Origin: Thermotogota bacterium
GTDB lineage: Bacteria; Thermotogota; Thermotogae; Thermotogales; DSM-5069
Length of the DNA stretch: 64,000 nt
Reading direction: 5' to 3'
Assembly (NCBI GenBank): GCA_029551145.1
Contig: JAKPGA010000034.1
Location: 1 to 64,000, forward strand
The translations under genes were made by a program, and so were the position numbers. Positions within the stretch are counted from its first letter, which is position 1. Every line of letters begins with the position of its first letter. Shown here in pieces: positions 1 through 64,000 of this stretch. Under the pieces are notes generated by a model, which had not been told where the DNA came from, searched no databases, and worked only from the letters and a program-made list of their open reading frames with translations.

Positions 1-32
1 GCGATCCAAAATTCCGCAGGAAGGGGGACTAA

Positions 33-206
33 GCGAGATCAAAAACTCTTCGAATAAGTATATCTGAGTTCATGGGACGGTTCTACACGAATTATCCTTT
101 GATGACTGCCGCGGGAATAGTTTCAATGATACCCCCGATAATATTTGCGAGTTTATTCCAAAGATTTCTGCTCGAAGGTTTAGCAAAGGGCGCAGTTAAA
201 GAATGA
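33..206 (+). pseudogene. C-terminal remnant of a CUT1 sugar ABC permease (MalG type)
   Basis: The frame reads as the last ~57 residues of a MalG-type permease: a final hydrophobic helix followed by the typical tail GLAKGAVKE, very like the end of the large MalG homologue at 20649 (GLTRGAVKE). Reading upstream, the frame meets a TAA at 30-32 and the first ~30 bases match no permease in any frame. It therefore looks like a 3' remnant left by a deletion, recombination or frameshift, although only 32 bases lie upstream in the window. Its stop overlaps the ATG of the ROK gene (ATGA), so the two were once translationally coupled. An intact gene with a sequencing error is the alternative. Confidence 0.55.
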
Positions 207-1351
207 GAAAGGGAGAGAGAAAATTGTACAAGTTCAAGAACTCTGAAATCCGTGTTCTGGAGTTTATTCGAAATCACTCGCTTGTTTCAAGAGCACAGAT
301 AGCTTCAAAGATTCAAGTGAGCAAACCGATGGTTTCTGAGGCAGTACAGAAACTCGTTGAGCTCGGTGTGGTAAAGGAGATGAAAAAAGGTAAAAGCTCA
401 TCAAAAGGAGGTAAGAAACCAGTTTTATTATCTTTTAATCCCAAGTACCGCTATGTGGTTGGGATAGATATTGGTGGTACAAAAGTCAAGGCAATACTAA
501 CAGATCTAAATGGTGAACTTTTACTCGCAAAGAATTTCTCTTCAAAGAATATCAGCTCAAAAGACGACTTCTATGACTTGATAAAGGGTATCATCGAATC
601 ATTCAGTTCGGAACAAAATCAGCTTTTAGGGATAGGTATTGGCGTTCCGGGGACTGTTGACTCAAGAAGCGGATTTGTGAGTTATATGCCAGCCTTTGGC
701 CTGAAGAATATATCGCTGAAAGATGACCTTGAAGAGATGACAAAGCTACCGATTTTTGTTGGAAACGATGTGAATCTGAACGCATTGGGTGAAATGTGGA
801 AGGGTGCAGCAAGAGGGTACAGGAATGTTCTGATGATTTCACTTGGTACTGGAACTGGTTCTGGAATAATAATCAACGGTTATCTCTACGAAGGAAGTAA
901 GGGAATGGCTGGCGAGATCGGTTACAGCGTAACTGATTGGTCCAAAGAAAAGGTTCATGATCTGCCCTTTGGGAGATTGGAAAGATGGTTCTCGGGTTAC
1001 TCCTTTGAAAAGATGCTCGAAAGGTATTCTCCTGGGACAAAGGTGAAGGAATTCTTTGAACTCAGTGACTCTGATGCCGATTTGCACAGAATTCTCGATG
1101 AGGCTTGCGAACATCTCGCATTAGCAATCTCAAACGCACTTTGTTTGCTTGATCCGCAAATCGTTGTAATAGGAGGTGGGATAGGCTGTAATCAATATGA
1201 AAAGATCGTCCAGAAAATCGTACCCATACTTGAAGAAGTTACCCCAAAAGAAATTCTGGAACATCTTTCTTTCAAAAAGGCTGCTCTAGGTGATCTTGGA
1301 GTAGCCTTAGGGGCAGTCTACATGGTTCAGAAAAATACCTTTATCATATGA
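203..1351 (+). CDS. ROK-family transcriptional regulator
   Basis: A predicted sugar-responsive repressor of 382 aa. Residues ~12-62 form a winged helix-turn-helix (LVSRAQIASKIQVSKPMVSE). The ROK domain follows, with the phosphate-binding motif DIGGTK at 89-94, GVPGTVD at ~148-153 and VGNDVNLNALGE at ~187-197. The usual ROK zinc site, GH followed by a CxCGxxGCxE cluster, is absent: the region after AGEIG (~237-262) has Tyr in place of His and no cysteines. The kinase-type domain is therefore probably a ligand sensor only. It sits directly upstream of the ABC transporter operon, 12 bases before the binding-protein gene, and probably controls it. Ligand unknown. Confidence 0.9.
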   Translation: MRKGERKLYKFKNSEIRVLEFIRNHSLVSRAQIASKIQVSKPMVSEAVQKLVELGVVKEMKKGKSSSKGGKKPVLLSFNPKYRYVVGIDIGGTKVKAILTDLNGELLLAKNFSSKNISSKDDFYDLIKGIIESFSSEQNQLLGIGIGVPGTVDSRSGFVSYMPAFGLKNISLKDDLEEMTKLPIFVGNDVNLNALGEMWKGAARGYRNVLMISLGTGTGSGIIINGYLYEGSKGMAGEIGYSVTDWSKEKVHDLPFGRLERWFSGYSFEKMLERYSPGTKVKEFFELSDSDADLHRILDEACEHLALAISNALCLLDPQIVVIGGGIGCNQYEKIVQKIVPILEEVTPKEILEHLSFKKAALGDLGVALGAVYMVQKNTFII

Positions 1352-1363
1352 GGAGGTGTTACT

Positions 1364-2608
1364 GTGAGAAAGTATTTACTGGTTGTTCTGTCACTTTTGC
1401 TAATTCTCTCCGTATCAATCTTTGCAAAGGTCAAGATCGTTTACTGGCAGTATTACTTTGAGACAAAAGTCAAAGCGATCGATGAATTGATCAAAGAATT
1501 TCAAAAACTGTATCCTGATATCGAAGTCGAACACGTGACCTTCCCTTACGAGAGCTTCAACGAAAAAGTCGCATCTTCTGTACCCGCTGGAACCGGTCCT
1601 GATGTGGTGAATCTTTACTACGGCTGGATACCGAAGTATGTCACTTCCGGTTATCTACAACCACTCCCTGAGAATGAATTCTCCGATGAGTATTTCCAGA
1701 AGAATTTCTTCGCGTTTGTGCCAAAAGGTGTTGAGTTCATGGGTAAGCGTTACGCACTCCCAATTGCTGTCAGAAGTCTTGCACTGTTCTGGAACAAAGA
1801 TCTTTTCAAAGAGGCAGGATTAGATCCACAAAGGCCACCACGAACGCTACAAGAATTGGTTGATATGGCAAAGAAGCTCACCAAATATGACAAACAGGGC
1901 AATATTGTTCAGGCAGGTTTGGCAACGCAACCATCTGGACAAGGACATCACTGGATAAGAGAGGTGTTAACCAGGCAGTTTGGCGGTGCACCGTACAGTG
2001 ATGACTACACGAAGGTAACCTATCAAGATGTACCGGCAGCTCTTAAATTCTATACAGATCTCATAACCGTTCACAAGGTTGGCTATCCCGGTTTTATGAA
2101 CGACGATATCACCGCCTTCACATCTCAAGCTGCTGCGATGAACATCGATGGATCTTTCAGAATAGCTTCGTTGAAGAAAGCAGGTATCAATTTCGGCGTT
2201 GCTGAACTACCCGAATACAACGGTATAAAGTCCAATTTTGCTTCCTTCTGGGCAAATGGGATCACAAAGAACGCCACGGGAGAGAAACTGGACGCAGCGA
2301 TAAAATTCATAAAATTCCTCAGCAGCGACAAAGTGATGGAGATCTGGCTCGAAAAGGTGGGAGAACTGCCAGCAAACCCAGCGGTGGCTCAAAAGTACTA
2401 CAACGATCCAATTTATGGGCCATTTTTGAAGGGCCTTGAATATGCCCACGCGACCTTCTTTGTGGACGAAACAGCACAAAGACAGGTCATGATGGACGCC
2501 GTTGACAAAGTCTGGTTGAAAGGAATCTCACCAGAGCAGGCATTCAAAGAATCTGCGCAGACTGAGCAAGCTGTGTTGGACAAGTTCTGGAAATCCGTAG
2601 GCAAATGA
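1364..2608 (+). CDS. extracellular solute-binding protein, family 1 (CUT1 sugar ABC transporter)
   Basis: A 414-aa secreted binding protein that should capture a sugar-like ligand outside the membrane and deliver it to the two permeases that follow. The start is GTG at 1364, six bases after a strong AGGAGGTG. Residues 1-21 are a signal peptide (basic MRKY, hydrophobic core, IFAKV cleavage region) without a lipobox Cys, so it is periplasmic rather than lipidated. The mature part has the family 1 pattern (YWQYYFE, then AGTGPDVVNLYYGWIPKYV around 75-95, then INFGVAELPE). A hairpin follows the gene and may raise its level over the permeases. The ligand cannot be read from sequence; the downstream amidohydrolase and lyase suggest something other than a plain oligosaccharide. 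Confidence 0.9.
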   Translation: MRKYLLVVLSLLLILSVSIFAKVKIVYWQYYFETKVKAIDELIKEFQKLYPDIEVEHVTFPYESFNEKVASSVPAGTGPDVVNLYYGWIPKYVTSGYLQPLPENEFSDEYFQKNFFAFVPKGVEFMGKRYALPIAVRSLALFWNKDLFKEAGLDPQRPPRTLQELVDMAKKLTKYDKQGNIVQAGLATQPSGQGHHWIREVLTRQFGGAPYSDDYTKVTYQDVPAALKFYTDLITVHKVGYPGFMNDDITAFTSQAAAMNIDGSFRIASLKKAGINFGVAELPEYNGIKSNFASFWANGITKNATGEKLDAAIKFIKFLSSDKVMEIWLEKVGELPANPAVAQKYYNDPIYGPFLKGLEYAHATFFVDETAQRQVMMDAVDKVWLKGISPEQAFKESAQTEQAVLDKFWKSVGK

Positions 2609-2613
2609 ATATG

Positions 2614-2639
2614 GGCGCGACGATAAGTCGCGCCTTTTT
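2614..2639 (+). terminator. intercistronic hairpin with U-tract (partial terminator)
   Basis: Perfect 8-bp stem GGCGCGAC/GTCGCGCC with loop GATAA, followed by TTTTT. It lies between the binding-protein stop and the RBS of the first permease, so it probably terminates part of the transcripts and/or protects the 3' end of the binding-protein mRNA. Confidence 0.8.
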
Positions 2640-2650
2640 GAGGTGAAATC

Positions 2651-3538
2651 ATGAAGCTCAGGCAGAAGAAGATCTTAACTGCATATCTTTTCCTTTTAGT
2701 GCCACTTACCTTTTTCGCTTTTATAAGGTTTTACCCTATGGTATCGGCGTTCTACATAAGTTTCACCGACTGGAACATAATATCGCCTGTGAAAAATTTC
2801 GTCGGTTTTTCCAATTATGTGAAGATCTTTCAGGATCAGGTTTTCAGGGTATCTTTGCTGAACACATTGAAATATGTGTTGTACGGCGTGCCGAGCGTGA
2901 TAATTCTTTCGCTGTCACTCGCGCTTCTTTTGAACAATATCACTAAGTTTCAGGGTTTCTATAGATTGGTCTATGTAATGCCGTACATCACACCTCTTGT
3001 TGCAACGAGCTGGGTGTGGAGATGGATGTATCAAAAACCTCCGACTGGTGTGATAAACAACTTTTTGAATTTCCTTGGTTTGCCTGCCAGGAGTTTTCTG
3101 ATGAGCACAACAGAAGCATTACCTTCGATAGTTGCAACAACGGTTTGGATCGAGGTTGGTTACTGTGTGATCATCTTCCTCGCTGGTCTTCAGAGTATAC
3201 CGAAGGAGTATCTGGAAGCCGCGAAGGTTGATGGTGCAAATCGAAGACAGTTGTTGTTCAGAATAACGATCCCACTGCTCAATCCAGTGATTGTCTTTCT
3301 GTCGGTGATGGAGATGATAATGTTTCTGAGGATATTCACCCAGGTGTACAACATGAGTGATCAGGGATCTGGTGGTCCCCTTAACTCGACCAAGCCTTTG
3401 GTTCTTTACATATATCAAAAGGCGTTCAAATCATTCGATATGGGCACTGCCACGGCAGCAACTGTGATACTTTTTCTCATAATACTTGCCATAACTGTGA
3501 TTCAACTCAAGGTGCTAAACAGAAAGGTTCAGTACTGA
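2651..3538 (+). CDS. sugar ABC transporter permease, MalF/UgpA type
   Basis: Inner-membrane permease subunit of 295 aa with about six hydrophobic segments. The cytoplasmic EAA loop that docks the ATPase is clear: EYLEAAKVDGANRRQ, then FRITIPLL (~190-215). AGGTG lies 6 bases before the ATG. It sits between its binding protein and the second permease; no ATPase gene is present in the window, so a shared MalK/MsmX-type ATPase elsewhere is expected. It lacks the large periplasmic insert seen in the MalF-like protein at 16448. Confidence 0.92.
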   Translation: MKLRQKKILTAYLFLLVPLTFFAFIRFYPMVSAFYISFTDWNIISPVKNFVGFSNYVKIFQDQVFRVSLLNTLKYVLYGVPSVIILSLSLALLLNNITKFQGFYRLVYVMPYITPLVATSWVWRWMYQKPPTGVINNFLNFLGLPARSFLMSTTEALPSIVATTVWIEVGYCVIIFLAGLQSIPKEYLEAAKVDGANRRQLLFRITIPLLNPVIVFLSVMEMIMFLRIFTQVYNMSDQGSGGPLNSTKPLVLYIYQKAFKSFDMGTATAATVILFLIILAITVIQLKVLNRKVQY

Positions 3539-3547
3539 GGTGATAGA

Positions 3548-4369
3548 ATGACCAGATCTGAGAGAATCAACAAAGTGATCAGCTACTTTGTGTTAACTGG
3601 CTTGATAATCGTCATGACCTTCCCATTCTTCTGGATGGTTCTTTCATCTTTGAAACCATTCAGAGAGATATACAGGCCATATCTGTTTCCCAAGAACCCC
3701 ACACTCGACAACTACAAACAGATATTGAGTTCTTCACTGTTTCCAAGATGGTTCTTGAACAGCGTTCTTGTGGCGCTTTCAACCACCTTCTCCGTGTTGT
3801 TTTTTGATTCCTTGGTCGGCTACACAATAGCCAAGTATCGCTTTCCGGGTAGGAACATAATTTTCATATTCATCTTGAGCACGCTAATGATTCCAACCGA
3901 GATGCTGATCATACCATGGTATATAATGTCTTCGCGTCTTGGATGGATAGATTCTTACTGGGGCATAATGTTTCCGGGGATGATAACGGCTTTTGGGATC
4001 TTCTTAATGAGACAGTTCATGGAAACAATTCCAGATGATCTTCTGGATGCCGCAAGAATAGACGGTGTTTCCGAATTTGGGATATTCTACAGAATAGCCT
4101 TGCCGCTTGTGAAACCAGCACTGGCATCGCTGGCTATCTTGAACTTTATAGGTAATTGGAATGCGTTTTTGTGGCCACTCATTGTTTCCTCTAAGCCGCG
4201 TATGTACACATTGCCGGTGGGATTAGCCTACTTTTCAAGCGAAAACATGATGCACTGGGAACTCATCATGACAGGTGCCACTATCTCGACGATCCCATTG
4301 ATAATTGTTTTCTTCATATTCCAAAAACAGATCATTAGAGGAATAATGCTATCTGGATTGAAAGGATGA
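3548..4369 (+). CDS. sugar ABC transporter permease, MalG/UgpE type
   Basis: Second permease of the importer, 273 aa, the usual length for this family. Hydrophobic helices alternate with an EAA loop (DLLDAARIDGVSEFG, then YRIALPLVKP) near residues 160-190. AGGTGATAG precedes the ATG. The gene ends in ATGA, overlapping the amidohydrolase start, so transport and catabolism are translationally coupled. Confidence 0.92.
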   Translation: MTRSERINKVISYFVLTGLIIVMTFPFFWMVLSSLKPFREIYRPYLFPKNPTLDNYKQILSSSLFPRWFLNSVLVALSTTFSVLFFDSLVGYTIAKYRFPGRNIIFIFILSTLMIPTEMLIIPWYIMSSRLGWIDSYWGIMFPGMITAFGIFLMRQFMETIPDDLLDAARIDGVSEFGIFYRIALPLVKPALASLAILNFIGNWNAFLWPLIVSSKPRMYTLPVGLAYFSSENMMHWELIMTGATISTIPLIIVFFIFQKQIIRGIMLSGLKG

Positions 4370-5250
4370 TTTCTGTGAGATTGATAGACTCGCATGTGCA
4401 TTTTCCAGTCGGTTTCTCGACAAAGGAAGATATAGATCCATGGATAAAAAGAGAGAAAGAAAAATGGTTAAAGGCGTGGAATTTCCCCCAAGCAATTCAG
4501 ATAGATGATTTTGATACTTTGTCTGAGTTGTGGTACAAAGAGAGTATCGAACATGACCTGACAAAAGTGATTTTCGTCACAGCGAATGGAAACGAAAACA
4601 TGTTGAGACTCATACTCAAACATCCGGAAAGATTCATTGGATATGCCCATCATGATCCATCAAACAAGAATGCAGCCGATGAACTTGAAGAGTATCTCAA
4701 AAAAGGGCTGAAGGGATACAAAATCTTGGGACCGGCGGTGAATGTACCTCTTAACGACAAATCGCTTTACCCAGTTTGGGAAGTTGCAAATGGATATGAA
4801 ATACCCGTTCTGATTCACTTTGGAATCATGGGGGCCGCTGGTGGGATTGCATACCATGTGAACATAAACCCATTGATTATCCACGACGTCGCCAAAGCAT
4901 TCAAGAGAATAAAATTCATCGTACCTCACTTTGGTTGTGGTTATGTCTTTGAAACACTGAATCTGTGCTGGGCATGTCCCAATGTTTTGATCGACACCAG
5001 TGGATCGAACCAGTGGATGAGGTGGATGCCTTATGAACTCAATCTTGAGATACTTTTTAGAAAATACAGAGAGACCATTGGTGCGGAAAGAATAATCTTT
5101 GGCACCGATTCGAGCTGGTTTCCTCGTGGTTTTTGCAAAGCTTACCTCGATGAACAGATAAGAGCCATGATTAACGTGGGTTACTCCGACGATGAAATCG
5201 ACCGCGTACTGTATCTGAACATCGCGGAAATAACGGGGCTGGTCGAATGA
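4366..5250 (+). CDS. amidohydrolase family protein (PF04909-like TIM barrel)
   Basis: Cytoplasmic 294-aa metal-dependent hydrolase-like protein. Metal-binding landmarks of the superfamily are visible: DSHVHF at the N-terminus (HxH), KGYKILGPAV and VLIHFG in the middle, VPHFGCGY at ~185, and IIFGTDSSWFPRG near 245 (terminal Asp). Members of this group include lactonases, decarboxylases and hydratases as well as amide hydrolases, so the reaction cannot be named. The 4-base overlaps with the permease upstream and the lyase downstream place it in a pathway acting on the imported compound. Confidence 0.8.
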   Translation: MISVRLIDSHVHFPVGFSTKEDIDPWIKREKEKWLKAWNFPQAIQIDDFDTLSELWYKESIEHDLTKVIFVTANGNENMLRLILKHPERFIGYAHHDPSNKNAADELEEYLKKGLKGYKILGPAVNVPLNDKSLYPVWEVANGYEIPVLIHFGIMGAAGGIAYHVNINPLIIHDVAKAFKRIKFIVPHFGCGYVFETLNLCWACPNVLIDTSGSNQWMRWMPYELNLEILFRKYRETIGAERIIFGTDSSWFPRGFCKAYLDEQIRAMINVGYSDDEIDRVLYLNIAEITGLVE

Positions 5251-6689
5251 AGCTTTCCAAACTTTATAAAGAGATAGTTCTGGATGATTCATTCAACAAC
5301 TGGAAAAAATTGTTCATTTACTACATGCAGGTGAACAAAGCTCACACACTGATGCTTAAGAAAGCACGAATAGTTTCAGAGGACATCCTTGCTCAAATAG
5401 CGCAAGCTCTCAGAAAGATAGAGAAAGAGCAAATAGGCGGTGATCTTCCAGAACAGGTTGAAGATCTTGTATTTCTCGTTGAAAGAAGGATGGCAGAACT
5501 CATAGGCGTCGAGAAGGCGGGGTTTCTTCACACAGCCAGAAGTAGAAACGATGTTGATGCAACTGTATTCAGAATCTGTGTTCGTGAAGAATTGATGAGG
5601 TTTTGCAGATACATGGTGACTTTGGTCGAAGCGCTGATTCAAAAGGCCGAAAACAGTATTGAAACGCTCACACTGCTTTACACTCATGGGCAACCAGCTC
5701 AGGTATCGAGTTTCGCGCATTACCTATTGTCCTTTGTTTTCGATTTGATAGAGACTCTCGATGCACTCTATCAATCTCTGCACACAGTGAATCTGTGCCC
5801 TATGGGTTCCGGTGCTATAACAACAACGGGTTTTCCAATAGACAGAAAGCTGGTGAGTGATTACCTGGGCTTTTCAAAACCAGTGGAAAATTCTTACAGA
5901 GCCATAGTGACTTCGCACTGGATCATCATGCCGTCAACTGTTTTGAAAACCCTTATGAACGATTTGACCAGACTTGTCCAGGACTTTATCCACAAATCTT
6001 CCTGCGAGGTTGGAATTCTTCAATTTCCAGATGATCTCGTTCAGATCAGCAGTATAATGCCACAGAAGAGAAACCCCGTTGTGCTTGAGCACATAAGAAT
6101 CAGGGCAAATACAGCTAATGGAATCTTCAACACCGTTGAACAGAGTTTTATGAACACAGCCTATCAAGACGTGAACGAGAATGGCGATTTTGTATTGTTC
6201 AAATTCTTGGAGGCTGTGAAAATCGCAAAAGAGGCTCTACAGCTCGCACAAGAAGTTTTTCAAAAAGTGAAGGTCGACGAAAACAGAGTGAAAGATCTCG
6301 CATTGAAAACTGGTGCAACAACGACAGAACTGGCAGATGAATTGGTTAGAAGGTTTGGAATCAGTTTTCGGCAGAGTCATTCGCTTGTCTCTGATTATGT
6401 CAAAGCCGGGATGAAATACGGTGTGATCAAGGAGAAATTCGAACAACTCTTTGGCATGAAATTCAATTTGACACAAGAACAGGTCAATGAAATTCTGTCT
6501 TCAGAGAACTTTGTTCAAGTGCGAAAAGTGTTGGGAGGACCATACAAAGATCAAGTACTGGAAATGATAAAACAAGCTCAGATGAGAACAAAAGATATCA
6601 ATGAAAAACTACTGTCTTTGTCTGAGCAAGTGGCTTTGTCACTGACAAGGCTCGAAAAAGACTTTGATGAGCTACTTCAACCAAAGTGA
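5247..6689 (+). CDS. argininosuccinate lyase-like protein (fumarase/aspartase superfamily), substrate unknown
   Basis: 480 aa, with the superfamily fold and the three conserved blocks: LHTARSRNDVDAT (~90-102), LYTHGQPAQ (~148-156, with the catalytic His) and the mobile-loop signature SSIMPQKRNP (~271-280, with the catalytic Ser). The overall order matches ArgH, including MGSGAITTTGFPIDR and FRQSHSLV. It departs where ArgH carries NSxDAxSDRD, reading NSYRAIVTSH instead. It lies in a transporter operon, not an arginine one. I infer a C-N (or C-O) lyase that eliminates fumarate or a similar acid from an imported conjugate; true ArgH activity is possible but unlikely. The start overlaps the amidohydrolase stop. 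Confidence 0.82.
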   Translation: MKLSKLYKEIVLDDSFNNWKKLFIYYMQVNKAHTLMLKKARIVSEDILAQIAQALRKIEKEQIGGDLPEQVEDLVFLVERRMAELIGVEKAGFLHTARSRNDVDATVFRICVREELMRFCRYMVTLVEALIQKAENSIETLTLLYTHGQPAQVSSFAHYLLSFVFDLIETLDALYQSLHTVNLCPMGSGAITTTGFPIDRKLVSDYLGFSKPVENSYRAIVTSHWIIMPSTVLKTLMNDLTRLVQDFIHKSSCEVGILQFPDDLVQISSIMPQKRNPVVLEHIRIRANTANGIFNTVEQSFMNTAYQDVNENGDFVLFKFLEAVKIAKEALQLAQEVFQKVKVDENRVKDLALKTGATTTELADELVRRFGISFRQSHSLVSDYVKAGMKYGVIKEKFEQLFGMKFNLTQEQVNEILSSENFVQVRKVLGGPYKDQVLEMIKQAQMRTKDINEKLLSLSEQVALSLTRLEKDFDELLQPK

Positions 6690-6709
6690 GTTCAATTGGA
6701 GATACAATC

Positions 6710-6736
6710 AAAAATGGCGGGCTTGTTGCCCGCCAT
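6710..6736 (-). terminator. rho-independent terminator of the pseudopilin gene
   Basis: Perfect 9-bp stem ATGGCGGGC/GCCCGCCAT with a 5-base loop. On the minus strand it is followed by TTTTT, directly after the pseudopilin stop. On the plus strand there is no T-tract, but the stem may still protect the lyase transcript end. Confidence 0.9.
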
Positions 6737-6740
6737 CAGT

Positions 6741-7145
6741 TTACCACCATCGAGCAACGGTTGAATTCAATGTAAGAGGATTAGAACCAGTGTAAGTCGC
6801 TTCTGGGAGTATGCCTAGAACTTTATCCTTATCAACGTTTCCGCTAAAGGTGACCGTTATGGTCACTTGAGTTGAACCAGGTGTTATCGTCGCACTATAG
6901 TTAGTTCCAGGATTGGTTGACAAATAGCCGCTGGTTATCAAATCACTCAGAGATTTGTTTCCAGTTGGCCTTTCGATATTTACATAACTTTCTGCAGCGC
7001 TCTTGATGTTTCTCATGTTACTTGCCACCTGTGTTGCTCTGGCCTGTGCGACAGCGTTGAGCGCGATAGGAGTGACAATTGCCATCAAAGCGGCGATTAC
7101 TGCCAAGACTATTAACAGTTCAATAAGCGTAAAACCTTTTCTCAT
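6741..7145 (-). CDS. type IV pilin/pseudopilin-like protein
   Basis: 134 aa with a textbook class III signal: MRKG|FTLIELLIVLAVIAALMAIV, i.e. the prepilin peptidase site after Gly, Glu5 of the mature protein and a long hydrophobic helix. The C-terminal part is a small, Thr/Ser-rich globular domain ending in VARWW with no cysteine pair. It should be processed and N-methylated and assembled into a pilus or pseudopilus; no assembly genes are nearby. It has its own promoter (7167-7194) and terminator, so it is expressed as a single gene. Confidence 0.85.
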   Translation of the reverse strand: MRKGFTLIELLIVLAVIAALMAIVTPIALNAVAQARATQVASNMRNIKSAAESYVNIERPTGNKSLSDLITSGYLSTNPGTNYSATITPGSTQVTITVTFSGNVDKDKVLGILPEATYTGSNPLTLNSTVARWW

Positions 7146-7166
7146 AAAGATCCCTCATTTAAAATA

Positions 7167-7194
7167 ATTATACACCTTGTTTTTCAAAATTCAA
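7167..7194 (-). promoter_or_regulatory. sigma70-type promoter for the pseudopilin gene
   Basis: On the minus strand TTGAAT (7194-7189), a 16-base spacer and a perfect TATAAT (7172-7167), about 20 bases upstream of the pilin ATG. GAGGGATC serves as RBS. Confidence 0.75.
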
Positions 7195-7217
7195 CATTTA
7201 GTTGTTCTTGAATTAAA

Positions 7218-8081
7218 TTATTGTACGATATTCATTGCTGTTATCAAAGCGATTTGTATCGGAGATGACTTGTGTTCTCTTAGCTTTGACAGTTGGTTGT
7301 TGGCAATGATAATCTTGATTTCTTGAATATACTTTTCACGTCTTTGAGAGTAGTACAGCAATCCTTCTTCGATCGGTTTTTTGATCCGACCTGCTCTGAT
7401 TGCCCTGAATTCCTTGTAAAATGGCGAAACATTCAAATTGTACGCATAACTTCTCACAGAGCTTATCAAATCTTTGAACCTCGCGAGTTCGTAAATCTCA
7501 CCTTCTGGCCGTTCCCTTGGCACGACCCCGTTGCCTGGACTGAAGGTCCATTCACCGAAGATGTTGTTTGCTTCAATGGCAAATCTTGAGGTACCCCAAG
7601 CCGACTCTATGGCTGCCTGAGCCAGTGCTATGTCCACAGGTATCGTGTCCACCTTTTCAAGGAGCTCCTGTTTGGTCTTAGCTTTGTACTTTGCCAGATA
7701 ATACTTCAATTCTTGGCTGTCATTTGACAATTTGATGATCTGTTCCCTTTCCTGTTTAAGCTCTTCATTTACCCTTAGTATTATCGGCAACATTACCTTG
7801 ACGAACAAGTCCTTTTTCAGTTGAACATCTCTTATCTGGTTCATGTCGCGCGGAAACCTTTTCAAAATCACCGTCGGGACCTCTTTTTGATTCAGATCAT
7901 AGCCTATCTTTTCAAAGAACTGCAAAACATCTTTATAAGTATCGAACTCGACTTCTACGACATCTAACTCCTCGATCTGTGACTCTTCAAAGTACCTGAC
8001 AAGCTCGAAGGTGAACTTTGGAACACTTGCAAAAAGAGCAACCAAAACGACAATGATTATGATCTTTTTTACCTTGCTCAC
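7218..8081 (-). CDS. Bax-like glucosaminidase (peptidoglycan hydrolase), membrane anchored
   Basis: Probable GTG start at 8081 gives 287 aa beginning VSKVKKIIIIVVLVALFASVP, a signal anchor. An earlier ATG at 8159 lies inside the upstream deacetylase gene and would bury this segment. The catalytic domain in the second half contains VDIALAQAAIESAWGTSRFA and NNIFGEW, the active-site pattern of the family of E. coli Bax and beta-N-acetylglucosaminidases (Glu in AIESAWG). The middle region is rich in Lys/Glu and probably helical. It presumably cleaves cell-wall glycan on the outer face of the membrane and follows the polysaccharide deacetylase gene, another wall or glycan enzyme. Confidence 0.85.
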   Translation of the reverse strand: MSKVKKIIIIVVLVALFASVPKFTFELVRYFEESQIEELDVVEVEFDTYKDVLQFFEKIGYDLNQKEVPTVILKRFPRDMNQIRDVQLKKDLFVKVMLPIILRVNEELKQEREQIIKLSNDSQELKYYLAKYKAKTKQELLEKVDTIPVDIALAQAAIESAWGTSRFAIEANNIFGEWTFSPGNGVVPRERPEGEIYELARFKDLISSVRSYAYNLNVSPFYKEFRAIRAGRIKKPIEEGLLYYSQRREKYIQEIKIIIANNQLSKLREHKSSPIQIALITAMNIVQ

Positions 8082-8094
8082 CTCTGCTGAACAA

Positions 8095-9099
8095 TTATTC
8101 ACCCTGTGCGTTGAAGACAAGATAGTATCTGAGATATTCCTTTTTTCCATCTCTTGCACTGATCATCAGTCTGTTGTACATCTTTTTCAGGGCTGTTTCA
8201 CCAAAAACAGTGTTGTTTTCAAGGCGGCTTTTTATTAATCCTTTCTCGGACACGTACAGGGTTGCGTACCTCACCTCCTTCGGAACAACTATCTTTGACT
8301 TTACTGTTAATATACCATTTTGTAATACAAAAGGCAAGTTTTCCGTCACAAGAGGTTCTCTGCTCAGAATATATCTCACATGACTTTCAGTTGCCCAATC
8401 TTCCAACAAGGGTTCTCTTGGTATTTCGAATGCGCCGTAACTTACATCATACGGACCGGGATTTTGGCTGAAAGCGAGCAAAAAACCTTCCTGTTGCAAA
8501 ATCTCTGCCATCTTTGGTATGTAATGACCATATGGGTAAGCGTAATAGACCATAGTCTTACCAGTTCTTTCTTTGAAAATTCGCTGCGCTTTCATCAAAT
8601 CCGTTTTGAAGTATTCAAGCATTTGGTTTTCGCTCATTTTCGATAACAAAGCGGGAAAATCAGTGTGGCTGAATGAATGATTTGCAAATTCCACACCATT
8701 TCTGATCATCTCATCGATCATTTCCCAGGTGAGATAGTCTGAATATCCCACAGCACCTATTTGAAGAAAAACACAAAAGGGAACACCGTGGCTTTGGAAA
8801 ACCTTATAAGCATGTTCATAAACCGAACGATAGCCATCGTCCACGGTGAAAACAACTGCGTCCTTGTTCGCTTTTTTGCTCCCATAGACATAGTCTTCAA
8901 GGTCTTTGATCGTCCAGATATCAAAATCGAGTTCCTTCACAATTTTGATATGTCTTTCAAGCTCCTCTGTCCATGTGTTGGTCGAAGGATACCGAGCGTC
9001 ATCAAAACGGTGGTACAAAAAGACGACCACCTTGGCTTGAGCAAGAACACACAGAAGAACCAATAACAGTACCATGAACTTTCTGGAAAGCATTTTCAT
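8095..9099 (-). CDS. secreted polysaccharide deacetylase (NodB domain)
   Basis: 334 aa with an N-terminal signal peptide (MKMLSRKFMVLLLVLLCVLAQA). The NodB homology domain shows VVFTVDDGYRS (catalytic DD, ~100) and the metal site ANHSFSHTDFP (HxxxH, ~160), then YPYGHYIP. The last ~80 residues form an extra beta-rich region. It should remove acetyl groups from a wall or extracellular polysaccharide. It is transcribed from the divergent promoter region at 9107-9137, ahead of the glucosaminidase gene. Confidence 0.88.
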   Translation of the reverse strand: MKMLSRKFMVLLLVLLCVLAQAKVVVFLYHRFDDARYPSTNTWTEELERHIKIVKELDFDIWTIKDLEDYVYGSKKANKDAVVFTVDDGYRSVYEHAYKVFQSHGVPFCVFLQIGAVGYSDYLTWEMIDEMIRNGVEFANHSFSHTDFPALLSKMSENQMLEYFKTDLMKAQRIFKERTGKTMVYYAYPYGHYIPKMAEILQQEGFLLAFSQNPGPYDVSYGAFEIPREPLLEDWATESHVRYILSREPLVTENLPFVLQNGILTVKSKIVVPKEVRYATLYVSEKGLIKSRLENNTVFGETALKKMYNRLMISARDGKKEYLRYYLVFNAQGE

Positions 9100-9106
9100 A
9101 TTAATT

Positions 9107-9137
9107 ATTATACACTATTGGCGGGATCGTGTATAAT
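9107..9137. promoter_or_regulatory. symmetrical divergent promoter pair
   Basis: Two promoters interlock. Plus strand: TATACA (9109-9114), 17 bases, TATAAT (9132-9137). Minus strand: TATACA (9135-9130), 17 bases, TATAAT (9112-9107). TATACAC and GTGTATA form an inverted repeat, so the -35 of each overlaps the -10 of the other. They serve the secreted protein (plus) and the deacetylase (minus). Confidence 0.65.
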
Positions 9138-9157
9138 ACTTCAAGGATGGTGATTGG

Positions 9158-10072
9158 ATGAAGCTTTCAGTCGTGTTGTGGATTCTTTTCGCTCTTTCTT
9201 TATTTGGTCAAACACTTTATTTTTCACCTAATGGTGATCTTGCCTTAACGATCTATGATCCTTTCATAACAGTCAAACCAACAAATCCAAACGAAATTGG
9301 GCTATTCAAGATCCTCACAAGTAATTCACTTTTGCAGATACTGTCCGTAAATCTCACTCAGTCCACAGATTTGTTGACTTTTTCAAAACTGATAGGAATA
9401 CAGTTGGTCGGAGCAGAAGAAGGAGCGATAGGGCTGACTCAAGTAGACAATCTACAACTTTTTTTCAGGAGATTCTCGCTTGACATTTCAGGCACAAAAT
9501 CTGAAGCCTTTCAGGTCATCTTCGTCAGATTCCAAAAAGGCTATGTGATGACCTACTATTCGACCGAGGAAGATTTTCACAGGTATTTGGTTTCTGCACT
9601 GCTTTCGATGAGCAGTGTGAAGACCGCTTCAATTCAGCAGGAGTATCTGAACGAACAGTACGAGTATTCGGTGAGCTTGGTCAAGCCATTTGAAGTCATA
9701 CAACCGACCGAGGGTGAGATAGGTTCTTTCATAGCCCTTCAAGACACCAAAGCCGGATACATTCAGGTGGTCAAAGAAGAGCTGTCAAGGAAACTAAGCG
9801 CTCAGGAGTACGCCAAATTGGTCGAGAAAAACTCGCTTGTCAATCTTTCAGAGTACAAAGAACTTTCAAATGGCAAAAACCTGGTTCAAGGCAATGAATT
9901 TCACTGGAGAATCTTCCAATTTTCCTCCAAAGGCTTTTCGTACAGATGTTTGCAGGCATATGTTCTTTTAGATAACATCGCCTACACGCTCACGTATATG
10001 GCAAAGACACAGGAATTCGATCAGTTTATCTTTCCTGCTATCTACACGGTTTTTTCCTTCAAGAAACGTTGA
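9158..10072 (+). CDS. secreted protein of unknown function
   Basis: 304 aa. Residues 1-18 form a signal peptide (KLSVVLWILFALSLFGQT), with no lipobox and no later transmembrane segment. The rest is a mixed alpha/beta sequence without cysteine clusters or a motif I recognise; a PsbP/DUF-like two-lobe secreted fold is conceivable but is a guess. It has its own promoter, and the PqaA-like hydrolase gene behind it also has its own, so the two are not necessarily one operon. Confidence 0.75.
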   Translation: MKLSVVLWILFALSLFGQTLYFSPNGDLALTIYDPFITVKPTNPNEIGLFKILTSNSLLQILSVNLTQSTDLLTFSKLIGIQLVGAEEGAIGLTQVDNLQLFFRRFSLDISGTKSEAFQVIFVRFQKGYVMTYYSTEEDFHRYLVSALLSMSSVKTASIQQEYLNEQYEYSVSLVKPFEVIQPTEGEIGSFIALQDTKAGYIQVVKEELSRKLSAQEYAKLVEKNSLVNLSEYKELSNGKNLVQGNEFHWRIFQFSSKGFSYRCLQAYVLLDNIAYTLTYMAKTQEFDQFIFPAIYTVFSFKKR

Positions 10073-10098
10073 AATTCACCATCTTTTTGTGTGATAAT
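10069..10098 (+). promoter_or_regulatory. promoter for the PqaA-like hydrolase
   Basis: TTGAAA (10069-10074), 18 bases, GATAAT (10093-10098) preceded by TGT, an extended -10. It overlaps the stop of the upstream gene and also argues against translation starting at the GTG at 10091. Confidence 0.65.
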
Positions 10099-10120
10099 AG
10101 ACAATGATGGAGGTGGTGAT

Positions 10121-11353
10121 GTGAAAAAAACTTTCGTGTTTTTATTTATCATAATTGCAATTGCAGCCTTTCCTCAAGAATTGATGGATTATGTGATGAA
10201 TTACAAAAATGTTAGTTACGAAATCATCTCAGAAAAGATAACCGATACTGGCGCGAAGCTCACACATGTGATATTAACAAGCCAGATATGGCAGGATATT
10301 CGCTGGGTCCATGATCTTCTGATCTTTGAGCCAAGTGAATCATCGCTCAGTGATGTTGCTGTTCTGTTCATCACAGGAGATTTCGACCCGGCAAAATCAA
10401 AGGATGTTGAAGATTACTTGTGGATCGCTGAGAAATTCTCCTGCGTATTTGCAGTGCTTGGAGATGTGCCAAACCAACCCATCTATGGTTTGAGAGAAGA
10501 TGATCTGATAGCCCACACATTTGTGCAATATTCGAAAACTGAAGATCCCACTTTGCCACTTTTGTTTCCGATGACCACGGCGGCTGTGGCAGCGATGGAT
10601 GTCGTGGAACAGATTTTTCATGTCGATCGATTTTTTGTGACTGGTGCATCAAAGAGAGGGTGGACCACATGGTTGACTGCTGCGGTTGACAATCGCGTTT
10701 TTGCAATAGCGCCAATAGTCTTTGACAATCTGAATTTTGCAGAACAACTCCAGCAGCAACTGAAAATGTACGGAAACTACAGTGAAAGCATAGGACCATA
10801 TGTGAAACGAGGATTGCCAGAGATGAAAGACTCGCAAGCAGGCCAGAGACTTCTGAAGATGGTGGATCCCTACACCTACAGAGACAAACTCACCATGCCT
10901 AAGTACATAGTAAATGCCACAAACGACGAGTACTGGACTATATACTCCAGTAATCTTTATTTCTATGATCTACCTGGCAAAAATTACATACTCTATGTCC
11001 CAAACAACAAGCACGGAATCAAGAACATTCCTTACGTTGTGGAAAACGCATCTGTTTTCCTGAAACTCGCACTGGCTGATAAACTACCCAACTTTGAATT
11101 CTCCATAAAAGATAGTGCGATAACGATAAAGAATAACCATCAAATAAAGGAGGTATACGTACACAGAGCCGTCTCAGATACCACCGATTTCAGAAACTCT
11201 CTTTGGATAAGACTGCCAGTTCTATCAGATGATGGTATATACTCGGTTCAAATTGAACCACCACAATCGAGACATGTTGCATATTATGTAGAAATAGTTT
11301 TCGAGATTGAAGGAAACAGAATCAGTTTTTGCACACCTGCTGTTTACAAATAA
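10121..11353 (+). CDS. PhoPQ-activated pathogenicity-related (PqaA-like) secreted alpha/beta hydrolase
   Basis: GTG at 10121, six bases after GGAGGT, gives 410 aa starting VKKTFVFLFIIIAIAAFPQE (signal peptide). An earlier in-frame GTG at 10091 falls within the -10 box. The family pattern is clear: FFVTGASKRGWTTWLTAA with the nucleophilic Ser in GASKRG (~170), an acidic residue in NATNDEYWT and a His in PNNKHGIKN. The family is usually ~400-450 aa and secreted; its substrate is not established in general. Despite the name there is no PhoPQ system here. Confidence 0.85.
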   Translation: MKKTFVFLFIIIAIAAFPQELMDYVMNYKNVSYEIISEKITDTGAKLTHVILTSQIWQDIRWVHDLLIFEPSESSLSDVAVLFITGDFDPAKSKDVEDYLWIAEKFSCVFAVLGDVPNQPIYGLREDDLIAHTFVQYSKTEDPTLPLLFPMTTAAVAAMDVVEQIFHVDRFFVTGASKRGWTTWLTAAVDNRVFAIAPIVFDNLNFAEQLQQQLKMYGNYSESIGPYVKRGLPEMKDSQAGQRLLKMVDPYTYRDKLTMPKYIVNATNDEYWTIYSSNLYFYDLPGKNYILYVPNNKHGIKNIPYVVENASVFLKLALADKLPNFEFSIKDSAITIKNNHQIKEVYVHRAVSDTTDFRNSLWIRLPVLSDDGIYSVQIEPPQSRHVAYYVEIVFEIEGNRISFCTPAVYK

Positions 11354-11369
11354 AACGAGGTGAAAAAGA

Positions 11370-12044
11370 ATGAAAATAGCTGGTATTGTAGGTGGCATGG
11401 GATCATTGTCAACGGTAGATTTCTTGCAGAAGGTTGTTGAGCACACAAAGGCCGAAAAGGACCAAGATCATATCAGAATGATAGTTGATTTCAACACCAG
11501 TGTACCTGATAGGACAACTGCATTGCTTTATGGTGGAGAAGACCCAACCCCCTATCTTGTTGAATCGGTTAGAAGACTTGAAGCAGCGGGGGCAGATTTT
11601 GCCGTCTTCATCTGTAACACGGCACATGCGTTTCTTGAGAAAGTGAGAGTGCAGAGCAACATACCGGTCCTGAGTTTACCAGAGCTTGCAATAGAACGGC
11701 TCAAGAAAAATGGGATTGACGAGGCGTGGATGACCGGAACAAAGGGTTTGATAAAAAGCGGTGTCTACCAGAACGCAGCACAGAAGGCGGGAATGGTTTT
11801 GCACATTCCAAATTCAAAAATTCAGGATCACTTGATGCAGATAATCTATTCGGTGAAAGCTTCAAATATCCCTAAGGCACAAAAGATATGGCACGAGGAC
11901 GTGGAACCGTTCCTGGGAGGTAATGTGCTTTTGGGATGCACAGAACTTCCAATAGTGGCAAAGAGCCAAAGAGTGAATGTAATCGATCTCAACACAGTTT
12001 GGGCTGAGATAGTTGTAGAATTGTGTGGTGGAGTCCTGAAATAG
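11370..12044 (+). CDS. aspartate/glutamate racemase family protein
   Basis: 224-aa cytoplasmic enzyme of the cofactor-independent Asp/Glu racemase family. The N-terminal GIVGGMGSLSTVDF is typical. Both catalytic cysteines are present: FAVFICNTAH (~85) and VLLGCTELPIV (~190), so racemase activity is plausible. The product could be D-aspartate or another D-amino acid for the cell wall; substrate is not determined by these motifs. It has a strong GAGGTG RBS and is followed within a few bases by the RND transporter gene. Confidence 0.85.
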   Translation: MKIAGIVGGMGSLSTVDFLQKVVEHTKAEKDQDHIRMIVDFNTSVPDRTTALLYGGEDPTPYLVESVRRLEAAGADFAVFICNTAHAFLEKVRVQSNIPVLSLPELAIERLKKNGIDEAWMTGTKGLIKSGVYQNAAQKAGMVLHIPNSKIQDHLMQIIYSVKASNIPKAQKIWHEDVEPFLGGNVLLGCTELPIVAKSQRVNVIDLNTVWAEIVVELCGGVLK

Positions 12045-12066
12045 TTGTAGCATGGAGGTGAAAAAA

Positions 12067-15000
12067 GTGAATATCGCAAAACAGTCAGCAAGAAGACCCA
12101 TCGCCATATTCATGTTGCTCACAGCCATCCTGGTGATAGGAACCATTGCACTCAGGAAGCTTCATCTGGAACTTTTACCTCAACTGGAATATCCTTACGC
12201 CGCGGTTTTTGCAACTTGCATGGGAATGGGAACCGAAGAAATGGAGCAACTGGTCACTGAGCCACTCGAGAAAGCAATAGCTACTGTACCGGGTGTAAAG
12301 AACTTCACCTCAGTCTCCCAGCCCAGTTTGTCTTTAATCCTTGTTGAATATGAATGGGGTGTGGATGTCCTCACCGCATCTTCAAGACTTGAAAGATACC
12401 TGAACATCGCTCAGGCAGATCTGCCAGAACAGGTCAGGCCAACGGTCGTTGAATTTGACCCATCGATATTACCTGTCTTTGTCTTTGCAACAACTGAGAA
12501 TCCCGATACGTTCATCGACAGAATAAAACGCCTACCAGATGTGGCTGGGGTCGAAAATCTGGGAAAACCGGGAAAGATTGTGAGAGTGACGATAGATCAG
12601 CAAAAGGCAAGGGATTTTGGATTGGATCTCACCTTGGTTGATACCTTCCTTGCAGGGAATGTTGTTTATCCGATGGGACAACTCACAGATGAGAATGGAA
12701 GCGTTTATGCAGTTATGGTGGACGGAAGATTCAAAAACATCGAAGAGCTGAAGAACACGGTAGTTGGTTTTCGCGGGCTCTCTTACCAGATGGCGATGAG
12801 TGGGCAGATGCCGAAACTTCTTGTTCCGGTGAGGTTGGGACAGGTCGCGGATGTTCAGATTGTAGATGAACAGATAAGAGGCTTGGTGAGAGTAGACGGC
12901 CAACAATCAAGTGTTGTCTCGGTGAGAAAAAGAGCCGGAGCAAATACCGTGAACAGTGTAAGGCAGGTAAAGAAACTGCTCGATGAATTGAAGATACCTT
13001 ATTCCAGTTTGATAGATCAGTCGCTTTACACTGAAAAGGCCATCAACAACCTGTTGAAGAATTTGGTACTCGGATTGATCGGTGCTGCGGTGGTCGTCAT
13101 GGTATTTGTCCTGGACATAAAGAGCACGATCATTGTCTCTTTGAGCATACCCATTTCATTGATAGTCGCGATTGTTTTGATGTACTTGTTCAGGATAAAT
13201 ATCGATCTTCTGACACTTGGTGGTCTGACAATGGCCGTTGGTATGTTGGTGGACAATGCGATTGTGGTCTTTGAAAACATATACAGGTACAAATCAGAAA
13301 ATCTGCCCTATGATGAAGCGGCGGCAAAGGGCACGAAAGAGGTCTTTGGCGCTATCTTCGCATCTACTGCCACAACGATTATAGTTTATGTGCCACTGCT
13401 TTTCACAGAGAGCTTTGCCGCAACCATGTTCAAATATTTCGCTGCAACACTTTCGCTGTCTCTTGGCGCATCTCTTTTGGTTGCAGGAATACTCATTCCA
13501 GCAGGTTCTCGATGGGTAGAAAGTAGGAAAATGCAGACCTTTGAGCGTGTGAAAGAACATTACAAGGTCACCCTCCGCAAGGTGCTGAAAAGAAAATGGG
13601 CAGTCTTGGCATTTTCAGTTCTTGTCGTTGTTCTTTCGATCTGTTATATTTTCACCAGACCAAGGAGTTTCATTCCAGAATTTGCCACCAATACTTTGAC
13701 AATAACGGTGAAGGCGAAGAATCAGGCAGGGTACAGGAAAACTGCGGAAATCACAAAGCAAATAGAGGATTTCATACTCGGCAAGAAGGACAAGTACGGA
13801 ATCCAGACCGTTTACTCCGATATCGGTATCAACAGTGAGTTTTCACAGATAATAGGTGGCGCGAGTGAAGACAAGGCGACGATAGACATCTGGTTCACAG
13901 GTAAGAGAACACAGTATATCAGAAACAAAGAGAGGTTACTGAAAGAGATCTCAGCTTTGAAGATAGAAGAAGCAGAGATTCAGATAAGCCAAACGGATTT
14001 TCTCTCGGAGATCTTTGGATATCCTTTGACAGTCGAATTAACGGGTAAAGACCTGGACAAACTACTAAATACGGCCCGTAGTCTAAGAGATGAACTTGCA
14101 CGTCAAAAGATCGGCGAGGTCGCCATCAGAGGTGAAAGTACGGTAGAAATTCTTTTGGTCGACATCGACAGATCCAAGTCAATCTTTTCTGGCTTGATAC
14201 CGGGCCAACTGTTTATGGATCTTCAGTATTACACAGTTGGAAAACCATTCGGCACTTTGAATACAAATTACGGGATACTCCCTGTGTATGTTAAAACAGG
14301 ACAGATTGAAACAGTAGACGATATCGCTCATGTTCTCTTTAAGAATATCAGAGGACAAGAACTGCCATTAGATGCCTTGAGTCAGATCGACAAAAAAATA
14401 ACGGCGGGTTCGATCGCTCATAAGAATGGCCAAAGAGTTGTATATGTTGATGTTTTGAAATCACCTTACACAGTGTCACAACTGACAAAACTCGTCCAAG
14501 GCACAATTTCTGGGTTACAGATGAACGATGTGAATTATTCTCTCGGTGGGCAAAAGACGTCGCTGGATGTTCTGATGAAGGAATTCAGGACAATAATAAT
14601 CATAGCTGCATTGCTTGTTTACATGCTTTTGAGTGCTCAGTTTGAATCACTCGCAATACCGTTCATAATTTTCACAACCGTTCCCGTCGCGGCAGTAGCA
14701 CTTGCCTTAGTTATGATGGTCTTTGGCTATGTCTTGAATCTTCCTGTCTTGGTAGGTACATTGACGTTGATCGGTGTCGTTGTGAACAACGCGATAGTCA
14801 TGATAGCCTTTATTCGACAGAGAATGGACGGTGAAAGACCTCTGCGCCAAACGATAATTGAATCGGCAGCTTTGAGATTGAGACCCATACTCATGACAAC
14901 CTTAACAACCATAATTGCCTTGCTTCCGGTGGCACTGAGTGCAGGTGAAGGTTCTGAACTTGAATCACCAATAGCATGGGTTGTCGCTCTTGGATTAGCA

Positions 15001-15099
15001 ATCACAACGTTATTCACTCTCTTCGTGGTCCCAGTGCTTGTGGAAATCTTTGCAAGAGGTTTCACAATGAAGCGGGAAATTTCAAGCAAAAATCAGTAA
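12067..15099 (+). CDS. RND-family efflux transporter (AcrB/HAE type)
   Basis: Proton-driven exporter of 1010 aa. I choose GTG at 12067, seven bases after GGAGGTG, over the ATG at 12052 that overlaps that RBS; the product then begins VNIAKQSARRPIAIFML as RND proteins do. The duplicated architecture is visible: TM1, a large periplasmic loop, TM2-6 (~335-500), a second loop and TM8-12 (~840-1000). TM4 carries MAVGMLVDNAIVVFENIYRY, with the proton-relay Asp followed by Asn, a common variant. No membrane-fusion protein or outer-membrane factor gene lies next to it, which leaves substrate and partners open (drug, lipid or hopanoid-type export). Confidence 0.9.
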   Translation: MNIAKQSARRPIAIFMLLTAILVIGTIALRKLHLELLPQLEYPYAAVFATCMGMGTEEMEQLVTEPLEKAIATVPGVKNFTSVSQPSLSLILVEYEWGVDVLTASSRLERYLNIAQADLPEQVRPTVVEFDPSILPVFVFATTENPDTFIDRIKRLPDVAGVENLGKPGKIVRVTIDQQKARDFGLDLTLVDTFLAGNVVYPMGQLTDENGSVYAVMVDGRFKNIEELKNTVVGFRGLSYQMAMSGQMPKLLVPVRLGQVADVQIVDEQIRGLVRVDGQQSSVVSVRKRAGANTVNSVRQVKKLLDELKIPYSSLIDQSLYTEKAINNLLKNLVLGLIGAAVVVMVFVLDIKSTIIVSLSIPISLIVAIVLMYLFRINIDLLTLGGLTMAVGMLVDNAIVVFENIYRYKSENLPYDEAAAKGTKEVFGAIFASTATTIIVYVPLLFTESFAATMFKYFAATLSLSLGASLLVAGILIPAGSRWVESRKMQTFERVKEHYKVTLRKVLKRKWAVLAFSVLVVVLSICYIFTRPRSFIPEFATNTLTITVKAKNQAGYRKTAEITKQIEDFILGKKDKYGIQTVYSDIGINSEFSQIIGGASEDKATIDIWFTGKRTQYIRNKERLLKEISALKIEEAEIQISQTDFLSEIFGYPLTVELTGKDLDKLLNTARSLRDELARQKIGEVAIRGESTVEILLVDIDRSKSIFSGLIPGQLFMDLQYYTVGKPFGTLNTNYGILPVYVKTGQIETVDDIAHVLFKNIRGQELPLDALSQIDKKITAGSIAHKNGQRVVYVDVLKSPYTVSQLTKLVQGTISGLQMNDVNYSLGGQKTSLDVLMKEFRTIIIIAALLVYMLLSAQFESLAIPFIIFTTVPVAAVALALVMMVFGYVLNLPVLVGTLTLIGVVVNNAIVMIAFIRQRMDGERPLRQTIIESAALRLRPILMTTLTTIIALLPVALSAGEGSELESPIAWVVALGLAITTLFTLFVVPVLVEIFARGFTMKREISSKNQ

Positions 15100-15190
15100 T
15101 TTCATGAAAATAGCCGATTCTTGTTGATCTCTGTGTGTGCCAAACATTTTGAAAGAATATTCACTTTTGACTGGTGAGCAGATTTGTGGT

Positions 15191-15202
15191 AACGTTTACG
15201 TT
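15191..15202. promoter_or_regulatory. inverted repeat next to the binding-protein RBS, possible operator
   Basis: AACGTTTACGTT consists of perfect 5-base arms AACGT/ACGTT around TT and abuts the GGGGAGGTG RBS. It resembles the AACGTT-centred operators of LacI-family sugar repressors. No regulator is encoded next to it. Confidence 0.35.
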
Positions 15203-15220
15203 GGGGAGGTGAATGACTTT

Positions 15221-16396
15221 ATGAGGAGATTTCTGCTGTTGGTATTGGTTCTAAGCACGGTTTTTGTGTTTGCGCAGTCAAAACTCGTCATCTGGTGTTC
15301 AGAAAAACAAGTGGACATTCTGCAGAAACTTGCCGAGGAATTCAAGGCAAAGTACGGAGTAGTTGTCGAAGTTCAGTATGTCAACTTTTCAGACATCAAG
15401 CCGAAATTCCTGACAGCAGCTCCAGAAGGTCAGGGAGCAGATATCATAGTCGGTGCACACGACTGGGTAGGTGAACTTGTTGTCAACGGTCTTATCGATC
15501 CGATTCCAAGTTTTCCCGAGCTCAACCAGTTCTATGAAACTGGATTGAGTGCGTTTTCTTATGGTGGTAAACTGTACGGACTGCCCTATGCACTCGAAGC
15601 GATCGCACTCATTTACAACAAAGAGTTCGTACCCAACCCACCCAAGACAGTTGATGAAATGATCCAGATCGCCAAGCAGATTGACCAGGAATTCGGTAAA
15701 GAAGTAAGGGGATTTATCACATCTACAACGGAATTTTACTATGCTGTACCATTCATTCTCGGAGCGGGTGGCTATGTTTTCAAGGAAACCGCAAAGGGAT
15801 TGGATCCAAAAGATATTGGACTCGCCAACGAAGGAGCAGTAAAAGGTGTCAACATCATCAAGAGATTCGTCGATGAGAAAGTACTCGATCCAAGCGATAA
15901 CTATCAAATAATGGATTCAATGTTCAAGGAAGGAAAGGCAGCAATGATAATCAATGGTCCTTGGGCAACCAAGGCCTATAAAGATGCAGGGATAGACTAT
16001 GGTGTGGCAGTAATTCCAAATGTCGATGCCAATCTGGTGGCGAAGCCGTTCGTTGGAGTCCAAGGCTTCATGGTGAATGCAAAATCACCCAATAAACTCC
16101 TCGCAAAGGAATTCTTGACGAATTTCATCGCAAGAACAGACACTATGTACAGACTGTATCTTGGAGACCCGAGGCTACCCGCAAGAAAAGATGTGCTTGA
16201 ACTTGTGAGGGACAACCCCGATGTAGTTGCCTTCACTCAAAGCGCGGCGAACGGTGTACCTATGCCAAATATCCCACAAATGGCAGCGGTTTGGGGTGCC
16301 ATGAACGACGCGTTGAATCTGGTTGTGAATGGAAAGGCAACGACTCAAGAAGCCCTCACAACGGCAGTCGAGAGAATCAAAACACAGACACAGTGA
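15221..16396 (+). CDS. MalE/GanS-like oligosaccharide-binding protein
   Basis: ATG at 15221, nine bases after GGGGAGGTG, gives 391 aa with a clean signal peptide (MRRFLLLVLVLSTVFVFAQS); an ATG/GTG further upstream would put ~28 hydrophilic residues before it. The mature protein follows maltose-binding proteins closely: LVIWCSEKQVDILQKLAEEF, GADIIVGAHDWVGELVVNGL, then GKAAMIINGPWATKAYKDAGIDYGV. Because the next genes encode two permeases, an endogalactanase and a beta-galactosidase, the physiological ligand is probably a galacto-oligosaccharide, although Thermotoga relatives of this protein are often labelled maltose-binding. A hairpin separates it from the permease gene. Confidence 0.9.
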   Translation: MRRFLLLVLVLSTVFVFAQSKLVIWCSEKQVDILQKLAEEFKAKYGVVVEVQYVNFSDIKPKFLTAAPEGQGADIIVGAHDWVGELVVNGLIDPIPSFPELNQFYETGLSAFSYGGKLYGLPYALEAIALIYNKEFVPNPPKTVDEMIQIAKQIDQEFGKEVRGFITSTTEFYYAVPFILGAGGYVFKETAKGLDPKDIGLANEGAVKGVNIIKRFVDEKVLDPSDNYQIMDSMFKEGKAAMIINGPWATKAYKDAGIDYGVAVIPNVDANLVAKPFVGVQGFMVNAKSPNKLLAKEFLTNFIARTDTMYRLYLGDPRLPARKDVLELVRDNPDVVAFTQSAANGVPMPNIPQMAAVWGAMNDALNLVVNGKATTQEALTTAVERIKTQTQ

Positions 16397-16400
16397 TTCA

Positions 16401-16422
16401 ATGCCCGGCTCGCGCCGGGCAT
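16401..16422 (+). terminator. intercistronic hairpin after the binding-protein gene
   Basis: Perfect 9-bp stem ATGCCCGGC/GCCGGGCAT with loop TCGC, followed by only TTGAT. The poor U-tract suggests mRNA stabilisation or partial termination between the binding protein and the permeases. Confidence 0.7.
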
Positions 16423-16447
16423 TTGATCTGTTGAGGGGGAAAGGTTT

Positions 16448-18184
16448 GTGAAACATCTGCTCAAGTTTTTCTTGTGGTGCATATTCGTGTTGATGAATAT
16501 CTTCTTTTTCTGGGGGGCAAGTTTCTTAATTCAAAACGCGTATTATGAACTTGGAATAGTCTTTTTCGTGCTGCTTTTTCTCATTGATTTTTTCATCTTC
16601 AACCCACGCGCTTATCCATACAGATATATCGCACCAGCTTTGGCACTACTGTTCATTTTGGTTTTATACCCGATCTATTTCACCGTGAAAGTGGCTTTCA
16701 CCAACTATGGTACGGGGCATTATATGCCAAGACAAGAAGCAATAGAAAGGCTCCTGTATGACCCAAATTACACTTACATAATTGAAGAAGATCTTGACAG
16801 CAATTACAAAATCTTTGTGATCTACGATGGAATAAACCCGACGGAAGATTTCATCATCGTCTTCAACTTGGATGGAAAACCGTTCTTGGCTGAAAAACCA
16901 ACACCAATTAGAAGAAAAGGTAAAGAAATACTTCTCAGCGAGTCCTTCTTGTATCCGATAAACAGCGAATACGTCCAGATGAACAATCGAACCTACCATC
17001 TTGTACCATGGACAGGTGAACTGCAAGATCTGAAGATAATAACCATTGAAGATAAAGCCTACAAGGCCTTTTACTCTCCGAAAGACGAATTCCTGCAAGT
17101 TAATTCTCCTTTCTTCAAGAGCAGGATAGCCCAGCAGTATCTTTATAGGGCAGATTTTGTCGATCAACAAGGTAACAGATACGCTTTGAGAATCTCTTCC
17201 GCTGGTGAGTGGCACTTTGCCAAAATTGAGAGACTTTACCGGCTGGGATACGACGAGAGTTTCGAAAATGGGAAGATAGGGCTGAAAATGACAATCTACA
17301 ACAACAAGACTGGGAACAAGGTCACAGAAAAAGATGGTGCATTTTACGACACAAATGAGAACGGTGAAAGCGTCTTCTTGTTGGGATTTATAGATTATGT
17401 GGGTTCAAAGAACTTTCTCAGAATTGTGAAAGATCCGAAGGTCTCTGGACCTTTCTTGCAGATATTTCTTTGGACCTTTTTATGGGCATTGTTAAGCGTT
17501 GTTCTGTCTCTTGCTGTTGGGTTGCCTTTTGCTTTGATTCTCAACGACAAAAATGTCAAAGGAAGAAATCTGTATCGTACGTTGTTGATAATCCCTTGGG
17601 CTATTCCGGTCTTCATATCGGCCCTTGTGTGGAGAAACGGCCTTTTGAATGAAAGCTACGGACTGATAAACAAATTTCTGCTCCCATTATTTGGACTAAA
17701 CCCGATAAGGTGGATGAATGACGCCTTTTGGGCAAGAGTAGGAGTTCTGCTCGTGAACATATGGCTTACATTTCCTTACATGATGACCATTTCTTTGGGT
17801 GCGCTGCAAGGAATACCACCAGAACTCTATGAAGTTGCGATGATAGATGGCGCTGGAAGGTTCAAAAGATTCACCGCGATAACCTTCCCTTTCATAATGG
17901 CTGTGATCGCACCTTTACTCGTGAGTAGCTTCGCTTTCAGTTTCAACAACTTCACCATAATCTATCTCATAACTGCAGGAGGCCCACCAATTCCTGGCTC
18001 AACCACACCAACGGGTTACACGGATATATTGATCTCGTATGTGTACAAACTCGCATTCGAAGCGGGCAGAGGACAGGATTTTGGTTTTGCCAGCGCTATA
18101 TCCATAATGATCTTTTTCCTCGTTGGTGGGATAAGTTTCCTGAACTTCAAGTTTTCGGGAGCTTTTGAAGAGGTGGGAAGATGA
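16448..18184 (+). CDS. MalF-like ABC permease with large periplasmic domain
   Basis: 578 aa, close to E. coli MalF in size and plan. Three to four helices (residues ~5-85) precede a large soluble periplasmic segment (~90-315, the P2 domain that contacts the binding protein). The permease core follows with the EAA loop ELYEVAMIDGAGRFKRFTAITFP near 460 and the MalF-like tail ITAGGPPIPGSTTPTGYTDILISYVYK. It overlaps the next permease gene by 4 bases (ATGA). It forms the importer core with that protein; no ATPase is encoded here. Confidence 0.92.
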   Translation: MKHLLKFFLWCIFVLMNIFFFWGASFLIQNAYYELGIVFFVLLFLIDFFIFNPRAYPYRYIAPALALLFILVLYPIYFTVKVAFTNYGTGHYMPRQEAIERLLYDPNYTYIIEEDLDSNYKIFVIYDGINPTEDFIIVFNLDGKPFLAEKPTPIRRKGKEILLSESFLYPINSEYVQMNNRTYHLVPWTGELQDLKIITIEDKAYKAFYSPKDEFLQVNSPFFKSRIAQQYLYRADFVDQQGNRYALRISSAGEWHFAKIERLYRLGYDESFENGKIGLKMTIYNNKTGNKVTEKDGAFYDTNENGESVFLLGFIDYVGSKNFLRIVKDPKVSGPFLQIFLWTFLWALLSVVLSLAVGLPFALILNDKNVKGRNLYRTLLIIPWAIPVFISALVWRNGLLNESYGLINKFLLPLFGLNPIRWMNDAFWARVGVLLVNIWLTFPYMMTISLGALQGIPPELYEVAMIDGAGRFKRFTAITFPFIMAVIAPLLVSSFAFSFNNFTIIYLITAGGPPIPGSTTPTGYTDILISYVYKLAFEAGRGQDFGFASAISIMIFFLVGGISFLNFKFSGAFEEVGR

Positions 18185-20649
18185 GAAAGATCATCGTGCA
18201 CGTCATCTTGATTTTCTTGATCATTGTAATACTGTTTCCCACCGTGTGGGTAGTGACGACATCGTTTAGGCGAGATGAAGCGGCGTTTTCGAGTGAACTC
18301 TTCTCAAGTCGGTTGACTCTGCAGAATTACATAGATTTGGTTGCACCACAGAGAAATGTGCCCGTTCTTGTGCAGGACATGCAAAACATAATCTCAAGAG
18401 CGAAACCTTTCAACCAATTAACTTCTGAAGAGGCACAGAAGAAACTGGAAGACTCATTGAGAAAATTGGAACAATACCTTGAACAAGTGGCTTCAAAACA
18501 TAAGATGACCAAGGACGCCTATCTGATAATTGACGATTCCCTGAAAAAGAAAGGAGAGAAAACCAGAGAGTCCGTTCTAAGAAATCTTCAACAGTTAAGA
18601 GCGACGGTACTTGATCAGATCGAAGGCAAGTTTGGCAGTACAGATCAGCACAAAGCGGTTTTGTATGAATATCTACAGAAAGAATCCTTTGACTCAGCGA
18701 TTTTCAGAGCCTTCAAACAAGACTTAGAAAAGAATGTTGGTTTTTCCATCGGTAGCACACAAGACTACCAAAGGGCAATCGAAATACTCAAAGACAGTTA
18801 TGATCTCTACATTGGAAACCAGCTACAAAGATTGAACGAACTTTCGGCAAGAATGAATCAATTGAACAACCTTTCGTCAGAGCTCAAGAAACAACTTTCA
18901 CCGGTACAAGATCAGGTTTTGAAGGCTAATCTGATCTTAGAGAACGATATGCTCCCAGAACTAAATGCGTTGGTTGACGCTTTGGAGAAACTCAGGAATC
19001 TGAAGGTTGCGATCAAAGAAAGTTCGGCGAAAAGCACGATGCCGCTTGATGATTCATTTTTCTCCAAGAGTGTGCATGTGGCTTTGGATCAAACATTGAG
19101 AATTGAGCAGAGACTGGAGACTCTCGTTGATTACACAGATTTAAAGAAGTCTGTGAAAGATATCATGAGTATCTTAGAAGAGCTTGCAGATATCGACAGT
19201 TCCGAAAGATCAAAGATGTCGTATTCAGATTTTATCAAGGGCTATAAAGAAATCCAACCAAGACTGGAAAGAATCTTAAATGAAGTTGAATCAACAATGA
19301 TCAGTTTGGAAGACAAGGCATTTGTCTTGAATGATATCAGTGAGAAACTCAAAGCAATTGCAGATGATATAGATTCACTTGAAAAAGAGAAATCACTAAT
19401 CCAAGATAAGGTCAAAGTCATCGAAAGCCAGTTACAAGAACCAAGAAGAATCGCTCAGTTGAGGGTTTTTGCCTCCGATTTGGAAGCCAGGATTTCAACT
19501 GTCAACGCGATCTCTTCGTTTGCCAGAACAGATCTCTTGAGATACTCTACTCTTCTGACTTGGTTGAGGAATTTCGCGAATTCGTATGCAAGAAAAGATG
19601 AAGTGTACGCGAAACTGCGAAAGATCATCGATGAAATGAGATGGATAGAAGAGTACAGAACCTTTTCAACCAAGTTTGAGAATGCGTCCAAAAACCTTGA
19701 TGATGTGCTGAAGCAAACAAACGATCTTCTGAACGATTTTGAAAAGACTTGGCGAGACCTGCTATCAGTTTCCTATTCAGGAGTCTTTGTCACATCTGAC
19801 CACTTGAGCAAACTTGATGACATAGTAAGGTCGGATTTTGTAAACAGAGTAAGATCAGATCTTGCAGTTGTAATGCGAAAAGCTGGTATCTTGATGAACT
19901 TGGTTCCTTTCTCGGAACTGAGAGATGATTTCAAGACGATAGACAGGGAGTTCTATAGAATAGATCAGATATGGAAGCAAAAGACCAAACACTATTTCTT
20001 AAGGTGGGTTCTGAACTCGGTTATCATTTCTCTGGTAGTCGCTCTGATCACAACAGCTGTTTGCGCGACCGCTGCATATCCATTCAGTAGAATGAGGTTT
20101 GCAGGAAGGAAATATGGAATAATGAGCTTTTTATTGATTCAGATGTTCCCGGGCGTCATCTTTATGGTTGCGATTTACAACCTTTTGAATTTCCTTGGAA
20201 GGTACATTGCGTTCTTAGGAGTCGATACCTCTGGTGGACTCATTCTGGCATATCTGACGAATATAGCCTACAACATGTATTTGATAAAGGGCTTCTACGA
20301 TCTGATACCAAGTTCATTGGAAGAGGCGGCGATAGTAGATGGAGCAACGAGGTTTCAGAGTTTCTATAAGATCGTTCTACCACTTGCAAAACCAATTCTA
20401 ACGGTTGTTTTCTTGCTGGTTTTCATAGGTACTTTTAACGAGTATGTAGTAGCGAGAATTATTCTTCAAAATGTGCAAAACTACACCTATGCCCTGGGAC
20501 TTCAAGCCTTTGCTGTTGGTCCATATGAGACAGAGTGGGGATTGTTCACAGCAGCAGCGCTGCTTGGTATGCTGCCGATGGTCATACTGTTCTTGTCCCT
20601 TCAGAGATATCTGGTTAGTGGCTTGACAAGAGGTGCCGTCAAAGAATGA
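18181..20649 (+). CDS. MalG-like ABC permease with giant coiled-coil insert
   Basis: 822 aa, against ~280-300 for ordinary MalG. TM1 (residues 6-26) is followed by the usual SFR.DEAAF..LF segment, then by ~540 residues (about 60-600) of Lys/Glu/Gln/Leu-rich, Gly- and Pro-poor sequence with heptad-like spacing, clearly long coiled coil. The remaining helices start at RWVLNSVIISLVVALITT. The EAA loop EEAAIVDGATRFQSFYKIVLP is at ~713-733 and the tail is GLTRGAVKE. From topology the insert lies between TM1 and TM2, on the outer face. Long MalG proteins are, to my recollection, a Thermotoga feature; the insert's role is unknown. Confidence 0.9.
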   Translation: MRKIIVHVILIFLIIVILFPTVWVVTTSFRRDEAAFSSELFSSRLTLQNYIDLVAPQRNVPVLVQDMQNIISRAKPFNQLTSEEAQKKLEDSLRKLEQYLEQVASKHKMTKDAYLIIDDSLKKKGEKTRESVLRNLQQLRATVLDQIEGKFGSTDQHKAVLYEYLQKESFDSAIFRAFKQDLEKNVGFSIGSTQDYQRAIEILKDSYDLYIGNQLQRLNELSARMNQLNNLSSELKKQLSPVQDQVLKANLILENDMLPELNALVDALEKLRNLKVAIKESSAKSTMPLDDSFFSKSVHVALDQTLRIEQRLETLVDYTDLKKSVKDIMSILEELADIDSSERSKMSYSDFIKGYKEIQPRLERILNEVESTMISLEDKAFVLNDISEKLKAIADDIDSLEKEKSLIQDKVKVIESQLQEPRRIAQLRVFASDLEARISTVNAISSFARTDLLRYSTLLTWLRNFANSYARKDEVYAKLRKIIDEMRWIEEYRTFSTKFENASKNLDDVLKQTNDLLNDFEKTWRDLLSVSYSGVFVTSDHLSKLDDIVRSDFVNRVRSDLAVVMRKAGILMNLVPFSELRDDFKTIDREFYRIDQIWKQKTKHYFLRWVLNSVIISLVVALITTAVCATAAYPFSRMRFAGRKYGIMSFLLIQMFPGVIFMVAIYNLLNFLGRYIAFLGVDTSGGLILAYLTNIAYNMYLIKGFYDLIPSSLEEAAIVDGATRFQSFYKIVLPLAKPILTVVFLLVFIGTFNEYVVARIILQNVQNYTYALGLQAFAVGPYETEWGLFTAAALLGMLPMVILFLSLQRYLVSGLTRGAVKE

Positions 20650-20663
20650 GGGGGTGTTACTCG

Positions 20664-22463
20664 ATGAGAAAACTCACACTCTTCATGCTTGTAATACCTC
20701 TTGCATGCTTTGGAATCATGAAACCAATTGAAGATTTCATAATTGGTGTAGATCTATCAACATTGTATGAAATTGAGAAATCTGGTGGGAAATTCTACGA
20801 AAATGGGCAGCAAAGAGATTGCCTTGAAATTCTCAAAGATAACGGCTTCAACTGGATAAGACTCAGGCTCTGGAATGATCCAACCGATGAAAACGGGACT
20901 TCACTTGGTGGGGGAAACTGCAATTACCAGAACATGACCCAGATAGCCCGAAGAGCCAAAGCGCTTGGTATGAAAGTACTTGTCGATTTTCACTACAGTG
21001 ATTGGTGGGCAGACCCGGGAAAACAGATCAAACCAAAAGCGTGGAAAGATTTGCATGGTGAACCACTTCAGAAGGCTGTGTATGAATACACAAAAGATGT
21101 CCTGGTATACATGAGAGACCACGAAGCGTTGCCAGATATGGTACAGATAGGAAATGAACTGAACAACGGTTTTCTATGGCCTGATGGACAGATTTATGGA
21201 CAAAATGCAGGCGGGTTCGATGGATTGGTTGCCTTGCTGAACTCAGCAATCAAAGCTGTTAGAGAGATAGACCCGTCAATAAAGATAATGATTCATCTTG
21301 CCGAAGGCGGCAACAACTCCTTGTTCAGATGGTTTTTCAGCCAGATAACTGAGCGAAACGTTGATTTCGATGTCATCGGTGCATCTTTCTATCCATACTG
21401 GCATGGAACTCTTGAAGACCTGTCAAAGAACCTGAACGATATCTCGTCGACCTTCAACAAGCAGGTGGTCGTTGCAGAAACTGCGTATGCTTGGACTCTG
21501 GAAGATGCAGATGGGTATCCCAATATATTTGGATCAGATCAGATCGCTGGCTACAAACCAACCGTGAAAGGCCAGAGCTCTTTTCTCAGAGATCTGATAG
21601 ATCTTATACGTTCTGTCCCACAGAATAAAGGTCTTGGGTTCTTCTACTGGGAAGGAGCTTGGATACCGGTGAAGGGAGTAGGGTGGAAATCAAACGAAGG
21701 TAACCCATGGGAAAACCAAACGCTCTTCGATTTTGGTGGAAATCTGTTACCGTCAGGTCAAATTCTTCGCGGTTCTATTTTTCAGCCCGAAGAAGCGTTT
21801 CAAATAGAGGATATCGTTCCTGTCAAAGTTCAGATCTCTGTGGGTGATGAGCTGAAGTTGCCAGAATATGTAAAAGTGATCTTCAAAGATGATTCCATAA
21901 GGTCGTTGAAGGTCCAGTGGGATCAACTTTCTCCGCAAGAACTAACGATAGGAGAGCATGTGGTAAAGGGTACTATACCACAGCTTGAAAAACAAATCGA
22001 AGCGAAAGTCATTATCATAGATCAAGAAAATTACTTGTCCAACGCAAGCTTCGAATCTGGGGTTTTCGACCCGTGGCAGGTGAGCGGTGAAAAAAGTGCT
22101 GTAAAAGTAGTGCGCGCTGACCCACCTCAGAATGCTCACCACGGAGTCTATGCGGTGAATTACTGGCTGGACAAATCTTTTGAGTTTGAACTGTACCAAA
22201 TAGTATCCGATCTACCAAATGGTGTCTACAGAGTGAGTATGTGGATTCAAGGTAGTGGTGGAGATCTGGTACAAATGAGAGTGAGCGATCACGGTGGTCC
22301 AGAAGAGACAGTTACCATTACAAATGCCGGCTGGCTCAAGAGGAGTAATCCGACGATTGACAACATAAAGGTTATCACAGGCAAATTGAAGATAACCTTA
22401 TCGGTAAAGGGAAATCCTGGTAACTGGGGATGGGTAGATCAATTCGAACTGATAAGAAAGTGA
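20664..22463 (+). CDS. secreted arabinogalactan endo-beta-1,4-galactanase (GH53) with CBM61-like module
   Basis: Start ATG at 20664, seven bases after GAGGGGGTG; the ATG at 20646 overlaps the upstream stop but has no RBS spacing. 599 aa: signal peptide 1-17; GH53 barrel ~25-375 with FIIGVDLSTLYEIEKSGGKF, FNWIRLRLWNDP, the acid/base in QIGNELNNGFLWP (~163) and the nucleophile in VVVAETAYAWT (~272). A small bacterial Ig-like linker (~390-455) and a C-terminal beta-sandwich (~460-599) follow, resembling the galactan-binding CBM61 of the T. maritima homologue. It cuts beta-1,4-galactan outside the cell and feeds oligomers to the importer. Confidence 0.93.
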   Translation: MRKLTLFMLVIPLACFGIMKPIEDFIIGVDLSTLYEIEKSGGKFYENGQQRDCLEILKDNGFNWIRLRLWNDPTDENGTSLGGGNCNYQNMTQIARRAKALGMKVLVDFHYSDWWADPGKQIKPKAWKDLHGEPLQKAVYEYTKDVLVYMRDHEALPDMVQIGNELNNGFLWPDGQIYGQNAGGFDGLVALLNSAIKAVREIDPSIKIMIHLAEGGNNSLFRWFFSQITERNVDFDVIGASFYPYWHGTLEDLSKNLNDISSTFNKQVVVAETAYAWTLEDADGYPNIFGSDQIAGYKPTVKGQSSFLRDLIDLIRSVPQNKGLGFFYWEGAWIPVKGVGWKSNEGNPWENQTLFDFGGNLLPSGQILRGSIFQPEEAFQIEDIVPVKVQISVGDELKLPEYVKVIFKDDSIRSLKVQWDQLSPQELTIGEHVVKGTIPQLEKQIEAKVIIIDQENYLSNASFESGVFDPWQVSGEKSAVKVVRADPPQNAHHGVYAVNYWLDKSFEFELYQIVSDLPNGVYRVSMWIQGSGGDLVQMRVSDHGGPEETVTITNAGWLKRSNPTIDNIKVITGKLKITLSVKGNPGNWGWVDQFELIRK

Positions 22464-22495
22464 AGGTATAAAATGGTTTTGGCTCGTTGAAATAC

Positions 22496-22507
22496 TTTTG
22501 ATCAAAA
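22496..22507. promoter_or_regulatory. palindrome upstream of beta-galactosidase
   Basis: Perfect 12-base palindrome TTTTGATCAAAA, 60 bases before the lacZ start. Could be an operator for a dimeric regulator; no good -35/-10 pair was identified around it. Confidence 0.3.
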
Positions 22508-22531
22508 TAGCTGAACAGTGCACCATATTGA

Positions 22532-25846
<3,315 letters not shown>

Positions 25847-25894
25847 AATTCATCTCGAGGTTGTCTTCAAAAATAGGCGAAAAATCACCGAAAA

Positions 25895-25930
25895 CTGCGG
25901 GAGGTTTCAAGATTCTCCCGCAGCTTTTTT
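25895..25930. terminator. bidirectional terminator between lacZ and the convergent gene
   Basis: 9-bp stem CTGCGGGAG/CTCCCGCAG with an 11-base loop. Plus strand: followed by CTTTTTTG. Minus strand: followed by TTTTC. It serves both convergent genes. Confidence 0.9.
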
Positions 25931-25954
25931 GAGCTGAGAAAGATCTTCACTGGT

Positions 25955-26656
25955 TCACCATTCAGTTGTTGTGTACCAATCCACAATGTTATCAATTGTC
26001 CAAAGCTCTTCATCTTGGTACTGCTCAATGCCGACAATAATCGGTAGATCACTTTGAATGTCAACAACTCCCATATCATCGCTTACGAATTTTATCAAAT
26101 CAAAAAACATCGCGGAGAAAGGCTTTATATCTCCTGAGGCATCCTTCACAGTTCGTCCCTTGGAATCACATATCCAGATCGTACCATGTGCGGTATTCTT
26201 GTTTGGATTTATCAAAACCAGCGCTGTTTCAGACCCGCCTTTGTTAACGTAACCTGCCGCATACCAATAGTACTTGGCATCCTCGGAAACATTAATTGGC
26301 TCAATTATGTGATCTGTATTTAGCAGGCCATACTCCTCGTCTTCGTAAAAAGCCGTGATATGCAACAGTTGATCACATTCAATCAAAAGAAGACCCCAGT
26401 TGTCGTCACTGCTGCTGATGAATTCAGCCGGGCTGATTCCTATGGTCGAATACTCTTCCGTGTTGTAGGTATCCTGCCAAAGCTTCTGCCCATTGCAATC
26501 GAAAACAGACACCCTGAAATAAGCTCTCTCTTCACTCATGTTTGAAACAAACACGGTGGTTTTGTAGCCCGGTACAGAAAGGTGATATAATGCATAAGAC
26601 TCTGCGTATGCGAAGATTGCCAGCATAACCAGGATGAAGATCACTGCTTTTCTCAT
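25955..26656 (-). CDS. secreted protein of unknown function
   Basis: ATG at 26656 behind GGGGGGATAG gives 233 aa with a signal peptide (MRKAVIFILVMLAIFAYAES). The mature part has no transmembrane helix and few cysteines; it contains two similar-looking stretches with Tyr/Trp-rich beta segments (YKTTVFVSNMSEERAYFRV and SETALVLINPNKNTAHGTI), suggesting two related beta-sandwich repeats. I do not recognise a family. It is monocistronic, with an extended -10 promoter upstream and a shared terminator. Confidence 0.75.
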   Translation of the reverse strand: MRKAVIFILVMLAIFAYAESYALYHLSVPGYKTTVFVSNMSEERAYFRVSVFDCNGQKLWQDTYNTEEYSTIGISPAEFISSSDDNWGLLLIECDQLLHITAFYEDEEYGLLNTDHIIEPINVSEDAKYYWYAAGYVNKGGSETALVLINPNKNTAHGTIWICDSKGRTVKDASGDIKPFSAMFFDLIKFVSDDMGVVDIQSDLPIIVGIEQYQDEELWTIDNIVDWYTTTEW

Positions 26657-26695
26657 CGCTATCCCCCCGAAGAGTTCGGTTTTGAACCTCATGAT

Positions 26696-26704
26696 ATTCT
26701 ACCA
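26696..26704 (-). promoter_or_regulatory. extended -10 promoter of the secreted protein gene
   Basis: TGGTAGAAT on the minus strand (26704-26696), an extended -10 element ~40 bases upstream of the start codon at 26656. No clear -35. Confidence 0.5.
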
Positions 26705-26762
26705 TGTTTCTTCAGATTCAATGCACTAACATTTTTCAAAAGCGGGAGAGTAAAATTGAAAG

Positions 26763-26778
26763 TGTGATCGAAATCACC
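26763..26778. promoter_or_regulatory. CRP/FNR-like palindrome before the FGGY kinase
   Basis: TGTGATCGAAATCACC matches the TGTGA-N6-TCACA pattern at 9 of 10 positions and ends about 10 bases before the RBS of the kinase gene. That position would suit repression if a CRP-family protein binds it. Confidence 0.35.
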
Positions 26779-26803
26779 AAACCGTATTGAGGTGAGATCT
26801 TAC

Positions 26804-28360
26804 ATGGATGACATAGTTCTTGCGATTGATTGTGGCACGCAAAGTCTGAGGGCGCTCTTGTTTGATTCATCTGGAAGATTGATCGATTTTCATAAAGAAG
26901 AATACCCACAGGCTTATGTATCTCCAAAACCCGGTTGGGCGGAGCAAGATCTCTTCATTTATCAACAAGCACTCACGAAGTCCTGCTTTGTGCTGAAACA
27001 AAGACAACCAGAAAAATGGCAACATGTGAAAGCGATCGCTGTAACGACTCAGAGAGATACATGTGTGCTTTTGGATCGGGACGGCAAACCGTTAAAACCA
27101 GCCATACTTTGGCTTGACCAGAGAATGGCTGACTATGACTGCAAGTTGCCTGTGCACTACAGAATTGGATTCAAAATAATCGGTATGGATAAGGCGGCAT
27201 TTATCTCTGCAAAGAAATGCAAAGCAAACTGGATAAGGCAAAACGAACCGGAGTTATGGGAAAAGACTCATAAATTCCTCCTGCTATCTGGATGGTTCAA
27301 TTACCTTCTGACTGGCCAGTTTGTAGACTCAGTTGCGAATCAAATAGGGCATGTTCCATTTAACTACAAGAAACAAAGATGGGCAAATCCCCGAACAGAT
27401 TACCAGCCGTATTTGTTCCAGATAGATAAAGAAAAACTCCCTGAACTTGTTCAACCTGCAACTGTAATAGGTAAACTCACCAAGGATGCCCAGAAATTGA
27501 CCGGTCTTTCATCAGAGGTTTATGTGATCGCCACTGGTTCAGATAAAGGTTGTGAGACTTTGGCGATGGGGTGCTTGAAGGAATCTTTGGCTTGCGCCAG
27601 CCTCGGTACAACGGCGACTCTGCAGATAACATCTGACAGATATCTTGAACCTATAAAATTCATGCCATCATATCCTGCTGTGATCCCAGGACATTTTAAC
27701 CCAGAGGTAGAAATCTTCAGAGGTTTTTGGATGGTCAGCTGGTTCAAAAACGAATTCGGCAACTACGAAGCACAGTTGGCAGCGCAGAAAGGTGTAAGTG
27801 TTGAAGAAATATTCGATGATTTGCTGAAGAATACCAAACCTGGCTCACTGGGACTGATACTTCAGCCTTACTGGGGTGCAGGTTTGAAGATGCCGGAGGC
27901 CAGAGGTGCAATCATAGGTTTCGGAGATGTCCATAATAGGGCTTACCTATACAGGTCTATAATAGAAGGCCTATCGTATGCACTTTTGGATGCCGCAGAG
28001 AAAATAGAAAGAGTCTCACACAGAGTCATAGAAAAGGTCGCCGTGACAGGTGGAGGATCAAGATCCGATTTCGTTTGCCAGATACTCTCAGATGTATTGG
28101 GAAGGGAAGTTCTAAGAGGTGAGATACCGGAAGCCGCAGGACTCGGCGCTGCTATCTGTGGTTTCGTTGGTTTGAAATACTACAACGACTTTGGTCAAGC
28201 AATTGACAAAATGGTCAGATACAGTAAATCTTTCAAACCAAACACAGACAACTCCAAACTATACATGAGGCTGTATAGAGAAGTCTACAGAAGGATTTAC
28301 AGTCACCTTAGTCCGTTGTACAAATCTTTGCAGCAGATAACTGGTTATCCCGAATATTGA
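26804..28360 (+). CDS. FGGY-family carbohydrate kinase (xylulokinase-like)
   Basis: ATG at 26804, eight bases after GAGGTGA, gives 518 aa; the in-frame GTG at 26792 lies within that RBS. N-terminal phosphate-1 motif VLAIDCGTQSLRALLFD, AVTTQRDTCVLLDRDGKPLKPAILWLDQR for substrate binding, and a C-terminal ATP site with VAVTGGGSRSDFVCQILSDVLGREV and AAGLGAAICG. It phosphorylates a sugar or polyol; the family splits by substrate in ways not readable here. It stands alone between an unknown secreted protein and gltX, so the context does not identify the sugar. Confidence 0.88.
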   Translation: MDDIVLAIDCGTQSLRALLFDSSGRLIDFHKEEYPQAYVSPKPGWAEQDLFIYQQALTKSCFVLKQRQPEKWQHVKAIAVTTQRDTCVLLDRDGKPLKPAILWLDQRMADYDCKLPVHYRIGFKIIGMDKAAFISAKKCKANWIRQNEPELWEKTHKFLLLSGWFNYLLTGQFVDSVANQIGHVPFNYKKQRWANPRTDYQPYLFQIDKEKLPELVQPATVIGKLTKDAQKLTGLSSEVYVIATGSDKGCETLAMGCLKESLACASLGTTATLQITSDRYLEPIKFMPSYPAVIPGHFNPEVEIFRGFWMVSWFKNEFGNYEAQLAAQKGVSVEEIFDDLLKNTKPGSLGLILQPYWGAGLKMPEARGAIIGFGDVHNRAYLYRSIIEGLSYALLDAAEKIERVSHRVIEKVAVTGGGSRSDFVCQILSDVLGREVLRGEIPEAAGLGAAICGFVGLKYYNDFGQAIDKMVRYSKSFKPNTDNSKLYMRLYREVYRRIYSHLSPLYKSLQQITGYPEY

Positions 28361-28430
28361 GTACAGCAAAGACAACGGCTGTTGATCCACCACCCAAATG
28401 AATTTTGTGCCTTTCTAAACAAGACATTGC

Positions 28431-28462
28431 AAAAAATGTGCCTGAGAGTCATCTCAAGCACA
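28431..28462 (-). terminator. terminator of the minC-gltX operon
   Basis: On the minus strand TGTGCTTGAG-loop-CTCAGGCACA (10 bp with one G-U), then TTTTTT. It lies ~50 bases beyond the gltX stop. Confidence 0.85.
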
Positions 28463-28512
28463 AGAACACCTTATCATCAAAAAGCTTGTTTTTTCGAAAA
28501 GATTGTAGGCAC

Positions 28513-30433
<1,921 letters not shown>

Positions 30434-30437
<4 letters not shown>

Positions 30438-31144
30438 GTTCCCAGATATACCTCCTTCACAATTCTGCTTTGAAGAACCTCTTGTGGCTCGCCTTGTGCA
30501 ATTATCTTTCCTTTATGTATGATGTAAAGTCGATCAACAACTTGGGACAGAGCATCAACTGTATGGTCTGTTACAATTATCCCGATATTTCTTGCCTTCA
30601 ATGAACGGATCATCTGTTGTATGTCCTTCACCGTTTTTGGGTCTATTCCAACAAAGGGTTCATCCAACAAAAGAAAAGAGGGATTGAGTGCCATCATTCT
30701 TGCCAGCTCCAATCTTCTCTTTTCTCCTCCTGAAAGGTCTGTTGCGTATTGATCTTTCAGTTCCCAGATGCCAAACTCTTTGAGAAGTTCTTCAATCCTG
30801 TGTTTTCGCCTTGTTTGATCCTTCTCATAAAACCTCAGAACTAACTCAACATTCTCGAAAACCTTTATACCACCGAAGACTGATGTTTCTTGCTGAAGAT
30901 ACGTTATGCCAAATCTCGCTCTGTGACTAACTGGGATTTTGGTGATATCTGTGCCAGAAAAAATTATCTTGCCACTTGTCGGTATAACAACTCCCAGCAC
31001 CATGTTGAATATGGTAGTTTTTCCAGCACCGTTCGGCCCTAATAAACCGACAACTTCACCCTGTTCGACGTAAAGATCTACGTGGTCGACAACGACCTTT
31101 CTTCCGAATCTTTTTACCAGACCAAGACACTCGATTTTGTTCAT
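30434..31144 (-). CDS. lptB: LptB-like ABC transporter ATPase
   Basis: 236 aa; Walker A GPNGAGKTT (~36-44), Q-loop YLQQETSVF, signature LSGGEKRRLELAR, Walker B FLLLDEPFVGID, and the H-loop in VTDHTVDALSQVVDRLYIIHKGKIIAQG. The last stretch corresponds to the LptB-specific TDHNVRETL...DRAYII segment, with Asp-Ala in place of Arg-Glu. LptB powers lipopolysaccharide export in Gram-negatives; Thermotogota lack typical LPS, so another envelope lipid or glycan may be moved. It overlaps the Skp-like gene by 4 bases. A LivF/LivG-like amino-acid ATPase is the alternative. Confidence 0.82.
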
Positions 31145-31617
31145 TGTGCCTTCAGGTACTTTATGAGTTGATCGGTGATATCATAAGCATCATCACCATA
31201 GACAAACGCTTGTTTACTCAAAATATAATCATAGCCCATCATCTTTGCATATTTGTCTATCTTGGCAGCTATCTCATCCAATACTTGCTGCATTTTGGGT
31301 TGATATTCATTTTGAATGAGTTGTTCATACTGCTGTTTTCTCGCAAGTATCTCTGCCTGCTTCTTCTCCAAATCAGCCTGAGAAGCACCTGATTTTTGCA
31401 TATTCTCAAGTTCCTTTGTCATTTCGTTGAGCTTGCCCTGATAGTACTGAACATCTGTCTTATAGCGTTCATTGAGTTCAACCATCTTTGGATATTCCTG
31501 GGTTACCTTGTTCACATCAACAAAGACTATCTTTGCATCTTGCTGCGTGGCTCCATAGAGTAAAAAGAGCATCATCATGATAACTAAAGCTGCCAGAAAA
31601 ATGGTTGTGTTCTTCAC
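31141..31617 (-). CDS. OmpH/Skp-like periplasmic chaperone
   Basis: 158 aa with an N-terminal signal or anchor (MKNTTIFLAALVIMMMLFLLYGAT), then AKIVFVDVNKVTQEYPKMVEL, the typical Skp opening, then a long charged coiled coil (~50-125) and a short beta return (YDYILSKQAFVYGDDAYDIT). The family is ~160 aa and forms a trimer that holds outer-membrane proteins; the matching BamA is encoded at 53357. Its stop overlaps the lptB-like start. Confidence 0.88.
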   Translation of the reverse strand: MKNTTIFLAALVIMMMLFLLYGATQQDAKIVFVDVNKVTQEYPKMVELNERYKTDVQYYQGKLNEMTKELENMQKSGASQADLEKKQAEILARKQQYEQLIQNEYQPKMQQVLDEIAAKIDKYAKMMGYDYILSKQAFVYGDDAYDITDQLIKYLKAQ

Positions 31618-31629
31618 ACGAGCACCTCC

Positions 31630-32178
31630 TCAGAATGCTATCATATCTTTTATTTTCTCAAGTGTCTTTGGACCAATGCCAGGCACTTGAAGAAGATCTT
31701 CAGGTTTTTTGAAAGGACCCTTTTGTTCCCTGAGTTTTATCATCTCACTGGCTTTGACTTCTCCTATACCAGGGAGTTCTAAGAGCTCGTCTAAACCAGC
31801 AGTGTTCACATTGATCTTCCTGACAACTACCGATCCAGAAGAACTTTCAAGTTTCACAAACTCTGCTATTCTTTGGGCTGTTGATTTACCAATACCCGAA
31901 ACCTTCATTAGGTCCTCAATTGTTCTAAAAGGTCCGTTCTGATCTCTGAACTGAATTATAGCCCTCGCCTTCGCTGGACCAATCCCTGGTATTTCAAGCA
32001 GATCTTCATAGGAAGCTGTGTTGATGTCCATCGGGAATTCAACAGTTCTTCTTTGAGTTACTTGATTTACTTGTGTATCTTCCTTTTTATAGGTCTTTTC
32101 AAGTGCAAGCCCCAGCAAGACTACTAAACCAACAAAAGACACAAAGATAAGCCTTTTCTCACTTACTGAGAACTTCAC
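31630..32178 (-). CDS. ComEA-like protein with two helix-hairpin-helix domains
   Basis: 182 aa: a membrane anchor (~10-26, LIFVSFVGLVVLLGLALE), then two tandem ComEA-type DNA-binding units, MDINTASYEDLLEIPGIGPAKARAII...FRTIEDLMKVSGIGKSTAQRI (~50-110) and INVNTAGLDELLELPGIGEVKASEMI...FKKPEDLLQVPGIGPKTLEKI (~120-180). One unit is usual, so this looks like an internal duplication. It probably binds DNA on the outer face of the membrane during uptake, although no other competence gene is in the window. Confidence 0.88.
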   Translation of the reverse strand: MKFSVSEKRLIFVSFVGLVVLLGLALEKTYKKEDTQVNQVTQRRTVEFPMDINTASYEDLLEIPGIGPAKARAIIQFRDQNGPFRTIEDLMKVSGIGKSTAQRIAEFVKLESSSGSVVVRKINVNTAGLDELLELPGIGEVKASEMIKLREQKGPFKKPEDLLQVPGIGPKTLEKIKDMIAF

Positions 32179-32882
32179 GGTGCTATTCTCCCCACATATC
32201 CTGGGCGCTGAGTACCGGCTATTTTCATGACTTCCGTCCAGTTCAGGTTCTTGTTGAAATCCTCAGCGCTGTTCACATCACTGAAAGCTCCAATCACCAA
32301 TGAATACCAATCACGCCCGTCACGCACAAAATGCATTAGATAGGCCGGATATCCAGCACTCCTGAAACTCAGTACTCTTTCCAAAGCGGTTTCCTTATTT
32401 ATGACCGACAGCACAAGTACCCCATACAGAGTACGCATGGGCGTCAGATTCTGAAAACTGTAATCACCAACAACCGCAACTGTGTAAGTATCTTTCGAAT
32501 ACTGACAGATCACAAACGGCAAGTTCGAACCTCTGACAATTTTCAAAACATCTTCCGACTGGATGACATAAACTGACAAATTTGCTCCTCGTTCAACCAC
32601 CTCGGTAGCTTGCGTTATCAATTTCTTGTAGTCGAATTCTTCTAATCTGTAGATAGAAGGGTTCACATATTCAGTTACAGACTCGGTGGGTGTGCTGTTC
32701 TTAACAGGCACTTCAATCTTTGGTGGTGGTACTTCAACTATCTCTACCTGAACATTGGAACGACTCTTCAGGATAAAAAATGTTGCAAGTGTGAAACTGA
32801 CAAATCCAATACTCAGAACAATTATGAGTATCGCAAGTATTCGAGCCTGGGTGTCGGTCAATCGAATTTGACCCTTAGGCAC
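32175..32882 (-). CDS. membrane-anchored protein with C-terminal SPOR-like domain
   Basis: 235 aa: short cytoplasmic tail, one transmembrane helix (~13-36), a linker rich in Pro, Val and Glu, a middle domain (~75-155) and a C-terminal ~70 residues with SPOR features (ETALERVLSFRSAGYPAYLMHFVRDG, WYSLVIGAFSDVNSAEDF). SPOR domains bind denuded septal peptidoglycan; with minC at the head of the operon a division-related role is plausible. The SPOR assignment is from pattern only. It overlaps the ComEA-like gene by 4 bases. Confidence 0.65.
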   Translation of the reverse strand: MPKGQIRLTDTQARILAILIIVLSIGFVSFTLATFFILKSRSNVQVEIVEVPPPKIEVPVKNSTPTESVTEYVNPSIYRLEEFDYKKLITQATEVVERGANLSVYVIQSEDVLKIVRGSNLPFVICQYSKDTYTVAVVGDYSFQNLTPMRTLYGVLVLSVINKETALERVLSFRSAGYPAYLMHFVRDGRDWYSLVIGAFSDVNSAEDFNKNLNWTEVMKIAGTQRPGYVGRIAP

Positions 32883-32884
32883 TT

Positions 32885-33889
32885 TTACACTCCCTTCCCC
32901 GCATAATTTATGAGTAATTCCACCGTGTTTTCAACATCTTCCAGTGAAACAATCTCACTTGGTGAATGAACATATCTTGTGGCAATTGATACCGTGGCAG
33001 AGGGTATACCAGCTCTGGTTCTTTGTAGTGCGGCTGCATTCGTCCCGCCAAATGTGAGTACTTCCATCTGGTATGGAATCTTCTCTTGCTCGGCAACTTC
33101 AATGAGCTTTTCAACGACACCTCTGTTGCTGATAGATGCTCTATCCTTGATTTTGATCGCTGGACCTTTTCCCAAAGCCATTGAATGTCTCTTAAAAGAT
33201 TTCGGGTAATCGGATGAATCAGTTACGTCAACAGCAACACACACATCTGGGACCAAAGAATAGGCAGCAACCGATGCTCCAATAAGCCCGACTTCCTCCT
33301 GAACCGTGAATGAACCTATAATCGTGTTGCGAGGTTTCTTGACTCTTCTCAGAATCTCAACGATTATCGCACAACCTATTCGATCGTCCATGGATTTGCT
33401 GATCAACAGATCACCGTTCTTGAAAAAATGAGAATCATAGATACCAAAAGAACCTATCGGCACGACCTTCATAGCTTCATCGCGGTTCCTTGCGCCAATA
33501 TCGACGAACATGTTGTCCAGATTCAAGTTGGTGAAGTTCTTCTTTCGCTCTTCCTCAGTTTCACCTTCAACATAAACAACTCCAATGGCGTTCGGAAATC
33601 TCACCCTATGGCCGACGTAAGAATGAGGTGGCACTCCTCCAACACTTTCTACTCTCAGAAAACCTCGCTCATCGATGTTCGTAACGACAAGTCCTATTTC
33701 ATCTGCGTGCGCGTCGAACAGAACTTTCTTTCCAGTTGTACCTGCCTTCCAAACCAAAAGATTCCCAACGTTGTCGAATTTATAACCATCTACGTGGCCT
33801 TCCAGTTCCTGCAATATTAAATTGTGAACTTCTTCCTCTCTGCCACTGGGACCATAGGCCTCTGTCAATTTTCTGATGAGATCTATCAT
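32885..33889 (-). CDS. M42-family aminopeptidase (third of three)
   Basis: 334-aa dinuclear metallo-aminopeptidase. Metal and catalytic residues visible: FDAHADEIGLV (His), SKSMDDRIGCAI (Asp), FTVQEEVGLIGA (Glu-Glu), VDVTDSSD (Asp) and RYVHSPSEIV (His). M42 enzymes form TET dodecamers degrading peptides, and some were annotated as endoglucanases or deblocking aminopeptidases. It overlaps the neighbouring paralogue by 4 bases. Confidence 0.92.
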   Translation of the reverse strand: MIDLIRKLTEAYGPSGREEEVHNLILQELEGHVDGYKFDNVGNLLVWKAGTTGKKVLFDAHADEIGLVVTNIDERGFLRVESVGGVPPHSYVGHRVRFPNAIGVVYVEGETEEERKKNFTNLNLDNMFVDIGARNRDEAMKVVPIGSFGIYDSHFFKNGDLLISKSMDDRIGCAIIVEILRRVKKPRNTIIGSFTVQEEVGLIGASVAAYSLVPDVCVAVDVTDSSDYPKSFKRHSMALGKGPAIKIKDRASISNRGVVEKLIEVAEQEKIPYQMEVLTFGGTNAAALQRTRAGIPSATVSIATRYVHSPSEIVSLEDVENTVELLINYAGKGV

Positions 33890-34905
33890 CTTGCAAATGC
33901 CTCCCCTTGTTCAAGAATTTTCTGTAAAAGAAGAACCGTATTGTTGTAGTCGTTCAGATCAATCATGGAAACAGGGCTGTGAATATAACGCGATGGTACG
34001 GATACAACAGCGGCGGCCGTACCTGCACCTGTTCTTGCAAAACGGGCAGCATCCGTGCCTCCTGCCGTTCTTCTTTTTGCCTGATGTGCAATTGAATATT
34101 TCTCTGCAACCTCTATTATAGATTCATACACCCTCTTGTTCACGACATACCCTCTGTGCATAAAGGTTATGGCCGGACCATCGCCCAAATGAGTTGCCCA
34201 CTGATATTCTGGCAATTCAGGGTCATCACCCGCAGTTGTTCCTTCTATGACTATAGCTATATCAGGGTGGATCTGCTCTACCACGACTGCACTACCTCTT
34301 AGACCGACCTCCTCTTGAACCAAGAAAGCAAAGTACACGTCATCTTCATATCGGTCTATCTTGTCAATGATGTCCATCAAAACAGAGCATCCAGCGCGAT
34401 CGTCAAAGGCTTTGCCGGTTAACCTATTGTTCTCTTGATCAAAGGTAGTGGTGAATGCAACGTAGTCGCCAATCTTGACTTGTCTTGCTGCCTCTTCCTT
34501 GGATTTCGCTCCTATATAAACGCGCAGTTGATCAATAGATAATGGCTTGAGTATTTGCTCTTTGTCTTGTATATGAATAGCTTTGTATCCAATTGCTCCG
34601 AGGGTTTGACCGTTTATCCTCACGATTTTGCCAACCATCACCTGTGTTTCAACACCACCAACGGGAGCGAAAGCAAGGGTTCCATCATCTTCAATATTCG
34701 TTACCATGAAACCAACTTCATCCATGTGTGCTGCCAAAACGATTTTCCTTCCACCTTTTGTACCTTTTCTGTATGCTATCAAATTGCCAAGCACATCCAC
34801 CTTCAATTCGTCAACTTTGTCTTTTATCTTATCAGATATGAACTCTCTCACCTGTTGTTCATTGCCTGATACTCCATCAAGTTCTGTCAGTTCTTTAAGA
34901 TACAA
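33886..34905 (-). CDS. M42-family aminopeptidase (second of three)
   Basis: A TTG start at 34905, behind GAAGGAGGGG (34911-34920), gives 339 aa beginning (M)YLKELTELDGVSGNEQQV, as in other M42 proteins. A start farther upstream would run inside the previous gene. Motifs: AAHMDEVGFMVT, GKAFDDRAGCSVL, FLVQEEVGLRGS, GTTAGDDP and RYIHSPVSMID. The three paralogues are clearly diverged, e.g. HMDEVG here against HADEIG and HADEVG, and probably differ in residue preference so that together they clear peptide mixtures. Confidence 0.92.
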   Translation of the reverse strand: MYLKELTELDGVSGNEQQVREFISDKIKDKVDELKVDVLGNLIAYRKGTKGGRKIVLAAHMDEVGFMVTNIEDDGTLAFAPVGGVETQVMVGKIVRINGQTLGAIGYKAIHIQDKEQILKPLSIDQLRVYIGAKSKEEAARQVKIGDYVAFTTTFDQENNRLTGKAFDDRAGCSVLMDIIDKIDRYEDDVYFAFLVQEEVGLRGSAVVVEQIHPDIAIVIEGTTAGDDPELPEYQWATHLGDGPAITFMHRGYVVNKRVYESIIEVAEKYSIAHQAKRRTAGGTDAARFARTGAGTAAAVVSVPSRYIHSPVSMIDLNDYNNTVLLLQKILEQGEAFAR

Positions 34906-34918
34906 AATTACCCCTCCT

Positions 34919-35929
34919 TCACTCAATCGTTGTTGCCAAAGCCAAGAGTCTTGCTGTTTCCTCAACATCTCTTGGATCCACTACCTCAACAGGTGTATGC
35001 ATGTACATGAGAGGTATAGAGACAAGAGTCGTTCGTACACCAGTCCCGGAAAGTTGTACCTCGTCTGTATCTGTTCCAGATCTACCTGGGGCTGGTTCGA
35101 TCTGAATCTTGACGTTGTTTCTCTGAGCGGTCTGGTACAGTTTTGAATAAAACTCTTTATCGATGACAGGTCCAACACACAGCGCGGGACCCTCACCAGT
35201 CTTGATCTGCACAAACTGAGGAATCTTCACGTCGCCGTGAGTCACATCCACGACAATTGCCCTGTCGAGCCTTAACTCGTACGCAATCGATACCGCTCCA
35301 AGACCGGTAACTTCCTCCTGGCTTGAAAAAACAAAGTAGACATCCTGATAATTCCTTATATTCCTGAGTAGCTGGGCTGCCAAAATCAAAGAAGCGCACC
35401 CTGCTCTGTTATCCATTGCCTTACCACACAGTTTGCCATTCAATTCAACTGGCTTCACATCAACAACACAGATATCTCCAACCGATACATATTCCCCCAG
35501 TTCACTACAGGACAGATCAACAAAGATTTTATCGAAACTCGGTACTTTGCTTCTATGCTCTTCCTTCTGAAGGTGAGGTGGAAGAACTCCCACAATTCCT
35601 TTGGCTATGCCCTTTGCTGTATAAATCTTTACTCTCTGTGCAAAGATAACCTTTGGGTCTACTCCACCGATCGTCTCCAATCTTGCAAAAAGTCCCTTTT
35701 CTAACTTAGTCACCACATACCCGACTTCGTCCGCATGAGCGAATATACCGAGTCTTCCTGATCCTGTTCCTTTTTTCTCCGCAATCAAGGTACCAACTTT
35801 GTTGTACCAAACTCTGTCAACCAAAGGTTCGATCTTCTTTTCTATGAGCTCTAAGACTGCCTTCTCGTATCCAGAAGGTCCATCAAGAGACGATAGTTCC
35901 TTTATCAGCTCTTTCACATCCAATTTCAT
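34919..35929 (-). CDS. M42-family aminopeptidase (first of three)
   Basis: 336 aa from ATG at 35929 (GAGG four bases upstream; a GTG directly before it is also possible). Motifs: FAHADEVGYVVT, GKAMDNRAGCASL, FSSQEEVTGLGAVS, VDVTHGDVK, and a C-terminal RSGTDTDEVQLSGTG and MYMHTPVEVVD. Compared with its neighbours it has Met-His-Thr-Pro in place of Ile/Val-His-Ser-Pro at the last metal ligand. It starts a few bases after minC, an order I recall from T. maritima. Confidence 0.92.
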   Translation of the reverse strand: MKLDVKELIKELSSLDGPSGYEKAVLELIEKKIEPLVDRVWYNKVGTLIAEKKGTGSGRLGIFAHADEVGYVVTKLEKGLFARLETIGGVDPKVIFAQRVKIYTAKGIAKGIVGVLPPHLQKEEHRSKVPSFDKIFVDLSCSELGEYVSVGDICVVDVKPVELNGKLCGKAMDNRAGCASLILAAQLLRNIRNYQDVYFVFSSQEEVTGLGAVSIAYELRLDRAIVVDVTHGDVKIPQFVQIKTGEGPALCVGPVIDKEFYSKLYQTAQRNNVKIQIEPAPGRSGTDTDEVQLSGTGVRTTLVSIPLMYMHTPVEVVDPRDVEETARLLALATTIE

Positions 35930-35936
35930 CACTCCT

Positions 35937-36581
35937 CTATAGGAATTTTACATCCTTTGCTTTTTGAATCAAAATCTTATTATCTTTCACATGTATCACC
36001 ACAGGCTCTTCGGACGGTTCCACCTCCCTGAGTGTATAACCAGAGATCTGAATCAGGGTTGGATGTATCGACAGTGCCGCTATTACTGCCTGATCACCCT
36101 CGTTCAGTCCAGCTCGAAGGATACCTCTTACATCACCAAAAACTGCTATCGAGCCACCCGCCATGATTTCTGCTCCGGAATGAACATTTCCAATCACAAT
36201 GACATCCCCTGAGTGAACTAAGGCTTGGCCAGATCGAAGGTTTTTCTTAACCACCTTTGTGCCAGATTTCGTTTCACCTTCTTCGATCATTTTCATTCTT
36301 CCACGTACATTTATGTTCTCGCCTGATGTTGCACCCATGAGTATCTGTGAGACCTCCAAGCCCATCTTTTTCAAAATAGACACGATTCTTGGCATATCCT
36401 GTGAGTGTTTCTCGTTGTTTTCAATCATCAGCATTATCTTGTCACCGGTTGCGAAGAAACCACCCATTTGTGATATGCGAGATCCGAGCTGATGAATAAC
36501 TGTCTCGAGATCTTCATAATCTTTTATCACCAAAACAAGACCTTCCTTTGTCATCTTGAAATCTACAAAATCGAAGGACAA
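35937..36581 (-). CDS. minC: septum site-determining protein MinC
   Basis: 214 aa from a TTG start at 36581, with GGGGGTG upstream. The N-terminal FtsZ-inhibiting domain (~1-95) precedes the C-terminal right-handed beta-helix (~105-205), with LRSGQALVHSGDVIVIGNVHSGAEIMAGGSIAVFGDVRGILRAG strongly typical of MinC. It blocks Z-ring formation away from midcell, normally with MinD, whose gene is not here. It heads the long operon that ends with gltX. Confidence 0.93.
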   Translation of the reverse strand: MSFDFVDFKMTKEGLVLVIKDYEDLETVIHQLGSRISQMGGFFATGDKIMLMIENNEKHSQDMPRIVSILKKMGLEVSQILMGATSGENINVRGRMKMIEEGETKSGTKVVKKNLRSGQALVHSGDVIVIGNVHSGAEIMAGGSIAVFGDVRGILRAGLNEGDQAVIAALSIHPTLIQISGYTLREVEPSEEPVVIHVKDNKILIQKAKDVKFL

Positions 36582-36598
36582 AACAGATCACCCCCAGT

Positions 36599-36627
36599 GT
36601 GTCAATATGATTCTATCACGCTATAAT
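36599..36627 (+). promoter_or_regulatory. promoter for the fliJ-like/mrnC/rlmB operon
   Basis: GTGTCA (36599-36604), 17 bases, TATAAT (36622-36627), 33 bases before the TTG start at 36660. Confidence 0.65.
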
Positions 36628-36659
36628 ATGAAAGAGAAACGACGTGGAGGAGAACGAAA

Positions 36660-37100
36660 TTGTTCAAATTCAGGTTGGACAGGCTTTTAAAACTGAAGTT
36701 ATCGCAGGAGAATCAAGTGAAGTTACAACTTGCGGCTGTTAGAATGAAGATCAGAGACCTCCAAGATCAAATCACATCGGCAGAAGATCTCTTACGCGAT
36801 CTGTACAAATCTATGTTACAGAATTCCTCAAGAGGCGTGATGGGAATGCAAATCACTCAATGGCTAATGTACATAGATGCGGAGAAAATGTGGGTGAAGA
36901 AATTATATCAAGAGCTGAACTTACTCAAAGAACAGGAAGAAAATCTCAAAGATCAATATATGGCCGCAAGGAGAGACAGAAAGATCCTGGAAAACTTGAG
37001 AACAAGGAGATTCAAGAGGTATGTCTTTGATCAAGATAGGTTGAATAGATTGTACCTGGATGAAGTTGCCTTGAGAAAGGTGAGCAGAGGTGAAGGATGA
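36660..37100 (+). CDS. FliJ-like coiled-coil protein
   Basis: 146 aa from TTG behind GTGGAGGAG. Almost entirely charged helix: FKFRLDRLLKLKLSQENQVKLQLAAVRMKI, then LYQELNLLKEQEENLKDQYMAARRDRKILENLRTRR. Size, the N-terminal F.FRLD..L.LK pattern and the basic C-terminal helix match the flagellar export component FliJ. No flagellar gene lies nearby, and coiled coils give weak assignments. It overlaps mrnC by 11 bases. Confidence 0.55.
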   Translation: MFKFRLDRLLKLKLSQENQVKLQLAAVRMKIRDLQDQITSAEDLLRDLYKSMLQNSSRGVMGMQITQWLMYIDAEKMWVKKLYQELNLLKEQEENLKDQYMAARRDRKILENLRTRRFKRYVFDQDRLNRLYLDEVALRKVSRGEG

Positions 37101-37482
37101 TACACTGAAGGTTTTGCAGTTGCCTATTTCAACAATTGCTTATATCGGCGATGCAGTCTATTCCTTATACTGTAGAGTTAGATACTTGGATCTGACAAGG
37201 GTCGATAGAATCCATAAGAAGGTAAATCAGATAGTCTCAAGAGAAGGACAAGCAAGGAGTTTGGACAAGCTGATGAATTCACTCAATGAATTAGAATTGT
37301 CCTTGGTAAAACGAGCTACTAACAGCAAAGCTGCAAAGAAGCATGGTAACGATCCTTTGTATAGAAAGAGTACAGCCTTTGAAACACTTGTGGGTTTTCT
37401 TTATTTGTCGAGGGAATACGATAGACTGGGCGAATTGATTCGAATTACATTGGAGAATGAACAGAATGATTGTGTACGGTAA
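37090..37482 (+). CDS. mrnC: Mini-ribonuclease 3
   Basis: 130 aa from GTG at 37090. A single RNase III catalytic domain without a double-stranded RNA-binding domain: AYIGDAVYSLYCRVRY (conserved Asp), HKKVNQIVSREGQA and STAFETLVGFLYLSREYDRL (conserved Glu in FE). In Bacillus this enzyme matures 23S rRNA ends; the adjacent rRNA methyltransferase gene fits a ribosome role. Confidence 0.92.
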   Translation: MKDDTLKVLQLPISTIAYIGDAVYSLYCRVRYLDLTRVDRIHKKVNQIVSREGQARSLDKLMNSLNELELSLVKRATNSKAAKKHGNDPLYRKSTAFETLVGFLYLSREYDRLGELIRITLENEQNDCVR

Positions 37483-38167
37483 GAGTGTCTTAGACGAGAT
37501 AATAAGAACACACTATCGCGTTAATAAAATATATCTGAAGGAAAGCGACGACAGAAAATTCAAGGCGATTGAAGAGACCTTGAAGAAAAACGGTTACTCT
37601 TACACTTATACAACGGCAAAGTACTTGGAAAAGTTATGTGGAGAGGAAAAAAACCAGGGGATAGTCATAGATGTAGATTTTCAGTACAGCGATGAAAGTG
37701 CTTTGAATGGGAATTTGATAGTTTTGCTGGATCATATCGTCGATCCCCACAACCTTGGTGCAATCATCAGAACCTCCGTTGCTGCCGGAGCAAGTGCCGT
37801 TGTAATTACCAAAGACCGCTCAGCCAAGGTAACAGCAGCGGTTGTAAAGGTTTCTGCCGGTACAGTTTTTAGAATCCCAATTGTCGTAGTTACAAATCTT
37901 GTCAATACAATCGAGAAATTGCAGGAGCAGGGATACTGGGTTTATGGCGCAGATATGCGAGGCAAGAATGTTTTCGAAGAAAGATTTACACTGCCGGTTG
38001 CCGTTGTCTTTGGAAACGAAGGAGAAGGTCTGAGCAGACTCGTGAAAGAAAAGTGTGATCAGTTGATCAGTGTACCGATGTTTTCGTCTATAGACTCACT
38101 GAATGTCTCGGTGAGCGCTGGGATAGTGCTCTTTGAAGTAGCCAGAAAATGTTTTGCTAATAGTTAG
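37466..38167 (+). CDS. rlmB: 23S rRNA 2'-O-methyltransferase, RlmB/SpoU family
   Basis: ATG at 37466, nine bases after GGAGA, is preferred over the ATG at 37457 that abuts the RBS; 233 aa. N-terminal RNA-binding domain (~1-75), then the SPOUT knot: LLDHIVDPHNLGAIIRTSVAAGASAVVI (motif 1, ~94-122), VVFGNEGEGLSRLV (motif 2, ~184-197), SLNVSVSAGIVLFEVAR (motif 3, ~213-229). It should methylate a guanosine ribose in 23S rRNA. Overlaps mrnC. Confidence 0.9.
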   Translation: MIVYGKSVLDEIIRTHYRVNKIYLKESDDRKFKAIEETLKKNGYSYTYTTAKYLEKLCGEEKNQGIVIDVDFQYSDESALNGNLIVLLDHIVDPHNLGAIIRTSVAAGASAVVITKDRSAKVTAAVVKVSAGTVFRIPIVVVTNLVNTIEKLQEQGYWVYGADMRGKNVFEERFTLPVAVVFGNEGEGLSRLVKEKCDQLISVPMFSSIDSLNVSVSAGIVLFEVARKCFANS

Positions 38168-38181
38168 AAAGGACAATTTCA

Positions 38182-39177
38182 ATGGTGAATTTCGATTTCG
38201 AATACAGGACTCCTCAACTCTCAAGCGGATACATAATGAAGGGCAAAAACTTCAGAGTCTCACTGATCAAGTTCCCGACGCTCTACGAACGCCCCTTGCC
38301 AGGAACGGAGACGGTGGAAATTTACCACATAGAACCAAAGGAAAGACCTGTTGGTTCTTTGATACTCCTGCACGGACTTGGAACCATAAACATCCCCTTC
38401 CTACTTTGGATGGGCATACACATGGCGAACGCCGGTGTTAGAACCTTCCTTCCCATACTACCTGGCAATCTCACCAGAACTGCCGATGGTTCAACGAGTG
38501 GCAGAGAGTATTTCTCAACAGATGTGAAAAAGATGGTTTTATTCTGGGAACACGCTGTTGTCGATGTTTTGACAACGCTCCAAGTTGCACAAGAAAAAGG
38601 CTGGTGGCATGAAAACAACTGCCTTGTTGGATACTGTTTGGGTGGAATGATCTCTGTAATAATCAGTTCGCTGAAAAAAGAATTTCGCAAAACAATCATC
38701 ATAACTTCGGGTGGTGATATAGCCACATTGATGTGGTACTCACCAACACTCGCTTACTTTAGAAGAGATGTAAGAAAAGGCTTCGGCAAAGAATACAGAA
38801 TGGATGACAAGAACTGGCTGTTGGACACCTTTGAAAGAGATATCAGAAAACTCGACTCTTTCAAGAGCATAGAACAGATGATAAATTCAGAGATTCACCC
38901 ATTACTGAAAATCGACCTTATAGCCTATGCACAATTTGTACAGAAAGACAGAATAACCTTCATAGAAGCACTATTCGATAGAGCACTCCCTCTGAGAACA
39001 AGAAAAATCCTTTGGAATGCCCTCGGAAGACCGAAAAGGCACATCATTCCCATGGGACATGTCACTTGGTTGCCATTTCAGTATTTTCTTGGGAGCCTCG
39101 TACTGAGAGAGATGAACATAAAAGAGTTCAAGAGAAAGATGAAATTACTTGAAAAACCAAAGATCGAAGAAAAATAG
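38182..39177 (+). CDS. alpha/beta hydrolase with predicted cysteine nucleophile
   Basis: 331-aa cytoplasmic protein. The fold is shown by SLILLHGLGT (oxyanion region, ~60-68) and the nucleophile elbow LVGYCLGGMISVI near 153-157. The elbow carries Cys rather than Ser (G-Y-C-L-G), as in dienelactone hydrolases. A C-terminal IPMGHVTWLPF supplies a likely catalytic His. Beyond this the sequence is not dienelactone-hydrolase-like, having a long N-terminal lead and a lid region (~180-260). Substrate unknown. It follows rlmB by 14 bases and ends one base before the convergent gene. Confidence 0.75.
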   Translation: MVNFDFEYRTPQLSSGYIMKGKNFRVSLIKFPTLYERPLPGTETVEIYHIEPKERPVGSLILLHGLGTINIPFLLWMGIHMANAGVRTFLPILPGNLTRTADGSTSGREYFSTDVKKMVLFWEHAVVDVLTTLQVAQEKGWWHENNCLVGYCLGGMISVIISSLKKEFRKTIIITSGGDIATLMWYSPTLAYFRRDVRKGFGKEYRMDDKNWLLDTFERDIRKLDSFKSIEQMINSEIHPLLKIDLIAYAQFVQKDRITFIEALFDRALPLRTRKILWNALGRPKRHIIPMGHVTWLPFQYFLGSLVLREMNIKEFKRKMKLLEKPKIEEK

Positions 39178-39178
39178 C

Positions 39179-39688
39179 TCATCTGTCTCTCACTTCAATC
39201 AACTTTGGAAGCAGAAAGTCTGGTGTTCTCACTTTACCACCATAAAGCCTGTCACTGAGTTCGCTGGGTGTAGCATTGACCATTTCAAACTGAAATCCTT
39301 CAATCTGTACTGCCCATACACCTTGTATCGGCTCAGAAAAGAATATCGGTTCTGTTGATTTGTACAGAATGTTTACGCCATCGTTTGCAATCCTTTTGAG
39401 CTGGTAGAGATCCCCGACCTTCTCTACAAGATAGCTCACCAGTTTCTCTCTGCCATCGATTTTTTCTTTGAAGGTGAAAAGGCTTCCATTGTTATAAACA
39501 TGGCCAATCGAAATCGAATGGAACCAGAAATCCATTCTCAGAAAATCAATGGTCATGAAGAAATCCGTTTCCTTATCTATTCTTTCAACGGTCACTCTGG
39601 CATGCGTTATCACGGCACTCAAAATGATACCCGCTATGCAAGCGAAGATCAAAGAAACGATCAAATAGACCAAAATCTGAATACTCAT
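39179..39688 (-). CDS. single-pass membrane protein of unknown function
   Basis: 169 aa: residues 4-28 form one hydrophobic helix (ILVYLIVSLIFACIAGIILSAVI), followed by a soluble, beta-rich domain. The short leaderless helix followed by a small globular domain resembles minor pseudopilins, but there is no G|FxxxE processing site. Last gene of the methionine operon by position (18 bases after asd); no link to that pathway is visible. Confidence 0.65.
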   Translation of the reverse strand: MSIQILVYLIVSLIFACIAGIILSAVITHARVTVERIDKETDFFMTIDFLRMDFWFHSISIGHVYNNGSLFTFKEKIDGREKLVSYLVEKVGDLYQLKRIANDGVNILYKSTEPIFFSEPIQGVWAVQIEGFQFEMVNATPSELSDRLYGGKVRTPDFLLPKLIEVRDR

Positions 39689-39706
39689 ATACCCTGTCCA
39701 TACCTT

Positions 39707-40732
39707 TCATCTATTTCTGAGTAATTCATAAGCCTCACCGTTTAAAATAGCACACCCAGCCGCTCCTCTTATGGTATTGTGGACGAGGGCTACAAATCTG
39801 AATCTTGTCGGTGACATTTGCACGAGCCGTCCAACGCTGACCGCCATCCCATTTGCAAGATTTCTGTGCAGCTTTGGTTGGGGCGATCTTTCTCCCGGTA
39901 AGTATATCAAAGGCTTTCTTGGAGCCGTTGGAAGGCCCAGATTTCTTAGAGGTTCAAATTCCTCAAAACTCTTGATGATATTATCAACATTTGTTTGTTG
40001 CTCTGTTTCTACAAAAACTGAAAGCATATGACCATCTTGGACTGGAACTCTGTTGCACTGTGCCTGCACATCGAATTCGGCAAACTCAATACGATTCTGT
40101 TCGAAACTACCCAATATCTTCTTTGATTCTGTCATAATCTTTTCTTCTTCGTTTTTTATGTAAGGTATGACGTTGTCAAGGATATCAAGGGAAGCTACAC
40201 CCGGGTAACCTGCCCCCGATATTGCCTGCATCGTTACAACATGTACCTGTCTTATGCCAAATCGATCGAAGATGGGTTTGAGAGGCATCACAAGTCCTAT
40301 CGTAGAGCAATTTGGATTCGTGACGATTTTACCCTTTGTTGTCTGATTATGGATCAAGTCGAGATGATCGAGGTTAACCTCTGGAACTATCAAAGGTACA
40401 TTTTCATCCATTCGATGACTTGAGGCGTTAGAGAACACAATATAACCCGCTTTGACAAATTCATCCTCTATTGGCCCGGCTATATCAGAAGGAAGCGCCG
40501 AGAAAACATAATCACAATCGAAATTGGGTTCGCACTTTTGTACTTCCATTTCAAAGACATTTTCAGGAATAGGCATATCCAAGTGCCACTGCACCGCTTG
40601 TCGATAACGCTTACCCGCAGAATTGTCAGAGGCTGCAACCACCGATATCTTGAAAAAAGGATGATTAGAAAGGATTTGGATGAATCTCTGCCCAACCAGC
40701 CCTGTGGCGCCAAGAACTGCGACCTTTCTCAT
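39707..40732 (-). CDS. asd: aspartate-semialdehyde dehydrogenase
   Basis: 341 aa, reducing aspartyl phosphate to aspartate semialdehyde with NADPH. VAVLGATGLVGQRF binds the nucleotide (~4-17), NPNCSTIGL holds the active-site Cys (~148-156) and AISGAGYPGV follows. The sequence is of the archaeal/fungal type (long insert PNFDCDYVFSALPSDIAGPIE). In this operon its product is the direct precursor for homocysteine via the DUF39 protein at 42413, rather than for homoserine; no homoserine dehydrogenase is encoded. Confidence 0.94.
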   Translation of the reverse strand: MRKVAVLGATGLVGQRFIQILSNHPFFKISVVAASDNSAGKRYRQAVQWHLDMPIPENVFEMEVQKCEPNFDCDYVFSALPSDIAGPIEDEFVKAGYIVFSNASSHRMDENVPLIVPEVNLDHLDLIHNQTTKGKIVTNPNCSTIGLVMPLKPIFDRFGIRQVHVVTMQAISGAGYPGVASLDILDNVIPYIKNEEEKIMTESKKILGSFEQNRIEFAEFDVQAQCNRVPVQDGHMLSVFVETEQQTNVDNIIKSFEEFEPLRNLGLPTAPRKPLIYLPGERSPQPKLHRNLANGMAVSVGRLVQMSPTRFRFVALVHNTIRGAAGCAILNGEAYELLRNR

Positions 40733-40735
40733 GCA

Positions 40736-41683
40736 CTAACCTCCTCTGCCAAAGACAGCCTCCATCAAAGCCTTTGTGGACTGTCCTTTACCCATTGTGA
40801 AAATGTGTATACCAGGAGCACCAAAGGAAAGCAGTCTTTCGGCTAATTTCGCCATGAATTTCGTCCCAATCTCGAATTCTTCCTTAGGGCTTCGAGCTTG
40901 CTGCATCTGCAATAAGAACGCGTGAGGTATATTCACAAAGAACTTCTTGGGAATACTGTAGATTGATTTCAAATTCACGATTGGTTTTATGCCAGGTATT
41001 ATGGGCACCTTTATGCCAAGCTCTCGAGACATCTCCACGAAATCCCTGTAAACATCAAAGTCAAATACCATCTGAGTAATCACATAATTCGCACCCGAAT
41101 CGATCTTTTCTTTCAGATGTTTCAGATCTTCTTGCAAATTCGGAGACTCGAAATGCTTCTCAGGATAGCCAGCAACGCCTATACAAAAATCTGTCGGCTG
41201 GGCGTTTTCACACGGGTACAAATACTCACCATTATTCATTCTTGAAATCTGTCTTACCAAATCCACTGCGTGTTTGTAGGTGTCCTTGTCTTCTGATTCC
41301 GTCGAATCCTCGTATTCACCTCTGATGACAAAGACATTTTCTACTCCAATCAGATGAAGATCTATGAGCATGTCTTCAATTTGATATTTGTCCATCCCAA
41401 AACACAGCACGTGTGGAACAACATCTATCTTGTATCTGTTCATAAGTGCCGCTGTCAAGCCAACCGTTCCCGGTCTCTTAACCTTTGGAACTTTGATTAT
41501 CCTGTCCGATAACTCCAAATAGGTCATCTGAGGTGCATGCCTCGTAACGTTTATGAAATTGATGGGGAAAATCATGAGACTGTCCAAAACTTGATATATT
41601 TCGTCTATGCTCTGTCCTCTACTTGGGGGTAGAATCTCTATTGAAAGGATCTGACCTTTGCTTATTCTTTCGGTTACCTTCAT
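40736..41683 (-). CDS. metF: methylenetetrahydrofolate reductase
   Basis: 315 aa TIM-barrel flavoprotein. LSIEILPPSRG (family start), NFINVTRHAP (~42-51), VENVFVIRGEYEDS (~113-126), FCIGVAGYPEKHFESPN, ANYVITQMVFDFDVYRDFV and VPIIPGIKPIVN match MetF. It makes 5-methyl-THF, the methyl donor for the MetH encoded upstream in the same operon. Its start overlaps the UPF0280 stop (ATGA). Confidence 0.93.
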   Translation of the reverse strand: MKVTERISKGQILSIEILPPSRGQSIDEIYQVLDSLMIFPINFINVTRHAPQMTYLELSDRIIKVPKVKRPGTVGLTAALMNRYKIDVVPHVLCFGMDKYQIEDMLIDLHLIGVENVFVIRGEYEDSTESEDKDTYKHAVDLVRQISRMNNGEYLYPCENAQPTDFCIGVAGYPEKHFESPNLQEDLKHLKEKIDSGANYVITQMVFDFDVYRDFVEMSRELGIKVPIIPGIKPIVNLKSIYSIPKKFFVNIPHAFLLQMQQARSPKEEFEIGTKFMAKLAERLLSFGAPGIHIFTMGKGQSTKALMEAVFGRGG

Positions 41684-42420
41684 TTTGATCCCCCTTCAGG
41701 TGCAACGAAAACCAATTCGTGCTTGCCCACAACGCCAAGTTTGTCTCTGTAGATGACCAAGACAGTTTGCACATATTCATTAAGTGCCTTTTGTATCAAT
41801 TCTTCAATGTCATTCTCATTTTTTATTATATTGCAGTAGGCTGTTGCAAAGGCATCGGCAACTGTAGCATTTTCAGAAACAACGGTCACTGCATCTGCCT
41901 TCCCAAAACTGATCGAATGCCCTACAGTACCAGAAGAAGTACACACACCCCAACTTCCTGCAGGTATCCGCAGAGCCACCTTTTGCGAGAGTGGAGAATC
42001 TCCTGCATAAATACAGACTGTCACAGGATCTGTGTTCTTGATGAAAATATCTCCACCGTTTTCTACAAGGACCTCGGAGCAACCAAAATCCTCTATCAAG
42101 AATCTCCCCACCTCATCTGCAAAGGCTCCAGCTACTGCTGCCATCGGTCCAACAGACGCATATTTGGCTGCCTCAGCCATTTTCTTTATCACCTTTGGAC
42201 TATCATCTGGGACTTCCAAAGGTACAAAAGACAAAAGGAACCGTTTGTTTTTCTTGATATAGTTACTCAACTGTTCATGTAACTCAACAACTAATTTGTA
42301 CGTCCTGTTGATCATTTGCTTTTCAAATCTATCCACACCGACCCAAAGGTCGGTTTCCCTGTATGTAACGTTGAAATTCTCAAATCTCCCATTGTGCAAA
42401 CTACGATAGAATCTATCCAT
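41680..42420 (-). CDS. UPF0280 (COG2122) protein, ApbE-like, homocysteine synthesis partner
   Basis: 246 aa. The stretch SVGPMAAVAGAFADEVGRFL, VLVENGGDIFI, then AGSWGVCTSSGTVGHSISFGKADAVTVVSENATVADAFAT is typical of the UPF0280 family, related to flavin-transferase ApbE. COG2122 proteins were implicated in sulfide assimilation into homocysteine in Methanosarcina and Desulfovibrio together with DUF39 proteins (from memory). The gene overlaps the DUF39 gene by 8 bases, which strongly supports joint function. Confidence 0.85.
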   Translation of the reverse strand: MDRFYRSLHNGRFENFNVTYRETDLWVGVDRFEKQMINRTYKLVVELHEQLSNYIKKNKRFLLSFVPLEVPDDSPKVIKKMAEAAKYASVGPMAAVAGAFADEVGRFLIEDFGCSEVLVENGGDIFIKNTDPVTVCIYAGDSPLSQKVALRIPAGSWGVCTSSGTVGHSISFGKADAVTVVSENATVADAFATAYCNIIKNENDIEELIQKALNEYVQTVLVIYRDKLGVVGKHELVFVAPEGGSK

Positions 42421-43741
42421 CTGGTGGAAGTTTCACCCCAACTGGACACGCGTCAGAACATTGTCCACACAAGACACATTTGTCGGCAATGAAGGTAAAT
42501 TTGCCGTCAATAAGCATCAAAGCATCAAAGGAACAAAGGCTCACGCAAAGGCCACAATCAACACATGTGGGCTTCTCAAATCCCGATTCTTCCGAATGTG
42601 TTTTTTCCTCAAGAACCTTCAGACTTCGTTGTTCACTGAACAATTTGACTGGTTGGGTGAGTAGAAATTCCCCTTCATTAATCCATCCCTTTAGGACAGA
42701 CGCTATCTCTCTTGCCATTGAGAGACTTGATATCGAAGAAGTCTTGACCTTTTTTCCATTTATGTCAATCCATCCAGATTTTAACTGTGCGTAATTGACC
42801 TGGCAAATCACGGGTTTTCCCAATTGACCGTAATCTCTTAGTTCTGTTTCGATCTCCTGATCTGATCTCGAGACATAGTAAGCAATCTCTTCATCTAAGA
42901 TCGGTATGGGAACACCTATACCCACAAAGAGCGTTACACCGTAGTTTTTGAAATACGCTGCCTTCAAATACCGTGGGTTCATTTTCTTGGCATCTCCAAT
43001 TACCGCAAGAGTTCTTGCCGAAGCAATTGGTATTCCATGCGCATTAACCTTCACAGAATTTCTGAACTGAGTTCCAGGCCAGACAACATAACCTTCACCA
43101 CCACACAGGAAGATTTTCGTACCAAGACCTATTGTAAGCATCTTGGGATCCTTCAAAAGTGGACTCAATTCACCAGAGGTCGAATAGGTCACATTACCGT
43201 AGTTTGGAAGCAATTTTCCCATGTATGTATAAATGGTTCTCTGTGAACTATTTGTCGCTGCTGCGTAATTCTGATAGGCATTCCTGGGGTTGAAAAGGAA
43301 AAAGTCGTTTATCATATCCTTGTTAATGTATCCCTCAAAATACTTTCGTGGATAACAATCGGTACCCTTGCCCGAAGCCCTTAGGTACAAATCTCTTCCA
43401 CTGATCAGTGCCTCAATTATATGTGCCCCACCGAATCTCCTGTCTTTCTTGGATTCCTGTGTCGCACCGATATAGCCATCGACGGCTGCCAAGCCACCAT
43501 ATACTTGAACATTGGACAGGTCTATTTCCTCCATACGCATTGGTGGAATTGTATGACCGAAATTGATAAAAGCGCCACTTGAACACATAGGTGCAAAGGT
43601 TGCGGTGGTCACCACATCAACTGTTTGCGCGATCTGTTTTGGACTCGACTGTTTCGCAAGCTGAACAACCTCTTCAGCTGTCAAAACCACTGCTTTCCCA
43701 CTTCTTATCCTTTCATTGATCTGTTCGATCGTCTTCATCAT
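42413..43741 (-). CDS. homocysteine biosynthesis protein (DUF39/HcyBio fused to 2x[4Fe-4S] ferredoxin)
   Basis: Start ATG at 43741 (AAGGA eight bases upstream) gives 442 aa. Residues ~1-360 are DUF39, with conserved cysteines in FAPMCSSGAFINFGHTIPP (Cys53) and GTDCYPRKYFEG (Cys129), close to positions 54 and 131 reported as important in the methanogen protein, as I recall. The C-terminal ~60 residues hold two cluster sites, CVDCGLCVSLC and CVLCGQCSDACP. The family converts aspartate semialdehyde plus sulfide to homocysteine; the ferredoxin part should supply the two electrons. Fusion of the two parts in one chain is notable. Confidence 0.88.
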   Translation of the reverse strand: MMKTIEQINERIRSGKAVVLTAEEVVQLAKQSSPKQIAQTVDVVTTATFAPMCSSGAFINFGHTIPPMRMEEIDLSNVQVYGGLAAVDGYIGATQESKKDRRFGGAHIIEALISGRDLYLRASGKGTDCYPRKYFEGYINKDMINDFFLFNPRNAYQNYAAATNSSQRTIYTYMGKLLPNYGNVTYSTSGELSPLLKDPKMLTIGLGTKIFLCGGEGYVVWPGTQFRNSVKVNAHGIPIASARTLAVIGDAKKMNPRYLKAAYFKNYGVTLFVGIGVPIPILDEEIAYYVSRSDQEIETELRDYGQLGKPVICQVNYAQLKSGWIDINGKKVKTSSISSLSMAREIASVLKGWINEGEFLLTQPVKLFSEQRSLKVLEEKTHSEESGFEKPTCVDCGLCVSLCSFDALMLIDGKFTFIADKCVLCGQCSDACPVGVKLPPDG

Positions 43742-45080
43742 TCTCACCATCCTTGAAAAATTCTTCATGAATGGCTCGCAAAGCTTTATCTCTATCTTGC
43801 AGTTTCACTATGAAGTATATCGTCACATCCGATGCACCTGCAGAGATCATTTCAACGTTTATGTGTTTTCTCGAAACAGCCGTGAAGATTCTTGCGGCAA
43901 TACCGTGCTTCTTCAAAAGACCATCTCCAACGGCTGCTATCAAAGATATCTCCGTTTTGTAGTGGATATCTTCTACTTCGGGTATCTGCATCTTCGAAGT
44001 TATTCGCATGCATCTCTCTATATCTTGTTTTGAGACAAGGACATTTATACTCGTCTGAGAGGTCACAACAGATTTGATGTTCACACCCTCGCTACCAAGG
44101 GTAGATGCAATTTGACCAAGTAACCCTGGTACACGACCGACGTTGGTACCTTTGAATTGTATCACCACGATATCATCGGTGAAGGATATGCTCTTTATTA
44201 CTGTTTTCGCTACAGAATCGTTGAAGGAGATGATCGTGTCAGGTCTATCGATTGATTCAAAAGTGTTTATGTTGAATATGTAAAGGGGGATACTTTTCTT
44301 GCGCACTGGGTCAACCGAGGCATGATGCAGAATCTTAGCGCCGAAGTACGAGAGCTCTGCGGCCTCATCGTAATTGAGTTTTCGAACTGGCTTAACTCCA
44401 TCGACGTACTTTGGGTCACATGTCATAAAACCTGATACATCTTTGTACAAATCTACTCTTTTTGCATTCAAACAATACGCTATTGACGTCGCCGAGTAAT
44501 CACTTCCTCCACGGCCAAGGATCGTTACCTGACCCTCATGAATGCCATAAAACCCTGGGACAACGTAGTTTTCTTTCTGGCTGAAGAACTTCCTGAGATT
44601 GACTTCTGAAGCAGACAGATCTACGGACGCATTCTTGAACTTACCGTCTGTGACCAAGCCGAAATTCTCCGGTAATGCTTCCTCACAATGAACGCCATTT
44701 TCATTTAAATAGTACGACAAGAGCATTGAAGAGCACCTTTCCCCATGACTAACCACTTCATCATAGATGAAATCAGGAACCTTACCTATGAGTTTTGTAC
44801 CCATCAAGAGCTCTTGTATTTCGTACACTCTTTTCTTTAACTGAACATTCTCTTCGCCTAAGAAACTCCTGTATGTGAGATACAAATCTTCAAGAAAACT
44901 TTCAACATCAAGATTTCTGATATTGTCCAGTGCATCTATCAATCTGTTTGTAACACCATTGACGGCGGAGACAACAACAATGAATGGTTCTTTATACATG
45001 CTCACAACTCTGAGTATTCTTTCAAGATCTGATCTGTTTTTCAAATTCGAACCACCGAATTTGAGCACAATCACCTTCAC
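43713..45080 (-). CDS. lysC: aspartate kinase
   Basis: GTG at 45080 behind GGGAGGTG gives 455 aa; it overlaps the metH stop as GTGA. Kinase domain starts VIVLKFGGSNLKNRSD, with the aspartate/ATP region VPGFYGIHEGQVTILGRGGSDYSATSIA (~195-222) and VSGFMTCDPKYV. Two C-terminal ACT domains (~300-455: SFTDDIVVIQFKGTNVGRVPGLLGQIASTL, AAVGDGLLKKHGIAARIFTAVSRKHINVEMIS) imply amino-acid feedback; the ligand may be methionine or a threonine/lysine relative. First step of the pathway leading to Asd. Confidence 0.93.
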   Translation of the reverse strand: MKVIVLKFGGSNLKNRSDLERILRVVSMYKEPFIVVVSAVNGVTNRLIDALDNIRNLDVESFLEDLYLTYRSFLGEENVQLKKRVYEIQELLMGTKLIGKVPDFIYDEVVSHGERCSSMLLSYYLNENGVHCEEALPENFGLVTDGKFKNASVDLSASEVNLRKFFSQKENYVVPGFYGIHEGQVTILGRGGSDYSATSIAYCLNAKRVDLYKDVSGFMTCDPKYVDGVKPVRKLNYDEAAELSYFGAKILHHASVDPVRKKSIPLYIFNINTFESIDRPDTIISFNDSVAKTVIKSISFTDDIVVIQFKGTNVGRVPGLLGQIASTLGSEGVNIKSVVTSQTSINVLVSKQDIERCMRITSKMQIPEVEDIHYKTEISLIAAVGDGLLKKHGIAARIFTAVSRKHINVEMISAGASDVTIYFIVKLQDRDKALRAIHEEFFKDGENDEDDRTDQ

Positions 45081-47395
45081 TTGGCACCTCCCTTTAAGAG
45101 TGTTTTGCACAACTGAAGGGCTTGAACGGCATCTTTGGCATAAAAAACACCGAATTGATCAGCCAGTTGTTGATTCATCGAAGCTCCACCAGCGAGCAGA
45201 AAAACATTGATTCCTTGCGATTTCAAAAGATCTGCGATTTCTTTCACCTGTCCGACGGTTGTAGTCATCATCGCGGAGAGTCCAACTATGTCTGGTTTGT
45301 AGTTTCTGCATTCCTGAAGAATCTTTTGTGCAGGTACGTCTTTGCCAATATCGTAGACTTCAAATCCCCCACTTCTTAAAACCGTTGCGACGATTTTCTT
45401 TCCAATGTCGTGGATATCGCCTTGAACTGTCGCAAGAAGTATCCTTCCAAGTACTACCTGGGATTCACCGAGCAGACTGTTCAAATAATCAAAGGCTGGT
45501 TGAACCGTTTCTGCAGCGAGAATCAAATGTGGTAAGTAGATATTCCCATTCGCATAAAGCGTTCCCACCTTCTTCATTGCTTCTGCAAGAATTTGTTGAC
45601 TGATGTATAAAGGATCGTGCTGTTTCAAGAGCTCTCGAACCGTATCCATCAACTTTTCCTTTTGCCCCTTTATTATCAAATCAACGAATGGATCCTGTGA
45701 AGTACTCTCAGTTTTCACAAGTTCTTTTCCCTGAAGCGACAGAGCGCCCGGTATGATATTCATTGTAAGAGTTTCTTTGCTGTTCAATATGGCACCACTC
45801 AAACCATTTTCAATACATAAAGCAAGAAATGCGGCATTTATGGACTCTCTGTTTGGCATACCAAAACTCAGATTGGAAAGACCAATCGAAGACCTTAAAC
45901 CAGCTTGCTTGATGAGATTTATCGTCTGCAAAGTTATGTGATAATCGTTTTTTGCACCTATCGGCAAAACAAGTGGGTCAAAGTAGACCCGATCCAGTTC
46001 GATTTTGTGTTCTTCAAGAATCTTGACAGCCTTCAGTACAAGTTGAAATCTTTCCTCGGCATTCCTTGGGATATCCTTTTCCATGGCGAGTACTATAAGT
46101 AATCCCCCATATCTTTTTAGAAGATCAACTCTCTGCAACAGATGATCTTCTCTTGCAAGCGCTGAATTGATCAAGCCTCTGCCAACATATTCTTTCATCG
46201 CGGCATCGAGAAAATCGATGTTCTGTATATCAAAGGAAACGGGCAGACAAGAATGTCTGTCAAGTTGAATCATTGCATCTTGAAAATGTTCTTTGCTCAA
46301 AAGTTTCTCGATACCGAAATTCACATCTATCGCCGCACAACCTTCTTGTTCTTGCTCTTGTGCAAGGGTTAGAACATTCGAAAAGTCCTTTGCCTGAATC
46401 TGAGTTTGAAGTTTCTTTTTACCACTTGCATTTATCCTTTCTCCAATTATGAGAAAGGTATCTATTGGTTTCAAAATCGTTCTTGAAGAAAGATGTTGAG
46501 TGCTAACGATCTCTCTTTTTCGAGGTCTCTTTGTTCCTATGTACTTGGTCATAACCTTTATGTGATCCGGTCCTGTACCACAGCAACCACCAACAATATT
46601 GGCACCAATTTCGACAAAGTCTGCCATGTAGACTGCAAATTCTTCAGGACTTGTCTTATAGGATAATTTCCCATTTTCCAGGATTGGTTTTCCTGCATTC
46701 GGCTCAACACTAAGCGGTTTCTTACTGTACTTCGCCAATCTTGCAAAAACTGAGAGCATTTGCTTTGGCTCAAGCGAACAATTTATGCCAACCACATCGA
46801 CATCAAGATCGTTCATGAGTGTGGCAAAGATCTCAACAGATGTACCAGTTACGGATTTTCCATCTTCCTCAAAGGTCATGTGTGCGATCAGTGGAAGATC
46901 ACTGGATAAGTCACGAACCGCAAGAACAGCAGCTTTGAGTTCTTTCAGATCCGACATCGTCTCGATAATTATTCCATCAACTCTGGCTTGTATAAGTACC
47001 GATGCCTGTTCCTTGAAGATCTCGTAGGCTTGATCGAAACTGATCTCACCAAGAGGTTGAACAAAACTCCCGGTTGAAGAGATGTCCCCAAAGACAAGTC
47101 TTCCCTTGGACACTGATCTTGCTATTTCGACGGCTCTGCGATTTATTCTCTCAAACTCGTCTTCAACGCCATGTGCTTTTAGTTTCATTCTGTTTGCACT
47201 GAAGGTATTTGTAAGAAGAATATCGGCACCGGCTTGAATGTACTCAGTCTGAAGTCTTTCAACGGCACCAGGGTCATTTATATTCAGTAGTTCTATCAAC
47301 CCCTTAAATCCTCTTTTGAAGAACTCAGTACCATAGGCACCATCGAGAAATAGTACTCTCTCATTCAACATTCTCAGGAACTCTTCTCTTCTCAT
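45077..47395 (-). CDS. metH: cobalamin-dependent methionine synthase lacking the reactivation domain
   Basis: 772 aa against ~1,230 for E. coli MetH. Homocysteine-binding barrel (~1-300) with the zinc cysteines in VGINCSLEPKQ (~205) and GGCCGTGPDH (~268); folate barrel (~315-570) starting TFLIIGERINASGKKKL; cap domain; B12 domain with VQGDIHDIGKKIVATVLRSG (~656-675, the DxHxxG cobalt ligand) and VGLSAMMTTTV. The fourth domain, AdoMet-binding reactivation, is missing and is supplied by the gene at 47361, which overlaps it. Same split as the Thermotoga pair TM0268/TM0269 as I recall. Confidence 0.94.
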   Translation of the reverse strand: MRREEFLRMLNERVLFLDGAYGTEFFKRGFKGLIELLNINDPGAVERLQTEYIQAGADILLTNTFSANRMKLKAHGVEDEFERINRRAVEIARSVSKGRLVFGDISSTGSFVQPLGEISFDQAYEIFKEQASVLIQARVDGIIIETMSDLKELKAAVLAVRDLSSDLPLIAHMTFEEDGKSVTGTSVEIFATLMNDLDVDVVGINCSLEPKQMLSVFARLAKYSKKPLSVEPNAGKPILENGKLSYKTSPEEFAVYMADFVEIGANIVGGCCGTGPDHIKVMTKYIGTKRPRKREIVSTQHLSSRTILKPIDTFLIIGERINASGKKKLQTQIQAKDFSNVLTLAQEQEQEGCAAIDVNFGIEKLLSKEHFQDAMIQLDRHSCLPVSFDIQNIDFLDAAMKEYVGRGLINSALAREDHLLQRVDLLKRYGGLLIVLAMEKDIPRNAEERFQLVLKAVKILEEHKIELDRVYFDPLVLPIGAKNDYHITLQTINLIKQAGLRSSIGLSNLSFGMPNRESINAAFLALCIENGLSGAILNSKETLTMNIIPGALSLQGKELVKTESTSQDPFVDLIIKGQKEKLMDTVRELLKQHDPLYISQQILAEAMKKVGTLYANGNIYLPHLILAAETVQPAFDYLNSLLGESQVVLGRILLATVQGDIHDIGKKIVATVLRSGGFEVYDIGKDVPAQKILQECRNYKPDIVGLSAMMTTTVGQVKEIADLLKSQGINVFLLAGGASMNQQLADQFGVFYAKDAVQALQLCKTLLKGGAK

Positions 47396-47948
47396 CAAAC
47401 CACCCTATCATGCAAGTTGTAGTCTTTCTTGGAATCATCACTCCGCTGTCCAAAACCTTTACCTGATCGACCTTTAACAGTTCTCTCACTATATACCCAT
47501 TCATTCTTAGATCAACATTCCCATAACCAGGTGAGAAGCGCATTGTACCTTTCCCGAATCTCTCTCTGAGCAGATGATCGAATCTTTCGTTGAGTTTCTC
47601 AAGCGACTCGGATGCCCACGAGTCGACTATAAAGGCATCAAAGGTTCTTTGTTGTTCAGTTAATCGTGATATTAAATTGTCTATCGATGAACCAAGGGTA
47701 GAAAGAAATACCGTTATCGCCGTGACATTTTGAAAGTTCGATGGTATCATCTGCTCTGGCAGTAAAGAAAGACTCAAAGTGCTGTAAAAGACGACTGGTT
47801 CTATTTTTTCAAGCGCAACCAAGAACAACTCGTTAACACGGTGTATCAGGCTTTCATCTATTCTGCCGTATCTTGCTCCAGCTCTTGAAAGGAAGATTCT
47901 CTTGTCCGGCATACAATCAAGTCTGTCCGGGTAGAAAACTTCGCTCAC
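47361..47948 (-). CDS. MetH reactivation-domain-like protein (stand-alone)
   Basis: 195 aa from GTG at 47948 (GAGGTGGGACA upstream). RLDCMPDKRIFLSRAGARYGRIDESLIHRVNELFLVALEKIEPVVFYSTL, VTAITVFLSTLGSSIDNLI, DSWASESLEKLNERFDHLLRERFGKG and MRFSPGYGNVDLRMN follow the AdoMet-binding domain of MetH (R-x-S-x-G-Y-G motif near 155). It should remethylate oxidised cob(II)alamin on MetH using AdoMet and a reductant. First structural gene of the methionine operon, directly behind the attenuator, overlapping metH by 35 bases. Confidence 0.88.
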   Translation of the reverse strand: MSEVFYPDRLDCMPDKRIFLSRAGARYGRIDESLIHRVNELFLVALEKIEPVVFYSTLSLSLLPEQMIPSNFQNVTAITVFLSTLGSSIDNLISRLTEQQRTFDAFIVDSWASESLEKLNERFDHLLRERFGKGTMRFSPGYGNVDLRMNGYIVRELLKVDQVKVLDSGVMIPRKTTTCMIGWFDEKRRVPENVE

Positions 47949-47975
47949 TGTCCCACCTCAATTGGGTTTACCTTT

Positions 47976-48010
47976 AAAAAAGGGGCGCTTCCATCTTTGG
48001 AAACGCCCCT
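47976..48010 (-). terminator. attenuator terminator ahead of the methionine operon
   Basis: On the minus strand GGGGCGUUUCCA-AAGA-UGGAAGCGCCCC (12 bp with one U-G pair), then UUUUUU. It lies between the leader ORF and the first structural gene (start 47948), with no gene upstream of it other than the leader ORF, so it can only act on this operon's own transcripts. Confidence 0.9.
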
Positions 48011-48060
48011 TTTAGTATCTCCAAGCACGATCAAATGCCCGGAATACCTCCAGGGGCATC
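48003..48060 (-). promoter_or_regulatory. antiterminator and anti-antiterminator arms of the attenuator
   Basis: AUGCCCCU (48059-48052) pairs with AGGGGCGU (48010-48003), the 5' arm of the terminator. Nested inside, GGUAUUCC (48048-48041) pairs with GGAGAUACU (48022-48014) with one bulge; the two 8-bp stems are joined by a 3x3 internal loop. A competing hairpin pairs AUGCCC (48059-48054) with GGGCAU (48040-48035). Terminator and antiterminator exclude each other. Confidence 0.75.
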
Positions 48061-48123
48061 AATGCGCATTATCATAATTGTGTCACACACACCCGATGAA
48101 ATCACCGTTTGAACGTATCTCAT
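48031..48123 (-). CDS. leader peptide ORF of the methionine operon (30 codons)
   Basis: ATG at 48123, seven bases after GGAGG, a perfectly spaced RBS, then 30 codons and TGA at 48033-48031. The peptide begins MRYVQTVISSGVCDT and ends RIDAPGGIPGI. Codons 17-19 are ATG ATA ATG (Met-Ile-Met) and codon 13 is TGT (Cys), so both sulfur amino acids appear just before the RNA arms. The antiterminator arm AUGCCCCU begins at codon 22; the stop codon overlaps the region of the competing arms. Too short for homology; evidence is the RBS, position and RNA structure. I infer a regulatory rather than an enzymatic role. Confidence 0.72.
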   Translation of the reverse strand: MRYVQTVISSGVCDTIMIMRIDAPGGIPGI

Positions 48124-48145
48124 GCGACAGCCTCCGTTTTGCTTT

Positions 48146-48151
48146 ATTATA
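48146..48151 (-). promoter_or_regulatory. -10 element of the methionine operon promoter
   Basis: Perfect TATAAT on the minus strand (48151-48146), ~23 bases upstream of the leader ATG, preceded by A-rich sequence (CGAAAATAAAAG) that could be an UP element. The -35 is weak (TAAAAG at 17 bases). Confidence 0.6.
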
Positions 48152-48230
48152 TCCAGCGCAAATTTACGCTTTTATTTTCGAAAAGTAAAGACTCCTATAC
48201 AGATGCAACATCGAAACCCATTAAATTGAG

Positions 48231-48258
48231 TTGACTGTTGCAAATTGTGTGATATGAT
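48231..48258 (+). promoter_or_regulatory. promoter for rpmE
   Basis: TTGACT (48231-48236), 16 bases, TATGAT (48253-48258). It lies about 40 bases before the rpmE start and excludes the upstream start at 48258. Confidence 0.75.
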
Positions 48259-48296
48259 TGATAAGGTACACAGAAATTTGGAGAGGTGATAAAAAA

Positions 48297-48512
48297 GTGA
48301 AGGAGAAAATCCATCCTGAGATGAAGTTTGTCTCGGTAAAATGCGCTTGTGGCGCCGAACACAAATTCTATACAACTCGTGAAAATGTGAGAATTGATGT
48401 GTGTTCAAACTGCCATCCATTGTACAAGGGTCTATCTGGAGCGAGTCTGGTAATAGATACAGAAGGTAGAATAGAAAAATTCCGCCGCAAATATAAGGAC
48501 AAACAATACTGA
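48297..48512 (+). CDS. rpmE: 50S ribosomal protein L31
   Basis: GTG at 48297 behind GAGAGGTG gives 71 aa, normal for L31: [44 protein letters not shown]. The cysteines C-x-C and C-x-x-C (around 16-18 and 37-40) make this the zinc-containing form. Ribosome component at the small/large subunit bridge. Followed after 32 bases by an S1-domain gene. Confidence 0.95.
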
Positions 48513-48544
48513 AAGGCAATACATTCTTCAAGGAGGGGCATTTT

Positions 48545-48910
48545 GTGACAAAGGTTGGAGATGTCGTGAAGAGCAAGGTAACGCAGATCACAAAATTCGG
48601 TGCAATGGTTACACTCGAGAGTGGAGAACCAGGTTTCATCCACATTTCCAAGATAGCTAATCAGTATGTGAAGAACGTCGAGGATTTTCTCAAGCAAGGT
48701 CAGGAAATTTCTGCGAGGGTTATCGGTAAGACGAAAGATGGGAAATGGGAACTGTCGTTGAAGGAACAGAGAGGACCAGAAAAAGGCTCAGAAGAAAAGG
48801 GAACGAGTAAGGCTGAGTTTGAGAAGAAGCTCGCAAGGTTCATGAAAGAAAGCGAAAGAAAGATGGCGGAGTATCGCAAGAGAGTGGAGAAAAAGGGTGG
48901 GAGGTTCTAA
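48545..48910 (+). CDS. S1-domain RNA-binding protein (YugI/GSP13-like)
   Basis: 121 aa from GTG behind AAGGAGGGGC. One S1/OB-fold (residues ~4-72: VGDVVKSKVTQITKFGAMVTLESGEPGFIHISKIA...VKNVEDFLKQGQEISARVIGKTKDGKWELSLKE), then a charged, lysine/glutamate-rich helical tail. Small proteins of this type bind the ribosome or RNA. Its last bases overlap the convergent L,D-transpeptidase gene by 4. Confidence 0.88.
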   Translation: MTKVGDVVKSKVTQITKFGAMVTLESGEPGFIHISKIANQYVKNVEDFLKQGQEISARVIGKTKDGKWELSLKEQRGPEKGSEEKGTSKAEFEKKLARFMKESERKMAEYRKRVEKKGGRF

Positions 48911-50109
48911 AGAAGGTTTTCAAGGTTTTCGGGAAATGGCTCTGTGTTCTTGACCACAATCACTTTGGTTCCGGTATCTATTAAGGCATCCACAGTTTCC
49001 ACATCTTGATTAAGCATGCGCACACACCCGTGGGAGATTCTCTTTCCGATCTCCCATGGTTTTGTTGTTCCGTGAATGCCATATGTTGGATTTGACAACT
49101 GTAGAAACCTTGTTCCCAAACCATTTATTGGCGAACGAGGTGGTATGTATTCTCCATACCAATACAACGCTGGATCAACTTCCTTTTTCACAATCCAGTA
49201 CACACCGGGGGGAGTAGTATCGCTCTTACCTATGGCAACCGGGAATGTTCTAACCAGAACTCCATTGTAGTACAATGCAAGACGCGCTGTCATTGTATTT
49301 ATCACAACGGTCGTCAGGGAACTGTCGAATCTAACCTTTGCCAATTTCAGTACAGTGCCTGCGATCAATTTACTGCCATCCTCTAAACCATTTGCAATTT
49401 CAAGATCTGCGATCCTCAGACCATACGTATTGGCTATTGCCCAAAGCGTTTCACCAGATTTGACTACGTGCTGATATGGCGGTACTTGCTCAACAACAAA
49501 AGGGGTAGTACTGCCTCTTAAGAAATTCGCGATCCCGGCAAGAATGAAGATGTCTTTCTCCACTTTCCTCTTCAACCCGTAAGGCAACCCAAATTCAAGG
49601 AAGATTTTATCCATACCATCTTTGAGTCTGTCGTCCGTATAGAGATAGACCATATCCGAATAAGCGAAGGAGTGAAATGAAGCATTCTGAAGCTTTAAGC
49701 CGTTCAAGTTCCATTCTCTTGGTATTTTGATACCAACGTAGAGTCTTTTGCCGTTGTCAACATCGGTAAACAAGAAAATCTCTGGCTGAGATCTGTATGA
49801 AGATATTTGTAGAACCGATGGGCTCGTTCCCCTCATAACACTGGACAAGACACTCTGTCCAAAGATTTCTGGTACAATCCAATCTGTTTTTGACACATCG
49901 AAACTCATAGACTTCTCGGAGATTTCCTTTGGCAGTCTGTGCCCTGTCTGAGTAAAGATATAGCCTTTCAATGATCCTACGCTGGAATACAGAGGCTTCA
50001 CAGCTATAGATAGTTTTTCATTTTCAAAAGAGAGTACCGTGAGTTCATGATCTATTGCGAAGCTCAACAAGTTCAGAAAGGATAACAAGAGCAATACGGC
50101 TTTTTTCAT
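48907..50109 (-). CDS. secreted LysM and L,D-transpeptidase (YkuD) protein
   Basis: 400 aa: signal peptide (MKKAVLLLLSFLNLLSFAID); an N-terminal ~190-residue beta domain of AMIN/unknown type; LysM (~205-250: YQHVVKSGETLWAIANTYGLRIADLEIANG); YkuD catalytic domain (~260-395) with GIHGTTKPWEIGKRISHGCVRML, containing the nucleophilic Cys and the His residues. It should form 3-3 cross-links or attach proteins to peptidoglycan. The gene begins 65 bases inside coaBC in another frame, an unusually long overlap. Confidence 0.9.
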   Translation of the reverse strand: MKKAVLLLLSFLNLLSFAIDHELTVLSFENEKLSIAVKPLYSSVGSLKGYIFTQTGHRLPKEISEKSMSFDVSKTDWIVPEIFGQSVLSSVMRGTSPSVLQISSYRSQPEIFLFTDVDNGKRLYVGIKIPREWNLNGLKLQNASFHSFAYSDMVYLYTDDRLKDGMDKIFLEFGLPYGLKRKVEKDIFILAGIANFLRGSTTPFVVEQVPPYQHVVKSGETLWAIANTYGLRIADLEIANGLEDGSKLIAGTVLKLAKVRFDSSLTTVVINTMTARLALYYNGVLVRTFPVAIGKSDTTPPGVYWIVKKEVDPALYWYGEYIPPRSPINGLGTRFLQLSNPTYGIHGTTKPWEIGKRISHGCVRMLNQDVETVDALIDTGTKVIVVKNTEPFPENLENLL

Positions 50110-51226
50110 CGGGCCCCACTCTTTTTACAGTTCCATCGCTTTTGAGAATGATAACGCTGTTTTGATCACTTCCCATCACTTCGGCTTTGTTTGCAACTAT
50201 CATATCCAAATTCTTTTTCATCAGCTTCTGTTTGGCGTATTCCTCAAGCGAATCTGTTTCAACAGCAAACCCGACAAGTATCTTGTTGTTTTTCCTCTCT
50301 CCCAAGTATTTCAAAATGTCGATTGTTTTTCTCAAAGGTATGTTTAGATCCTCGGTATCCTTTTTTATCTTACTTTCGCTGATCTTGGCTGGGGTGTAAT
50401 CAGCCACAGCGGCAGCCATTATAACGACGTCCACCTCGTCGAATTTCCTTATCACCGCATCAAACATCTCTTGAGCGCTTTCAACTCTCACGACTTCGTT
50501 GACAAAATACGGCGTCTTAAGAGATGTGGGACCAGAAATCAATGTTACGTACGCACCCAAGCGCACTGCTGTCTTTGCAAGTTCATAACCCATTTTTCCA
50601 CTTGAACGATTCGAGATGATTCTGACCGGGTCAATCGGTTCCCATGTCGGTCCTGCCGTAACGAGAATTTTCAAGTTCTTCAACGGTTTTTCACTCGCGA
50701 GAATCTCTATGGCTTCCTGGACTACTTCGTTTTCTGGATATCTTCCTTTACCGAATTCACCACAGGCGAGATGTCCAACGGAAGGTTCCAAGACCCACCA
50801 ACCTCTGTTCCGCAAGACTCGAAGATTCTCCTGAGTTGCATCATTTTCGTACATTCTGTAGTTCATGGCTGGCACCAAAAGCTTCTTATCACCACTGTAA
50901 GCAAGACATACCATGGTCAAAAGATTATCTGCCAAGCCATACGATAGCTTGGCGATCGTATTTGCAGTGGCCGGGGCTATGACAAGTACATCCGGCCATT
51001 TCGATAGTTCCGTATGAGGTATAAAGCCGTTTCTTATGTCGAACGCGTCTGAATCAGTATAGACTTCACAATTGCCGACCGCTGAAAACAGATCTTTTGA
51101 AACAAGCTTCTGGGCACTCTGAGTCATCACGATCTTGAGTTCATGGCCAGATTTTCTCAGCGAGCTCACAAGTTCGGCTACTTTGTAGAGCGCTATACAT
51201 CCGGTTATTCCGATGAGTACCTTCAT
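50045..51226 (-). CDS. coaBC: bifunctional phosphopantothenoylcysteine decarboxylase/synthetase
   Basis: 393 aa, the normal size. CoaC part (~1-180): ITGCIALYKVAELVSSL, IAPATANTIAKLSYGLADNLL, PAMNYRMYEN (the PxMNxxM motif) and LACGEFGKGRYPE (catalytic Cys). CoaB part (~185-393): LVTAGPTWEPIDPVRIISNRSSGKMGYELAKTA, VVIMAAAVADYTPAK, GFAVETDSLEEYAKQKL. Two consecutive steps of coenzyme A synthesis. Starts one base after rpoZ. Confidence 0.95.
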   Translation of the reverse strand: MKVLIGITGCIALYKVAELVSSLRKSGHELKIVMTQSAQKLVSKDLFSAVGNCEVYTDSDAFDIRNGFIPHTELSKWPDVLVIAPATANTIAKLSYGLADNLLTMVCLAYSGDKKLLVPAMNYRMYENDATQENLRVLRNRGWWVLEPSVGHLACGEFGKGRYPENEVVQEAIEILASEKPLKNLKILVTAGPTWEPIDPVRIISNRSSGKMGYELAKTAVRLGAYVTLISGPTSLKTPYFVNEVVRVESAQEMFDAVIRKFDEVDVVIMAAAVADYTPAKISESKIKKDTEDLNIPLRKTIDILKYLGERKNNKILVGFAVETDSLEEYAKQKLMKKNLDMIVANKAEVMGSDQNSVIILKSDGTVKRVGPDEKSRIALVILSELVELRNRS

Positions 51227-51227
51227 A

Positions 51228-51458
51228 TCACTTTACTTCCGGTAAAAGAATCTTCAATATCTCCTCGTTCTTGATTCTTATGTAACCTTCTTGAAGTTCC
51301 TTAAACGCGATTGATACTAAATTGGCGTCCGGCGTCGTCACATAAGGTTTTGCATATTCCTTCAAAGCCTCAGCTCTCTTAGCAACGGCAATGGGCACGG
51401 CGTATTTGTAGGGTATCCTCTTAGACAGATAATCATAATCGATTACAGGTTTACTCAC
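51228..51458 (-). CDS. rpoZ: RNA polymerase omega subunit
   Basis: GTG at 51458 behind GGAGGTGGAAAGA gives 76 aa: (M)[31 protein letters not shown]. The [15 protein letters not shown] segment corresponds to the RFxLVxxAAxRAR motif that contacts beta', and the tail [15 protein letters not shown] fits. The position directly after gmk is the standard order. The start overlaps the gmk stop by 8 bases. Confidence 0.92.
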
Positions 51459-52077
51459 TCTTTCCACCTCCGTCTTCAAAAAAACTGTGCAGTCCCAATC
51501 TGTCGATAACCCGTTCGACCTTGAGCTGTTCAGCAACTATTATTGAACACAATTGATCTATCGATTCCTGTAGATCTGTATTAACTATTATATATTCGAA
51601 ATTTGGTATATAGGAAAGCTCTTTCTTCGCATCTTCGAGCCGTCGTTCAAGATTTTCTCGATCCTCTGTTCCACGATTCATCAACCTTTGTTTCAGCACA
51701 TCAAAAGAAGGCGGCGCAATGAATATGTAAACTGCGTCTTTGTATTTGTTCATCACCGTCATTGCCCCTTGCACATCAATATCGAGCAACACGCTCTTGC
51801 CGTTCTCAATTTGCTCTTGTACAAACTTCTTCGGTGTTCCATAATAATGATTATGAACTACCGCCCACTCGAGAAACTCGTCTCGGTCGATCATATCCCG
51901 GAATTTGACTACATCAACAAAAAAGTAATCTCTTCCTTCAGTCTCGTTAGGTCTTTTGGGTCGCGTAGTACAGGAAACGGAAAAAACGATATTTTTAACC
52001 CTCTTCAAAGTTGATTCTATGATGGAGGTCTTACCTACGCCCGATGGTCCGCTGATGACATACAGAACGCCCTTCAC
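51451..52077 (-). CDS. gmk: guanylate kinase
   Basis: 208 aa; P-loop GPSGVGKTS (~10-18), [23 protein letters not shown] for GMP binding (~35-57), [19 protein letters not shown] and [13 protein letters not shown]. Phosphorylates GMP to GDP. Member of the conserved yicC-remA-gmk-rpoZ-coaBC order. Confidence 0.96.
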
Positions 52078-52081
52078 TCTG

Positions 52082-52357
52082 CTACCTCACTTTGTTCAAA
52101 CTTTCTTCAATCTCTATCATCGATTGCTTAAACCTTTGAGCTATTGTCTCTGGCTGGATCGCACTGAGTATTATGTGGTTGCTGTCTGTGATCAATATAG
52201 CTCTTGTTTTTCTACCATAGGTAGCATCTATGAGTTTTCCTTCATCCTTGGCTTCATCCTTAAGTCTTTTAAGAGGAGCGGACTCGGGATTTACAATCGC
52301 TATCACGCGATCACCCGAAATGACATTTCCAAAACCGATGTTGATCAACCCATACAT
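52082..52357 (-). CDS. remA: RemA/DUF370 family regulator
   Basis: ATG at 52357 behind GGAGGTGTGG gives 91 aa: [75 protein letters not shown], full-length RemA. In Bacillus it is a DNA-binding activator of biofilm-matrix and osmoprotection genes; elsewhere the role is less clear, but the position between yicC and gmk is conserved. Confidence 0.93.
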
Positions 52358-52379
52358 AGCGGACCACACCTCCTAATCT

Positions 52380-53258
52380 TCATTCAATATTCTGGAGCTG
52401 CTCTCTAAACTGAGAGATCAGTACTTTCGCTCTCAGCGCAGCATCTATAATTCTTTGATCTTGAGACTTAGAAAGAATTGTGTTTATCTCCCTGAACATT
52501 TCCTGTGCTACAAAGTCAAGATGGTTACCAACGGGTTCGTTTGATCTGAGGAGATGTTGGGCTTTATCAAGATGGCTTCTCAACCTGGCAAGCTCTTCAC
52601 GTATATCAACTCGCTGTACCGCCAGCACAACAGCATTTTCAAGCAGTTCTTGGTTCAACTGAATGTTGTCATCGAGCAATTTTCTCAAATCCTGCCGTAT
52701 TTTTTCTCTCATCAGCGTTGCTGAATCTTCGCTGAAGGCTGACACCTCATTTTGTATATCCGACAACTGCTGAAGCATCATTTCGAGATCACGAGACAGT
52801 CTTAAACCCTCATCAATTCTTTCGTCGTCAAGCATCTTTAAGGCTCTGGTTACAACATCTCTCGCGATTTCGAAGATCTCTTCCTCCTGTTGCTGAGATA
52901 ACTCGAATCTCACAAGGTCTCGAAAACGTAGAATATTATCCAAGTTGACCGGCTCAGGTATCCCAAGCTGACTAACCAAATTCTCCAGAGCTTCATAATA
53001 GCTTCTCGCCAAACCATAATCGATTCTCACTGCATTCAGCGGTGCCAGGAATTCCACATACAACCTCAGAGTTATCTTGCCTCGTTTGACAACACTCTGT
53101 ATCAATTGGACTATTTCATTTTCTCTGCCGAACATGAACGACGGAGACTGGATATCGGTGACAAAGTACTTTGAATTGAGCGATTTTATTTCACAAATAA
53201 CTCTGTAATTTTGCTCGGTCTTTTCACATTTTCCGTAGCCTGTCATGCTCTTTGGCAA
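52380..53258 (-). CDS. YicC/YloC-family endoribonuclease
   Basis: TTG at 53258 behind GGTGGGGATAT gives 292 aa starting (M)PKSMTGYGKCEKTEQNYRVICEIKSLNSKYF, the family opening. A start farther upstream falls in the promoter -10. The C-terminal half has LDKAQHLLRSNEPVGNHLDFVAQEMFREINTILSK, the conserved HLDFxxQEMxRExNT region. E. coli YicC acts on small RNAs. First gene of the operon running to the L,D-transpeptidase. Confidence 0.92.
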   Translation of the reverse strand: MPKSMTGYGKCEKTEQNYRVICEIKSLNSKYFVTDIQSPSFMFGRENEIVQLIQSVVKRGKITLRLYVEFLAPLNAVRIDYGLARSYYEALENLVSQLGIPEPVNLDNILRFRDLVRFELSQQQEEEIFEIARDVVTRALKMLDDERIDEGLRLSRDLEMMLQQLSDIQNEVSAFSEDSATLMREKIRQDLRKLLDDNIQLNQELLENAVVLAVQRVDIREELARLRSHLDKAQHLLRSNEPVGNHLDFVAQEMFREINTILSKSQDQRIIDAALRAKVLISQFREQLQNIE

Positions 53259-53278
53259 AATATCCCCACCCACGCACA

Positions 53279-53287
53279 ATTATACCA
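53279..53287 (-). promoter_or_regulatory. extended -10 promoter of the yicC-gmk-coaBC operon
   Basis: TGGTATAAT on the minus strand (53287-53279), a perfect extended -10. Transcription would start about 10-15 bases before the TTG at 53258, giving a very short leader. Confidence 0.7.
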
Positions 53288-53356
53288 CATTTTCATCGGT
53301 GACGGACGACTAACTTCGAAAAAACTGCTCTTTTCTCTTCGTAACTTAATTTCTCT

Positions 53357-55546
53357 TTAGAAAACTGCACCGAATCGGAAGAACGGTTTGAAATTCTCAA
53401 AGGTCCAATTCCCATCGAAGTTGTAGGCTACACCAAAACCAATTACTCCGAGCATCGGTATTGCGATATCAATTTCGGGTCCCGCAGTGAAATCAAAGCC
53501 CGAATTCCACAGACTCGAACCCGTTCCACCGATATCCGCAAATGCAAGCAAGTAAATCGGTACGGTCTGTGATTTCAAATCATATCTCAGCTCAACACTG
53601 CCTAACCAGCCAGCCTTTTGTTCTGTACTTTCTACACCTCTCACAGCATTCACACCGTAAAAGAGAATGGTCTCCTGTTTAGTACCAGGTACTTTGTATT
53701 TTTCCAAGAACAAACTCGCGGCAAACCCCCTGAAGCCAACCGAGAGCAGATCTTCATAGATCGGCACAAAAACCCTTGCATCCAATTTCGCCTTCCAGTA
53801 ATCTCTGTCATCCAAGATACCGAAGAGTCCTGCTTTGTCCAATCCAAGATAGAGATATTGACCGTTGGTTGCGAATATTGCGCTGTTGCGTGTGTCATAA
53901 GAGTAATTTCCCGAAAGAATGAGCGTGTTCTCGGCAGATATCAGATTCGAATAGTACCTGTATTCATAAGTCGCACCTATACCAAACGCATGTCCCTGCG
54001 ATCGGAGTGTTGTGAAATTACCGCCTACCTTGAAAATGTTTGTTATCGACGAATCTGAGGTTACATATTCATAGCTGAACAAAGCTCCGAGCGTCGCAGG
54101 TAGTTCAAAAGGTTTTCTTATCGAGTACTCGAAATTGACACTCTTTGTTGTCAAACCAAGTTTGCCACTCACAGAAAAGCTTTGCCCATACCCAAAAGGA
54201 TTGATCGTGCTAAGAGTTACCTCTCCCATGAAACCCTCATACCAAGGTCCTGAGGGAGGAGTCCAGGTGATTCCACCGCTGAGGTCGAACTTCCTTTTCT
54301 TTTCGGTTACATCTACCGTGACCTTCACTTCGGTTGACTCAGCGGTACCTACGGGGTATGTACTGACAGATTCGAAAAACTGAGTCCGATTCAGAGCAGA
54401 TGCTGTATCGTAGAAGTCTTGTTTTTTAAGCGCCTCTCCTTTCTCAAATGTTATAAGGTCACTTATTACATACTTTTTCGTGATTTCAAAACCTTTGAAT
54501 TCTACTTCAGATACGTATTTTTCAAAAACCTTGAACTGCAATGTGTCCTTTTGTTCTTCCGCCACAACATATGTCATCGGGTAGCCCTTGGTGTCATAGT
54601 AATCGATAATCGCCTGCATCGATTTGAGAATGTCGACGTTGTAGACTACTTGGTCAGGTTTCACGTTCAGACAGTTTCTGAGTTCGTTTGTTGAAATCAG
54701 TTTACTACCAGTGATTTGGATGTCTTTGTACAGCTTACCATCTGGTATGATCTTCCTAAGCACCACATTGATCTTCAATACCGCTGTTTTCTCATCAACG
54801 CCTGGTACTTCTATTTTCTCAAAGTTCATCGAGGTCTCCTTGTCGAAATACACGTACTTACTCAGGACACTCATGACAGCCGACATGTTTTCGACCGTTG
54901 GGTAACAGCGTTTTATATCCTTGGTAAGAATTCTCAAAAAACCGGGTGTTGTGTAAAAATCTTTGAGTGTGTCGATTTTTATTTGCTTTCTGACCTTTGA
55001 AAAATCAAGTCCGTTGGTCTCACCCTCGAAATAAATTTCCCACAGTGCATATTCCGTCACCTTGAAAACATAAGTGTCCTTGTCCAAATCACCACTGACC
55101 TCCACGAGAAAATAGCCCGCTTCATCGAACTTCCCCTTGATTGCCTGCAATGAATCTCTAACCTTTGCCAGACTGAGTGCTTTGTTCTTTTCAAGTTTTA
55201 CGGTTCCTTCAAGGTCACTCTTCTTGATCAGCTCAGGACCGCTGAGTTCAATCTTCCAGTCTTTTATAACTGGATTCTCTTCAACCTTGATTTCAAGTAC
55301 ATATCCTTTGCTTGAGGAGATCATCCTTGGTTCAAGTGAAGCGAAATATCCCGTATCGAAAATCTTCCTGAGAAGTTCTTGAACACCCTGATCAGTCAAT
55401 TCAACATTCAGATAATCTCTTGCCACGGCGATCAATTCCGATGAATCAACTGTGACAAGCCCCACGAAATTGAGATCACTGATTACTACAGCAGTTACCA
55501 AACAGGATAGAAGCACCATAAACAACGAAGTTAGCACAAATCTCAT
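53357..55546 (-). CDS. bamA: outer-membrane assembly protein BamA (Omp85)
   Basis: 729 aa: signal peptide (MRFVLTSLFMVLLSCLVTAVV); several POTRA-like domains (~25-400); C-terminal beta-barrel (~400-729) with GGITWTPPSGPWYEGF, YGQSFSVSGKLGL and the Omp85 signature region FYGVNAVRGVESTEQKAGWLGSVELRYDL (a VRGxx variant). It ends FFRFGAVF, with the C-terminal Phe typical of outer-membrane barrels. It should insert barrel proteins into the toga. Last gene of the operon containing the DRTGG/HATPase module; its start touches the HATPase stop. Confidence 0.92.
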   Translation of the reverse strand: MRFVLTSLFMVLLSCLVTAVVISDLNFVGLVTVDSSELIAVARDYLNVELTDQGVQELLRKIFDTGYFASLEPRMISSSKGYVLEIKVEENPVIKDWKIELSGPELIKKSDLEGTVKLEKNKALSLAKVRDSLQAIKGKFDEAGYFLVEVSGDLDKDTYVFKVTEYALWEIYFEGETNGLDFSKVRKQIKIDTLKDFYTTPGFLRILTKDIKRCYPTVENMSAVMSVLSKYVYFDKETSMNFEKIEVPGVDEKTAVLKINVVLRKIIPDGKLYKDIQITGSKLISTNELRNCLNVKPDQVVYNVDILKSMQAIIDYYDTKGYPMTYVVAEEQKDTLQFKVFEKYVSEVEFKGFEITKKYVISDLITFEKGEALKKQDFYDTASALNRTQFFESVSTYPVGTAESTEVKVTVDVTEKKRKFDLSGGITWTPPSGPWYEGFMGEVTLSTINPFGYGQSFSVSGKLGLTTKSVNFEYSIRKPFELPATLGALFSYEYVTSDSSITNIFKVGGNFTTLRSQGHAFGIGATYEYRYYSNLISAENTLILSGNYSYDTRNSAIFATNGQYLYLGLDKAGLFGILDDRDYWKAKLDARVFVPIYEDLLSVGFRGFAASLFLEKYKVPGTKQETILFYGVNAVRGVESTEQKAGWLGSVELRYDLKSQTVPIYLLAFADIGGTGSSLWNSGFDFTAGPEIDIAIPMLGVIGFGVAYNFDGNWTFENFKPFFRFGAVF

Positions 55547-56097
55547 TAAGGCACCTCCTCTATGATGCTCTTTTCAAGTTCTTCAATTGCTTGATAAACT
55601 AATTTTATAGCAAAGGGTGAAGAAAGATCTTTCAAAAGCTCTTTGAGTTCTATGTTGGATACAGTATAAACTCTTCCATCTTTGGACCTGCACACGATCA
55701 ATTCTACATCATTTGAAGATATAAGCAATGTGGAAATTGAATCCGAAAGCTCTCCAATTTCTTGACAGTCAACGTGGCTTGTGTCAAAACATGCTTTTAC
55801 CGTTGTGCCAACACCTTTGGTGCTTTTTATCTGCACACTGCCGCCTGTGGCTTCGGCGGCTTGTTTCAGAAAAGGCAAACCAAGTCCCACTCTTCTGATG
55901 CGCGGGTCTCGTGTTGTGTAAAACGGGTCAAATATCCTGAATAGCTGCTCTTGATCCATGCCTTTTCCGTTGTCTTCCACCTGGAAGCAAAACCAATTCT
56001 TGTTCTGTTCAATCGTCAGAATTATCTTACTCGCACCAGCATTTAGGGAATTCTGTACGATGTCCATTATATGATCGGCTATCGTTCTCAATCCCAT
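55546..56097 (-). CDS. stand-alone HATPase_c (GHKL) protein
   Basis: 183 aa: N-box DIVQNSLNAGASKIIL (~12-27), G1 box VEDNGKGMDQEQLFRIFDPFYTT (~41-63), G2 box RVGLGLPFLKQAAEATGGSVQI (~69-90). It has the ATP-binding part of a sensor kinase but no phosphoacceptor His or sensory domain; the C-terminal ~80 residues are extra. Similar proteins accompany DRTGG and CBS-HATPase genes near hydrogenases in Thermotoga and clostridia (recollection). A signalling partner of the preceding proteins is inferred. Confidence 0.85.
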   Translation of the reverse strand: MGLRTIADHIMDIVQNSLNAGASKIILTIEQNKNWFCFQVEDNGKGMDQEQLFRIFDPFYTTRDPRIRRVGLGLPFLKQAAEATGGSVQIKSTKGVGTTVKACFDTSHVDCQEIGELSDSISTLLISSNDVELIVCRSKDGRVYTVSNIELKELLKDLSSPFAIKLVYQAIEELEKSIIEEVP

Positions 56098-56801
56098 AAC
56101 GAAAAGACCTTCTCTCTACTTGGTGCAGCCAAGATATCGACCAGTTCTTTCGAATCTGGGTACTGCATTGCAAATCTTGTGAATCTGCAACCTATTTCGT
56201 CTGGGCTGTGAGCGTCTGAATTGCTCAATACAACAAACCCAGACTTGATTGCTTCGACCCAGCCTTCTTTACTGCGTGCTTCGGCCAATCTAACTCGTTC
56301 ATCTTTTGGAAAAACACCCAGTTGGTACAAAACACCGAATCTTCTTTCAATGTGTGCATAGACTGGTATGCCACCATGTGAGCAGACGACTTCGATTAGA
56401 TCACTCAGCGATAACTGAAGGGCAATGCCAAGAAAATCTTCCTCCAATTTCTGAAATTCATCTTGTTCATCTACAACGATCTGGTATCCCATCAATTCCG
56501 GATCATAATTGATTTTCGGCAGGAATCTTTTGACAAAACTGCACAAGTTCAAGGCATCGCTGATTGAATAAAAATAGGCAAGTATATGAACCTCTTCAAA
56601 GGAAGTGAGTTCAACCCCGGCTATCATGGAGTTTTTCATTTTTTTGTCAAAACTGGCCAAATTGTCACAGCAATTGTGATCGGTTATTGACAAGAAATCC
56701 AGTTGCTTTTCTTTACTTACATGTGATATGACACTTGGTACCATCGTTATCTGAGCACAGGGTGAAAGACACGAATGTACATGCAGATCCGCTCTTATCA
56801 T
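56088..56801 (-). CDS. PHP-domain phosphoesterase
   Basis: 237 aa: RADLHVHSCLSPC (HxH, residues 7 and 9), DFLSITDHNCCDN (~35-46), MIAGVELTSFEEVHILAYF (~57-75), HGGIPVYAHIERR (~150) and LSNSDAHSPDEIG (~195-207), i.e. the four metal-binding motifs of the PHP fold. It probably hydrolyses a phosphate ester or an oligonucleotide; physiological substrate unknown. Flanked by DRTGG and HATPase genes with 4- and 10-base overlaps. Confidence 0.88.
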   Translation of the reverse strand: MIRADLHVHSCLSPCAQITMVPSVISHVSKEKQLDFLSITDHNCCDNLASFDKKMKNSMIAGVELTSFEEVHILAYFYSISDALNLCSFVKRFLPKINYDPELMGYQIVVDEQDEFQKLEEDFLGIALQLSLSDLIEVVCSHGGIPVYAHIERRFGVLYQLGVFPKDERVRLAEARSKEGWVEAIKSGFVVLSNSDAHSPDEIGCRFTRFAMQYPDSKELVDILAAPSREKVFSLWD

Positions 56802-57130
56802 GGTTTGATTCCGATCGAATACAACAACCCTGCTATTTCAAATGGGGACTTGTTAGTTCTAAGCAAACATACTCCCTCATGCTCCGCTTTGACAATGGTC
56901 TCCTGTGGGTATTTGTGATCGTTGCACAGGACTATCGCTTTTATTCCAGAGATTGCCGCCACCGCAACGATATTTACATGTGACTGTACAGTTATCCAAA
57001 TCGAAGAAGGTTTCGCGTGTGACATAACCTCGCTGAGAAGATCACCAGCACAACCATGAAGTACTTCTTCCTCGCAGTTTCCACAGCAGATTTCCAGTCC
57101 CAACTTTTCCGCAATTTGAGAGATTTTCAC
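56798..57130 (-). CDS. DRTGG-domain protein (short)
   Basis: 110 aa. KISQIAEKLGLEICCGNCEEEVLHGCAGDLLSEVMSHAKPSSIWITVQSHVNIVAVAAISGIKAIVLCNDHKYPQETIVKAEHEGVCLLRTNKSPFEIAGLLY follows the DRTGG domain found in Pta and related regulators, with an added cysteine cluster (CCxxC at ~15-18, C27). These cysteines are absent from the sister gene at 58078 at the same positions and could bind a metal or sense redox state. Confidence 0.82.
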   Translation of the reverse strand: MKISQIAEKLGLEICCGNCEEEVLHGCAGDLLSEVMSHAKPSSIWITVQSHVNIVAVAAISGIKAIVLCNDHKYPQETIVKAEHEGVCLLRTNKSPFEIAGLLYSIGIKP

Positions 57131-58074
57131 TGTTTTGCCTCCCTTCCCCTGAAAAACTCCATTTCAACCACTACACCGGCACCTACTTTCGACATAACTA
57201 TCATGTTGTCTGAACAACGTTTCATATTGGCGAGACCCATACCCGCACCAAAACCGAGTTCTCTTACATAGTCAGGTGCTGTGGAATAACCCTCACGCAT
57301 TGCCAATTCGACATCTTCGATGCCTTTGCCTGTGTCCTCAACTCTAACAAAGATACTTTCCGGTTTTATGAAACAGTATATTGCACCTGTGCTGCCGCTG
57401 TGAATGACTACATTTGTCTCGGCTTCGTAAGTGGCAATTGACACTCTTCTGGCTGTCTTTTCGTCAATTCCTTTTGAAAGTAAGAACTGCCTGAGCTTTG
57501 ACGCACCTACCCCAGCAAGGTTTATGTCAAAGTAATCTATGGAGAAATAGAAATCCGCGCCGGATTTATCGAGTCTTTCTCCTGTCAATAGAGATCTTGC
57601 GAAGTACTCGGGACTGTCCAGCACTTCGCGGCGCCTCTCATCATGTAGGTAGACAAGCCCAAGTTTGGCAAGTAAAGCCATCATCACATCATTTTTCGTG
57701 ACGATTCCAACCAGTACTCCATCGTTGTCTATGACAGGGAACCTACCATAAGGCCATTTCTCGAAAAACTCTATGACCTCCTTCAAAGTCGCAGTACTTT
57801 GGATCGAGATAACATCACGAGTCATCCTGTTTTCAACAGTATCGTCTATATAACCGCCTTCCAAGGCTTTTATTATGTCTTCAATGCTCACTATTCCCAC
57901 CAGTTTTCTCTGATTGTTAACTACAGGCAAACCAGAAATTCTTTTAATCCGAAGGATTTCCTTAACCTGCCTAAGTGTCCTGTCGGGTTTCACAGAGATG
58001 ACACTGTGATTCATTATTTCCGTAATCGACATATCCAAAAAGAAACCCTGTACACGATCAAGTACTTTTTCCAT
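57127..58074 (-). CDS. CBS-pair protein with C-terminal HATPase domain
   Basis: 315 aa: two CBS motifs (~16-130: ITEIMNHSVISVKPDRTLRQVKEIL..., RMTRDVISIQSTATLKEVIEFF...GRFPVIDNDGVLVGIVTKNDV), a linker with a small domain, then an anti-sigma-type HATPase (~180-315) with TYEAETNVVIHSGSTG (N-box), VRVEDTGKGIEDVE (G1) and ELGFGAGMGLANMKRCSD (G2). CBS pairs bind adenosyl nucleotides, so it may couple energy charge to phosphorylation or partner switching of an unidentified target. Confidence 0.88.
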   Translation of the reverse strand: MEKVLDRVQGFFLDMSITEIMNHSVISVKPDRTLRQVKEILRIKRISGLPVVNNQRKLVGIVSIEDIIKALEGGYIDDTVENRMTRDVISIQSTATLKEVIEFFEKWPYGRFPVIDNDGVLVGIVTKNDVMMALLAKLGLVYLHDERRREVLDSPEYFARSLLTGERLDKSGADFYFSIDYFDINLAGVGASKLRQFLLSKGIDEKTARRVSIATYEAETNVVIHSGSTGAIYCFIKPESIFVRVEDTGKGIEDVELAMREGYSTAPDYVRELGFGAGMGLANMKRCSDNMIVMSKVGAGVVVEMEFFRGREAKQ

Positions 58075-58077
58075 GAT

Positions 58078-58431
58078 TCAAGCACTCCAAATGGGCTTCA
58101 GTTTTCTGTTGTAAAGTCTTCCGCATGCTTCAAACATGGTCATCTTTGTAACGGCGAGAACTATACCACAAGCCTTAGCCATATCTATCGTCTCAGATGG
58201 AAGGAAATCCTTCCTGACAACTACGACTGCTTGTATCCCGACAACCTCTGCTGTTCTAACAACCTGCGGTGTTGTCAGCCCCGTGATTAAAACCATGCTC
58301 GGTCTTGCAATTGCCAAGACCTCGCTCATCAAATCCGAAGCGGCGACATAATCGAATTCGAGTTCATCGATCTTTTCTTCACCTGTAAGCACTCTTGCTT
58401 TGATCTCTGATAGTATTTCCGAAAGCTTCAC
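58078..58431 (-). CDS. DRTGG-domain protein
   Basis: GTG at 58431 behind AAGGAGGTGAATTT gives 117 aa ([18 protein letters not shown]...). Core: [81 protein letters not shown], a good DRTGG domain. First member of the signalling module; overlaps the thyX stop by 4 bases (GTGA), tying the module to the folate genes. Confidence 0.85.
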
Positions 58432-59081
58432 AAATTCACCTCCTTGAGCAGATCTCCTGTGTACCGATATTCCAAAAACGCTTCGTAGGTCCACGGACAT
58501 AGTTGTTTGAAAATGCGAGCCACGGCGACCGCATATTGCTGCATCTCCCATTGTGCGTGTGAATCTGCTCTCAAAGAAAGAAAATTCATCAAACTTCTCC
58601 CATTAACGGTCCAAATGAATTGCGTATAAGTCGATAGAGGAAGAACTATCCGCGCCACCTCTCTTTGAAAACCAAGTTCCAATAAATTCCTATAACACTC
58701 ATAAGACTTTCTGTAAGCCTGTTCAAAAATCTCTTCCACTTGCTCACTGTATTCTTTGCCAAATCTCTTTTCAAGATCAGGCATATAGAATTCATCGGCG
58801 AGTTCAGTGTATCTTCCACTCAATTCATTATACGATGCTATTCTATGTCTCATCCATTGCCTTGCAACAAAAATAGGACATTTGACATGAAAGGTAAATG
58901 TAATATGTTCAAAGGGTGACTCATGTCCACTTTTCAAGAGATGTTCTATCAACTTCTTATCTCTCTGTTCATCTATCGGTTCTTTACCATGGGACATTCT
59001 TGCGGCTCTAACCACGGAGATGTCTGTACCCATACTGTCGATCAATTTGACAAAACCTTTGTCGAGAACTTCCACTATCAC
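58428..59081 (-). CDS. thyX: FAD-dependent thymidylate synthase
   Basis: 217 aa; ThyX motif [14 protein letters not shown] (RHRxxSxNExSxR, ~78-91), [40 protein letters not shown] before it and [25 protein letters not shown] after. Makes dTMP with methylene-THF and FADH2, leaving THF rather than DHF. Overlaps folE2 by 4 bases. Confidence 0.96.
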
Positions 59082-59860
59082 TTCGATTCCTCCTTGTCCT
59101 TAGTTACACATGCATAAGCGTTATGATCATGTATGGATTCAAAACTCTCGACTTCTACCATATACCACAAGATTCTGTTATCTTCATTCAGTTTGAGTGC
59201 GATCTCTCTAGCAACATCCTCAACAAATCTTGGATTATCGTACGCATGCTCAGTTACGAATTTTTCATCGGCTCTCTTTAAAATAGTGTACACAGGTGCG
59301 CTCGCACTTTTCTCGGCATATTCTATCAATTCTTCAAACCAGATGAGTCTCTTGGAACGAACGTGTATCCATACAACAGCTCTTTGGTTATGTGCTCCTC
59401 TTTCACTGATCTCCTTCGAACATGGACAGAGGGTCAGAACCGGTACCCCAACAGATACCGTGAAATCATAAAGATTCGCAGACTTTTGCCCGTCTATACG
59501 ACAGGTGTACTTCGTAAAACTCTCTTGATTGGAAATAGGAGCGTTTTTCAGCACAAAATATGGGAACTCTATTTCCACTCTTGCAACGCTCGCGTTTAAG
59601 TTTACCCTGAGCTCCTCAAGCATCTGTTTGATGAGCTTTGGATCTATGCCCAGTCGATATTTGTTTAGCACCTCTACAAATCTGCTCATGTGAGTACCTC
59701 TGAATTCGACTGGTAGATCCACATACATATTTATCCTTGCCACAGTATCCTGATAACCATTCTTCTTGTCCATCACAGTGACAGGATAACTCAAATTTTT
59801 GATACCAACTCTCTGTAAATATACATTTCTCAAATCTGGCTCGTTTTGTACGTCCTTCAT
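59078..59860 (-). CDS. folE2: GTP cyclohydrolase FolE2 (type IB)
   Basis: 260 aa; [40 protein letters not shown], then [33 protein letters not shown] with the Cys and His of the type IB active site (~143-157). It makes dihydroneopterin triphosphate for folate and for queuosine. Adjacent queD and thyX fit both uses. Confidence 0.95.
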
Positions 59861-60220
59861 TTATTCACCCCTGTAGATCACAAAAGCATCTTCGCTTTCC
59901 CACACAGTTACCTCATACAATGCATGGCCTTCATTGGTGAGTGGGATCTTCAACCTATTCCAGACCCACCTCGCTATGTTCTCAGCTGTTGGCTGGTCAA
60001 TGATTTGATTCAAATAACTGTGATCAAGTTGATCGAGCACCTCTCTTTTTACGATATCTTTGAGTTGAAGAAAATCAATGATCATACCTTCTTCATCGGG
60101 TTCACCGCACAGAGTGACTCTTATTCTGTATGTGTGACCATGAAGTGATTCACATTTGCCATGATATTTCTCAAGCTTGTGAGCGGCATCGAATTTGAAG
60201 TCCCTCGATATGAGAAACAC
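59861..60220 (-). CDS. queD: 6-carboxy-5,6,7,8-tetrahydropterin synthase (QueD)
   Basis: 119 aa from GTG with AAGGAG upstream. Zinc ligands H14, H27 and H29 and catalytic C23 in the CESLHGH motif (CxxxHGH), then DEEGMIIDFLQLK, LDHSYLN and PTAENIARWVW. The Cys motif without the extra Glu of folate-type PTPS-III points to QueD activity (queuosine pathway). Ends one base before folE2. Confidence 0.93.
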   Translation of the reverse strand: MFLISRDFKFDAAHKLEKYHGKCESLHGHTYRIRVTLCGEPDEEGMIIDFLQLKDIVKREVLDQLDHSYLNQIIDQPTAENIARWVWNRLKIPLTNEGHALYEVTVWESEDAFVIYRGE

Positions 60221-60235
60221 GCTTTCATCTCCTTC

Positions 60236-60454
60236 TCAACAATGAAAATGCAAAGAAAAGTACATTCTGGTAACGACTGTCATTGAGCCAACAGGGATAT
60301 CTGTCCAAACAAGAGTTGTCATTCCAATGTTGACAGAGATAATTTCAAATATTGATGTTAGAATGAAGATTTTTCTGAAATCCTTTGCAATGACATTCAC
60401 CAGCACAGTAGCTGTTAGAAATGCTAAAACCAAAATAACCTCTATGGTTCTCAC
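60236..60454 (-). CDS. small hydrophobic protein of unknown function
   Basis: Up to 72 aa from GTG at 60454; a TTG at 60433 behind AGAGG is equally possible. Two to three hydrophobic stretches (EVILVLAFLTATVLVNVIA, KIFILTSIFEIISVNIGMTTLV) suggest a small membrane protein, distantly reminiscent of small subunits of Mrp antiporters or membrane hydrogenases; a decayed piece of such a gene is possible. Its stop is adjacent to the queD RBS, so it may be cotranscribed. Confidence 0.4.
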   Translation of the reverse strand: MRTIEVILVLAFLTATVLVNVIAKDFRKIFILTSIFEIISVNIGMTTLVWTDIPVGSMTVVTRMYFSLHFHC

Positions 60455-60654
60455 TCCTATTTGTAAGGCTTTACCAAACCTGAGTCAATCTTAACGAGCG
60501 TGGTGTTGCACCATCATTGGCACCAAATACTGCGTATAGAGCACCACGTTCAATGGAAAGAGTCACATTTCACAAGACTATTTTTCACGAAAACCAACCG
60601 ATCTTGAACCTGCACAAGATATATCACAAAACACTCTTCCTTTACCATTCGATT

Positions 60655-60683
60655 TTATCATTTCAAAGCGAACAGTGTAGAAT
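60655..60683 (+). promoter_or_regulatory. promoter for the mrp operon
   Basis: TTATCA (60655-60660), 17 bases, TAGAAT (60678-60683), about 20 bases before the start codon. The rest of the 250-base gap (60455-60654) holds no gene that I can see, only weak inverted repeats. Confidence 0.6.
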
Positions 60684-60704
60684 ATTGTAAAAGGAGGTAA
60701 TGTG

Positions 60705-61523
60705 ATGGAGCAAATGGATAGATTTGCACAGATAAAAGAAAGGCAAAAGAGGATCGAAGAGAATCTATCAAAGATCGATCACAAGGTTGCAGTTCTAAGT
60801 GGAAAAGGTGGAGTAGGGAAGACAACTGTTGCTGTAAATCTGGCAGTCGCACTTGCAGAGGAAGGTTTTGAAGTAGGTTTAGCTGACCTGGACATACACG
60901 GTCCGAATGTCGCGCGAATGCTGGGGCTCACCGACGAACCAATGATGCAGAACGGTCTGATCGTACCATTGAGATATCTCACAAACTTGAAGGTTCTTTC
61001 GATGGCTATGTTACTCGAGGATGGCCAACCAGTTGTCTGGAGAGGCCCACTGAAACATACAGTGATACAACAGTTCCTTGGTGATGCGGACTGGGGAAAA
61101 CTCGACTTTCTGATATTCGATCTGCCACCAGGAACAGGAGACGAGGCACTGAGCCTGTTTCAAATGGTAAAGCTCGATGGGACTCTAATAGTCACGACAC
61201 CACAGCGCGTCGCAGTTGATGATGTGGAAAGAGCTGTAAATTTCGTCAACGAAATGGGACAAAAGGCACTTGGATTTGTGGTCAACATGTCCTACTTGGT
61301 TTGCCCTAATTGTGGCACAAAGATCAAACCATTTGGCGAAGGGGTAGTGAATGAGTTGGTGGAAGTAACAGGTATGAAATGCTTAGGTGAGATACCGATG
61401 GAGCCAACGGTGGCTCAGTATTCCGATGCCGGTAAGCCTGTTGTTTCCTTTCTCAGAGGCTCTGAGGCTGAGAAGAGTTTTCGATCACTCGTTGCAAAGA
61501 TGCTTTCAGAAATTGGAGGCTGA
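60705..61523 (+). CDS. mrp: Mrp/NBP35-type P-loop ATPase, iron-sulfur carrier
   Basis: ATG at 60705, six bases after GGAGGT (a GTG at 60702 is too close), gives 272 aa. Deviant Walker A GKGGVGKTT (~33-41), ADLDIHGPNVARMLGL, FDLPPGTGDEALSL, and the CxxC pair in VCPNCGTKIKPFG (~200-203) that holds the bridging cluster of the dimer. It transfers Fe-S clusters to apoproteins. The neighbouring MFS gene overlaps it by one base (TGATG). Confidence 0.92.
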   Translation: MEQMDRFAQIKERQKRIEENLSKIDHKVAVLSGKGGVGKTTVAVNLAVALAEEGFEVGLADLDIHGPNVARMLGLTDEPMMQNGLIVPLRYLTNLKVLSMAMLLEDGQPVVWRGPLKHTVIQQFLGDADWGKLDFLIFDLPPGTGDEALSLFQMVKLDGTLIVTTPQRVAVDDVERAVNFVNEMGQKALGFVVNMSYLVCPNCGTKIKPFGEGVVNELVEVTGMKCLGEIPMEPTVAQYSDAGKPVVSFLRGSEAEKSFRSLVAKMLSEIGG

Positions 61524-62656
61524 TGAAAATTCACCTTTTTGCGCCGATAAATCATTTCGTATCTGATTTTTACGTTTCCTTCTTGACACCCCTTGCACCA
61601 TATTTCATGCAGAAATACCAAGTAAACGCCAAACAAATCGCTCTGTTTATTACAGCGATTTCTTTCATCTCATCAATCTTTCAAATACTTTTTGGTGCCG
61701 TAGCTGACAGAATCGAGAAAAGGTTTAGGTTTATCTACATTTTAACTGCCATAACTGTGCTGTTCATAACTGTAATTGAATTCGCTCCAAACGTTGCTGT
61801 GCTGTTTCTGTTTTTCATAATAGCATTTTTTGCAAACTCTGCTTTTCACCCCAGTGGGGCTTCAGTTACTCATAGCTTGTCCAGAAGATCTATGCCGTTT
61901 TTCGTTGCTGCTGGAACCCTTGGTACTGCCCTTGGACCAATCTTTGTGACAGTCTTTTCTTCAAAGATAGGACTCGAGTTTCTGTGGTTAGTCAGTTTAC
62001 CAATCCTTGTCCTTCTGGCCTTCATGGTGAGATCAGAACCATCACCAGTGTCAGCTCACAATCAAACCGACGTCCTGAAAATCAATTCGCAACAGAAACG
62101 ATTGTTGTTTGGTTTATGGACTTTGGTTACCATGAGAACCTTAGTCATGTCCATTGCACATCTTTACGCACCAATCATCTCTGCTCAAAGGGGTTTTTCG
62201 ATTGTTTTTGGAGGGGCTTTGTTATCGGTTGGTGTGGCTGTTGGAGTTTTCACTACCATGTTAGGGGCTTGGTTGAGCAACAGATTTGGCAACTTCCTCA
62301 GTAATTTTGTCAGTTTCCTTGGCATGGGGAGTGCATTTTTGATTTTTGCAAACGCATCGAGCATGTTGGTCATGTTACTGAGTTATGTTTTGATCGATGG
62401 ATTTGGTTATTTAACCATGTCGTCGAACCTTTCGCAGGCTCAGTTAACCTTACCAAATCACACTTCATTTGCTTCGTCGGTTGTAATGGGCTTTGCCTGG
62501 GCTTGTGGTACCGGACTGAGGGTTTTCGTGATAATACCATTTGGAGACAGTATCAGAACACTCATTTACTTTACGGGTTTGATATCTCTCGCAACGGCTT
62601 TTGTTGTATTCTTGAAGGGGCGAAAGCTATGTTTTTCTCAGCACAAAAGAATTTAG
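61523..62656 (+). CDS. MFS transporter, fosmidomycin-resistance (Fsr)-like
   Basis: 377 aa with ~12 hydrophobic segments. HFVSDFYVSFLTPLAPYFMQKY (~10-31), FGAVADRIEKRF (loop 2-3 motif A, ~57-68), NSAFHPSGASVTHSLSRRSM (~107-126) and AGTLGTALGPIF match the Fsr group of exporters. Substrate unknown. The last bases overlap the next gene. Confidence 0.85.
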   Translation: MKIHLFAPINHFVSDFYVSFLTPLAPYFMQKYQVNAKQIALFITAISFISSIFQILFGAVADRIEKRFRFIYILTAITVLFITVIEFAPNVAVLFLFFIIAFFANSAFHPSGASVTHSLSRRSMPFFVAAGTLGTALGPIFVTVFSSKIGLEFLWLVSLPILVLLAFMVRSEPSPVSAHNQTDVLKINSQQKRLLFGLWTLVTMRTLVMSIAHLYAPIISAQRGFSIVFGGALLSVGVAVGVFTTMLGAWLSNRFGNFLSNFVSFLGMGSAFLIFANASSMLVMLLSYVLIDGFGYLTMSSNLSQAQLTLPNHTSFASSVVMGFAWACGTGLRVFVIIPFGDSIRTLIYFTGLISLATAFVVFLKGRKLCFSQHKRI

Positions 62657-63660
62657 AACCGAATAGAATGGCTATGTATTTCACCTTGGCTTATTCAATA
62701 GCCTTTGTAATCTTATGTGTGTTATATAGAAATTTCTTCAACACACTTTTGTTCACCTTCATTTCGGTTATGGTTGTCGATGCGGTTGCCAGTATTCTTG
62801 CAAGAATCTTCAGAATTCGCAAAAGGTTATCGATTATCCTTTCACTTTTGATCTGCTTTTCTGTCTTCATCTGGGGCTTAGTTACGATCATCCCAACTGC
62901 CTTCACACAGCTTACAGATTTCTACACATTGATCACAGATATAATAGAAAAGAGAGCATGGGAGCAATATATACAGAACAACGAGCAACTTCTGAACATG
63001 CTCAATAGTGTAGTCGATTTCATAAAACCAAGTATCAATCAGCTTGCAAGCTATCTTCTGAGAGTTGTTGCGTCACAGGTTCCCGGTGCACTTACAGTGT
63101 TGTTTTTTACAATACTCGGTATTATCTATGTCTCTGTGTATTCAAGAAAAATAGTGCAAGTGGTACCATTGCTATACCCAAAAAAGTGTAGACAACACGT
63201 CGCTGGGTTTGTCGAGGAGCTAAAAGTAAACATGAGGCGGTTCATCGGTGTTATAACCTTGAATGCGATCATTGTGGGTTTTGCCTTTTTTATCTTGTTC
63301 AAGATCATGAATATATCTTATGCCCCACTAATCGCTTTCTGGGCTTTCTTGACGAATTTCATCCCCATTGTTGGGGTTATTTTTGAATTCATTCCCGTAT
63401 TTTTGTTCTCACTGTCTTTGGGATTGCAAGGCATGCTCTGGGTGATCTTTTTCTCTGTAATGATACATCTGGCTGTTTTCGTGTTCTTTTTCGAGATCAT
63501 GAAAGGGTATGCAAGGGTCAACCCTGTTGTGATGATTTTCTCGATTCTGCTTACAGGTGAAATCTTTGGACCAGTTGGAGTCTTCTTTGGAGTACCGGCA
63601 GCGGTTTTTGTTGTTGTGTTCTACAAACAGTTCATCTATCCGCAATTTGAAAGGGATTGA
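62629..63660 (+). CDS. AI-2E family transporter (PF01594)
   Basis: ATG at 62629 behind AAGGGG gives 343 aa; an earlier start would lie 126 bases inside the MFS gene and add hydrophilic sequence. About eight hydrophobic segments, a central soluble stretch (~110-165) and the conserved FIGVITLNAIIVGFAFFI...FWAFLTNFIPIVGVIFEFIPVFLF and SILLTGEIFGPVGVFFGVPAA. The family includes exporters of autoinducer-2 and Na+/H+ antiporters, so function here is open. Confidence 0.88.
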   Translation: MFFSAQKNLEPNRMAMYFTLAYSIAFVILCVLYRNFFNTLLFTFISVMVVDAVASILARIFRIRKRLSIILSLLICFSVFIWGLVTIIPTAFTQLTDFYTLITDIIEKRAWEQYIQNNEQLLNMLNSVVDFIKPSINQLASYLLRVVASQVPGALTVLFFTILGIIYVSVYSRKIVQVVPLLYPKKCRQHVAGFVEELKVNMRRFIGVITLNAIIVGFAFFILFKIMNISYAPLIAFWAFLTNFIPIVGVIFEFIPVFLFSLSLGLQGMLWVIFFSVMIHLAVFVFFFEIMKGYARVNPVVMIFSILLTGEIFGPVGVFFGVPAAVFVVVFYKQFIYPQFERD

Positions 63661-63662
63661 TG

Positions 63663-64000
63663 ATGAGAAATATCGTCCTGGTTTTGCTTGTCTGCTGGTC
63701 TGTTTCGCTGGCAGGTGTCATTGATCAGCTGGGAAAGGATCCAGAACAAAGTTGGTTAGCATTGATAGATCTAATTAAGCGTGATCCCGACTCTCAATAT
63801 ATCTTTTCCGAAGGACCAAGAATATCTGCGAAGAGACGTCTTGTGCGTTTTGAATCATTAAGACGGGCTGTTACTGATGAAGATTTCGATCTCTTTGTGA
63901 AAGAACTGTCTAACTCCTTAGATTTGCAGGTCGATCTTTCAAAAGAAGCGATGATAGTTTTTCCTCAGTTGCAAGGTCACATCAAACAGTTCGAAAAAGG
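63663..64000 (+). CDS. secreted protein, N-terminal part (cut by window end)
   Basis: ATG at 63663, directly after the previous stop, opens a frame running to the window edge (112 codons seen). It begins MRNIVLVLLVCWSVSLAGVI, a signal peptide without lipobox Cys, followed by a charged helical region (DQLGKDPEQSWLALIDLI, AKRRLVRFESLRRAV). I recognise no family; the C-terminal part is outside the window. Confidence 0.7.
   Translation, partial: MRNIVLVLLVCWSVSLAGVIDQLGKDPEQSWLALIDLIKRDPDSQYIFSEGPRISAKRRLVRFESLRRAVTDEDFDLFVKELSNSLDLQVDLSKEAMIVFPQLQGHIKQFEK

Follow-up and report, generated by a model that had tools for sequence, protein, structure and literature searches.

A candidate methionine leader-peptide attenuator before the act-metH operon of Pseudothermotoga, with related leaders before methionine genes in Thermotogota

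INTRODUCTION

The methionine genes of bacteria have been described as lying under the control of SAM riboswitches, T-boxes or repressor proteins. The SAM-I riboswitch (S-box) and the methionine T-box act through the structure of a 5' leader RNA, by direct binding of SAM or of uncharged tRNA and with no translated ORF. In the classical trp, his, leu, thr, phe and ilv leaders, repeated codons for the amino acid that the operon makes are combined with a protector, an antiterminator and an intrinsic terminator, and the position at which the ribosome stalls selects the fold. Within the Thermotogales, Vitreschak et al. in 2004 reportedly predicted attenuators for branched-chain amino acids, histidine, threonine, tryptophan and phenylalanine only, and none for methionine. 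Attenuators for Ile/Val and Phe are named in a 2013 survey of regulatory RNAs, in addition to the His, Leu, Thr and Trp families that it gives from Rfam (PMC3766115).

Codons for a sulfur amino acid within a leader ORF have been described for the cys operons of actinobacteria and for uORFC-8-2, found before cysS in Rhodobacterales (PMC1262725; PMC8632094). These leaders carry Cys rather than Met codons, precede other genes in other phyla and, in the actinobacterial cases, lack obvious terminators. Upstream of methionine operons the actinobacterial survey saw no conserved structure, the leaders that it reported being those for Trp, Leu and Cys (PMC1262725), and methionine leader peptides go unmentioned in the passages retrieved from a survey of premature terminators (PMC2965389). 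A uORF has likewise been proposed to answer to methionine in the fthC motif of Streptococcus, via the initiator tRNA (PMC11109978). It differs from the leader described here in acting at initiation and on a single gene, and no common architecture was seen.

Here we describe a leader within a 64,000-nt stretch of DNA from a Thermotogota bacterium (the window; GCA_029551145.1, contig JAKPGA010000034.1, positions 1 to 64,000). Like the S-box and the T-box, it would place methionine genes under control of a 5' leader RNA, and it has the same components as the classical attenuators. It departs from the latter in its amino acid, which is methionine, and in a two-part antiterminator in which a duplex of region 1 with arm 4 encloses a helix of regions 2 and 3. 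The attenuators named above for Thermotogales share its mechanism and phylum but serve other amino acids. The original prediction for this locus knew of no earlier account of such control, and no published description of a methionine leader-peptide attenuator was found in the open-access literature, where an unlisted description is possible. The leader would represent a known mechanism with a new amino-acid specificity, apparently serving as a regulon throughout the phylum.

RESULTS

The leader lies on the minus strand of the window, with the divergent gene for ribosomal protein L31 on one side and the following genes on the other:

47361-47948, minus strand: act, the first structural gene, encoding a 195-aa protein without Pfam or NCBIfam match
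45077-47398, minus strand: metH, homocysteine methyltransferase (Pfam S-methyl_trans, Pterin_bind and B12-binding; top NCBIfam match metH, below cut-off)
43713-45110, minus strand: aspartokinase, lysC-like (Pfam AA_kinase and ACT_9)
42413-43768, minus strand: HcyBio, homocysteine biosynthesis/sulfur incorporation, with a 4Fe-4S domain (Pfam PF01837, E=6e-144)
41680-42420, minus strand: UPF0280 / ApbE-like, putative HcyBio partner by context (NCBIfam PRK04334 below cut-off; weak ApbE match)
40736-41683, minus strand: metF, methylenetetrahydrofolate reductase (Pfam MTHFR)
39707-40732, minus strand: asd, aspartate-semialdehyde dehydrogenase (Pfam Semialdhyde_dh and Semialdhyde_dhC)

All of these genes are on one strand with neighbours that overlap or nearly touch, a spacing from which we infer a single operon, act-metH-lysC-HcyBio-UPF0280-metF-asd. 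The 195-aa protein is named here as a MetH reactivation-domain homologue, following the original prediction and the gene context. The logic of the aspartate-to-methionine pathway is established knowledge, and the gene set makes a coherent path from aspartate through aspartate semialdehyde to homocysteine, by direct sulfur incorporation with HcyBio, and on to methionine. The leader itself consists of the following parts:

48189-48164, minus strand: conserved inverted-repeat-like element TTTACTTTTCGAAAATAAAAGCGTAA, a block kept in all four genus members between divergent flanks
48151-48146, minus strand: -10 box TATAAT, with GATATAATA unchanged in four genomes
48135-48131, minus strand: RBS GGAGG of the leader ORF; all four genus members have a Shine-Dalgarno-like match before the start codon
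48123-48031, minus strand: leader ORF of 30 codons encoding MRYVQTVISSGVCDTIMIMRIDAPGGIPGI, with ATG at 48123 and stop at 48033-48031
48075-48067, minus strand: Met codon box AUG AUA AUG, codons 17-19, the predicted sensing element; TATGATAATG unchanged in all four genus members
48067-48025, minus strand: protector (1:2) hairpin, which starts on the final base of Met19 and runs slightly beyond the stop codon (segment MFE -17.3 kcal/mol)
48059-48052, minus strand: region 1 AUGCCCCU, the antiterminator strand, with 8-bp complementarity to the terminator 5' arm AGGGGCGU, co-change with arm 4 and support from masked folding
48048-48035, minus strand: region 2 GGUAUUCCGGGCAU, partner of region 3 (antiterminator inner helix) or of region 1 (protector), from the MFE fold and alignment A1
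48028-48014, minus strand: region 3 GUGCUUGGAGAUACU, partner of region 2 in the MFE fold; the pairing survives changes at columns 31-33/58-61 of alignment A2
47976-48009, minus strand: intrinsic terminator, a 12-bp stem 48009-47982 (arms 4 and 5) followed by U6 at 47981-47976, from sequence and MFE fold and also present in relatives

The TATAAT box, the 30-codon ORF with its RBS, Met17 (48075), Met19 (48069), the Cys at codon 13 and the 12-bp terminator with U6 were all found where the original prediction had placed them. A simple terminator scan of the window did not flag the 48009-47982 hairpin; folding shows it clearly. The antiterminator had been predicted as two stems, of which AUGCCCCU:AGGGGCGU does exclude the terminator, whereas GGUAUUCC:GGAGAUACU coexists with it in the MFE fold, being a portion of a longer 14-bp helix (48048-48035 with 48028-48014). 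The protector hairpin was absent from that account.

The leader precedes act-metH in all four Pseudothermotoga genomes compared (the window species, G063, G064 and G065) and was not present before act in the other genera of the family among the genomes compared. The relatives encode the peptides VKSLGIFIHFENNVIVMIMCIHAPGGAPGI, VGNFGTYHFEKNVMAMIMCIYAPGGSPGF and MISVVIKNFFRINAMIMRTDAPKDSPGV. In each of the four the ORF is open, has 28-30 codons, includes MIM(C/R) and ends exactly 11 codons past the second Met. Start, RBS and frame are kept while the N-terminal peptide sequence diverges, and indels measure 3 and 6 nt within the ORF, multiples of three, and 1-2 nt outside it. The ORF is also seen in the wider set of related leaders, some with a weak RBS. 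From box to stop, variable columns number 5, 4 and 4 of 14 by codon position, and third-position bias as a coding test of this segment is thus negative; selection there therefore acts mostly on RNA shape. The window leader folds with z = -4.7 relative to dinucleotide shuffles (0 of 200 as good), and its three relatives with z = -3.9, -5.3 and -5.6. Comparison with relatives had been proposed as a check on the original prediction, and frame, Met codons and arms are indeed kept within the genus, with homologous leaders before other methionine genes elsewhere. Strong intergenic terminators are common, and a plain terminator, or a small RNA, lying between divergent genes would need no regulatory coupling; with an alternative pairing that is kept, a leader ORF, a promoter and an association with methionine genes, this explanation is scarcely credible.

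That conservation is strongest from box to terminator, at the RNA level, is also what would be expected of a new riboswitch or of a binding site for an attenuator protein, the ORF being fortuitous, and SAM riboswitches serve methionine genes in other bacteria. The SAM-I covariance model (RF00162) has no match in the window or the genus, and neither the T-box nor any other Rfam family scores above its gathering threshold in the window and 16 related loci. A fortuitous ORF would also leave its start, RBS, frame and in-frame indels to be kept beside a divergent N-terminus, and no methionine or SAM aptamer explains the exchange of the box for His, Trp or Phe/Tyr/Trp codons before matching genes, described below. 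We regard an aptamer or protein site as very improbable, and return to the leader as a device read by the ribosome.

To model the geometry of stalling, the 29 nt covered by a ribosome were masked for every A-site codon in turn, and pairing was computed in a transcript lacking the terminator 3' arm. When the A site holds the second Met codon, the antiterminator forms with P = 1.00 at 37 C in all four species (0.99 in one leader at 65 C). One codon further P falls to 0.20-0.40 in the four genus leaders, and beyond this it is 0, returning only near the stop codon. A ribosome on the stop codon leaves region 1 free again before the terminator 3' arm is made, and termination would then depend on the covered region 2. 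In 20 of 22 leaders the termination switch lies 0-2 codons from the last box codon, the exceptions being L131, which has an additional Met codon three codons on, and L107. The original prediction that a stall at Met17 favours the antiterminator agrees with this placement of the switch at the Met box. On the thermodynamics of the transcription intermediate, a mutually exclusive antiterminator would be governed by ribosome position.

The contrast across ribosome positions is weaker when any upstream pairing is scored instead, because of background pairing. When the full leader is folded to equilibrium, the terminator is favoured at any ribosome position in the window leader and in G063, and mostly in G064; a clear switch is seen in G065 only and a partial one in G064. 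Transcription-coupled attenuation is kinetic, and in the window leader and G063, where the terminator prevails throughout at equilibrium, the switch would therefore be kinetic.

In the same transcription intermediate, the antiterminator forms on the ribosome-free RNA of all four genus leaders. This is consistent with sensing at initiation, where low fMet-tRNA would reduce translation of the leader, an untranslated leader would read through and the internal Met codons would be secondary; a comparable fMet idea has been proposed for the streptococcal fthC uORF (PMC11109978). Such a device would leave unexplained the position of the Met box, and of His, Trp and aromatic boxes, at the hinge of the switch, and the stable protector hairpin would form first on an untranslated leader and favour termination. 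Initiation sensing as the main signal is unlikely. Because AUG also governs initiation, an elongation-based attenuator could nonetheless be touched by methionine starvation at that step, and the device may read methionine supply there too.

The two strands of the antiterminator vary together. In the window, the region 1:arm 4 duplex is equalled by 12 of 500 shuffled versions of region 1. Most leaders pair GCCCC with GGGGC, and joint variants are GGCACCTGG:CCAGGTGTT in L118, TGGCCGCC:GGCGGTCA in L131 and GCCCTCTTCC:GGAAGAGGGC in L128. When arms are exchanged between leaders, matched and mismatched duplexes differ only weakly (-17.1 vs -13.6 kcal/mol), because most leaders share GCCCC/GGGGC. The protector hairpin starts at or next to the last box base in eight leaders (L001, L004, L115, L116, L090, L091, L092 and L120), and its pair 18-40 is U-A, C-G or U-G in eight of nine in-register leaders, including a compensatory U-A/C-G change.

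The codon just past the box is itself paired in the protector hairpin and covaries with its partner, as GUGCAC:GUGCAC in L091, GCGCAC:GUGUGC in L004 and GUAC:GUAC in L092. It encodes Arg in the window species, G063, family f7 and some of f8, Tyr in the Mesotoga-like leaders and Cys in many others, which gives boxes of the form MIMC and MMMC. The original prediction had the leader sensing both methionine and cysteine. Its methionine half is supported by a box that is kept and by methionine genes downstream; its cysteine half is not supported, as Cys13 occurs in the window species and is missing from the other three genus members. A dual attenuator with Cys codons as a second sensor would draw on Cys13 and on the frequent Cys past the Met box, but the latter codon varies among Cys, Arg and Tyr along with its hairpin partner, and in masked folding of most leaders a stall there already loses most antitermination. 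Given the pairing and covariation of this codon, RNA structure accounts better than Cys sensing for its frequent identity as Cys. No conserved Cys codon occurs at a position predicted to give antitermination, so a cysteine component is not supported by the alignments or the folding, and dual sensing is decidedly unlikely.

To place the methionine box in a wider context, a covariance model (R1) was trained on the four genus act-metH leaders alone and searched against 103 Thermotogota genomes at E <= 0.001. Of 18 further Thermotogota matches, 16 lie directly before methionine genes (Pfam checks on representatives), and the boxes of these 16 read MIM or MMM. They precede metQNI in ten genomes of family f9, here called Mesotoga-like (a label of convenience, not used as evidence), and in G002; HcyBio in G002 and G011; aspartokinase-asd-HcyBio in G006; aspartokinase in G007, whose contig ends soon past there; and metF-act-metH in G016. 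The MetQ assignment rests on an NlpA/MetQ family match, and the substrates are putative. Another match, L105 (4001-4105, minus strand; family f2), has CAT CAC CAT in the peptide LHHHQNAPG and precedes hisZ and further his genes. The last, L107, comes from a genome of family f3, where an uncharacterized gene follows it. L107, L130 and L132, from three f3 genomes, share a common leader (SFVLFEQGILSDMIMCTT..) before a protein of about 170 aa without Pfam or NCBIfam match, and the switch of L107 falls four codons past the Met box, adjoining Thr codons.

A second-round model (R2) added leaders with MMMRW before lysC-HcyBio in G014 and G015, MMMC before metQNI in G018, MMIMC before lysC-HcyBio in G079, and MVMC before a second metQ-like gene without adjacent metNI in Mesotoga-like genomes (L122, L126 and L127). 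It also found L129 (2001-2101, plus strand), where ..RFWWWQEAP and a stop precede a trpB-like gene within the architecture of the Met leaders, and L128 (G057:C1:490300-490415, minus strand), where KKFFYAYWF precedes DAHP synthase in a genome of the window's own family. In Thermotogota, 24 matches to R2 score above 42 bits; each is a Met-box leader, 23 stand before methionine genes, and most belong to the R2 training set. Since R1 and R2 both include the AUG box, the box is not an independent discovery; the genes downstream of R1 matches are. Among R2 matches, L117, L123, L124 and L125 were rejected as gene ends, inside a gene or antisense. Searched against 501 control genomes (300 Bacillota and 201 Chloroflexota), R2 returned 11 matches at E <= 0.001, the best with 39.1 bits. 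All 11 were rejected as leaders: they were gene-end terminators, and in no case did a codon box precede a methionine gene.

The same genes bear on whether the leader is a general sensor of slowed translation or of antibiotics, a uORF attenuator indifferent to the amino acid. Region 1 would be free under any stall ahead of codon 19, as such a sensor would require. It would give no account of the 16 of 18 independent R1 matches before methionine genes, or of His, Trp and aromatic boxes before the matching pathways, and no resistance gene was seen adjoining the leaders. A non-specific sensor is thus highly improbable.

In Coprothermobacterota, R2 detected MIMC leaders before act-metH in G104 and G105. 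The Coprothermobacter act protein of L115 is 61% identical to that of the window, and in a tree the act proteins of L115 and L116 nest within the Pseudothermotoga family (clade support 96/95). This position suggests lateral, cross-phylum transfer of operon and leader together, between the Pseudothermotoga family and Coprothermobacter. A pattern scan of 85k genomes gave seven matches; two, L073 and L076, have the leader, and the other five, without arms and terminator, were rejected. Neither plasmids (tblastn with the Coprothermobacter peptide) nor viral contigs (pattern scan) gave a match. Two Met leaders are orphans without the operon: L073 (6462-6578, minus strand), which resembles L116 only until soon past the leader, and L119 (2001-2115, plus strand), which is followed by no aspartokinase.

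DISCUSSION

The leader has the parts of a leader-peptide attenuator, namely an ORF with an RBS and predicted translation, cognate codons at the control position and a terminator before the first gene. It is very probably a transcription attenuator of the ribosome-mediated type, with charged elongator tRNA-Met as the species sensed, and sequence comparison and folding support the core of the original interpretation. The parts, their conservation, the match of codon to pathway and, by folding, the geometry of the stall are direct observations of this work. From them we infer stalling, termination and read-through in cells, with methionine as the signal.

Transcription of the leader by RNA polymerase would be accompanied by translation of the 30-codon peptide. 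When methionine is sufficient, the ribosome would pass codons 17-19 and cover first region 1, AUGCCCCU, then region 2. This would keep region 1 from pairing with the terminator 5' arm, the 12-bp terminator with U6 would form, and transcription would stop near 47976. Under a shortage of Met-tRNA, the ribosome would stall at the point where its A site holds Met17 or Met19. So placed, it would block the protector hairpin, whose 5' side begins with the last base of Met19, and leave region 1 just free. Pairing of region 2 with region 3, and of region 1 with the terminator 5' arm, would make up the antiterminator and allow transcription of act-metH-lysC-HcyBio-UPF0280-metF-asd.

A broader reading, to which we give an even chance, joins these results: attenuation by Met leaders would form a Thermotogota regulon (metH, HcyBio, lysC-asd, metF and metQNI) in the place of SAM riboswitches, built from one cassette in which the codon box has been swapped (Met, His, Trp or aromatic), transferred together with its operon between the Pseudothermotoga family and Coprothermobacter, and perhaps reading methionine at both initiation and elongation. 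SAM-I was found in 12 of the 103 Thermotogota genomes, all of family f10, and none of these has a Met leader. Such a regulon would extend the classical mechanism to the initiator amino acid and offer a regulatory explanation for many Thermotogota without SAM-I. It would also predict a methionine role for the genes that follow the leaders, including HcyBio, UPF0280 and NlpA/MetQ-type transporters. Natural comparison sets are provided by leaders whose main difference is the codon box.

Upstream of the leader ORF, no good -35 hexamer was found at the usual distance from the TATAAT box in a scan of the window leader, and the inverted-repeat-like element occupies that place. Across the genus the element follows the pattern TTTAC(C/T)TT...AAAATAAA.G(C/T)GTAA, directly 5' of the -10 box, and it has one match in the window where none is expected. 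The element at 48189-48164 is possibly an operator or an unusual promoter element.
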